Shown: piece by piece, positions 1-42,527 of the stretch | Layout of the letters: each line of letters opens with the position of its first letter | Position numbering within the stretch: position 1 is the stretch's first letter | From: Synechococcus sp. | GTDB taxonomy: Bacteria > Cyanobacteriota > Cyanobacteriia > PCC-6307 > Cyanobiaceae | DNA length: 42,527 nucleotides | Direction: 5' to 3' | Assembly: GCA_012270465.1 (NCBI GenBank) | Contig: JAAXIH010000219.1 | Span: forward strand, 24,341-66,867 | Notes under the pieces: generated by a model | Told to the model about the DNA's origin: nothing | What the model saw: the letters and a program-made list of their open reading frames with translations, nothing else | Database searches by the model: none | Made by a program: the position numbers and the translations under genes

Positions 1-297
1 GAATTGATGGCTCAGGCGTCTGCGGCGGGTTTGGTGCTGGCGATGCGCCTGCACGGCTTGATCTTGGCGGCGCGAGCTGGGGCTCCGGTGGCGGCCTTGA
101 GCTACGACCCGAAAGTGGCCGCTGCCGCCGAAGCGTTGGGCTGTCCTTGGGCTGATTTGCAGCCGTTGCCCGCAGCTGAGACGTTGCTGTCCAGCTGGCA
201 GCAACAGCTCGATCAACCGCAGCCCAGCGCAGCCATCGAGGCTCAGGTGCGCTCCGCGGCGCAGCATCAAGCGCTGCTTAGACCTGCAACTCCTTGA
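1..297 (+). CDS. csaB: C-terminal fragment of a polysaccharide pyruvyl transferase (CsaB-like); 5' end outside window
   Basis: Open from position 1; LVLAMRLHGLILAARAGAPVAALSYDPKVAAAAEALG resembles the CsaB C-terminal domain (MRLHxLI / YDPKV motifs). Confidence 0.8.
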   Translation, partial: ELMAQASAAGLVLAMRLHGLILAARAGAPVAALSYDPKVAAAAEALGCPWADLQPLPAAETLLSSWQQQLDQPQPSAAIEAQVRSAAQHQALLRPATP

Positions 298-826
298 GGG
301 TGCTGAGCACTTCTTGGCTGTGAATCGAAGGGTTCACACCAACAAAGCGGGCCCGCAGGATTCCATCGGGGTCGATCACGAAGGTGTGGCGTTGGCTGAA
401 GGGGGGAATCCAAGAGCCATAAAGCTTGCTGACGGCGCCGCCTGGATCCGATAACAGCGGGAAATCAAGTCCTTCGCTGGTGCAAAAGCTGGCGTGTTTT
501 TCGCTGCCATCGGCGCTGACGCCCACCACTGCTGCATCAGCAGCTTTGTAGAGGCTTAGATCGCGCTGAAATCCTCGGGCTTCCAGGGTGCAGCCGCTGG
601 TGAAATCGCGCGGATAGAAATAGAGAACGAGCCAGCTGCCGCGAAAGTCGTCGCGCTGCAACCTCTGCCCAAGGGCGCCGTTCTGGCCCGCTGATTCCAG
701 ATCGAAATCAGGGGCCAATTGATCAAGGGCCGGCAAGGTCCCGCCCATTGCTGCTGCAGGGCTCGGCCGCAGGGCCAATAAGGGCAAAGCCCCGAGCAAT
801 TTGAGGAATTCTTGGCGCTGCATCAC
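278..826 (-). CDS. Peroxiredoxin (PrxQ/BCP-type) with N-terminal signal-like segment
   Basis: 182 aa; LVLYFYPRDFTSGCTLEARGF peroxidatic Cys motif; FPLLSDPGGAVSKLYG; hydrophobic N-terminus ending AAAMGG. Confidence 0.88.
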   Translation of the reverse strand: MMQRQEFLKLLGALPLLALRPSPAAAMGGTLPALDQLAPDFDLESAGQNGALGQRLQRDDFRGSWLVLYFYPRDFTSGCTLEARGFQRDLSLYKAADAAVVGVSADGSEKHASFCTSEGLDFPLLSDPGGAVSKLYGSWIPPFSQRHTFVIDPDGILRARFVGVNPSIHSQEVLSTLKELQV

Positions 827-860
827 AGCTGGTCAGCGGCCGCCAAGTTAGGCAGCTCGC

Positions 861-1097
861 TCAGATCTTGGCGAGGTTGATGCCGAGCTCTTTGGCGTAC
901 GCGCCCAAGCCTTTCTTCTGAATGGTGCGCAGGGCTGAGGTGGAGACGCGCAGCTTCACCCAGCGGTTGCCCTCGGCCCACCACAGGCGCCGCTCCTGCA
1001 GGTTCACCTGCTGCAGCTTCTTGGTGCGCACGTGGGAGTGGCTGACAGCCATGCCGTTGTTGGCGCGCTTGCCGGTGAGTTGGCAGACCCGAGACAT
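861..1097 (-). CDS. rpmB: 50S ribosomal protein L28
   Basis: 78 aa [27 protein letters not shown]... typical L28. Confidence 0.97.
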
Positions 1098-1273
1098 GAC
1101 TGACTTCCTTCTGAACGAATTGAATCGGACGCAATGATCCGAATGGCCAATCTTTGATCAATTAGCCAAGGGCTAAGCCTACCAACTCACTTCAATCTTC
1201 AGTCAATCTCCCGCTGCTGGTGCCTGAAAGCGCGGCGCAAGCGAGTTAAGACCGAAGCGTGGTGATCCCGTGC

Positions 1274-2788
1274 ATGGCTGATCCTCTTTTGCTGGCCCTT
1301 GATCAGGGCACCAGCAGCTCCCGCGCCGTGATCTTCGATGGCAGCGGCCAAGCCTTGGCCTCGGCTCAAGTTCCGTTGCCAATTCACTACCCAGCCGATG
1401 GCTGGGTGGAACAAGACCCCCTGGCGATTTGGAGCAGCCAGCTGCAAGCCATGCAGCAGCTGGAGGCCCAATTGAGCCCAGAGCAGCGTGCAGCTGTGGC
1501 GGCTTGCGGCATCACCAATCAGCGCGAAACCACGGTGCTGTGGCGTTCGGATGATGGCCAGCCCTGCGGACCAGCCTTGGTTTGGCAAGACCGGCGCACC
1601 GCGTCGATCTGCCGCCAGTGGCGCGATCAAGAGGGAGCTGAGAGCTGGCAGCAGCGCACCGGCCTGGTGCTCGATCCCTATTTCAGTGCCAGCAAGGTGC
1701 GGTGGCTGCTGGAGAACAACGCTGAAGCAGCTGCCGCTAAAGCGGCCGGAACCGTGCGCTTTGGCACCGTTGACAGTTGGTTGCTCTGGCAGCTGACCAG
1801 TGGTTCGGTTCATGCCACCGATCTCAGCAATGCCAGCCGCACGCTGCTGTTGGATCTCGACCGCGGCTGTTGGCTGCCGGAAGCCTGTGAGCGGGTTGGC
1901 TTAACGGAGTCGGCGTTGCCGGAGCTCAAACCCTGCCGCAGCCAATTCGGCAGCATCGCCGCAGGCCTGCCCTTTGCGGGGGTGCCGATCACAGCCCTGC
2001 TGGGGGACCAGCAGGCGGCCAGTTTTGGCCAGCTCTGCCTGGAACCTGGCCAAGCCAAATGCACCTATGGAACAGGTGCGTTTTTGGTCATCAATGTGGG
2101 CTCAACGCCTGTGCGAGCACCCGGTGGCTTGCTCAGCACCGTGGGCTGGACCGAGGCCGATGGGAGCATCACTTATTGCATTGAAGGCAGCCTCTTCAAT
2201 GCCGGCACCGTTGTGCAATGGCTGCGCGATGGCTTGGGGTTGATCCCCAGCTCAGCGGCGATCGAGGAGTTGGCTGCTTCCGTTGAAAGCGCTGGCGAGC
2301 TGATGTTGGTGCCAGCTTTCACCGGTTGGGGCACTCCCCACTGGGACCCTGAAGCCCGCGGATTGTTGATTGGCCTGACCCGCGACAGCGGACCTGGCCA
2401 CATTGCTCGGGCTGCCCTCGAGGGCATCGCTTTGGCAGTGACCACGCTCACCCAACTGGCTGAGCAGGCTTTGGGGCAGCCATTGCAAGAGCTGGCGGTT
2501 GATGGCGGCGCTGCCGCTTCCGATCTTTTGTTGCAGGCTCAAGCCGATAGCAGCGGGGTGCCGGTGCGCCGCCCTGATCAGCTCGAGAGCACGGCCTTGG
2601 GTGTGGCCCTGTTGGCTGGTTTATCGGCTGGATGCTTGAGCGACCTCAACGCCGCGCGCCAAGTGCGAGCCGCCGGCAGCCGGCGCTTTGATCCGGCCTT
2701 GAACAAGGCTGAGCGAGAACGCTGGTTGAAGCGCTGGGATAGCGCCGTTCATCGTTGTTTGGAGTGGCATGGCGATGCCCTGCGCTGA
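1274..2788 (+). CDS. glpK: Glycerol kinase
   Basis: FGGY family; LALDQGTSSSRAVIFD, GITNQRETTVLWRSDDGQP, LLGDQQAASFGQ, CTYGTGAFLVINVG; ORF opens at 1259, ATG at 1274 preferred. Confidence 0.95.
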   Translation: MADPLLLALDQGTSSSRAVIFDGSGQALASAQVPLPIHYPADGWVEQDPLAIWSSQLQAMQQLEAQLSPEQRAAVAACGITNQRETTVLWRSDDGQPCGPALVWQDRRTASICRQWRDQEGAESWQQRTGLVLDPYFSASKVRWLLENNAEAAAAKAAGTVRFGTVDSWLLWQLTSGSVHATDLSNASRTLLLDLDRGCWLPEACERVGLTESALPELKPCRSQFGSIAAGLPFAGVPITALLGDQQAASFGQLCLEPGQAKCTYGTGAFLVINVGSTPVRAPGGLLSTVGWTEADGSITYCIEGSLFNAGTVVQWLRDGLGLIPSSAAIEELAASVESAGELMLVPAFTGWGTPHWDPEARGLLIGLTRDSGPGHIARAALEGIALAVTTLTQLAEQALGQPLQELAVDGGAAASDLLLQAQADSSGVPVRRPDQLESTALGVALLAGLSAGCLSDLNAARQVRAAGSRRFDPALNKAERERWLKRWDSAVHRCLEWHGDALR

Positions 2789-4331
2789 TCTGCTGATCAT
2801 TGGCGGTGGCTCCAGTGGCGCTGCCCTGGCCTATGAGGCTGTGCGCCGCGGGCTCAAGGTCACCCTGCTGGAGGCCGAAGATCCAGCGGTGGGCACCAGC
2901 TCCCGCAGCACCAAGTTGTTGCACGGCGGTGTGCGCTACCTGGAGCTCGCCGTCAAAAAAGCGGATCCAGCCCAGTTCAAGTTGGTGCGCGAGGCCCTAG
3001 TGGAACGCGGGCACTGGATCCGCCAGGCACCCTTTTTGGCTCACACCCTCAATTTGGTGCTGCCCACCGAGGGGCTGATCGAGCGCAGCTACTACCGCCT
3101 GGGTCTTGGTTTTTATGACCTGATGGCGGGTTCGGCTGGGCTGGGGCCCACCAGCAGCCTCAATGCCGAGGGGGTGCAGCGCACGTTCCCAGGGTTGGAC
3201 CGCCGATTTAACGGCGGTGTTCGCTACAGCGATGGGCAGTTCAATGACGCGCGCTTGAACCTGCTGCTGTTGCTCACAGCAGCGCGAGCTGGCCTTGAGG
3301 TTGTGCGCGATTGCCGTGTTGTTGGTTTCGAGCGCACCGATGGACACCTCAGCGCCGCGATTAGTGAAGGTCCAGGCGGTGAGCAGCAACGCTGGCCTGC
3401 CCGCGTGATCGTTAATGCCACCGGGATCGCGGCCGATCAACTGCGTTTGCTGGCTGACCCTGATGCCGAAGCGCGGCTGCTGGTCAGCCGCGGCACCCAT
3501 CTGGTGCTCAAGAGCAACCTCTGCGCTGGTGGTGATGGCCTCTTGATTCCCCGCACCAGTGATGGCCGGGTGCTGTTTTTGCTGCCCTTTTTTGGTCGCA
3601 CGCTGCTGGGAACAACCGATATCCCCTGCCCAGCGGCGGAAGCCACCGTGGTGTCGGACCAAGAGCGCAGCTATCTGCTCGACCATCTCGCTCGCTGGTT
3701 CCCCGATGGCAGCGCTGGTGAGGTGGGCAGTGCCTGGGCGGGTGGCCGTCCTTTGATTCGAGCGGCTGGTAGCTCTGCCTCCAGTAGTCGGCTGGTGCGT
3801 GAGCACGAGGTGGAACAGCTGCCCAGTGGACTGATCAGCCTGCTTGGAGGCAAATGGACCACCTGCCGGGTGTTGGCCCTCGATGCCTTGCAACTGGTGC
3901 TGGAGCGTCTTGGTGGAGCTGAGCCGGTCGCTCAGCCTCTGCCGCTGCTCGGCAGTGCCGCCGATTGCGATCAAACCGTTCCGCAGTTGCAGGCTCTGCG
4001 GCCACGCCTGCTGGAGCAGTTGCCCGATCACGCCCAACAAGCGGCCCAGGTGGATCACCTGATTGCCAGCTATGGCTTGCGGGCGGAAGAGGTGATTCAC
4101 CACGCCCAGCAACCCGGCGAGCTGGAGCCGCTCAGTGAGGTGGTGCCCATTTGCCGCGCCGAGTGGCGCTTCAACATCGCTCAGGAGTGGGCGACAACAT
4201 CCAGTGATCTGCTCAGCCGCCGGAGCCGTTTGGCGTTATTGGATCAGCAGGAGACCGCCAGGCTCTCGTCAATGGCGTCTGAGTTGCTACTCGAATCAGG
4301 CTCCACATCGCCGATCAACCACCAGCAGTAG
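2769..4331 (+). CDS. glpD: FAD-dependent glycerol-3-phosphate dehydrogenase
   Basis: LLIIGGGSSGAALAYEAVRRGLKVTLLEAED dinucleotide fold; GTSSRSTKLLHGGVRYLE; start overlaps the glpK 3' end. Confidence 0.94.
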   Translation: MAMPCADLLIIGGGSSGAALAYEAVRRGLKVTLLEAEDPAVGTSSRSTKLLHGGVRYLELAVKKADPAQFKLVREALVERGHWIRQAPFLAHTLNLVLPTEGLIERSYYRLGLGFYDLMAGSAGLGPTSSLNAEGVQRTFPGLDRRFNGGVRYSDGQFNDARLNLLLLLTAARAGLEVVRDCRVVGFERTDGHLSAAISEGPGGEQQRWPARVIVNATGIAADQLRLLADPDAEARLLVSRGTHLVLKSNLCAGGDGLLIPRTSDGRVLFLLPFFGRTLLGTTDIPCPAAEATVVSDQERSYLLDHLARWFPDGSAGEVGSAWAGGRPLIRAAGSSASSSRLVREHEVEQLPSGLISLLGGKWTTCRVLALDALQLVLERLGGAEPVAQPLPLLGSAADCDQTVPQLQALRPRLLEQLPDHAQQAAQVDHLIASYGLRAEEVIHHAQQPGELEPLSEVVPICRAEWRFNIAQEWATTSSDLLSRRSRLALLDQQETARLSSMASELLLESGSTSPINHQQ

Positions 4332-5974
4332 TCGTAGGCCGAGAGATACACAAACCAGTGGTCGCTGGCGGCTGGGAAGGGGCATCCGCCCAGCACCTCG
4401 CGCACGAGCTGCCCTTGCCACGGTCCAAGATCCAGGCGCGTTGAGGCCGGAGTGCTGCTGAGATTCACCGCCACCAGCACCGTCATCTCCTCGGTTTGAC
4501 GGATGTAGCTGATCACGCCCGGGTGGCTGGTTTTCAGCAATTGGAAGTCGCCATGCCGCAGGGCAGGCAGCAAGCGGCGGCTGAGCAGGGTGTGGCGATG
4601 CCAGTTCAGCAGCGAGCCGTTCAAGCTTTTTTGAACGGCCACATTCACCATCTGGCAGTTGTATCCAGGTCGGGTGATGGGGGGCAGCACCAGCAGTGGA
4701 TCGGGTGCCTTGGAGAAGCCACCGTTGCGTTCGGCTGTCCAGGCCATGGGGGTGCGATTGGCATCACGGTCCCGCAGACCGGGGTAGTCCCCCATCCCCA
4801 GCTCATCGCCGTAGTAGATGCAGGGCATTCCCGGCAGGCTGTAGAGCAGCGCGTGCAGCGCTTTATTGGGGCGCGGATCACCGTTCAGCAAGGGGGAGAG
4901 CCGCCGGTTGATGCCCCAATTCAGCCAATGCCCTTCGGCATTGGGAAAGCCTTCACGAACGCGATTGACGATCTCTTCAGGCACCAGATAGCCATCGCCC
5001 AGCCAGAGTTCGTCGTGATTGCGCAGGGGCAGTGCCCAGCGGCAGCCGGGGCTCAACTCGCGAAACTGAGTCAGGAAGTCGTGCAACCCGCTGACCTCTC
5101 CGTGCGCCACCGCAGCGAACAGGTGGGCCGTCAGGGCGAAGTTGAAGGCTGAGTGCAGCTCATCGTCGGCGATGTAGGGCATCGCTTCCTGCACCGGTTG
5201 GATGGCCTCAGCCAGCAGCAGCACCTCCTCACGGCCCAACTGCTTGCAGCGCTCTGCCGCTCGGGTGCGCAGCCGGCGCAGGAACCCATGGGTTTCCGGT
5301 AACCCCTCGCAGCGGGTGCCTTCGCGCTCAAATAGGAACGGGATGGCATCAAGACGAAAACCGTCGATGCCCCGATCGATCCAAAAGTCGAGCACATCGA
5401 GCATCGCCTCTTGAACTTGCGGGTTGTCGTAGTTCAGATCCGGCTGGTGCCGCAGGAAGCGGTGCAGGTAGTACTGCCCGGCCACCGGATCCCACTGCCA
5501 ATTCGACTGCTCAAAATGGCGGAACAGCACAGGCGCGTCGCTGTAACTGCTGTCGTCGTCGCGCCAGACATAAAAGTTGCGCTCGGGTGAGTCGCGCTCA
5601 GCCCAACGCGCCCGCTGGAACCACAGGTGCATGTCACTGGTGTGGTTCAGCACCAGATCAAAGAGCACTTTCAAGCCCAGCCCATGGGCATGGGCAATCA
5701 ATGCATCGAGAGCCTGAAGATCTCCAAGGTCGGGATGCACCGCCTTGTAATCGGTGATGTCGTAACCGCCATCGCGCAGCGGCGAATCACAGATGGGCGT
5801 CATCCAGACCGCATCCACGCCAAGCCAATGGAGATAGTCCAGCCGTTGTCTGAGGCCGTCCAAATCCCCGATCCCATCGCCATTGCCATCGGCGAAGCAG
5901 CGAGGAATCAGTTCGTAGATCACCGAACCCTCCCACCATGGGGAGGTGCTCTCAGCTGCGGGGTTGCTGGCCAT
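4244..5974 (-). CDS. GH13 alpha-glucosidase/trehalose-synthase-like enzyme
   Basis: 576 aa; GH13 motifs DLVLNHTSD, GFRLDAIPF, LLLAEA, LRNHDE; closest in style to the TreS catalytic domain. Confidence 0.85.
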   Translation of the reverse strand: MASNPAAESTSPWWEGSVIYELIPRCFADGNGDGIGDLDGLRQRLDYLHWLGVDAVWMTPICDSPLRDGGYDITDYKAVHPDLGDLQALDALIAHAHGLGLKVLFDLVLNHTSDMHLWFQRARWAERDSPERNFYVWRDDDSSYSDAPVLFRHFEQSNWQWDPVAGQYYLHRFLRHQPDLNYDNPQVQEAMLDVLDFWIDRGIDGFRLDAIPFLFEREGTRCEGLPETHGFLRRLRTRAAERCKQLGREEVLLLAEAIQPVQEAMPYIADDELHSAFNFALTAHLFAAVAHGEVSGLHDFLTQFRELSPGCRWALPLRNHDELWLGDGYLVPEEIVNRVREGFPNAEGHWLNWGINRRLSPLLNGDPRPNKALHALLYSLPGMPCIYYGDELGMGDYPGLRDRDANRTPMAWTAERNGGFSKAPDPLLVLPPITRPGYNCQMVNVAVQKSLNGSLLNWHRHTLLSRRLLPALRHGDFQLLKTSHPGVISYIRQTEEMTVLVAVNLSSTPASTRLDLGPWQGQLVREVLGGCPFPAASDHWFVYLSAYDYCWWLIGDVEPDSSSNSDAIDESLAVSC

Positions 5975-6043
5975 GGAACGGGCACCCTCGACGAGGGTCT
6001 GTCTCTGGAATAGACCCGCTTGGGCGTGCTTGTCAGCAGGCGG

Positions 6044-7243
6044 TTAGGAGCCCAGTTCGTTGGCTAGCTGCTCAAACCAGGCCACATAGGCATCGGGCCC
6101 ACCCGGCACGAGCACATCGGGCTTGAGGGGATCATCGGGATCGCTCAGGCCCTTGAGTTCTGGGTGTTGCAGGCTGGGGCGATCCACCTCGCCAGCGCTG
6201 CTGTCCACCAGCACAACCCGGTTCTGGCGGCCAAACCGGTTGCCCAGCTCCTGCAGCAAGGTCAAGAAGCCCCGATCGCTGCCGCCGCGGCGCCAGCCGC
6301 CCTGGCCATCGGGCTCTGAGGTGATGGTGTCGCCCACCCCCACCAGCACCGGCATGTGTTCAACAGCGATGCTGCGCTGACAGAGCTCCAGCAGCTCGGT
6401 GTGACCGGTTGGGGCACTGCGGGCGTTGAAATGTTCACCAAGGGGGGCGTTGCCGGTGCGCCTGGCGATGTGGTCGTTGATCAGGGCCAACAGGCCCGCC
6501 TCCTTCACCGCACCCCGCAGCATGAACTGAACATCTGTGGTGCCGACATTGCCTGGTGCGGCTGGCTTGGGGAGTTCCACCCCATCGCTGCTGCCCAGGT
6601 TGGGGGCCAGGTGCAGGAAAAAGCAGCCGCGCTGGTCGCCTGCTTCAGCCTCGGCCAAAAGGTTTTGCATCAGGGCCAGGCTGCGCTGCTGCAGCTGCTG
6701 TTGGCGCTCAACATCCCCCGATAGCTGGCTGAACAGGGCATTGAGATTGATGGTGGGGCTCAGCGGGTTGGCCAGGATCGTGCGTTGGAATAGCGCGTCC
6801 CGCTCCTGGTCTGTCAGCTCCGGCAGCAGGGGTGTCAGCTGCTGGTTGAGGCCCTCCAAAATCTTGGCTGGAAGGGCGTCCAAGGTGGCCAGCTCAGCGT
6901 CGCTGATGCCGGGATAGGTGATTTGGCCAAAGCGGTCTTGCCACTGCACCCCCCCGGCGGCCAATCCGGGCAGGTAGAGCCCCTCTTCGGCTGGGTTCGC
7001 AGTACCGGCGAGTGCCCTTTCCACCAGGGGGTTCACCCCGCGAAGACCGGCGTGCTCGCCATTGGTGAGCACGCAAAAACGGCCTTGCAGCGTTGCGGCT
7101 GCTCGGATGTAGGGCGCTGGCATCACCCTGGTGAGGGGATCGAGCACCAGCGGCATGCAAACCCCATCGAGGTCTTGCACCATCAGCCAGTCCGGCTGGT
7201 GCCGCAGTTCTTCCTGCAGGGCCTCGAGGCTCAGGTTGGCCAT
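6044..7243 (-). CDS. stpA: Glucosylglycerol 3-phosphatase
   Basis: 399 aa; WLMVQDLDGVCMPLVLDPLTRVM, VLTNGEHAG; StpA/GgpP-like; encoded beside ggt/ggpS genes. Confidence 0.88.
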   Translation of the reverse strand: MANLSLEALQEELRHQPDWLMVQDLDGVCMPLVLDPLTRVMPAPYIRAAATLQGRFCVLTNGEHAGLRGVNPLVERALAGTANPAEEGLYLPGLAAGGVQWQDRFGQITYPGISDAELATLDALPAKILEGLNQQLTPLLPELTDQERDALFQRTILANPLSPTINLNALFSQLSGDVERQQQLQQRSLALMQNLLAEAEAGDQRGCFFLHLAPNLGSSDGVELPKPAAPGNVGTTDVQFMLRGAVKEAGLLALINDHIARRTGNAPLGEHFNARSAPTGHTELLELCQRSIAVEHMPVLVGVGDTITSEPDGQGGWRRGGSDRGFLTLLQELGNRFGRQNRVVLVDSSAGEVDRPSLQHPELKGLSDPDDPLKPDVLVPGGPDAYVAWFEQLANELGS

Positions 7244-7315
7244 GGACGGACGCTGGCAAGGAGATCAACGAGGATGCTTTCACGGATCTGCTCGGTCAAG
7301 GCCTGAGCAGGCCGC

Positions 7316-8848
7316 TTGAACGGTTGTAGGTGCGTTTTGCAGAACGGCTTTTTTGAATCCAATCTCGATCCCAGTCGCATCCGCGATCGCTTGCTGGAGC
7401 TCGAGAACGGCAAGGTTGGCTTCTACAGCGTGGGGCTGTACCCCATTTCATTGGCCTACAACTGCGCCATGCAGACAGCGGATCCTCAGCTGCTGCTGGC
7501 ACCGCGACCTGGCCGCTCTCTTTTGGGGGCTTTCCCAAAAAACGACATTGCCGGCATGGATCCGGACCATTTGGCGACCGTTGAGGCCATGGGATCCCAC
7601 TTGGAGGGCTCGGAGCGGGTTCCGAACACCCTTGAGGACCTGATTCGGCGCTGTGAGCTGGTTGTGATCAGCTCGAACAGCAACCACGTCGAAGACGATT
7701 TGCAGGAAGCCATCGCCACGCGCGAGGCCCTGCAGCGGGAGCATGTGGTGCTGGCCTGTTTAGCGGGATCCTTCACCCACGATCCGATCGCCAATGAGGC
7801 CTATGTGCTCTGCGATAAGGCTCCCAACCTGGCCTTCTTTTCCGGCTTCCATCGCCACGGCGCCCTGCGCAACCCGCTCGACAGCTTCACTGCGAACTTC
7901 TGCCATCCCGATGCGCTTTCCGCACTCCTGGGCGCGCGGATGCTCGATCGCCTCTCCCCGAATATTCAGGTGTCACCGGGGGTGCACAACATCGAGGGGC
8001 AATACATCAAGGCCGCCAAAAACATGGCCTCGATCTTTGCGGGTTTTGGCTACACCTTCCATTCCGAAAACCCCGGTGTTCTGCCCACCCTGCTGACGCT
8101 GTTGCTGGAGCAGTGTCTTGATCAGGCCGCCACGGTCTCCATCTCACGGCGCGATCGTCAGCGCCTCTACCACCGGCAGGCCATCGCCCTCACGGAGCTG
8201 GGTTACGGCGTTCAGCGCATTGAAGCGGCTTTGGTGCGCGATGGGGATATGGAAAAGGTGCGCGACCACACGTTTTCCCAGCTCACCGCGATGGTGGCTG
8301 ATGTGCGCGGCAGCATGATGCCGCCCACGGTGGGCAGCCCCACCCGCAACTTTCAAGCCGGGGTGCAGCTCGCTCTCCAGATGCGCAAGCTGGGCCGCTG
8401 CCCCAACGGCATCGATGAGCTTGAGCAGTGGTGTGAAGAGGCTGGAATCGCCAAAGGTGGCCTGGAAGGCCTGCGTTCCCTGCGTTACTGGCCCCAGATC
8501 GTGCGTCAGTACGGCATTGCTCTGCACGATGCCTCGCTGATCAACCTGCTTTACATGGCTGTCTTCGGCCGCCAGGCCTCGAAGGAATCAGCCTTTGAGG
8601 TGATGACGCAAAGCCGCGAGCTCAGCAACTACTGCCAGGAATCGGTGCGCCCCACCCACAGCCGGCGCTACGCCGAGGCGCTGCAAAACCTCGATAACCC
8701 CGCTGCCATGGATTTGGTGGTGAGTGCCGTGGTGGCGGCCCTGGCCAGGCGCTCAAAAGATGACGGCAGTTTTGTCGACGATGCCAGCGACGACGACGAC
8801 ATGCCCGCCTACCTCAAGGCGATGAATGTGATTGAAACGGTGTGGTGA
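7316..8848 (+). CDS. Divergent GpsA-like (NAD(P)-dependent glycerol-3-phosphate dehydrogenase-like) protein, unassigned function
   Basis: 510 aa ORF with no upstream in-frame ATG/GTG (TTG at 7316 or 7337); VHNIEGQYIKAAKNMASIFAGFGYTFHSENPGVLPTLLTLLLEQ resembles the GpsA GVE-KN-AIaaG-G-N segment. Confidence 0.7.
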   Translation: MNGCRCVLQNGFFESNLDPSRIRDRLLELENGKVGFYSVGLYPISLAYNCAMQTADPQLLLAPRPGRSLLGAFPKNDIAGMDPDHLATVEAMGSHLEGSERVPNTLEDLIRRCELVVISSNSNHVEDDLQEAIATREALQREHVVLACLAGSFTHDPIANEAYVLCDKAPNLAFFSGFHRHGALRNPLDSFTANFCHPDALSALLGARMLDRLSPNIQVSPGVHNIEGQYIKAAKNMASIFAGFGYTFHSENPGVLPTLLTLLLEQCLDQAATVSISRRDRQRLYHRQAIALTELGYGVQRIEAALVRDGDMEKVRDHTFSQLTAMVADVRGSMMPPTVGSPTRNFQAGVQLALQMRKLGRCPNGIDELEQWCEEAGIAKGGLEGLRSLRYWPQIVRQYGIALHDASLINLLYMAVFGRQASKESAFEVMTQSRELSNYCQESVRPTHSRRYAEALQNLDNPAAMDLVVSAVVAALARRSKDDGSFVDDASDDDDMPAYLKAMNVIETVW

Positions 8849-9904
8849 TTACGAGAGCTCGATCCGTTCACCCGATCGGGCATCGAAGTTGAGCGCGTCG
8901 ACTCGGCTCCATTGCACCTCCACTTGGGCTCCGGGTTGCAGCCCTGCGGCCAGCGAATCGCTGCTGGGGCGCATCACTTTGAGCGGGCCATCAGCACTGC
9001 TGAGATGCAGCAACACCCGATCGCCCAGCCACTCGCGGGTGGTGAGCTGGGCGCTGAGGCTGGCTTCCATTGCGGTTGGAGCAGCGCCCGGTGAGGCCAG
9101 GCGTAGTTGTTCTGGCCGTAAACCAATCAGCTGGCCAGGCCGCAGCGACAACAGATTGATCGATGGATTGCCGAGGAAGCCCGCCACAAAACTGTTGGCT
9201 GGCCGGCGGTAGAGCTCCTCGGCGCTGCCCACCTGCTGCAGCTGCCCCCGCTCCAGCACAGCGATGCGATCAGCCAAGCCCATGGCTTCGTGTTGATCGT
9301 GGGTCACGTAGATCACCGGTGCACCGATGCTGCGCAGGATGTGCTGCAGCTCGGCGCGGAGCTCCTCGCGCAGCTTGGCGTCGAGGTTGCTCATCGGTTC
9401 ATCCAGCAGCATCAAGCGCGGCCGGCGCAAGAGGGCGCGCCCGAGGGCCACGCGCTGCCTCTGGCCTCCCGAGAGCCCAGCGGGTTTGCGGTGGCGCAAG
9501 TCTTGAAGCTGCAGCAAATCGAGTACCCGGTTGATGTCCTCTTTCATCAGCTCCGGGCGCGTGCCCCGCAGTTCCGGGCCGAGGCTGAGGTTGCGCTCCA
9601 CGCTGAGGTGGGGATAGAGCGCATAGCTCTGGAACACCAGGGCAACCCCGCGATCAGCTGGTGGGGTTGTGGTGATGTCGTCATCGCCGAGCAAGATCTG
9701 CCCACTGCTGGCTGGATCAAGCCCCGCCAGCAGCCGCAAGGTGGTGCTCTTGCCGCAGCCACTGGGTCCCAACAGGGCCAGGATTTCCCCTGGTTGAACG
9801 GTGAGGCTGAGCGAATCGAGCAGCTGTTGGCGCCCAACGCGACGCCCCAGCTGTTGCAGTTTCAGGGCGCCATGGGCGCTGTTGGGGTTGGAAGTTGCGG
9901 TCAT
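8849..9904 (-). CDS. ggtA: ABC transporter ATP-binding protein, glucosylglycerol uptake
   Basis: Walker [25 protein letters not shown], Walker B LMLLDEP; MalK-like C-terminal domain; linked to ggtBCD and ggpS. Confidence 0.85.
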   Translation of the reverse strand: MTATSNPNSAHGALKLQQLGRRVGRQQLLDSLSLTVQPGEILALLGPSGCGKSTTLRLLAGLDPASSGQILLGDDDITTTPPADRGVALVFQSYALYPHLSVERNLSLGPELRGTRPELMKEDINRVLDLLQLQDLRHRKPAGLSGGQRQRVALGRALLRRPRLMLLDEPMSNLDAKLREELRAELQHILRSIGAPVIYVTHDQHEAMGLADRIAVLERGQLQQVGSAEELYRRPANSFVAGFLGNPSINLLSLRPGQLIGLRPEQLRLASPGAAPTAMEASLSAQLTTREWLGDRVLLHLSSADGPLKVMRPSSDSLAAGLQPGAQVEVQWSRVDALNFDARSGERIELS

Positions 9905-10695
9905 CCCTTGATGGCTCCTTGGGTGAGGCCGCTGACGATCTGCCGTTGAAAGAGCAGCACCAACAGGATCAGTGGAATGCTGCCAAGAACGGTGGCTGCC
10001 GCAAATCCTCCATAGGGAACGGTGAACACCGACGAACCAGCAATCCGCGCCATCGCCGGGGCCAAGGTGAGCAGATCAGCGCGGCTCAGCCAGGTCAGCG
10101 CGATGGGGTATTCGTTCCAGCAGAACAGAAAGATCAGCAGTGAGGCGCTGGCGATGGCAGGAGCCATCAGCGGCAGCAGCACCCAGCGCAGTCGCTGCCA
10201 GAGCCCCAGCCCTTCCAGGCGAGCAGCTTCTTCCAGCTCCGGCGGGATGTCGCGAAACGACGCTTGCAGCAGCAGGATCGCCAACGGCAAGCTCAATCCG
10301 GTGTAGGGGAGGCTCAGGGCCAGCAGGTTGTTGCCCAGATGCAGATCGCGCGCCACCTGCAGCAGCGCCAGGAACAGCAGCACGTAGGGAAAGGCTGCTG
10401 CGACGGCAACCAGCACGTTGACGCTGCGAGCGGTTTTGCGGCCAAGCCGGCTGAGCCCATAGGCGCAGGGCACCGCCACCACCAGCGTCAGCAAGGTGGA
10501 ACTCAAACCCACCACGCCGCTGTTGAGCAGGTAGCGCCAAAAGGGAGGATTGCCCTCCAGCAGCGACTGGTAGTGCTCGAGGGTCCAGCCTCCCTGCAGA
10601 GGATTGCCGGTGAGCGCAGCATTGGGCCGAAAGGATGTGTAGAGCTGCCAGAGCATCGGGCCCAGGCTCCAGAGAATCAGCAGCAGCCTGTTCAT
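9901..10695 (-). CDS. ggtD: ABC transporter permease, glucosylglycerol uptake
   Basis: MalG-type permease; EAARLEGLGLWQRLRWVLLPLMAP EAA loop; ATG at 10695 overlaps the ggtC stop. Confidence 0.82.
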   Translation of the reverse strand: MNRLLLILWSLGPMLWQLYTSFRPNAALTGNPLQGGWTLEHYQSLLEGNPPFWRYLLNSGVVGLSSTLLTLVVAVPCAYGLSRLGRKTARSVNVLVAVAAAFPYVLLFLALLQVARDLHLGNNLLALSLPYTGLSLPLAILLLQASFRDIPPELEEAARLEGLGLWQRLRWVLLPLMAPAIASASLLIFLFCWNEYPIALTWLSRADLLTLAPAMARIAGSSVFTVPYGGFAAATVLGSIPLILLVLLFQRQIVSGLTQGAIKG

Positions 10696-11573
10696 CGTTG
10701 CCCTCCTGCCAAACGGGGCCGACTCAGTAGCCATAGCAGCACTGCCCCACCACTGAGCAGCAGCATCAGCAGGAACGCCGCCAGCATCAGCGTGGCGCTG
10801 TAGCCAAAGTCGAGAAAGCGCATGGCATTGATGTAGGCGTACAGCGCCAGGCTTTCGGTGCTGCCGGCTGGACCGCCCGCCGTGAGCACCTGCACCAGAT
10901 CAAACAACCCCAGGGCTTGGGCCAAACGGAACAACACCGCAATCAGGATGTAGGGCGAGAGCAAGGGCAACGTGATCCGCCGCAAGCTTTGCCAGCGGTT
11001 GGCACCCTCTAAGGCCGCCGCTTCATAGAGATCCGCTGGGATGGTCTGCAGGCCGGCCAACAGCAGCAAGGCCACAAACGGTGTGGTCTTCCAGGTGTCG
11101 GCCCAGACCATGCTCAGCCAGGTGATGGAGGGATCACCCAGAAACGACACGGTGGGAAGACCCAGCTGGGCCAACAGCAGATTGATCGGGCCAAAAGGAT
11201 CGTTGAAGATCCAGCGCCAACCCAAGGCCATCACGGTGGTGGGCAGTGCCCAGGGCAGCAAGCTCACGGTGCGCAGCAGCGTTCGGCCCCGCAGCGGCTG
11301 ATTCAAGAGCAGGGCAACGGCGAGCCCAAGCACCAACTCCAGTCCCACCGAGCAGAGGCCGAACCGCAAGGTTTGAAAGGCGTCTTGCCAGAAACGGCCG
11401 TCTTGCAACAGGCGTTGCCATTGCGCCAGACCCACCGGTTGGGGCTCGAGTCCGGTGAGCACCGTTTGGGCCTGGGTGCTGAGCCAGGCGTACTGCACCA
11501 TCGGCAGCGCGAACACCGCCAACAGCAGCAGCAGGGCCGGTGCCATCAGCAGCCAGAGCCGTTGGCGGTTCAA
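10692..11573 (-). CDS. ggtC: ABC transporter permease, glucosylglycerol uptake
   Basis: MalF-type permease; EAAALEGANRWQSLRRITLPLLSPYI EAA loop. Confidence 0.82.
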   Translation of the reverse strand: MNRQRLWLLMAPALLLLLAVFALPMVQYAWLSTQAQTVLTGLEPQPVGLAQWQRLLQDGRFWQDAFQTLRFGLCSVGLELVLGLAVALLLNQPLRGRTLLRTVSLLPWALPTTVMALGWRWIFNDPFGPINLLLAQLGLPTVSFLGDPSITWLSMVWADTWKTTPFVALLLLAGLQTIPADLYEAAALEGANRWQSLRRITLPLLSPYILIAVLFRLAQALGLFDLVQVLTAGGPAGSTESLALYAYINAMRFLDFGYSATLMLAAFLLMLLLSGGAVLLWLLSRPRLAGGQR

Positions 11574-12823
11574 ATCGCACCTCCTGCCGTGCGGCGCAGC
11601 TGCAGCGTTTGCTCCTGCAATTGCTCCATCCCTCGCTCCGGGCTCACCCGGCCGGTGAACACCCGGCTGAGTTCGCGGTAGAGCAGGTCGCTGATCTGCG
11701 CATAAACCGGAGTCAGGGGGCGAAGCACGGCATTGGCCAGGGCTGCCTCCAGCTCAGGCAGCTCCGGGTGGGCGGCCACCAGCTGGGGATCACGGAACAC
11801 CGCTTGGCGCGTTGGGGTGTAGCCAAAGTCTTCGTAGAGCTTGGTTTGGCTGTCTTGGTTGGTGAGGAACTGCAGGGCTTCGATGGCGGCGCGCTTGTGT
11901 TGGCTGCCCTTGGTGAGGGCCAAACCCCAGCTCCCCTGGGTTGCCGCATGGGGTTGACCTGGTTCTGACACCATCGTGGTGATGCCCACCTTGCCGGCCA
12001 AGGCGCTGCCGGCGCGGTTGAGCTCACTCCAGGCGTAGGGCCAATTGCGCATGAAGGCGGCCTGGCCAGCGGCAAACACCTGCAACGACTCTGGTTCGGC
12101 CATGGTCACCACCGTTGGTGGTGAGATCCCCTGGCGGATCAGCCCGTCCAGCCAGCGGGTTGCTGCTACGGCTTCCTTGCTGTCGAGGGTTGGGCTGCCA
12201 TCAACGATCCAGCGGCCACCAAAGCCGCGCAGCATTTCCAGAAAGACCGTGCTGAGTCCCTCGTACTGACGGCCCTGCCAGACGTACCCCCAGCGCACCG
12301 AACCTTTGGATTGCAGTTCGCGGCTGATTTGGGTCAGTTCCGTTGGGGTGCGTGGTGGGGCCGGCATCAGGTCGGTGCGCCAATAGAGCAGTCCCATGGA
12401 GGCGACCATCGGAAAGCGCCAGAGGTGGCCGCCAAAGTCATTGCCCAAATCCGCTCCCGGTGCGATCGAGGCCATGGCGTCATCACCGAGCCAGCCCTCG
12501 AGCGGCTCGAGCCAGCCAGCTGCCACATATTTCGGCGTCCAGGTGACATCCATCAGCAGCAGGTCGTAGGGGCTGCTGCCCAACAGCAAACTGCTGATCG
12601 CCAGATCGGAGACCGATTCGGTGTCGAGCGGGCCGCGGGTCACCTCCAGGCGGATGCCTGGATGGCTGGCGTTGAACTCCCGCACCAGCGGTGCACTGGC
12701 GTCGGCGAAGGAGGCCGGCATCAAAACGGAGACTGGGACTGTGGCCGCTGGTACCCCGGTTGCCATCAGCAGCAGGGTGATGCCGGCTAGCAGCACTCCC
12801 AGCAACCGGCGGCTCAACACCAT
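11570..12823 (-). CDS. ggtB: ABC transporter substrate-binding protein, glucosylglycerol uptake
   Basis: Extracellular solute-binding family 1; signal peptide MVLSRRLLGVLLAGITLLLMATGVPAA; ORF opens at 12856, ATG at 12823 preferred. Confidence 0.82.
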   Translation of the reverse strand: MVLSRRLLGVLLAGITLLLMATGVPAATVPVSVLMPASFADASAPLVREFNASHPGIRLEVTRGPLDTESVSDLAISSLLLGSSPYDLLLMDVTWTPKYVAAGWLEPLEGWLGDDAMASIAPGADLGNDFGGHLWRFPMVASMGLLYWRTDLMPAPPRTPTELTQISRELQSKGSVRWGYVWQGRQYEGLSTVFLEMLRGFGGRWIVDGSPTLDSKEAVAATRWLDGLIRQGISPPTVVTMAEPESLQVFAAGQAAFMRNWPYAWSELNRAGSALAGKVGITTMVSEPGQPHAATQGSWGLALTKGSQHKRAAIEALQFLTNQDSQTKLYEDFGYTPTRQAVFRDPQLVAAHPELPELEAALANAVLRPLTPVYAQISDLLYRELSRVFTGRVSPERGMEQLQEQTLQLRRTAGGAI

Positions 12824-12827
12824 GGGC

Positions 12828-14294
12828 CTAATGCTCGAGCGCGTCGAGCTGCTCACTGGCCCAGTTGGCCACGCTCAAGGTGTCCACGGCACGTTCCATG
12901 CGTTCCATCCGCGCGCGCTGCTCCTCTATGGGCATCATCAGGGCGGCGTCGATGGCTTCGTCCATACGCCGGTGCGAGTAGGGGTTGGTGAGGATCGCGC
13001 CATCAACAACCACCGAAGCACCGGTGAATTCCGAGAGCACCAGGCTGCCGCCTTGGCCCTTGCGGGCCGCCACATATTCCTTGGCCACGAGATTCAAGCC
13101 ATCCCGCAGTGGCGTGATCCAGCAGATGTCGGAGGCGGCAAACCACGCCACGATCTCTTCGTAGGGGATGCGCTGGGTGGTGAGTCGAATCGGAACCCAA
13201 TCGATCCGGCCGAAGCGGCCGTTGATCCGCCCCACGGTTTCTTCAATGCTGCGTTGGGTGTCTTCGTAGACCTTCATGCCGGTGTTGGCCGCCACGCAGG
13301 CCAGCATCAGCACCACATCGCCATGCATCTCAGGGCGCCGTTCGAGCAGGCGCTCGTAGGCCAGCAGCAGCTCTTCATTGCCTTTGGTGTAATCCACCCG
13401 GCTGGCGGAAATGATCAACTTGCGGCCTTTTTTGGTGTCCCGCTCGATGTCTTTGATCAGGTCCTGAACCGGGTCTGAGTCCCGTAGGGCTTGGATCACC
13501 TCAGGACTGGTGCCCACTGGCGTGGAAACCAAACGCACGGTGCGGCCTTCGTAGCGGAGCCAGCGGGTGCAGTCGGGCTGGGCGAGCGCGCTGCCGTGGC
13601 GCAGGAAGTGGTCTGAGACCTGCTCGCGGGGGCCCCGCTCGACCGCCAACAGGCTGGAGGCGGCACGGCTGAAGTTTTCGGCGTAACGGGGGATATGAAA
13701 ACCGACTACATCACAGGCCAGCAGGCTGCCAATGATTTCTTCTCGCCAAGGAAGGATGCCGAATACATCGGCACTGGGGAATGGCGTGTGGTGGAAAAAG
13801 CCCACCTTCACATCAGGCCGTTGCTGGCGGATGTAGCCCGGGGCTAGCCAAAGGTTGTAATCGTGAACCCAGATGCAGGCACCGGGCGCGGCTTCATTGC
13901 AAGCGGCTTCGGCAAAGCGCCGATTCACTTCCTGGAATGTGGCCCAGTCGGCGTTATTGACGTTGAAGTGGCTTGGAAAGGTGTGCAGGATCGGCCAGGC
14001 CGATTCCTTCGAGGTCACGTGATAGAAGCTTGAGATCTGCTCCTGTTGCAGCGGAATCCGGCGCAGCCTGATGGGAAGAGGCTCCTCGATGACCGTGGTC
14101 TCATCGGCGCCATTGCTGTCTTCGTCTTGGCGCCAAGCAATCCAGGTGCCCGAAGGGTGATCCCGAAACAGATTGCGCAGGGTCGGGATGATGCCGTTGG
14201 GGCTTTTTTGGTCCTGCCAGCTGCGGTTCCCGTCCGCGTCGATCACCTCATCAAAGGGTGAGCGGTGGTAAACGAGAACGAACGAGCTCGGCAC
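12828..14294 (-). CDS. ggpS: Glucosylglycerol-phosphate synthase (GT20)
   Basis: GT20/OtsA-like: WIWVHDYNLWLAPGYIRQQRP-type motif (ACIWVHDYNLWLAPGYIRQQRPDVKVGFFHHTPFPS), DGLNLVAKEYVAAR; start ambiguous, GTG at 14294 (MPSSFVLVYHRSPFDE), ORF open to 14366. Confidence 0.9.
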   Translation of the reverse strand: MPSSFVLVYHRSPFDEVIDADGNRSWQDQKSPNGIIPTLRNLFRDHPSGTWIAWRQDEDSNGADETTVIEEPLPIRLRRIPLQQEQISSFYHVTSKESAWPILHTFPSHFNVNNADWATFQEVNRRFAEAACNEAAPGACIWVHDYNLWLAPGYIRQQRPDVKVGFFHHTPFPSADVFGILPWREEIIGSLLACDVVGFHIPRYAENFSRAASSLLAVERGPREQVSDHFLRHGSALAQPDCTRWLRYEGRTVRLVSTPVGTSPEVIQALRDSDPVQDLIKDIERDTKKGRKLIISASRVDYTKGNEELLLAYERLLERRPEMHGDVVLMLACVAANTGMKVYEDTQRSIEETVGRINGRFGRIDWVPIRLTTQRIPYEEIVAWFAASDICWITPLRDGLNLVAKEYVAARKGQGGSLVLSEFTGASVVVDGAILTNPYSHRRMDEAIDAALMMPIEEQRARMERMERAVDTLSVANWASEQLDALEH

Positions 14295-14484
14295 GCAGGC
14301 AGGTTGTAAACGGCGGATATGGAGGAACTTCGCGACCCCAACGCAAAACGCTGGGGAATGAACCAAACCTCGATCCGTACACCATCGACCCGCAGCCTGG
14401 TCGCTGTCAAACCCTGGTTTTGGTCAAAGCGGTAACCGCAGCGGCGTTACCACTTGAATATCCTTTACAAAAAGAAAGAAACCC

Positions 14485-15426
14485 ATGGCCCTCGACCTGG
14501 CCGGCCTCTATCAACGCCTCCAGGCTGAACAACGCCCGGTGCTTCCTAGCGGTGAGCATCGCGCTGTTGTTGGTTGCGGCTATGTGGGCCGCCGTTTGGT
14601 CAGTGGTTGGAGCGATGACGGCCACACCGTGACGGCCACCACCCGCCGTGATTCACGCCTACATCAACTGCGCTCCCAGGTTGATCAAGCCGTTCTGTTC
14701 GATTCAGAAGCCACCAGCAACGACTTGTCGTTTGTCAGCGACGTTGATGTGTTGGTGGTCTCGCTGGCTCCAACCGGCCAACAGCACGTGTGCGTTGAGG
14801 CCTACGAATCGGTGTACAGCCGCGGCATTGAAATGCTGTGCGAGGGCATTGCCAACCGCAACTCCACTCGGCCGCTGCAAATCATTCACCTGAGTAGCTG
14901 TGGGCTCTACGGCAATCGCAATGGCGCTCTCACCTCAGAGCAGATGGGCCTTGATCTCAACCATCCGGTGAATGCCCTGCTCGCTGGCGCTGAGCAGCAG
15001 ATCCAATCCCTGCGTGGTGAAGCGGTCAATGTCTGCACCCTGCGCCTTGGTGGTATTTACGGTCCGGATCGCGAGATTCCCGAATGGCTTGTTGCTGCTG
15101 CTGGCCAGTGCGTTGAGCGCAATGGCGACCACGTGCCTTGCTGGGTCCACGTCGACGACGTGGTTCAAGCGGTGAACCTGGCGGCTGAGCAAAAGCTCAA
15201 CACCACCTTGAATGTTGTCGACGACATCAAGCTGTCCAAACGCGCCATCACCGATCAGCTGTGTGAAGCCATCGGTTGTGCTCCGGTGATTTGGATGGGC
15301 TCCACTCAAGACGACCGCATCTTGCATGCCGCTGTCTCCAATCAGTCGCTCAAAGACTTGGGCTTCGAACTGCAGCACCCCTCGATGTTGCAGTGGTACC
15401 TCAAGCTCCGCGCCGCTTCGGTTTGA
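14485..15426 (+). CDS. NAD-dependent epimerase/dehydratase (SDR) family protein
   Basis: 313 aa; VVGCGYVGRRLVSGWSDDGHTVTATTRR Rossmann motif; IIHLSSCGLYG. Confidence 0.82.
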   Translation: MALDLAGLYQRLQAEQRPVLPSGEHRAVVGCGYVGRRLVSGWSDDGHTVTATTRRDSRLHQLRSQVDQAVLFDSEATSNDLSFVSDVDVLVVSLAPTGQQHVCVEAYESVYSRGIEMLCEGIANRNSTRPLQIIHLSSCGLYGNRNGALTSEQMGLDLNHPVNALLAGAEQQIQSLRGEAVNVCTLRLGGIYGPDREIPEWLVAAAGQCVERNGDHVPCWVHVDDVVQAVNLAAEQKLNTTLNVVDDIKLSKRAITDQLCEAIGCAPVIWMGSTQDDRILHAAVSNQSLKDLGFELQHPSMLQWYLKLRAASV

Positions 15427-15435
15427 GCCGGGAGC

Positions 15436-17340
15436 TCAGAGCCCCCGGTTCATCAATTCGCCCATCAGATCGCAACTGCGCTGCTGGAAGCCAGCCAGTT
15501 CATTGGGCTCCAAGCCCCCAACCGAAAGCTTGGCCATCTCGTAGACGTGGCGGCTGAGTTGTTCTGCGAGTTGTTGGCTCGGTGAGCTTGCGCCTCCCCC
15601 AGCAATCACTGAACCAGCGGCCAGCTTTTGCATTCCCTCCACCAAGCGGTGGCGGCGATTGATCAGCAGCACGTGGTGATCGGGCAGCCCCGGGAGGCGT
15701 TGCTCCATCAAGGCGCCCATGTCGTTCATGCGGCGCATTTGTTCCGGCAGCAGGATCAGCGCAGCCGGTGCGTTGTCACCCTTGAGGGCTTGCACCTGGA
15801 TGGTGACCTTGTCGTTGTTGAGCGAGGCCTTGAACAGATCCCGCAGGCTTTCGCTGCTGTCTTTGCCCTCGGCATCGGTAACGCCGCTGTCTTTGTCTTG
15901 CAGCGAATCATCCAGCTCGGCATCCACCCGCTGGAACTTCAACTCCTCGTGGCGATATTCCAGCCAAGGAATGAACTGGGTGTCGATGAAGGTGTCAGCC
16001 AGCAGCACTTCAGCGCCTTGCCCTTGCCAGAGCGCCAAGGCGCCCGCTTGGCCGGCCTCATCGGTGCAATAGAGGATGCGCTTGTCGTTGTCAGCGCTCA
16101 GGCGTGAGCGGTAGCCGGCCAAGGTGGTGAACCGCTTGCCGCCTTCAGCGGCCACTGGATCGGGGCTGTCGCCTTCACCTGCCGCTGCGGTGGTGCCAAA
16201 CAACACCAGCTCAGCCACTTGATCGGCAAACTTCTCGTCTTCCATGGCGCCGATCTTGATGAAGGGAGCCAACGACTCCCAAATTTCGGCATAGCGCGCA
16301 GGCTCATCGCGATGCAGCTGTTTCAGCCGGTCGCCCACTTTCTTGGCCACAAAACCGCCAATGGAGCGCACCCGGCGATCGGTTTGCAGCGCCGAGCGGC
16401 TCACGTTGAGCGGGATATCGGGTGAATCGATCACCCCGCGCAGGGGCAGCAGATATTTGGGCACCACCTCCTTGATGGAGTCGCTCACAAAGACCTGGTT
16501 GCAGTACAGCTTGATCTCGCCCTTTTCCCAGTCGGCGCGGCCGGTCGACTTGGGGAAATAGAGGATGCCCTGCAGGTTGTAGGGGTAGTCGGTGTTGAGG
16601 TGAACCCACAGCAGGGGATCGCCTTGGAATGGGTAGAGGTAGCGATACAGCTCGATGTAGTCCTCATCGCTGAGCTCCCGGGGGCTCTTGCGCCAGGGGG
16701 CTTCGCGCTTATTGACCGTCTCCCCTTCCAGCTGCACCTCCACCGGCATGAAGTCGCAGTAGGTGTTGATCAACGTGCGAATCCGGGCGGGCTCGATGTA
16801 CTCGAGCTCCTCCTCTTGCAGGTGCAGGATCACATCGGTGCCGGGTTCGCTGCGCTCAGCGGCTTCAAGGCTGAAATTCGGTGAGCCATCGCAACTCCAG
16901 CGCACCGCTTCGGAGTTGGGGCGAGCGCTCAAGCTCACCAGCTCCACTTGGCTGGCCACCATGAAGCTGGAATAGAAGCCCAGGCCGAAGTGGCCAATGA
17001 TGGCGTCGTCTTCGCTCTTGTATTTCTCCAGGAATTCCTCGGCGCTGGAGAAGGCCACCTGGTTGATGTAGCGCTTCACCTCATCGGCGTTCATGCCGAT
17101 GCCGTTGTCGCTGATGGTGAGGGTTTTGGCCTCGCGATCGATCTTGATGCTGATTAGGCCATCAGAGCCCTCGCTGCAGTCACCAGCCATGGCCGCCATG
17201 CGGCGCTTGCTGATGGCATCGGTGCCGTTGCTAACCAGCTCACGCAAAAACACCTCGTGGCCGCTGTAAACGGCCTTTTTGATGATCGGGAAGATGTTTT
17301 CGGTATGGATCTGGATCTGGCCTTGCTCAAGCACCGACAT
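15436..17340 (-). CDS. htpG: Molecular chaperone HtpG (Hsp90)
   Basis: 634 aa; FLRELVSNGTDAISKRR, ISDNGIGMNADEV, GHFGLGFYSSFMVA. Confidence 0.97.
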   Translation of the reverse strand: MSVLEQGQIQIHTENIFPIIKKAVYSGHEVFLRELVSNGTDAISKRRMAAMAGDCSEGSDGLISIKIDREAKTLTISDNGIGMNADEVKRYINQVAFSSAEEFLEKYKSEDDAIIGHFGLGFYSSFMVASQVELVSLSARPNSEAVRWSCDGSPNFSLEAAERSEPGTDVILHLQEEELEYIEPARIRTLINTYCDFMPVEVQLEGETVNKREAPWRKSPRELSDEDYIELYRYLYPFQGDPLLWVHLNTDYPYNLQGILYFPKSTGRADWEKGEIKLYCNQVFVSDSIKEVVPKYLLPLRGVIDSPDIPLNVSRSALQTDRRVRSIGGFVAKKVGDRLKQLHRDEPARYAEIWESLAPFIKIGAMEDEKFADQVAELVLFGTTAAAGEGDSPDPVAAEGGKRFTTLAGYRSRLSADNDKRILYCTDEAGQAGALALWQGQGAEVLLADTFIDTQFIPWLEYRHEELKFQRVDAELDDSLQDKDSGVTDAEGKDSSESLRDLFKASLNNDKVTIQVQALKGDNAPAALILLPEQMRRMNDMGALMEQRLPGLPDHHVLLINRRHRLVEGMQKLAAGSVIAGGGASSPSQQLAEQLSRHVYEMAKLSVGGLEPNELAGFQQRSCDLMGELMNRGL

Positions 17341-17427
17341 GCGCCGTCTGAAATCGGGTCCACGACCCTAGGAAGCGGAGGTCGACCCGCTCAATGGCTG
17401 CTGTGGTGTGAAGCCCGAACCAGTGGC

Positions 17428-17652
17428 TTAGTTGCTGGTTTGTAGGTCTGGGCGTTCTTCCGGAACGATGGCTCCTTCCACAGGGCAAACCTGCAGGCAG
17501 ATCCCGCAATCGATGCAGGTTTGGAAATCAATCCAATAAAAGCCAGTGCCTTTGGTATTGGCGCCTTGGCCGGGATGGATGCAAGCCACAGGGCAGGCAT
17601 CGACGCAGTCAGCGATTCCTTCGCAGACGTTGGTGACGATGGTGTGTGCCAA
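17428..17652 (-). CDS. Bacterial-type ferredoxin (two Fe-S cluster motifs)
   Basis: 74 aa; CVDACPVACIHPG and CIDCGICLQVCPVEGA Cys motifs. Confidence 0.92.
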   Translation of the reverse strand: MAHTIVTNVCEGIADCVDACPVACIHPGQGANTKGTGFYWIDFQTCIDCGICLQVCPVEGAIVPEERPDLQTSN

Positions 17653-17684
17653 AGGGGCCTTGCAGACCCGCTGATCCTAAGGAT

Positions 17685-18866
17685 TCAACCCACCCAGCGA
17701 ACCGTTGCACCGCCGCGTTGGCTGGCAATGCGTTGGGCCTCCTCTTGGTTGGCGCAGGGGTCGGGCCACAGCTCTGCAGATTGGCCGCTTTGGTGCAGCT
17801 GCTCCAGCAGGTTCAAGGCTGAATGCAAGCCGCTGGGCTGGCTGTAGGCCACCAATACCAACTCGCCGTCTTGCCGTGGGGGCAGTTGATCGGCTTGCTC
17901 CAACAGTTGGCGCACCGCCTCAACGGCAAAGCTGAATCCCACGCCGCTGGCCGCGGCTCCCTCCGGGCTGAAGCGCTGCACCAAGGCGTCGTAGCGGCCG
18001 CCACTGGCGATGGCCACCGGGGCATCGGCTCCCTGGCAGACCAACTTCACCATCACCCCGTCGTAGAGCTCAAAGTCGGGATGGAAGGTGGGATCAAGCT
18101 GCAGGCGAATCCCGGCGCGGCTGGCTTGCTCCTCAATGATGCTGATCAGCTGCTTCAGCTCAGTCAGCAGATCCGTTGGCCCCAGCAGGGCTTCCAGCCC
18201 TTGGATCACCACTGTGGGTTCCCCGCGCAGCTGCAGCAACTCAAGCAATTGCCGCCGTTGTGGCTCCGGCAGGTTCAGCGTTGAGAGGGCCACGCGGTTG
18301 AGACCGCAGACGTGGCGGCGCACGGTGCTGCGTAGCGCTGGCTCCACCGCTTCCAGCAGCACCGATAGCAGCCGTTGATGGCCGATCAGCAGGGTGGGTT
18401 GATGCTCGGCGCTCAGGGGCAGATGGGAGCCGGCATCGAGCAGCAGGCGCAGCAGCTCGGCATCACCGGCCAGCCCTTGGGCGCCCATCAGTTCCACGCC
18501 GCTCTGCAGGTCTTCAACGATGCGCAGACCTTGGTCTTCCGCCCGTTGGGCTTGAAAGGTGGAGCCGCGGTAGTGCAGGCGTAAGGGGCGCTGCATCGCT
18601 GCCAGGCGGGTGCATGCGGCCCGGGCAATGCTGGCGGTCATCTCGGGGCGCAGGCCCAGGGCCTCATCGGCCACCACTTGCACCACCTGGTGCGATTGGA
18701 TGGCGCCCCCGGCCTCAAGGGTGTCGATCCGCTCCAGGCTTGGCGGCGTCACTTCTTCGTAGCCCCAGCGCCGGTAGACGGCGGACAGTTGCTCGGCAAT
18801 CCAGCGGTTGACCCCCACGTCGCGGGGCAGGAGGTCGCGGGCTCCACTGGCGGGCTGAAGGGCCAT
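17685..18866 (-). CDS. hisZ: ATP phosphoribosyltransferase regulatory subunit
   Basis: 393 aa HisRS-like paralog; GARDLLPRDVGVNRWIAEQL, LRPEMTASIARAACTRL, GGRYDALVQRF. Confidence 0.9.
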   Translation of the reverse strand: MALQPASGARDLLPRDVGVNRWIAEQLSAVYRRWGYEEVTPPSLERIDTLEAGGAIQSHQVVQVVADEALGLRPEMTASIARAACTRLAAMQRPLRLHYRGSTFQAQRAEDQGLRIVEDLQSGVELMGAQGLAGDAELLRLLLDAGSHLPLSAEHQPTLLIGHQRLLSVLLEAVEPALRSTVRRHVCGLNRVALSTLNLPEPQRRQLLELLQLRGEPTVVIQGLEALLGPTDLLTELKQLISIIEEQASRAGIRLQLDPTFHPDFELYDGVMVKLVCQGADAPVAIASGGRYDALVQRFSPEGAAASGVGFSFAVEAVRQLLEQADQLPPRQDGELVLVAYSQPSGLHSALNLLEQLHQSGQSAELWPDPCANQEEAQRIASQRGGATVRWVG

Positions 18867-18892
18867 CCGATCGGCACGGTTGCCGCCGAATC

Positions 18893-19732
18893 CTATGGAC
18901 CAGCCGGGATCTCAGCGTTGTAGGTCGCTGGCGGCAGCGGTTGGCACTCGGCCAGGCCCTGCAGCAGCGGGCCCTGCAGGGCGGCATTGGTGGCCACCAC
19001 CCGGCCCGTGGAGAGCTCCACAGGGCTGCCGTCGTAGTCACAGACCACGCCGCCAGCCGCTTCAACCAAGGCAATTCCGGCCGCCAGATCCCACGGCTGT
19101 AGTCCCCGTTCCCAGTAGCCATCCAGCCGACCGGCGGCCACAAAGGCCAAATCCAGTGCTGCGGCCCCACCGCGCCGCACGCCATGGGTGCGGTGGGAGA
19201 AATAACAGAACTCGCTGTAGTTGTTGTCGATGCGCTCGCGCCGGTCGTAGGCAAATCCTGTGACCAAGAGCGAATCGGCCAAGGCTTGGCAGCTCGACAC
19301 CTGCAGGGGTTCCTCGTTGCACCAGGCGCCGAGGCCAAGCCCACCGCTGTAGCGCTGGTTCAGCCCTGGAGCGGCGATGGCTCCTAGCAGCGGCTTGCCA
19401 TGGCGCAGTAGGCCGATGGAGCAGGCGAAGAAGGGAAAGCCGTGGGCGTAGTTGGTGGTGCCATCGAGTGGATCCACGCACCACTGCAGTTCGCTGTTTT
19501 GCCCGGGCTGATGGCCGCTTTCTTCGGCTAACACCGCCACCTCAGGCGTGCGCTCTTGCAGCAGTTGCAGCACAGCTGCTTCAGCCGCCAGATCTGCTTC
19601 CGTGACCAAATCGCCCGCGCGTCCTTTGCTGCGCACCTGGCTCAAATTGCCCCAGTAGCGGCTCAACTCGGCTGCACCGGCATCGGCGGCCGCACGGGCA
19701 ATCGCCAGCAGCTCTTGATCGCTTGGGCTCAT
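18893..19732 (-). CDS. Inositol monophosphatase family protein
   Basis: EADLAAE, WCVDPLDGTTNYAHGFP, LQPWDLAAGIALVEAAGG metal-binding motifs. Confidence 0.92.
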   Translation of the reverse strand: MSPSDQELLAIARAAADAGAAELSRYWGNLSQVRSKGRAGDLVTEADLAAEAAVLQLLQERTPEVAVLAEESGHQPGQNSELQWCVDPLDGTTNYAHGFPFFACSIGLLRHGKPLLGAIAAPGLNQRYSGGLGLGAWCNEEPLQVSSCQALADSLLVTGFAYDRRERIDNNYSEFCYFSHRTHGVRRGGAAALDLAFVAAGRLDGYWERGLQPWDLAAGIALVEAAGGVVCDYDGSPVELSTGRVVATNAALQGPLLQGLAECQPLPPATYNAEIPAGP

Positions 19733-20097
19733 TCTTCCTCCAGGGGAATGGCTGAACGCACCGTGCCTTGGCCGAAGGCATTGCCGAACTGCAGCATGTA
19801 CACCTCGTCTTCGTCTTGGGTTTCCACGGTGACGGGGCCGTAGGCGCGAGCCACGCAGAGCAGCCCGTAGCCCTGGCGGCGCAAATCGTGGGAGAGCCCC
19901 AGAGCTTCGCGTTGATCCAGCTCGCCGCTCAGCACCCGCACGGCGCAGGCGGTGCAGCAGCCATTGCGGCAGCTGAAGGGCAGGGTTTGGCCTTCGGCTT
20001 CAAAGCCTTCGAGCACGTAGCGGCCCTCTTCAACCTCTGCTGTGAGAACGCGGTTGTTCTGCCGGTCGTGGACGGTGACCCGGTGCCGTGGGCTCAT
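19729..20097 (-). CDS. Plant-type [2Fe-2S] ferredoxin
   Basis: LPFSCRNGCCTACAVRVLSGELDQ (CxxxxCxxC-type); ORF opens at 20208, MSPRHRVTVHD start at 20097 preferred because upstream part lacks ferredoxin similarity. Confidence 0.85.
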   Translation of the reverse strand: MSPRHRVTVHDRQNNRVLTAEVEEGRYVLEGFEAEGQTLPFSCRNGCCTACAVRVLSGELDQREALGLSHDLRRQGYGLLCVARAYGPVTVETQDEDEVYMLQFGNAFGQGTVRSAIPLEEE

Positions 20098-20131
20098 CGA
20101 TGCTGGCCAAGTTGGACTGCTAGGTTGCCAG

Positions 20132-20152
20132 CTGCACAGCCCGGCTGTGCAG
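20132..20152. repeat. Perfect 9-bp-arm inverted repeat CTGCACAGC-ccg-GCTGTGCAG abutting tRNA-Ser
   Basis: Read directly; ends 1 nt before the tRNA acceptor stem. Confidence 0.9.
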
Positions 20153-20153
20153 T

Positions 20154-20240
20154 GGAGAGGTGGCCGAGTGGTCGAAGGCGCAGCACTGGAAATGCTGTAT
20201 AGGGGCAACTCTATCGAGGGTTCGAATCCCTCCCTCTCCG
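20154..20240 (+). tRNA. tRNA-Ser (anticodon GGA)
   Basis: ggagagg...cctctcc acceptor stem with discriminator g; anticodon arm cagca-ctGGAaa-tgctg; long variable arm; ggTTCGAATcc T-arm; no encoded CCA. Confidence 0.95.
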
Positions 20241-20252
20241 TTCCTGCTTCAA

Positions 20253-21068
20253 CTAGCCGAAGCGGCCGCTCACGTACTCCTGGGTGGCTTCCTGCTTGGG
20301 GTTGTTGAAGATGTTGCTGGTCTGATCGAACTCGACCAGATAGCCCACCTTTCCGGAGCCTCCCTCCACGGCCACAGCGTTGTAGAAGGCCGTCATGTCC
20401 GACACCCGGACCGCCTGCTGCATGTTGTGGGTGACGATCACGATCGTGAACTCTTTTTTGAGTTCGTGCATCGTTTCTTCCACCTTCAGCGTGGAGATGG
20501 GATCGAGGGCTGAGCAGGGCTCATCCATCAAGATCACATCGGGTTGGGTGGCAATGGTGCGGGCGATGCAAAGCCGTTGCTGCTGACCGCCAGAGAGCGA
20601 ATAGCCGCTGTCATTGAGCTTGTCTTTGCATTCATCCCAAACCGCTGCGCGGCGCAGCGAGGTTTCCACCAGCTCATCCATGTCGCCGGTGTAGCCATTG
20701 ATGCGGGCCCCAAAAGCGATGTTTTCGTAGATGCTTTTGGGAAACGGATTGGGGCGTTGAAACACCATGCCAATGCGGCGGCGCACCTCCACCGGATCAA
20801 CGTTGGCGGCGTAGAGATCCTGTCCCTCGTAAACCACCCGCCCCGTCAGGCGGCAGCTGGGGATCAGGTCGTTCATGCGGTTGAGGGCCCGCAGCACGGT
20901 GCTCTTGCCGCAGCCGGAGGGGCCGATGAACGCGGTGACCTGGCCGCGGGGAACGCTGAGGAACACCCCTTTGACGGCCTCAAAGGAGCCGTAGCTGATC
21001 GTGACGTCTTCGCAGCTGATCGCCACCTGATCGCCCGGCACGTCCGCGATGTGGCTGGTGAAGGTCAT
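20253..21068 (-). CDS. pstB: Phosphate ABC transporter ATP-binding protein
   Basis: [61 protein letters not shown]. Confidence 0.97.
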
Positions 21069-21122
21069 CAGGGGGTGGTTTCAGCAGCAGCTGAGCTCAT
21101 CAATGAGTTTGGCAGCACGTTT

Positions 21123-22016
21123 TTAACGCTGGGCAAAGCTTGAGATCCAGCGGGCCAACAGATTCATGGCCAGGATCATCACCACCAACACAAACGACGC
21201 CGCCCAAGCCAGTTGCACTTGGGCTTCGTAGGGCATCTGGGCGTAGTTGAAGATCATCACCGACATCGTGGCCATTGGCTCAAATAGCCCATCTGGCCAG
21301 TAGGGCGAGAAGAACGCGGTGAAGATCAGCGGCGCTGTTTCGCCGGCGGAGCGGGCAATGCCGAGCACCACCCCAGTGGCGATTGGGGCAATGGCTGATG
21401 GCACCACCACCCGGATGGTGGTCACAAACTTGGAGGCACCCACACCAAGCGCGCCCCAGCGCAACTCTTGGGGCACCAACTTCAGGCCTTCATCGGTGGT
21501 TTTGATGATGGTGGGGAGCATCAACACGGCCAAGGCCAATCCACCGGCCACCGCAGAAAACGTGCTGCCAAACAGGATGCGGCTTGAAACGATCAGGCCG
21601 TAGATGAAGACCCCGGCAATGATCGAGGGCACCCCAGCGAGAACGTTGGTGCCAAAACGGATGAATTCAGAGAAGGGGTTACCGCCGCCGTATTCCGAGA
21701 GGTAGATCCCGCCGCCAACTCCCACGGGGATCGCAAACAGGCATGAGAGACCGGTCACGATCAAGGTGCCGACAAAGGCATTGCCGATGCCGCCGCCCAT
21801 GTCTTGGCCAGGCACCGGAGGCAGTTCAAAGAACATCGCCGGCCTTAAGAACGAGAAACCCTTGACCAGCACAAACAGGATCACAGCGATCAAAGGGATC
21901 ACGGCGATCAAGGCAAAGGCCCCGGCGATGCCGGTCAGCAGCCGGTTGCCGCGATTGCGCAGCAGCTGGGGCTTGTAGAGCAAGTCGCCCTTGGCCGTGA
22001 AGCTTGCGTGGGTCAT
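21123..22016 (-). CDS. pstA: Phosphate ABC transporter permease
   Basis: 297 aa; GGIYLSEYGGGNPFSEFIRFGTNVLAGVPSIIAGVFIYG. Confidence 0.95.
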   Translation of the reverse strand: MTHASFTAKGDLLYKPQLLRNRGNRLLTGIAGAFALIAVIPLIAVILFVLVKGFSFLRPAMFFELPPVPGQDMGGGIGNAFVGTLIVTGLSCLFAIPVGVGGGIYLSEYGGGNPFSEFIRFGTNVLAGVPSIIAGVFIYGLIVSSRILFGSTFSAVAGGLALAVLMLPTIIKTTDEGLKLVPQELRWGALGVGASKFVTTIRVVVPSAIAPIATGVVLGIARSAGETAPLIFTAFFSPYWPDGLFEPMATMSVMIFNYAQMPYEAQVQLAWAASFVLVVMILAMNLLARWISSFAQR

Positions 22017-22020
22017 GGCG

Positions 22021-23001
22021 TTATTCGTATTTCAGGGCCAGGCGCCTGACGATCCACTGCGCCAACACATTCACCAGGAAGGTGATGATCATCAGCACGA
22101 GCGCGGCATACATCAGCGCCGACATTTGCAACTCACCGGCTTCGCCAAATTGATTGGCAATCAACGAGGCAATGGTGTTGCCAGGGGCAAACCAGGAAAT
22201 GTTGAAGCTGGTTTGGTTGCCGATGATCAGGGTCACGGCCATGGTTTCCCCCATGGCCCGGCCGAGCGCCAACATGATTCCGCCAACGATGCCGGAAATG
22301 GCAGCGGGGATCATCACCATGAAGATCGCTGTCCAGCGAGTGGCGCCGACGCCATAGGCCGCCTGCCGCAGGTCTTGGGGCACCTGGTTGAGCGAATCGC
22401 GGCTGATGGCCGTGATGATCGGCAGCAGCATGATCGTGAGGATCAGCACTGCGTACATCACCCCTGGGCCTGAGGGGTTGGTGCTGAAAAAAGGAATCCA
22501 GCCAAACAGCTGGTGGATGAGCTGAAGAATTGGCCGGGCAAAGGGCTCCAGCACAAAAATGGCCCACAGGCCCAGCACCACCGAGGGAATGGCCGCCAGC
22601 AGCTCCACCATGTTGGAGATCACCAGGCGGATCCTTGGGCTGATGAAGTCTTCGGTGAGGAAGATCGCGGTGCCAACGCCTAGCGGCACCGCCAGCACCA
22701 AGGCCAGCACCGATGTCAGCAGGGTGCCGTAGATCGCTGTGAAGGCCCCATAGGTGTCGCGCACCGGATCCCAGACGGGGCTCACGATGAAGTTCAGCCC
22801 AAAGGCGCCAATGGCCTCGGAGGCCTTGCTGCCAACAACGATGAAGATGCCGATCAAGATGATCGCCACCATCAGGGCTAAAAAGCCAACGAGATTGCGG
22901 AAGCTGGTGTCCAGCAATTTCTCGCTGGCTGGACGGTGGCGCAGCGTGTAGAGGCTGTCGCTGCCAGAGGCGGCCATGCCAATCAGCGTGGTCTTTTGCA
23001 C
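22021..23001 (-). CDS. pstC: Phosphate ABC transporter permease
   Basis: 326 aa; GAFTAIYGTLLTSVLALVLAVPLGVGTAIFLTE, LAAIPSVVLGLWA; alternative start 22977. Confidence 0.95.
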   Translation of the reverse strand: MQKTTLIGMAASGSDSLYTLRHRPASEKLLDTSFRNLVGFLALMVAIILIGIFIVVGSKASEAIGAFGLNFIVSPVWDPVRDTYGAFTAIYGTLLTSVLALVLAVPLGVGTAIFLTEDFISPRIRLVISNMVELLAAIPSVVLGLWAIFVLEPFARPILQLIHQLFGWIPFFSTNPSGPGVMYAVLILTIMLLPIITAISRDSLNQVPQDLRQAAYGVGATRWTAIFMVMIPAAISGIVGGIMLALGRAMGETMAVTLIIGNQTSFNISWFAPGNTIASLIANQFGEAGELQMSALMYAALVLMIITFLVNVLAQWIVRRLALKYE

Positions 23002-23042
23002 CTTAAGAGCCTGGCTGGTGTTGCTTTTTCGGTGTTCCCATC

Positions 23043-23069
23043 AAAAAAGGGGGAGGTGAGCTCCCCCTT
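23043..23069 (-). terminator. Intrinsic terminator downstream of pstS copy 1
   Basis: Minus strand reads AAGGGGGAG-CTCAC-CTCCCCCTT followed by TTTT; 9-bp stem between pstS1 and pstC. Confidence 0.85.
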
Positions 23070-23097
23070 GTGATGAATCAGCTGGAACCCATTGGGC

Positions 23098-24084
23098 TCA
23101 CTTGCCGATTTTTTGAACGGCGGCCAGCGACACCTTGCGGATGCTGGAGGGCAGCGGCACATAACCCAGGCTTGGGGCCTGGCTTTGGGCCTTGTTGCTC
23201 AGCATGTAGGTGAAGGTCTTTTTCAGCGCGGCAGTGTTCTCGCCATTGCCTGTGGCATAGGCCAAGACCCAGGTCAGGGTGCTGATGGGATAGGCGTTGG
23301 CGCCAGCGGGGTTGGGATCGGTGCCGGTGTTGTAGGCATCAAGCTTGATACCGGCCAAGCCTGCTGAACCATTGCTGGAGGTGGGCTTCACGAAATTCCC
23401 AGCTTTGTTCTGGATGGCCGCGCCTTTGATGGCGCCCTTCACGTAGGCCTGGTTCACGTAGCCCAGTGCACCCACGGTGTTTTTGATGATGCCGGCCACA
23501 CCGCTGTTGCCCTTGCCGCCAGAGCCCACGGGCCAGTTCACGGATTTGCCAACACCGATCTTGTTTTTGAACTCACCGTTCCAGGCGGCAACGGCGTTGG
23601 TGAAGGCGAAGGTGGTGCCGGAGCCATCGGAGCGGTAGGCCACGGTGATGGGGCCGGCCTTGCAGCCCAGCTGGCTGTAGTTGTTGATCTTGCCCAGGAA
23701 GATCTCGGCCACCTGCTTTTGGGTGAGCTTGAGGTCACAGCCAGGCTTGTTGTAGCCAACGGCGATCGTGCCCCCGGTCATGGGGATTTGGATCACGCCG
23801 CGCTTGATTTTGCCGCGCTTTGCAGCGCTGAGCGGCTTATCAGAGGCGCCGAAGTCGGAGGTGCCGGCGATCATCTGGCGCACGCCAGCGCCAGATCCAA
23901 CGGCTTGGTAATTCACCCGAGGACCACCGGCACGGGCCAGTTCCTGGAACCACTTTTGATAGAGCGGCGCAGGGAAGGTGGCACCTGCACCGTTCAGGGA
24001 TTGCTGAGCGAGGGCGGGGGCGATGGCGGCAGCACTCAGAGCAACAAACGAGCTCAGAGCAACGACCTTTTTGGTGACGGGCAT
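23098..24084 (-). CDS. pstS: Phosphate ABC transporter substrate-binding protein, copy 1
   Basis: Signal peptide MPVTKKVVALSSFVALSAAAIAPALAQQ; LNGAGATFPAPLYQKWF, GSGAGVRQMIAGTSDFGASDKPL; ORF open to 24105. Confidence 0.95.
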   Translation of the reverse strand: MPVTKKVVALSSFVALSAAAIAPALAQQSLNGAGATFPAPLYQKWFQELARAGGPRVNYQAVGSGAGVRQMIAGTSDFGASDKPLSAAKRGKIKRGVIQIPMTGGTIAVGYNKPGCDLKLTQKQVAEIFLGKINNYSQLGCKAGPITVAYRSDGSGTTFAFTNAVAAWNGEFKNKIGVGKSVNWPVGSGGKGNSGVAGIIKNTVGALGYVNQAYVKGAIKGAAIQNKAGNFVKPTSSNGSAGLAGIKLDAYNTGTDPNPAGANAYPISTLTWVLAYATGNGENTAALKKTFTYMLSNKAQSQAPSLGYVPLPSSIRKVSLAAVQKIGK

Positions 24085-24144
24085 GGGTTGCCGGCGAGAC
24101 GTCATTGCCTTGATACGGGAGATCCCTTAAGGCCCAGTTATCTC

Positions 24145-24174
24145 TTTTGTATCAATGGTTACAAGGAAATTAAG
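24145..24174 (-). promoter_or_regulatory. Candidate Pho box upstream of pstS copy 1
   Basis: Minus strand CTTAATTT-cct-TGTAACCA-ttg-ATACAAAA: 8-bp units at 3-bp spacing like the cyanobacterial PyTTAAPyPy(T/A) consensus; third unit weak. Confidence 0.55.
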
Positions 24175-24188
24175 GCTTTACTTGGCCA

Positions 24189-24213
24189 TAAAAAACGGCC
24201 CCCGAAGGGGCCG
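24189..24213 (-). terminator. Intrinsic terminator downstream of pstS copy 2
   Basis: Minus strand CGGCCCC-ttcg-GGGGCCG followed by TTTTTT. Confidence 0.9.
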
Positions 24214-24237
24214 CCAGATGCATTAGCGCTTAGCGCT

Positions 24238-25224
24238 TCACTGCTTGATCAGTTCAACCTGATCGAGAGCTGCCTTGCGGATGGACTCAGGCAGGGGCAC
24301 ATAGCCGAGGTTGTCGGCTTGGCTCTGGGCAGGGTTGCTCAACATGTAGTTGAAGGTCTGCTTCAGAGCATCGGTGTTGACACCGTTGCCGTTCTCGTAA
24401 GCCAGCACCCAGCTCATGGCCACCAGGGGATAGGAATCCCGGCCAGGAGGGTTGCTGATGGCCAGAGGCTTGTACTCAGCAGCGCGAATGCCTTCCAGAG
24501 CGGCGATGCCGGTGGCGGAATTCGGCAGCATGTAGTTGCCTTCGCTGTTCTGCAGAGCAGCAGCTTGAACATTGCCCTTGATGGAGGGCACGTTCACGTA
24601 GCCGATCGAACCAGGGGTGGTTTCGATGAAGCGACGCACGCCTTCGTTGCCGCTGGAGGGGGTGCCAACGGGGAAGTCGACGCGCATGCCGGTGCCAACA
24701 ACCTGACGGAACTCGGGGCTCCAGTCAGAGAGGCTCTTGGTCAGGGCCAAGGTGGTGCCGGAGCGATCCGAGCGGGTGCTCAGCTTGATGGGGCCTTCCT
24801 GGCAACCCAGGGTCTTCCAGTTGCTGATGGTGCCGAGCAGCACATCGCTGAGCTGCTGCTGGCTCAGCTTGAGGTCGCAACCGTCTTTGTTGTAGCCGAT
24901 GGCAATGGAGCCAGCGACGACAGGGATTTGCACCAGACCGCGACGCACCAAGTTGGCGGTGCGGGGAGCGATCGGACGATCGGTGGCGCCGAAGTCAACT
25001 TCCAGCTCAACCAGCTGGCGGATGCCTTGAGCGGAATTCACCGGCTCATAGGTGACATCGGGACCGTCTTGGCTGCGCAGGCTGTCGAACCAAGTGGAAA
25101 ACATCGGTGCGGGGAAGGAAGCCCCGGAGCCGTTGATTTGCTGTTGGGCGATGGCCGGAGCAGCAGCACCAGCAGCCAGAGCTGCGATGGCGCCGAGGGC
25201 AACGGTCTTCTTGGACATGAACAT
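24238..25224 (-). CDS. pstS: Phosphate ABC transporter substrate-binding protein, copy 2
   Basis: INGSGASFPAPMFSTWFDSL, VNSAQGIRQLVELEVDFGATDRPI; signal peptide; tandem paralog of copy 1. Confidence 0.95.
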   Translation of the reverse strand: MFMSKKTVALGAIAALAAGAAAPAIAQQQINGSGASFPAPMFSTWFDSLRSQDGPDVTYEPVNSAQGIRQLVELEVDFGATDRPIAPRTANLVRRGLVQIPVVAGSIAIGYNKDGCDLKLSQQQLSDVLLGTISNWKTLGCQEGPIKLSTRSDRSGTTLALTKSLSDWSPEFRQVVGTGMRVDFPVGTPSSGNEGVRRFIETTPGSIGYVNVPSIKGNVQAAALQNSEGNYMLPNSATGIAALEGIRAAEYKPLAISNPPGRDSYPLVAMSWVLAYENGNGVNTDALKQTFNYMLSNPAQSQADNLGYVPLPESIRKAALDQVELIKQ

Positions 25225-25269
25225 GGGCGACCAAAAAAGTATTGGGTCAACAACGGTGATATGGACGAC

Positions 25270-25299
25270 CTGTTAAGTCGCAGTTAAAGGCTCATTAGA
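25270..25299 (-). promoter_or_regulatory. Candidate Pho box upstream of pstS copy 2
   Basis: Minus strand TCTAATGA-gcc-TTTAACTG-cga-CTTAACAG: three 8-bp units at exact 3-bp spacing close to PyTTAAPyPy(T/A). Confidence 0.7.
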
Positions 25300-25420
25300 G
25301 ACACTAAGGACTGTTCATCAACGGGTTTTGATCTCACTTTTCTTGTCTGGCCTGCTAACTGGCTTGGGTGCTTGGATCACAGCCGAATGCCCGGTAGCGT
25401 GAGCACATTTGCTCGGGCGC

Positions 25421-27406
25421 ATGGGCCGGATCGTCGGCATTGATCTGGGCACCACCAATTCCGTGCTGGCTGTCCTGGAGGGGGGCCGGCCTGTGGTGGT
25501 GGCCAATGCAGAAGGTCTGCGCACCACCCCTTCGGTGGTTGGTTTCAGCCGCGAAAAAGAACTGCTGGTGGGCCAAGCGGCACGGCGCCAATTGGTGCTC
25601 AATCCCCGCGACAGCTTCTCCAATCTCAAGCGTCTGATCGGGCGGCAGTGGCAAGAGCTCGATGAGGCCTCCCAGGCCGTGGCTTACACGATCCGCGCCA
25701 ATGACTTGGGTCAGGTGCGTGTGGTGTGCCCGGCCACCGAGCGCGAATACGCGCCTGAAGAATTGGTGGCTTGCCTGCTGCGCAAGTTGGTGGATGACGC
25801 CGCCACCTACCTCGGTGAAGAGGTGGAAGCTGCCGTGGTGACGGTTCCTGCTTACTTCGATGATTCCCAGCGCCAGGCCACCCGAGATGCCGGCCGGCTG
25901 GCGGGCCTCACGATTGAGCGCATTCTCAATGAGCCCACCGCTGCGGCCTTGGCCTATGGCTTTGACCGCAGCCGCTCCCAGACCGTGTTGGTCTTTGATT
26001 TGGGTGGGGGCACCTTTGATGTCTCGCTGCTGCGCATCGCCAATGGCGTTTTTGACGTCAAGGCCACCAGCGGCGACACCCAGCTCGGCGGCAACGACTT
26101 TGATCAGCGCATCGTTGATTGGTTAGCCGAGGGCTTTCAGCAATCCCATGGCGTGGACCTGCGCCGCGATCGCCAGGCCCTGCAGCGGCTCTTGGAGGCT
26201 GCTGAAAAGGCCAAGCAGGAGCTCTCCGGCACCCTGAAAACCACCATTTCCCTGCCGTTCATCGCCACGGCGGAATCAGGACCCCTGCATTTAGAAACCA
26301 GCCTGGATCGGCGCACCTTCGAATCGCTCTGCCCCGATCTGCTCGATCGCCTGCTCAGGCCGGTGCAGGCCGCGTTGCGGGATGCCCGTTTGGCTCCAGA
26401 CGATGTCGATGAGGTCGTGCTGGTGGGTGGTTCCAGCCGCATGCCGATGGTGCAGCAGTTGGTGCGCACCTTGGTGCCGCGCGAACCGAGTCAGAACGTC
26501 AACCCCGATGAAGTGGTTGCCGTTGGCGCTGCTGTGCAGGCCGGAATTCTCACCGGTGAGCTGCGCGATTTGATGCTCAACGATGTCACCCCCCTCTCGG
26601 TGGGGCTCGAAACCATTGGCGGCTTGATGAAAACGATCATTCCGCGCAACACGCCAATTCCGGTGAGACGTTCCGATGTGTTCAGCACCTCGGAAGCCAA
26701 TCAGTCGTCTGTTGAGGTGCATGTGCTCCAGGGCGAGCGGCCCATGGGCGGCGATAACAAATCACTGGGCCGTTTCCGTTTGGCCGGGATTCCCCCTGCC
26801 CCGCGCGGGGTTCCCCAAGTGCAGGTGTCCTTTGATGTGGATGCCAACGGAATCCTGGAGGTGTCGGCCACTGATCGCACCACCGGCCGTCGTCAAAGCG
26901 TCACGGTGCAGGGCAGTGCCAATCTCAGCCAGCAGGAAATTGATCAGCTGATCGCTGAGGCGGCGAGCCAATCGCTGGAGGATCGCCGTAAGCGCAGCGC
27001 CGTAGACCGGCGCAACCGCTCCGAAACGTTGATTGCCCAGGCGGAACGTCGACTGCGTGATGCAGCCCTCGAGCTCGGGCCCTATGGCGCTGAACGCCAG
27101 CAGCGTGCTGTGGAGATGGCGCTGCGGGACCTTCGCGATGGGCTTGAGCAGGCTGATGAGCGGGAATTGGATCTGCTCACCAGCCAGCTCGAAGAAGCGC
27201 TCTATGGCCTCAACCGCCGTTTGACAGCCGAACGGCGCGAACTCGATGGCGGTGCTGGGCCGCTGGAGGGGATCAAGAGCACGCTGGGCTCCCTCAAAGA
27301 TGAGCTCTTCGCTGAAGACGATTGGGATGACTGGGAGCGGCCAGGAGGCGGCCGCGGTCGCTACGACCGCTATGACCGCTCCGATGATCCCTGGGGGCGC
27401 TATTGA
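25421..27406 (+). CDS. dnaK: Hsp70 chaperone DnaK
   Basis: MGRIVGIDLGTTNSVLAVLEGGRPVVV, VFDLGGGTFDVSLL, VLVGGSSRMPMVQ; ORF open from 25409. Confidence 0.97.
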   Translation: MGRIVGIDLGTTNSVLAVLEGGRPVVVANAEGLRTTPSVVGFSREKELLVGQAARRQLVLNPRDSFSNLKRLIGRQWQELDEASQAVAYTIRANDLGQVRVVCPATEREYAPEELVACLLRKLVDDAATYLGEEVEAAVVTVPAYFDDSQRQATRDAGRLAGLTIERILNEPTAAALAYGFDRSRSQTVLVFDLGGGTFDVSLLRIANGVFDVKATSGDTQLGGNDFDQRIVDWLAEGFQQSHGVDLRRDRQALQRLLEAAEKAKQELSGTLKTTISLPFIATAESGPLHLETSLDRRTFESLCPDLLDRLLRPVQAALRDARLAPDDVDEVVLVGGSSRMPMVQQLVRTLVPREPSQNVNPDEVVAVGAAVQAGILTGELRDLMLNDVTPLSVGLETIGGLMKTIIPRNTPIPVRRSDVFSTSEANQSSVEVHVLQGERPMGGDNKSLGRFRLAGIPPAPRGVPQVQVSFDVDANGILEVSATDRTTGRRQSVTVQGSANLSQQEIDQLIAEAASQSLEDRRKRSAVDRRNRSETLIAQAERRLRDAALELGPYGAERQQRAVEMALRDLRDGLEQADERELDLLTSQLEEALYGLNRRLTAERRELDGGAGPLEGIKSTLGSLKDELFAEDDWDDWERPGGGRGRYDRYDRSDDPWGRY

Positions 27407-27414
27407 GCCCAACG

Positions 27415-28239
27415 ATGGACCACTGGGCTGTTCTCGGGCTTGAGCCCGGAGCTGACGCCGAAAGCCTCAAGCAGGCCTTTCGCCGGCAGGCCCGCCGTTG
27501 GCATCCCGACCTCAATGGCAATGATCCAGCGGCGGAGGAGCGGTTCAAAAAGATCAATGAGGCCTACGAGGTCCTGAGTGATCCCCGCCGCCGACAGGCT
27601 TGGGAAGCTGGTGGCTTCAGTGAGGCTGGTCATCGCGATCCCTTCGCCAACGGCTTCCCGGATTTCCATGACTATGTCGATCAGCTGTTCTCGCGCCGCC
27701 GTGAACGCCGGCCGGCCACCACACCGCCGCCGCCGCCGCCGCCTGTTCAAGCCCACGACGATTTAGAGACCGCTGTTCCGCTCACTCCAGAGCAGGCCCT
27801 CGATGGCACCTATGTGGAGGTGGAGCTCAGCGATGGCACCACGGTGGAAGTGCAAACCCCGCCAGAAGCCGGTGATGGCTGGCGCCTGCGTCTGGAAGGC
27901 GTTGCCCCTGGCGGGCGTGATCATTTCCTGCAGCTGCAGGTGCGCACCGACGAGGGATTGCGCGTTGATGGCTTGCGGGTGCTCTACCGGCTGGATTTGC
28001 CGGCTCCCGAGGGAGCTCTGGGCGGTAGCGCCGTGGTTCCCACCCTCGAGGGCCCCGTTCGTTTGCGCATTCCGCCCGGCACCTCGAGCGGACGTCTTTT
28101 GCGCTTGCGCGGCAAAGGCTTAGAGCGTGATGGCCGCCGCGGCGATCAGATCGTTGAAGTGCGGCTGGTGGTGCCCGACCCGTTGGCCGAAGACGAGGAA
28201 GCTCTCTACAAGCGCCTGCAGGAGCTGCTGAGAGAATGA
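27415..28239 (+). CDS. dnaJ: J-domain co-chaperone (DnaJ, no zinc-finger domain)
   Basis: J domain with WHPDLNG (HPD) motif; Pro-rich linker; C-terminal DnaJ_C-like region; immediately follows dnaK. Confidence 0.92.
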   Translation: MDHWAVLGLEPGADAESLKQAFRRQARRWHPDLNGNDPAAEERFKKINEAYEVLSDPRRRQAWEAGGFSEAGHRDPFANGFPDFHDYVDQLFSRRRERRPATTPPPPPPPVQAHDDLETAVPLTPEQALDGTYVEVELSDGTTVEVQTPPEAGDGWRLRLEGVAPGGRDHFLQLQVRTDEGLRVDGLRVLYRLDLPAPEGALGGSAVVPTLEGPVRLRIPPGTSSGRLLRLRGKGLERDGRRGDQIVEVRLVVPDPLAEDEEALYKRLQELLRE

Positions 28240-28260
28240 GGCGTCTTGCCCTGTTCTGAT

Positions 28261-28686
28261 TTGAGTGACCGGGTCTTTGTGCTGCTATTCGATTCCGGCA
28301 GCGAGGTGGAAGGCATCCACACCCTTGAACTCAATGGCCGCACGGTGGTGTTGATGTTTGAGGAGGAAGACGACGCCTTGCGTTACGCCGGCCTTCTGGC
28401 GGCCCAGGATTTTCCCGAGGCCACCCCTGAATCGATCAGCCGCGAAGAAATTGAGCTGTTCTGCGGCCAAGCCGGCTACGAAGCCCAACCGGTGCCTTCC
28501 GGTTTTGTGCCAGGCAGCGCTGAGGAGCGGCTGATGCTGGCGCCTCCAGAGCAAAATCTCGACACCAGTGATTGGCGTGAGCAGGAGCAGCAGGATCCGC
28601 CGCCGCAGGCTTCCGCTGCTCCTGCTCAGCCGCAGCTGGATCCTGAATTGGAAGCGTTCCGGCGCTCGTTGGAGGGGTTGTTGTGA
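28261..28686 (+). CDS. DUF3110-like conserved cyanobacterial protein
   Basis: SDRVFVLLFDSGSEVEGIHTLELNGRTVVLMFEEEDDALRYAGLLAAQDFPEA; start codon uncertain (TTG 28246 or 28261). Confidence 0.75.
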   Translation: MSDRVFVLLFDSGSEVEGIHTLELNGRTVVLMFEEEDDALRYAGLLAAQDFPEATPESISREEIELFCGQAGYEAQPVPSGFVPGSAEERLMLAPPEQNLDTSDWREQEQQDPPPQASAAPAQPQLDPELEAFRRSLEGLL

Positions 28687-29615
28687 GCAGCGGAGTGGAT
28701 CGCGGTCACCTGCTGACCGAACAAGCCAACCCAGCCAGTGCAGACCTGGATCTGCTCAGCACCTCCGAGCTGGTGCAACTGTTTTGCGAGGAGGATCGTC
28801 GCCCCCAACAAGCGGTGGCTGGAGCTGCCACTGAGCTCAGTGCCGCCATTGATGCCATTGCTGCGCGTTTGTTGGCCGGCGGGCGACTGTTTTATTTGGG
28901 CGCTGGCACCTCTGGCCGCTTGGGCGTGCTTGATGCGGCCGAATGTCCGCCCACGTTTTGCAGCCCCCCGGAGCTGGTGCAGGGCGTGTTGGCTGGCGGG
29001 GCCCCAGCGCTGTTGCGCAGCTCCGAAGGCCTGGAGGATTCCCGTGAGGGGGGGCGCCAGGATTTGTTGGAGCGCGGGTTTACCGGAGCTGATGCCCTGG
29101 TGGGCATCGCCGCCGGTGGCACCACCCCCTATGTGCATGGCGGCTTGAATCTGGCTTTGGAGCTGGGCGCTGAAGCGATCGCCATGGCCTGCGTGCCGGC
29201 TGATCAAGCGCCGATGCCCTGCAGCATTGATATCCGTTTGCTGAGCGGGCCTGAGTTGCTCACCGGCTCCACGCGCTTGAAGGCTGGAACGGCCACCAAG
29301 ATGGCGCTCAACATCCTCAGCACCGGTGTGATGGTGCGGCTTGGCAAAGTCTTCGGCAACCGCATGGTTGACGTATCGGTCTCCAACAGCAAGTTGGAAG
29401 ACCGCGCCCGGCGCATCCTTCGCGACCTGGCCGGTGTGGATCCGGCCAAGGCTGCGGAATTACTCGAGCTCAGTGGTGGCTCAGTGAAGTTGGCTCTGTT
29501 GATGGCGGCCACCGGCTGCGAAGCAGCGGCCGCCCAGGCGCAATTGCAGCGTTGTGATGGCTCGCTGCGTGAGGCCCTAAGCCAAGCGGGAGCTCAGCTG
29601 GCAGCTCCCCAGTAG
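28683..29615 (+). CDS. murQ: N-acetylmuramic acid 6-phosphate etherase
   Basis: 310 aa; GRLFYLGAGTSGRLGVLDAAECPPTF, GIAAGGTTPY, LKAGTATKMALNILSTGVMVRLGKVFGNRMVDV. Confidence 0.95.
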   Translation: MSSGVDRGHLLTEQANPASADLDLLSTSELVQLFCEEDRRPQQAVAGAATELSAAIDAIAARLLAGGRLFYLGAGTSGRLGVLDAAECPPTFCSPPELVQGVLAGGAPALLRSSEGLEDSREGGRQDLLERGFTGADALVGIAAGGTTPYVHGGLNLALELGAEAIAMACVPADQAPMPCSIDIRLLSGPELLTGSTRLKAGTATKMALNILSTGVMVRLGKVFGNRMVDVSVSNSKLEDRARRILRDLAGVDPAKAAELLELSGGSVKLALLMAATGCEAAAAQAQLQRCDGSLREALSQAGAQLAAPQ

Positions 29616-30508
29616 GGGCGCGTGAACAGATCCAGTTTGCGGCGTGTGGCAGCCGGCACCGCTGCGGGGGCCGTGAGCAATCCGTTTTGAAGGGCGCTGT
29701 GGGCCGGGCTGGCGGGCTTTTGCTGCTGGATCGCCTGCACGGCATGGCGCACCACTTGTTGGGCTGTGGTGGCGTTGGCGCGCAGGTTGTTGATCACCAT
29801 CTCAACGGTCACCGCGTCGTGATCGGGGTGCCAGCAGTCGTAGTCGGTGACCATCGCCAGGGTGCTGTAGGCGATTTCGGCTTCGCGGGCCAAGCGGGCT
29901 TCGGTGTGGTTGGTCATGCCGATCACATCGCAGCCCCAGCTGCGGTACAGCTCAGATTCCGCCTTGGTGGAGAACGCCGGGCCCTGCATGCAGAGGTAGG
30001 TGCCACCGCGGTGCAAGCGGCGACCCTCCGGCAGCACGGCCTGCACCGCATCGCCTAAGAGGCCCGAGAGGGTGGCGCAAAACGGTTCGGCAAAAGCAAC
30101 GTGGGCCACAGCTCCTTCGCCAAAAAAGCTGGCTGGTCGCCCTTGGGTTCGATCGATGAATTGATCGGGGATCACCAGGTCCAGGGGCCTGTGTTGCTCT
30201 TGCAGTGAGCCAACCGCTGAACAGGAGAGGATCCAGCGCACCCCCAGGCTGCGCATGGCCCAGATGTTGGCCCGGTAGGGAACCTCCGAAGGCAGATAGC
30301 TGTGGTTGCGCCCATGGCGGGCCAAAAAGATCACCGTGGTGCCATCGAGGCTGCCGCGGATCAGCCGATCCGATGGTTGGCCAAAGGGCGTTGGCACCTC
30401 CAGCTCCTCCACATCGCGCAGCTCCTCCATCGCATAGAGACCGCTGCCGCCGAGGATGCCGATCGTGGCCTCACTCAGGTCGGAAACAGGTGGGTGCGCA
30501 GTCGCCAT
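29594..30508 (-). CDS. mtnP: S-methyl-5'-thioadenosine phosphorylase
   Basis: [64 protein letters not shown] at 30508. Confidence 0.94.
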
Positions 30509-30550
30509 CGTCTTGTGCGAAGGTTCATGGACCACTTTGCCCCCGAGCTC

Positions 30551-30991
30551 ATGACCAAGGCCGTGATGGACACCGACGCCGGCCAAATCACCCTGGAGCT
30601 ATTTGATGCTGATGCTCCCAACACCGTCGCCAATTTCGTGAAGCTGGCCAAAGATGGCTTCTACGACGGCTTGGCCTTCCACCGGGTGATTGATGGCTTC
30701 ATGGCCCAGGGCGGTTGCCCCAACAGCCGTGAGGGCGCCAAGGGCATGGCGGGCACCGGGGGCCCGGGCTACACGATCGATTGTGAGATCAACAGCAAGA
30801 AGCACCAGGCGGGCACCCTGTCGATGGCCCATGCCGGCCGCAACACCGGTGGCTCTCAGTTCTTCATCTGCCATGAGGCCCAGCCTCACCTCGATGGCGT
30901 CCACACCGTCTTCGGTTTGACCGGCGACATGGCTGTGGTGCTGGCGCTGAAAAACGGCAGCAAGATCAACTCCGTCACCATCAGCGACTGA
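30551..30991 (+). CDS. Peptidyl-prolyl cis-trans isomerase (cyclophilin type)
   Basis: [47 protein letters not shown]...GGSQFFIC; alternative ATG at 30527. Confidence 0.94.
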
Positions 30992-32641
30992 TTAGCTCCA
31001 GCGCAGCAGGGTCCAGGGGGAGTGTTCAGGGTTGATGGCCGCCACGGCATCCATCCCTGCCCCTTGGCGCAGCTGCTGCAGTTCAAGTGCGGTGGGTTCG
31101 AGCTGAGCCGGTGGGTGCTCACTGCGATCAAGATCAGGGCCAAGCAGCAGTTGCAGTTGCTGCGTGCTGGGCTCTTGGGCCAGCTCCTGCAAGAGGGCCC
31201 AGCAATTGCGTTGCAGGCTGCCCCGCTCGGCTGCCCCCACACGCACCGTGAGATCGGGCTTGCCGAGAAGCGCGAGCACGCGGTGCTGCTCTTCGATTTC
31301 CATGTTTAGGCCGAAGGCATGCAGCTTGCCTGCCAATTGCTCTTCGAGCTCATGAGCGCGTTGACGGCGGTCGTCTCCTGAGCCGCTCCAGGCCAGCAAG
31401 GCCCCTGGGCCATGCAGCAGGTGGCCGAGTTTGCGGGCTTTGGTGCGCAGGTAATCGGCGTTGTGTTGGCCCGGATCCATCACCAGGGGCACCCGGTCCA
31501 CCACTTCCAATCCGTAGCCACCGAGGCCAGCGATTTTTCTGGGGTTGTTGGTGATCAGCCGCAGCCGCTCAATGCCCAGGTCTGAAATGATCTGCGCGCC
31601 GACGCCGTAGTCGCGCAGATCAGCGCCAAAGCCGAGAAGTTCATTGGCTTCAACAGTGTCGAGGCCGGATTCCTGCAGGCTGTAGGCCTTGAGCTTGTTG
31701 ATCAGTCCGATGCCGCGGCCCTCTTGCCGCAGGTAGACCACAACGCCTTCCCCCTCGGCTTGGATCATGCGCAGCGCTGATTCCAGCTGCGGACGGCAAT
31801 CGCAGCGCAGCGAGCCAAAGGCATCACCGGTGAGGCATTCCGAGTGCACGCGCACCATCACCGGCGCGCTTTGGCGGCCTGGGTGGCCTTTCACCAGCGC
31901 CACATGCTCACCGCCATCAAGGATGTTGCGGTAGCCGATGGCGCGGAAATCACCGAACTCACTGGGGATTTTGGCCTCCGCTTCGCGCACCACAAACCGT
32001 TCGTTCTCGAGCCGGTAGCGGATCAGATCGGCGATCGAGATCAGGTAGAGGCCGTGCTGAGCGGCGTACTCCGCCAGCTGCGCCAAACGGGCCATGGAGC
32101 CGTCTGGATTTTGGATCTCACAGATCACGCCGGAGGGATGCAGCCCCGCCATGCGCGAGAGATCCACGGCGGCTTCGGTGTGGCCAGCCCGTTTCAGCAC
32201 TCCCCCATCGCGGGCGCGCAACGGAAAGATGTGGCCGGGGCGGCGCAGATCTTGGGGTTTGCTCTGCGGATGCAAAGCCACCTGGATCGTGCGGGCCCGA
32301 TCTTCTGCGGAGATGCCGGTGCTAACGCCAGCCTCCGGTCCGGCATCAATGCTGACGGTGAAGGCGGTTTGGTTGGTGTCGGTGTTTTGACCCACCATCA
32401 GCGGCAGGTCGAGGGCATCGAGCCGCTCACCCTCCATGGCCAAACAAATCAGCCCGCGGGCTTCGGTGGCCATGAAGTTGATCTGCTTGGGCGTTGCAAA
32501 TTGCGCCGCACAGATCAAGTCGCCTTCGTTTTCTCGGTTTTCGTCGTCGACCACCACCACGCAGGCCCCATCCCGAATGGCCTCAAGGGCCTTTTCAATC
32601 GGGTCGAAACGGACGGTGCTGGTCACCGCTGGGGAGCTCAT
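30992..32641 (-). CDS. ribBA: Bifunctional DHBP synthase / GTP cyclohydrolase II with C-terminal extension
   Basis: Rib[22 protein letters not shown]; Rib[37 protein letters not shown]; about 135 extra C-terminal residues. Confidence 0.95.
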
Positions 32642-32717
32642 TGCGGGCGTTCCAGTCCCTTGTTTATAGAGCCCGGGCGGTTGCTAACGGGTCGATCACT
32701 AAAGTCATCCATCCCCA

Positions 32718-33809
32718 ATGCAGCCGGTGAGGCCTGTGGCGCCCACGTCTTTCAAGCGAATCGCGGTCATTGGAGCCTCCGGCTATGGCGGCCTGCAGAC
32801 CCTGCGCCTGCTGCAGGATCACCCTCATTTCGAGGTGAGCTTCCTCGGCGGTGAGCGCAGCGCTGGCAAGCGCTGGTCGGAACTCACGCCCTTTTTGCCC
32901 CTCGGCGACGACCTGGTCGTTCAAAGCCCGGATGCCGATGCCATCGCCGCAGCTGCTGATGCGGCGGTGCTCAGCCTTCCCAATGGCTTGGCGAGCCAAT
33001 TGGCACCCGAACTGCTGCAGCGTGGCGTGCGAGTGGTGGACCTCTCAGCGGATTACCGCTTCCCCAGCCTCAGCCAGTGGTCGGCCACCTACCGCCAGGA
33101 AGCCGCCGCGCAACAACGCCAAGACGATGCGCTCTGTCAGCAGGCTGTTTATGGCCTGGTGGAGTGGGCCGGTGATGCCCTTGCTGAGGCCAAGCTGGTG
33201 GGTGCTCCCGGCTGTTTCCCTACCGCCAGCCTGTTGGCCTTGATGCCTTTGCTGCAGCAAGGGCTGATTGAAGGTGAGGGCATCGTCATTGATGCCAAAA
33301 CCGGCACCTCCGGTGGTGGCCGGGCGGCCAAAGAGCACCTGCTGCTCGCGGAAGCCGCTGAATCGGTCAGCCCCTATGGCGTGGTGGGCCATCGCCACAC
33401 CGCGGAGATCGAACTGTTGGCAAGCCGGGCCGCCGGTCGTCCGATCCAGTTGCAATTCACGCCTCACCTGATGCCGATGGTCCGCGGCTTGCTCGCCACC
33501 GTGTACGGGCGGCTGCGTGACCCCGGTCTCACCGCGGAAGATCTCACCACCGTTTATCAGGTCACCTACCGCGATCACCCCTGCGTTGAGGTGCTGCCCG
33601 TGGGCACCTACCCCGCCACCAAATGGGTGCGCCAAACCAACCGCGCTGTGCTGTCGGTGGCGGTTGATCAACGCACCCGCCAGGTGATCGTGATGAGCGC
33701 CATCGACAACCTGTTGAAAGGTCAGGCCGGCCAGGCCGTGCAGTGCCTCAACGTGATGGCGGGCCTGCCCCAGCAAACCGGGCTGCCGCTGCTGCCCTTC
33801 TATCCCTAA
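32718..33809 (+). CDS. argC: N-acetyl-gamma-glutamyl-phosphate reductase
   Basis: IAVIGASGYGGLQTLRLLQDHPHFEV, VGAPGCFPTASLLALMPLL, VGHRHTAEIE, TPHLMPMVRGLL. Confidence 0.96.
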   Translation: MQPVRPVAPTSFKRIAVIGASGYGGLQTLRLLQDHPHFEVSFLGGERSAGKRWSELTPFLPLGDDLVVQSPDADAIAAAADAAVLSLPNGLASQLAPELLQRGVRVVDLSADYRFPSLSQWSATYRQEAAAQQRQDDALCQQAVYGLVEWAGDALAEAKLVGAPGCFPTASLLALMPLLQQGLIEGEGIVIDAKTGTSGGGRAAKEHLLLAEAAESVSPYGVVGHRHTAEIELLASRAAGRPIQLQFTPHLMPMVRGLLATVYGRLRDPGLTAEDLTTVYQVTYRDHPCVEVLPVGTYPATKWVRQTNRAVLSVAVDQRTRQVIVMSAIDNLLKGQAGQAVQCLNVMAGLPQQTGLPLLPFYP

Positions 33810-34432
33810 GACCGCTGGCTCAGGAGGCTGAGACCTTTTTGGATCACAACGGCTGGCAGCAGTTGATGCTCCGCGGCATGGATGCGCGCTGAGAGGCTCG
33901 CTTCATCATCACCGGCTTCGATGGCAACGGCCTGTTGGCCCAGAACGGGGCCGGCATCCACGTCTTCAACCACTTCATGCACGGTGCAACCGGTTTGGCT
34001 GACGCCAGCTGCGAGGGCTTGGCGGATCGCATGCATGCCGCGAAAAGCCGGCAGCAAGCTGGGATGAATGTTGAGCAATCGGCCCTGGAAGGGGCTGATC
34101 AAAGCCGGGGTCACGATCCGCATCCAGCCAGCCATCACCACCAGTTCCACCGCCGCGTTCTGCAGGGCTTGCACCACCGCCGCATCAACGGCATCGCGGC
34201 TGTCAAAACGGGTGTGATCAATCAGCTGACAGGGAACCCCCAGTTGTTCGGCCCGTTTCTGGGCGCCACACCCCGGGCGATTCACGATCAGCAGCACCAC
34301 CTGCAAGCGCGGCTCATCGCGCAGTGCTTCCACCAGGGCCTGGAAGTTGCTGCCAGAACCCGAGGCCAAAACGGCCAAACGCAGTGGGGCATCGCTAGGG
34401 TCAGGCGAGAGGAGCTGTGCGGCATGTCCCAT
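33806..34432 (-). CDS. purN: Phosphoribosylglycinamide formyltransferase
   Basis: LRLAVLASGSGSNFQALVEAL, VVMAGWMRIVTPALISPFQGRLLNIHPSLLPAFRG; ATG at 34432. Confidence 0.93.
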   Translation of the reverse strand: MGHAAQLLSPDPSDAPLRLAVLASGSGSNFQALVEALRDEPRLQVVLLIVNRPGCGAQKRAEQLGVPCQLIDHTRFDSRDAVDAAVVQALQNAAVELVVMAGWMRIVTPALISPFQGRLLNIHPSLLPAFRGMHAIRQALAAGVSQTGCTVHEVVEDVDAGPVLGQQAVAIEAGDDEASLSARIHAAEHQLLPAVVIQKGLSLLSQRS

Positions 34433-34765
34433 CTCTCCATCCTGCCCACCGTCTTGCACGATGTGGAGCGTTTGGCAGAAAGCCTCGAGAGCTTTGGGCT
34501 TCAAGTCCATCGAGGTGGTGAGTTGTCCACCCCCGTTGGCAGCCAAAACGTCTGTCTTTGGGTGCGTGTGGAGGGCGGCCAACAGCTGGGTTGGCGTCAA
34601 AGTTCTTCCGGCAGCTTGGAACTCGTTGCCGATCTCGAGCGGGTCAGCCGCGATCACAGCTTGCAGACCCTGTTGTCGCGCTTGACGCGCGCCTACGCCG
34701 CACGGCAAGCACTCGACAGCCTGCAGCACTGCCCTGGCGCTATCGGCGATTCGTCGTTGGTCTGA
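34424..34765 (+). CDS. DUF1257 (Ycf35-like) protein
   Basis: MSHLSILPTVLHDVERLAESLESFGLQVHRGGEL...LLSRLTRAYAARQALDS; GAGGAG upstream; in-frame part of track ORF 33935..34765. Confidence 0.75.
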   Translation: MSHLSILPTVLHDVERLAESLESFGLQVHRGGELSTPVGSQNVCLWVRVEGGQQLGWRQSSSGSLELVADLERVSRDHSLQTLLSRLTRAYAARQALDSLQHCPGAIGDSSLV

Positions 34766-34766
34766 A

Positions 34767-36503
34767 GTGCTGGGCCCCGCGTTCCAGCTCGATCTGAGCC
34801 AGCCCCAGAGCCATCGCTTCTCGGTTCGGCTCCGCTTCCGCGCGCAACAAGAGCGCGAATCGATTGCCTTACCGAGCTGGACCCCAGGCTCCTATCTCGA
34901 GCGCGACTATGTGCGGCACCTGGAGGGCCTGCAGGCCCGGGTGAATGGGGTGCCGGCTCAACTGGAGCGGCGTTCACGCCATCTCTGGTGGTTGGAGAAC
35001 TTACCGATTGGGGCTGTCGTTGAGCTGGATTACAGCCTTCTGGGGGTTGAGGCCAGTGTGCGAACCAACTGGCTGGATGTGGAAACCGGCTTCCTCACCG
35101 GGGCGGCCTGGGCCATGGCGGTTGAATCCCAGCGCTGGCAGCCGCAGCAGCTGAGTGTGCTCTTGCCCCCAGGCTGGAGCGTGGCCACCAGCCTGGAAAC
35201 CACACCAGAGGGTTGGCGTGCCGCCAACTACGACGAGCTGGTGGACAGCCCACTGGCCCTCGGTGATCTGCACACACTCCATTTCGATGTGGGTGGTGTG
35301 CCCCACCGCTGGGTGTGGCAAGGCTTGCAGCGGCCGGCGCCACAGCAGAGCTGGCAGGAGCAATTACCCAGGATCTGTGCGGCCACCTGCGCCTTGCTGG
35401 GTGCTGAGCGGCCCGTCAGTGATGACTACCTGTTCATGACTCGCTTCAGCGCCAACGGCTATGGCGGTCTGGAGCATGACGATGGCTGTGCCTTGATGTT
35501 CAGCCGCCGCGAGCTGGGATCGGAGTCTGGGCAGCGCAAACTGCTGCAGTTGGCGGCCCATGAATACCTGCATCAGTGGAATGTGCGGCGGCTGAGGCCC
35601 GTGGGCTTACGCCCGTATCGCTACGGCCAGGCGGTGTTGATTCCGGAGTTGTGGTTTGCCGAAGGGGTCACCAGCTACTACGACCAACTCATCGTTCTGC
35701 AAGCAGGACTCTGCAGCGAGGAGGAGTACCTCAAGGACCTCGCCAACGATCTCAGCCGCTTTCTCTCCACCCCCGGCCGGCAGGTTCAGAGCCTGTTGGA
35801 GAGCGCCACGGAAGCCTGGGTGAAGCTGTATCGCCGCGATGCCCACAGCGATAACCAGCAGATCAGCTACTACCTCAAAGGTGCCCTGGTCTCCTTGCTG
35901 CTCGATTTGCACTTGCTCGCTCGCGGCCAGGGCCTGCATGTGCTGCTGCAGCAGTTGTGGCAGCGCTTCGGTCAAGCAGGCCGGGGCTATAGCCAGGCCG
36001 ATGTTGAGCAACTAGCTGGAGAGCTTGATCCGCAATTGCCCGCATTGCTGCAGGGCTGGCTCTCTGGCGTGGACGATCTACCGCTCTCTGGCTATTTAAA
36101 AACTGTGGGCTTGGATCTCTCCGCAGATCCCGCCGAGTTCCCCTACAGCGGATTGCAGTCGACCTTTAAAGAAGGCCAACTGACGATCAGCAAGGTGGAT
36201 CGCGGTAGCCCTGCGGAGCTGGCAGGTCTCTCTCCAGGAGATGAGTTGCTAGCCCTTGACGCAGAACGGTTGCGTTCCGCTGAGCAGCTGGGCCCCTTGC
36301 TGATCGCAGGTGGTCAGCACGAAGTGCTCTTTTGCCGTGATGGGGCCGTTCGCTCCACGGCCTTGAGTCCTTCCGCTCCTCAGCCATGCCGTTGGTCCCT
36401 ACGGCTCGATCCCAACGCCTCTGAGGCTGCATGTCGTCTCCGTCGCAGCTGGTTCCAAGGTCCCGCCCATTCCGGCGAGGACTGCTCCTGGCGGCAGGAG
36501 TAA
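34767..36503 (+). CDS. M61-family metallopeptidase with C-terminal PDZ domain
   Basis: AAHEYLHQWNVRRLRP (HExxH), ELWFAEGVTSYYDQL; PDZ-like TISKVDRGSPAELAGLSPGDELLALD; GTG start. Confidence 0.88.
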   Translation: MLGPAFQLDLSQPQSHRFSVRLRFRAQQERESIALPSWTPGSYLERDYVRHLEGLQARVNGVPAQLERRSRHLWWLENLPIGAVVELDYSLLGVEASVRTNWLDVETGFLTGAAWAMAVESQRWQPQQLSVLLPPGWSVATSLETTPEGWRAANYDELVDSPLALGDLHTLHFDVGGVPHRWVWQGLQRPAPQQSWQEQLPRICAATCALLGAERPVSDDYLFMTRFSANGYGGLEHDDGCALMFSRRELGSESGQRKLLQLAAHEYLHQWNVRRLRPVGLRPYRYGQAVLIPELWFAEGVTSYYDQLIVLQAGLCSEEEYLKDLANDLSRFLSTPGRQVQSLLESATEAWVKLYRRDAHSDNQQISYYLKGALVSLLLDLHLLARGQGLHVLLQQLWQRFGQAGRGYSQADVEQLAGELDPQLPALLQGWLSGVDDLPLSGYLKTVGLDLSADPAEFPYSGLQSTFKEGQLTISKVDRGSPAELAGLSPGDELLALDAERLRSAEQLGPLLIAGGQHEVLFCRDGAVRSTALSPSAPQPCRWSLRLDPNASEAACRLRRSWFQGPAHSGEDCSWRQE

Positions 36504-37321
36504 CAGCCACAGCAGGCCTGGTGGCCATCGCTGTGCTGCAACCCCTTAAGCGCCAACCCATCACCGAACGCCCTGGCCTGTTGATCAAGCCGGAGATGCT
36601 GGATTGGCTGCAGCAGGCGGTGGATGGACCCACCGAGGAAAACGCCAAAACCCCAGCGCCACCAGTTGATAAGCCCTGGGATTCCCCCCTGTTGAAGAGC
36701 TGCCCTGTGGTGGATCGCGGTTTGCAGCAGCGGCTTGTGGCGATGCCACTACAACTCAGCCGCATCAATGCAGCACCCACCAACTACGGCGAGCGGGTTC
36801 ATCTCGATGCCCAAGGCCAGCGGATTGATCCCACCCCTGCGGTGATCGTTCTGCATGAAACCGTTTACAGCCTGGGCTCAGCGATCAACACCTTCACCAC
36901 TCCGCATCCCAACGATGCCGATCAAGCCAGTTACCACACCCTGGTTGGGCAGAAGGGCGAAATTGTTCAAGTGGTCGACCCCAGCAAGCGGGCCTATGGC
37001 GCTGGGCACTCCGCCTTTGATGGCCGCTGGGTATTCACCTCCAAACACTTCAGCGGGTCGCTCAACAATTTTGCGCTGCACGTGAGCTTGGAAACCCCTC
37101 CCGATGGGGCAACTTCTGGGCAGCAACACAGCGGCTACACCCCAGCGCAATACGACGCCTTGAGCCGCGTGCTCGCTGACTGGATGGTGCGTTACAAGAT
37201 TGAGCCCCATGCCATCACTACGCACCGGCATGTGGATTTGGGCAATGCCCGCAGCGATCCGCGCAGTTTTGATTGGTCTGCACTGCAAACCAGGCTCACG
37301 GCCTTAGGCCTGGTCTGCTGA
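36431..37321 (+). CDS. N-acetylmuramoyl-L-alanine amidase (Amidase_2/PGRP type), secreted or membrane-anchored
   Basis: VIVLHETVYSLGSAINTFTTPHPNDADQASYHTLVGQKGEIVQVVDPSKRAYGAGHS; N-terminal RRGLLLAAGVTATAGLVAIAVL. Confidence 0.85.
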   Translation: MSSPSQLVPRSRPFRRGLLLAAGVTATAGLVAIAVLQPLKRQPITERPGLLIKPEMLDWLQQAVDGPTEENAKTPAPPVDKPWDSPLLKSCPVVDRGLQQRLVAMPLQLSRINAAPTNYGERVHLDAQGQRIDPTPAVIVLHETVYSLGSAINTFTTPHPNDADQASYHTLVGQKGEIVQVVDPSKRAYGAGHSAFDGRWVFTSKHFSGSLNNFALHVSLETPPDGATSGQQHSGYTPAQYDALSRVLADWMVRYKIEPHAITTHRHVDLGNARSDPRSFDWSALQTRLTALGLVC

Positions 37322-37325
37322 GCCG

Positions 37326-38111
37326 CTAGATCACCGGGTTGGTGGGCCGAACGGTGCGTCCGTAGATCAGGGCGTGCAGGGCGGGGTCTTGCATGTAGCC
37401 CAGGATCCGCGCCGGGTAATCGAGTTTGCCGTTGTGCAGGTAGGCCAAGGTGGCGATCCAGTGGGCATCGCGGTAGCCGTTGCTGGTTTCCAAAAGATGT
37501 CCGCTGGGGATGCCCAGGGCGGTGGAGAGCCGGGCCATCTTTCCGGCCAGCAGGGCCACATTGCGCTGGGGATCGAGCAGTTGCTCGCGGGCCTGTTGGC
37601 GTTGCTCGGGGGTTGGCTCGGCGGGCAGCAAACCTTGGTGGATCAGCTCCTCTACGCCGAGCTGGGCGGGTCCATGGGTTTGCAGCAAGCCGGAATGCGC
37701 CAGCCAGGGGGAGTTTTCGCCTGGCTTGGCATGTTGAATTTCGTCGTAAAGGATGGCCCCCAGCAGCATCGGGTTGAGGGTGCGTTCCCTGGCCTCACGG
37801 CGGATGGTGGGCACGAGGCTTTCAATTTGCTCGAGCGTGTTGCGCCTTAGCGGCTGCCACTGATCGAGCCCTGCGGTGAACAGCTGCGCCAAAGCCGGCT
37901 GCGGGCCATGCACTCCAAAGCGCCGCTGCAGTTCTTGGAGCTCTTCAGGACTGAAATCGGCTGGGTTGGCTTGTTGGCCCTCCACCATCAGCGGTTGAAG
38001 CTCGGGCTCAGCCGGCAAACTCCAGCCCTGCCAGGGTTGCGTTGCCGGCAGCAGCACGCCAAGGCCTATCAGGCTGGCGGTAATCGCAGTGGGGAAGCGG
38101 CTCAACAGCAC
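37326..38111 (-). CDS. Secreted uncharacterized protein, possibly lysozyme/transglycosylase-like fold
   Basis: Signal-like N-terminus; NPMLLGAILYDEIQHAKPGENSPWLAHSGLLQTHGPAQLGVEELI and NVALLAGKMARLSTALG...GYRDAHWIATLAYLHNG resemble transglycosylase-like layout; weak assignment. Confidence 0.55.
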   Translation of the reverse strand: MLLSRFPTAITASLIGLGVLLPATQPWQGWSLPAEPELQPLMVEGQQANPADFSPEELQELQRRFGVHGPQPALAQLFTAGLDQWQPLRRNTLEQIESLVPTIRREARERTLNPMLLGAILYDEIQHAKPGENSPWLAHSGLLQTHGPAQLGVEELIHQGLLPAEPTPEQRQQAREQLLDPQRNVALLAGKMARLSTALGIPSGHLLETSNGYRDAHWIATLAYLHNGKLDYPARILGYMQDPALHALIYGRTVRPTNPVI

Positions 38112-38174
38112 TGGAGCTTGCAGATTTCTCTGACAAACTGAATTTATGAAGGCCAGTTCAGATCACTGCACAAT

Positions 38175-38190
38175 CCAAGAATGTTCTTGG
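38175..38190. repeat. Perfect 7-bp-arm inverted repeat CCAAGAA-TG-TTCTTGG
   Basis: Read directly in the 37326-gene/pgi divergent spacer. Confidence 0.9.
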
Positions 38191-38213
38191 GTTTTGTTGA
38201 TCACTGTCTTCCC

Positions 38214-38271
38214 ATAACCCGGACCTGGTTTTTTCTGCATACGTTGTGCAGAAGAGCCTTCCACGGGTTAT
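38214..38271 (+). promoter_or_regulatory. Nested inverted repeats in the pgi leader (candidate structured 5' UTR)
   Basis: ATAACCCG (38214-38221) pairs CGGGTTAT (38264-38271), enclosing TTCTGCA (38233-38239)/TGCAGAA (38247-38253); ATG follows at 38275. Confidence 0.5.
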
Positions 38272-38274
38272 CAG

Positions 38275-39897
38275 ATGAGCACCACGCGCATGGCGACCCC
38301 ACTCCCCAACCTCAACGCTTCTGATCCAGCGGGTCAGTGGCAGCGGTTCTGTGACCTGCTCTGGCACCACGAGCCCCTCGGCCTCTGGCTTGATGTCAGC
38401 CGCATGGCGGTCAGCGCCGAACAGCTCCAGGCTTTTGAGCAACCCTTTGCCCAGGCGTTTGCGGCCATGGATGCCCTGGAGAAAGGGGCCATCGCCAACC
38501 CCGATGAAGGGCGTCAGGTTGGTCACTACTGGCTGCGTACCCCTGAGCTGGCGCCAGATCGCGCGGTGGGTGAGCACATCAGTGCTGAATTGCGCCGTTT
38601 GCAAAGCTTTGGCGCTGATGTCCTTAATGGACGCCTCAAGGCCAGCAATGGCGAAGCCTTCACCGATGTGTTGTGGGTCGGCATTGGTGGCTCAGGCCTG
38701 GGCCCGCTGTTGATGATCCGCGCCCTGCAGGAAAACCGTCAGGGCTTGCCGTTCCACTTCCTCGACAACGTCGATCCAGCTGGCATGAGCCGGCTCTATG
38801 ACGACCTGGGTGATCGCCTCAAGACCACCTTGGTGATTGTGGTCAGCAAATCCGGCGGTACCCCCGAGCCCCATCTCGGCATGATCCAAAGCCGGGATCG
38901 GCTCGAGCGCCTTGGCTGCCGCTGGAGTCAGCACGCCGTGGCGGTGACGATGAAGGACAGCAAGCTCGATCAGGAAGCGGCGGCGGAAGGTTGGCTCAAC
39001 CGCTTCGACATGTTCGATTGGGTGGGCGGCCGTACCTCCATCACCAGCGCTGTGGGTCTGCTGCCTGCTGTTCTGGCTGGCATTGATAGCGATGCCTTCC
39101 TTCGCGGCGCCGCCGTGATGGATGCCGCAACCCGCCGCCCCAGCCTGCGGGATAACCCCGCTGCGTTGATGGCGGCGTCTTGGTATGTGGCTGGTGATGG
39201 CAAAGGCAAGCGCGACATGGTCGTGCTGCCCTACCGCGATCGCCTCGAGGTGTTCAGCCGCTACCTGCAGCAGCTGGTGATGGAGTCACTGGGTAAGCGT
39301 CTCGACCGCCAAGGCCGCGTGGCCCATCAGGGCATTGCGGTTTACGGCAACAAAGGCTCCACCGACCAACACGCCTACGTGCAGCAGCTGCGCGACGGTG
39401 TCGACAACTTCTTTGTCACCTTCATTGAGGTGCTCGAAGATCCCACCGACATCCCGGTTCTGGAAGATTCCCTGCCCGGTGATTTCCTCGATGGCTTCCT
39501 GCAGGGCACCCGCTCAGCCCTCTCCGAGGGCGGCCGCCAGAGCATGACGCTGACCCTGCGTCAGTTCAATGCCACCACCCTTGGTGCCCTGATCGCGCTG
39601 TTTGAGCGTGCCGTTGGCTTCTATGGCGAACTGGTTGACATCAACGCCTATCACCAGCCTGGTGTGGAAGCCGGTAAGAAGGCGGCAGCGGCGATCCTCG
39701 ATCTGCAAAAGCAGGTGGAGCAGCTGCTCAGCGATGGCACCGCCCGCAGCGTGCAGCAAATTGCCCAGGAGTTGGGTGATCCCGCCCATCAAGAAGCGGT
39801 GTTCTTCATCCTGCGCCACCTCAGCGGCAATCCCCGCGGCATTCAAGCCAGCGGTGACTGGGCCGATCCCTTGAGCCTGCAGTTCCGCCAGGTCTGA
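38275..39897 (+). CDS. pgi: Glucose-6-phosphate isomerase
   Basis: 540 aa; VLWVGIGGSGLGPLLMIRAL, IVVSKSGGTPEP, GNKGSTDQHAYVQQLRDG; alternative ATG at 38290. Confidence 0.96.
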   Translation: MSTTRMATPLPNLNASDPAGQWQRFCDLLWHHEPLGLWLDVSRMAVSAEQLQAFEQPFAQAFAAMDALEKGAIANPDEGRQVGHYWLRTPELAPDRAVGEHISAELRRLQSFGADVLNGRLKASNGEAFTDVLWVGIGGSGLGPLLMIRALQENRQGLPFHFLDNVDPAGMSRLYDDLGDRLKTTLVIVVSKSGGTPEPHLGMIQSRDRLERLGCRWSQHAVAVTMKDSKLDQEAAAEGWLNRFDMFDWVGGRTSITSAVGLLPAVLAGIDSDAFLRGAAVMDAATRRPSLRDNPAALMAASWYVAGDGKGKRDMVVLPYRDRLEVFSRYLQQLVMESLGKRLDRQGRVAHQGIAVYGNKGSTDQHAYVQQLRDGVDNFFVTFIEVLEDPTDIPVLEDSLPGDFLDGFLQGTRSALSEGGRQSMTLTLRQFNATTLGALIALFERAVGFYGELVDINAYHQPGVEAGKKAAAAILDLQKQVEQLLSDGTARSVQQIAQELGDPAHQEAVFFILRHLSGNPRGIQASGDWADPLSLQFRQV

Positions 39898-39902
39898 TCG
39901 AT

Positions 39903-40568
39903 CTAGAGCTGATCGAGGGGGGTCTCGCTCAAGCTCTCCAGCCAGTGCACCGCTGAGGGGTAGTCGCTACGGCTCAACCCTTCAGCGGGCACCACAAACA
40001 CGCGGCAGCCAGCGCTGAGCGCGGCTTGGGCGCCCGCTTGGGAATCCTCAAAGGCCCAGCATTGTCTGGGGTCCAGATCTAGGCGCCTGGCGGCCTCGAT
40101 AAACAGATCCGGCGCTGGTTTGCCCTGTTGGATTTCGGGGTCATCGCCGTGCACCCGCACGGCAATCGACTGCAGCCAACGGTGTGGTGCCAGCTTGATT
40201 TCCACCGCTTCGCGGCCACTGCTGGTGGCAATGGCCATCGGCACAGCAGCGCTCCGCAAGCGCTGCACCAACCACTCAGCGCCGGGCATCGCTTGGGCTT
40301 CACGCACCTTGGCGCGCGCCAAGGGCTGCTGCACCGCCAGCAGCTGCTCCACCGAGACAGGCAGCTTTAAGGCCTCAATCAGCCCTGAGGCGTTATCGAA
40401 CTTGTTGCGCCCCCGCAATTGCAGCAGCAGCTCGGTGCTAGCTGAGCCACCAAATTGGCCCACGGCCTCCGCCCAGGCTTGTCCATGCAGCGGCTCGGTG
40501 TCGAGCAGCAACCCATCGAGATCGAACAGGCAGCCCGCCGGCATGGCTTTGCCACTGGATGCCTCCAT
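39903..40568 (-). CDS. HAD-family hydrolase (beta-phosphoglucomutase-like)
   Basis: GCLFDLDGLLLDTEPLHGQAW, MAIATSSGREAVE, CWAFEDSQAGAQAALSAGC. Confidence 0.9.
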   Translation of the reverse strand: MEASSGKAMPAGCLFDLDGLLLDTEPLHGQAWAEAVGQFGGSASTELLLQLRGRNKFDNASGLIEALKLPVSVEQLLAVQQPLARAKVREAQAMPGAEWLVQRLRSAAVPMAIATSSGREAVEIKLAPHRWLQSIAVRVHGDDPEIQQGKPAPDLFIEAARRLDLDPRQCWAFEDSQAGAQAALSAGCRVFVVPAEGLSRSDYPSAVHWLESLSETPLDQL

Positions 40569-40643
40569 TGAACAACCGTGTCAGCCCAGTCCCGTCAGGG
40601 CAGGGGAGTGGGTTTAATTCCTTTGGTATGCACGGCCCCGGTA

Positions 40644-42527
40644 ATGGCGGACCCACAGATCGAATCTGTTCTGCAAGAGGAGCGTGTCTTCGCTCCGCCG
40701 CAGTCCCTCTCTGCAGAAGCGGCCGTTGGCTCTTTGGAGGCCTATCAAGCCTTGGTGGCCCAAGCCGATGCCGATCCAGATGCCTTCTGGGGCCAGCAGG
40801 CCAAGGAGCACCTGCACTGGTTTCAGCCCTTTGAGCAGGTGCTCGATTGGAGCAACCCTCCTTTCGCCCGCTGGTTTGAAGGCGGCACCACCAACCTCTC
40901 TTACAACTGCCTGGATCGCCATCTCGATGGCCCCCGGGCTGACAAGACAGCCCTGATCTGGGAAGGCGAGCCCGGCGATGTGCGGCGCTTCAGCTACCGC
41001 GAGCTGCATGCTGAGGTCTGCCGCGCTGCCAATGCCCTCAAAGCGCTGGGGATTGGCAAGGGCGACCTGGTGGCCCTCTATATGCCGATGGTGCCGGAAG
41101 CGGCCATTGCGATGTTGGCCTGTGCCCGCATCGGCGCACCCCACTCGGTGGTATTTGGCGGCTTTTCCGCTGATGCCCTGCGTGATCGACTGATTGATGG
41201 GGAGGCCAAAGCGGTGATCACCGCCGATGGCGGTTTCCGCAAAGACAAACCGGTGGCTCTGAAGCCGGCGGTGGATGAAGCCTTGGCTGGTGGGGCGGTT
41301 CCCTCGGTGCAGGCGGTGTTGGTGGTGCAGCGCACCAAAGGCCCCGTGACCATGGAAGCCGGCCGTGACCACTGGTGGCACGAGCAGGTGCCTCAGCAAG
41401 CGGCGGATTGCCCTGCCGAGCCGATGGCCAGCGAAGACCGCTTGTTTGTTCTCTACACCTCCGGTTCAACGGGCAAACCCAAAGGGGTGGTTCACACCAC
41501 CGCCGGTTACACCCTTTGGGCTCACCTCACCTTCCGCTGGATCTTTGATCTCAAGGAAGACGACGTGCACTGGTGCACCGCTGATGTGGGCTGGATCACC
41601 GGCCACAGCTACATCGTTTACGGCCCGCTCTCCAATGGCGCCACAACCGTGATGTATGAGGGCGCACCACGGCCCTCCAAGCCCGGTGCCTTCTGGGAGC
41701 TGATCGAAAAACACAAAATCACGCTCTTCTACACCGCACCCACAGCCATCAGGGCGTTCATGAAGAGCGGCCGCTCGGTGCCCGATGGCTACGACATGAG
41801 CTCACTGCGCATCCTTGGCACGGTGGGAGAGCCGATCAATCCCGAGGCCTGGATTTGGTACCGCGATGTGATCGGCGGCAACCGCTGCCCCATCATCGAC
41901 ACCTGGTGGCAAACCGAAACCGGTGGCGTGATGATCAGCCCGCTGCCTGGGGCCACGCCGACCAAACCTGGATCGGCAACCCTGCCGTTGCCGGGAATTG
42001 CCGCTGATGTGGTGGATGCCTCGGGGCAATCGGTGGGAGCCGATGAGGGGGGCTTCTTGGTGGTGCGCCGGCCCTGGCCTGGAATGATGCGCACGGTGCA
42101 TGGCGATCCTGATCGCTTCCGCCGCAGCTACTGGGAGCATTTGCGTGCTCCCGATGGCAGTGCGATTTACTTCGCCGGTGATGGGGCCCGCCGTGACGGC
42201 GATGGCTACTTCTGGGTGATGGGCCGGGTGGACGATGTCATCAACGTCTCGGGACATCGCCTGGGCACGATGGAAATCGAATCGGCACTGGTGAGTCACC
42301 CCGCTGTTGCCGAAGCCGCTGTTGTCGGCCGGCCCGATGAGCTCAAAGGCGAGGGCATTGTCGCTTTCGTCAGCCTGGAGGCTGGGCGAGAGGGCAGCCC
42401 GGAGCTGATGGCCGAGTTACGCAAACACGTGGGAGCCGAGATCGGTCCGATCGCTCGCCCCGATGACATCCGCTTTAGTGATGCCCTGCCCAAGACCCGC
42501 AGCGGCAAGATCATGCGCCGGATCCTC
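40644..42527 (+). CDS. acs: Acetyl-CoA synthetase, truncated at window end
   Basis: [20 protein letters not shown]...; [62 protein letters not shown]; no stop before 42527. Confidence 0.95.

Follow-up and report, generated by a model that had tools for sequence, protein, structure and literature searches.

The question raised by this locus

Bacterial glycerolipids (membrane lipids) are built on a backbone of sn-glycerol-3-phosphate (G3P). In the 42,527-nucleotide stretch of Synechococcus DNA analyzed here (the window), G3P is also consumed by a glucosylglycerol (GG) gene cluster, through the glucosylglycerol-phosphate synthase gene ggpS (12828..14366, − strand; TIGR02398, 750.5 bits). A protein encoded within this cluster, which we call X510, had been described from the DNA as a divergent GpsA-like enzyme and a candidate dedicated G3P supplier for GgpS (the original prediction). 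The locus thus raises the questions of whether X510 is a G3P dehydrogenase (GPDH) and which pathway it would feed.

X510 is a conserved protein that almost surely starts at a downstream TTG

The open reading frame (ORF) occupies positions 7316-8848 of the + strand (510 codons, the first of them TTG) and lies between stpA (6044-7243, −), to which it is divergent, and ggtA (8849-9904, −), to which it is convergent, as originally described. No in-frame ATG or GTG precedes the conserved region (the earliest GTG is codon 39 and the earliest ATG codon 52), and initiation at a TTG had been suggested. We agree with TTG initiation but not with position 7316, because almost every homologue whose 5' end is intact has an ATG at or beside the position aligned with another TTG, at 7337 (codon 8). 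The true start, as judged from this alignment, is almost surely TTG 7337, and the protein therefore has 503 aa (7337..8848, + strand). The in-frame codons upstream, beginning with TTG 7316 (7316..7336, +), are unconserved among homologues and probably untranslated. Importantly, X510 is encoded in 74 of 151 Cyanobiaceae genomes with 50-97% identity (decayed in one of the 74), so this is a real and conserved ORF, far beyond a chance one.

The nearest named relative, Synechococcus RCC307, has a 97% identical X510 in an identical gene order. Elsewhere in the phylum the gene is scarce: a sample of 291 genomes contained it in 34, all but one of them Cyanobiaceae. A wider scan detected homologues in Leptolyngbya, Acaryochloris, Xenococcus, Hyella, Lyngbya, and Zarconia, which we take to be mostly marine genera. 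Because the Prochlorococcus branches of the X510 gene tree are long, its root is unsure and we do not infer a direction of transfer.

Scanning 52 family members produced no Pfam or NCBIfam match above cut-off. The curated cut-offs of PF01210 and PF07479 were not reached by any member, and 2 of the 52 matched PF07479 (the GPDH C-terminus) weakly, with a best E of 0.0087. Sequence comparison with PHROGs and the PDB gave no useful match, nothing in the phage and plasmid collections matched, and a sortase match (E 1.1) and a HAD match (E 0.045) were dismissed as chance. Profile comparison of X510 with GpsA by hhalign placed the two in the correct register at E 0.12-0.17, which is non-significant even with PDB chains added. 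Homology between X510 and GpsA is not demonstrated by sequence alone.

X510 is predicted to adopt the GPDH fold

We analyzed AlphaFold (AF2) models of 2 family members that are only 45-46% identical to each other: the X510 of the window (pLDDT 86.6, pTM 0.86) and that of a 1.7-Mb Prochlorococcus-like genome (pLDDT 86.4, pTM 0.87). The modelled fold comprises a Rossmann domain, a 6PGDH-like domain with 2 long helices, and an added helical C-terminal region, in this order. When searched against the PDB with Foldseek, the best 17 matches of the window model (E 1e-8 to 1.2e-6) and the best 15 matches of the second model (E 1e-9 to 1e-7) were all GPDHs, and the next class was P5C reductase, from E 7e-5 and 2.6e-5, respectively. 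Among the matches listed, those better than about 1e-5 were GPDHs only with both models. Query TM-scores were 0.43-0.50 for GPDHs versus about 0.25-0.32 for other 6PGDH-like folds. The 2 models and the structural search thus assign X510 the overall GPDH fold, and the GpsA-likeness originally proposed holds at fold level in 2 independent models.

GpsA/GPD1 (EC 1.1.1.94 / 1.1.1.8; PF01210 and PF07479) is therefore the best and nearly exclusive fold match, and X510 has in common with it the Rossmann domain and the long-helix C-terminal domain. X510 was also said to be much longer than GpsA, and it is: unlike GpsA/GPD1 (about 305 aa; about 301-316 aa for canonical GpsA of the same cyanobacterial family), it has additional C-terminal helices of about 100 residues in total. 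P5C reductase, ketopantoate reductase, and 3-hydroxyisobutyrate dehydrogenase share the 6PGDH-like superfamily fold, but the Foldseek E values of P5C reductase and other such folds are orders of magnitude weaker than those of GPDHs. An identity as opine or staphylopine dehydrogenase was not supported, as none was among the best 50 matches listed in either PDB structural search. A long GPDH from a salt and osmolyte setting, DsGPDH of Dunaliella salina (6iuy), was matched in both fold searches. Unlike X510, this enzyme has a canonical GPDH sequence that the GpsA profile finds, and it is not a close relative. Its extra part is another domain.

Most GPDH active-site positions are invariant in X510, but one catalytic lysine is lost

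The conserved side chains of GPDH are Q295, R269, N270, N205, T264, K204, D260, and K120 (PMC12874384). We mapped these positions onto X510 by alignment, not by superposition, and assessed invariance in 45-52 X510 homologues. Six of the 8 fall on invariant residues in the motif alignment: K228, N229, D322, S326, R337, and N338. The K-A-A-K-N segment (codons 225-229, 8009..8023, +) contains invariant K225, K228 (human K204), and N229 (N205), and hhalign aligns its KN with the K-N pair of GpsA (E 0.12, non-significant), so that the GpsA-like catalytic segment noticed originally is real. Codons 322-338 (8300..8350, +) contain invariant D322 (D260), S326 (T264), and R337-N338 (R269-N270). X510 thus has both the phosphate-binding R269-N270 pair and the supporting N205, T264, and D260 in this alignment. 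The R337-N338 pair is followed by F339-x2-G342, comparable to RN-Y-x2-G of GpsA, and an invariant E377-G378 (8465..8470, +) matches the GpsA V-E-G motif.

Other positions deviate. The N-terminal nucleotide-binding region is non-canonical, as had been noted: after a modelled β strand (27-30), the Rossmann turn S-V-G-L-Y-P (codons 31-36, 7427..7444, +) replaces GxGxxG, giving the motif S31-x-G33-x-x-P36, in which S31 and G33 are invariant and P36 is at least 90% conserved among the 45-52 homologues. R57 and R60, which follow the second Rossmann strand, are invariant and may, speculatively, favour NADPH. The SGP motif appears as SGF-HRH, the Q295 equivalent could not be placed by sequence, and the position of human Lys120 (Lys78 of cyanobacterial GpsA) is occupied in the hhalign register by an Ala in the X510 of the window (codon 143, 7763..7765, +) and by Ala, Val, or Ser across the family. 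The original prediction had named structure prediction as its check, with a Rossmann fold and the GpsA catalytic Lys as the features expected. The Rossmann and 6PGDH-like fold and the K204 equivalent (the invariant K228) were found, but of the catalytic pair formed by human K120 and K204 the former is lost. Going by these alignments, X510 retains the phosphate site and one Lys for carbonyl binding but has lost the second Lys. Because the K120A mutation costs human GPDH 5.3 kcal/mol (PMC12874384) and the equivalent residue is Ala or Val, another residue would have to take over in X510 if it is a true DHAP reductase. K225 and H172-R173-H174 are invariant in the family, and we speculate that either could stand in for the missing Lys.

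A paralogue that has lost catalysis or become regulatory, sensing dinucleotides to tune the glucosylglycerol or glycerolipid pathway, would also fit the degenerate Rossmann motif, the missing Lys, and the fact that X510 and stpA are closely linked in many genomes. We consider this improbable, because proteins with as little as about 45% identity still share 6 invariant positions for catalysis or phosphate binding, a constancy that would be unusual in an inactive enzyme, and because streamlined Prochlorococcus with neither GgpS nor another known G3P source retain the gene.

X510 accompanies StpA but is not restricted to glucosylglycerol producers

In the window, the starts of X510 and stpA (stpA/ggpP, glucosylglycerol-3-phosphatase; TIGR02399, 506.9 bits, PF09506) are 93 bp apart. 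On the other side, the stop codon of X510 is adjacent to that of the ggtA-like ABC ATPase gene (PF00005, TOBE_2). Upstream lie glpK (glycerol kinase, 1259..2788, +; NF000756 above cut-off and TIGR01311 just below) and a glpD/glpA-like gene for an FAD-dependent G3P dehydrogenase (2769..4331, +; NF008899 E 2e-79, PF16901). Between glpD and stpA, a GH13 protein (4244-5974) resembles the N-terminal part of TreS (TIGR02456, 595 bits, below the cut-off of 678), and an NAD-binding epimerase/SDR-like protein (14485-15426) is encoded divergently to ggpS. According to a review, marine Synechococcus lack gghA (PMC6753628).

stpA is adjacent and divergent to X510 in 29 of the 35 loci examined, Prochlorococcus among them; in Cyanobium-type SC5.2 and filamentous strains X510 lies amid unrelated genes. 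In most Prochlorococcus/SC5.1 loci, an ArsS arsenosugar radical SAM gene (TIGR04167) adjoins stpA or lies close to it, in the same orientation (for example, L044 4954-5892 and L047 5511-6443). Downstream of X510, directly or about 4 kb away, most SC5.1/Prochlorococcus loci also encode an APH-family kinase (PF01636; for example, L039 9376-10524).

StpA was present in all 34 X510-positive genomes of the phylum sample, many of them without GgpS, and above cut-off in 23 of 26 further X510-positive genomes tested. Prochlorococcus-like genomes without GgpS encode a complete StpA that scores above the TIGR02399 cut-off (L047 6484-7728 and L044 5951-7207). We rejected a strict dependence of X510 on StpA, because SynAce01 (G083; L059 7615-9123) has X510, GpsA, and GlpK with StpA undetected and because filamentous strains carry the gene among unrelated neighbors. 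In one genome (G069; L051 about 7000-7900) X510 is fragmented, StpA is also in pieces, and GpsA is intact, a joint decay of X510 and StpA where GpsA is kept.

X510 is not restricted to GgpS genomes: many Prochlorococcus-like genomes have X510 and no GgpS. Strict dedication to GG is rejected by these GG-less Prochlorococcus, and conversely about 20 GG-type genomes encode StpA and GgpS and lack X510, so GG synthesis in itself does not depend on the protein. Because X510 persists without GgpS, the role of dedicated G3P supplier for GgpS, as first formulated, is too narrow. It may hold where GpsA is kept, that is, in the RCC307 group, SC5.2, and the filamentous strains.

The company of StpA even in genomes without GgpS could instead indicate a GPDH-fold dehydrogenase acting on another phosphorylated keto or polyol substrate, possibly linked to StpA, with G3P coming from yet another enzyme. 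The loss of the Lys120 equivalent, the change from SGP to SGF-HRH, and the large C-terminal addition are in line with such an activity. Nevertheless, we regard it as rather unlikely: the invariant equivalents of the R-N pair, D260, K204-N205, and T/S264 fit a small phosphorylated substrate, SynAce01 has X510 without StpA, and a second, as yet unrecognized, enzyme would be required for G3P.

Genomes without known G3P-forming enzymes retain X510

We analyzed the presence of X510 and GpsA in 94 Cyanobiaceae genomes that are at least 90% complete. Both were found in 15 genomes, X510 alone in 38, GpsA alone in 39, and neither in 2, which are drafts that both carry GlpK. The contrast between X510 and GpsA gives a Fisher p of 1e-11, a value that ignores phylogeny and treats non-independent genomes as independent. 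This contrast is confounded by the marine/freshwater divide and by ancestry: the gpsA-less set may trace to one gpsA loss in the SC5.1/Prochlorococcus ancestor, and StpA tracks X510 nearly as well as the absence of gpsA does.

In 18 Prochlorococcus-like genomes, at least 99% complete, X510 and PlsY (which consumes G3P) are always present and GpsA, GlpK, and GlpD always absent; another 20 gpsA-less genomes with X510 also have GlpK. In these 18 gpsA-less genomes X510 is accompanied by no other known G3P-forming enzyme. The GpsA profile at E<=10 had no full-length match in the complete X510-positive Prochlorococcus/SC5.1-type genomes tested. For one of the 18 (G078, 1.69 Mb), which has X510 and stpA, a whole-genome hmmsearch --max detected no GpsA-like ORF (best E 0.021 over 44 residues), and GlpK and GlpD were absent from the whole-genome HMM search. 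The assembly of the window is 82% complete and GpsA was not found there, but because RCC307 (G024) has GpsA, the organism of the window probably has it too.

These patterns are in line with published surveys. EC 1.1.1.94 was one of the central enzymes found unannotated in Prochlorococcus, and it was likewise unannotated in WH7803, in the survey by Beck et al. 2012 (PMC3369817). Cabello-Yeves et al. 2022 described gpsA in freshwater strains, FAD-type glpA plus glycerol kinase in marine strains, and both types in brackish SC5.2 (PMC9361551). In the part of the literature that we covered, we found no published proposal for what replaces G3P dehydrogenase in Prochlorococcus.

The GlpK plus GlpD/GlpA route (EC 1.1.5.3), which supplies or consumes G3P in marine picocyanobacteria and is encoded within the cluster of the window, involves folds unrelated to X510. 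Moreover, GlpD runs from G3P to DHAP, and both GlpK and GlpD are missing from the 18 complete genomes that retain X510. Alternatively, gpsA-less genomes could obtain G3P through a reverse GldA-like Fe-ADH and an unrecognized kinase, or by G3P uptake, leaving X510 only an osmolyte-related role. In most of the 18 genomes AroB is not the only PF13685 protein; the second one is GldA-like in the 2 genomes that were examined, and the APH-like kinase downstream of X510 in many SC5.1/Prochlorococcus loci might provide the kinase. As a universal route this was rejected, because the complete genomes G039 and G078 have a single PF13685 match each, that of G078 being AroB; G078 has no GldA-like alcohol dehydrogenase. 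GlpK is absent in 18 of 18 genomes, and an autotroph is unlikely to import G3P for all its lipid. We therefore judge this explanation very improbable. Because GpsA, GlpK, and GlpD are all absent from these Prochlorococcus-like genomes, a general G3P source is the more likely role of X510 in them.

Proposed function of X510

Altogether, we consider it reasonably probable that X510 is a highly divergent NAD(P)H-dependent GPDH that, depending on the lineage, supplements G3P for GG or has displaced GpsA. We infer its reaction, cofactor, physiological role, and Lys120 substitution from the fold, the residues, and the absence of alternatives. X510 would reduce dihydroxyacetone phosphate to G3P with NAD(P)H. 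As in GPDH, R337-N338 would bind the substrate phosphate and K228 would polarize the carbonyl, with N229 and S326 holding this Lys in place. Another residue would have to stand in for the second Lys, and the invariant K225 or H172-R173-H174 are candidates.

In genomes that keep GpsA (the group of the window, SC5.2, and the marine filamentous strains), X510 probably gives extra G3P for glucosylglycerol; there it would travel with the GG/salt module and could decay with it. In SC5.1 Synechococcus and Prochlorococcus, X510 would have displaced GpsA and would feed glycerolipid synthesis through PlsY. Where GpsA is lost, the gene would stay even after the loss of GgpS, a pattern predicted by displacement. 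With slightly less confidence, yet still leaning towards it, we propose that this GPDH-fold protein, which lacks the second Lys and displaced GpsA, is the sole G3P-forming enzyme of GlpK-less Prochlorococcus and the main one of SC5.1.

X510 is thus the best candidate for G3P synthesis in Prochlorococcus and relatives without the known enzymes. If active, it would be a GPDH working without a lysine thought to be central to catalysis. If the proposal is true, metabolic models would gain a gene for the G3P step, and one testable protein would complete the lipid and osmolyte metabolism of very abundant marine phototrophs.
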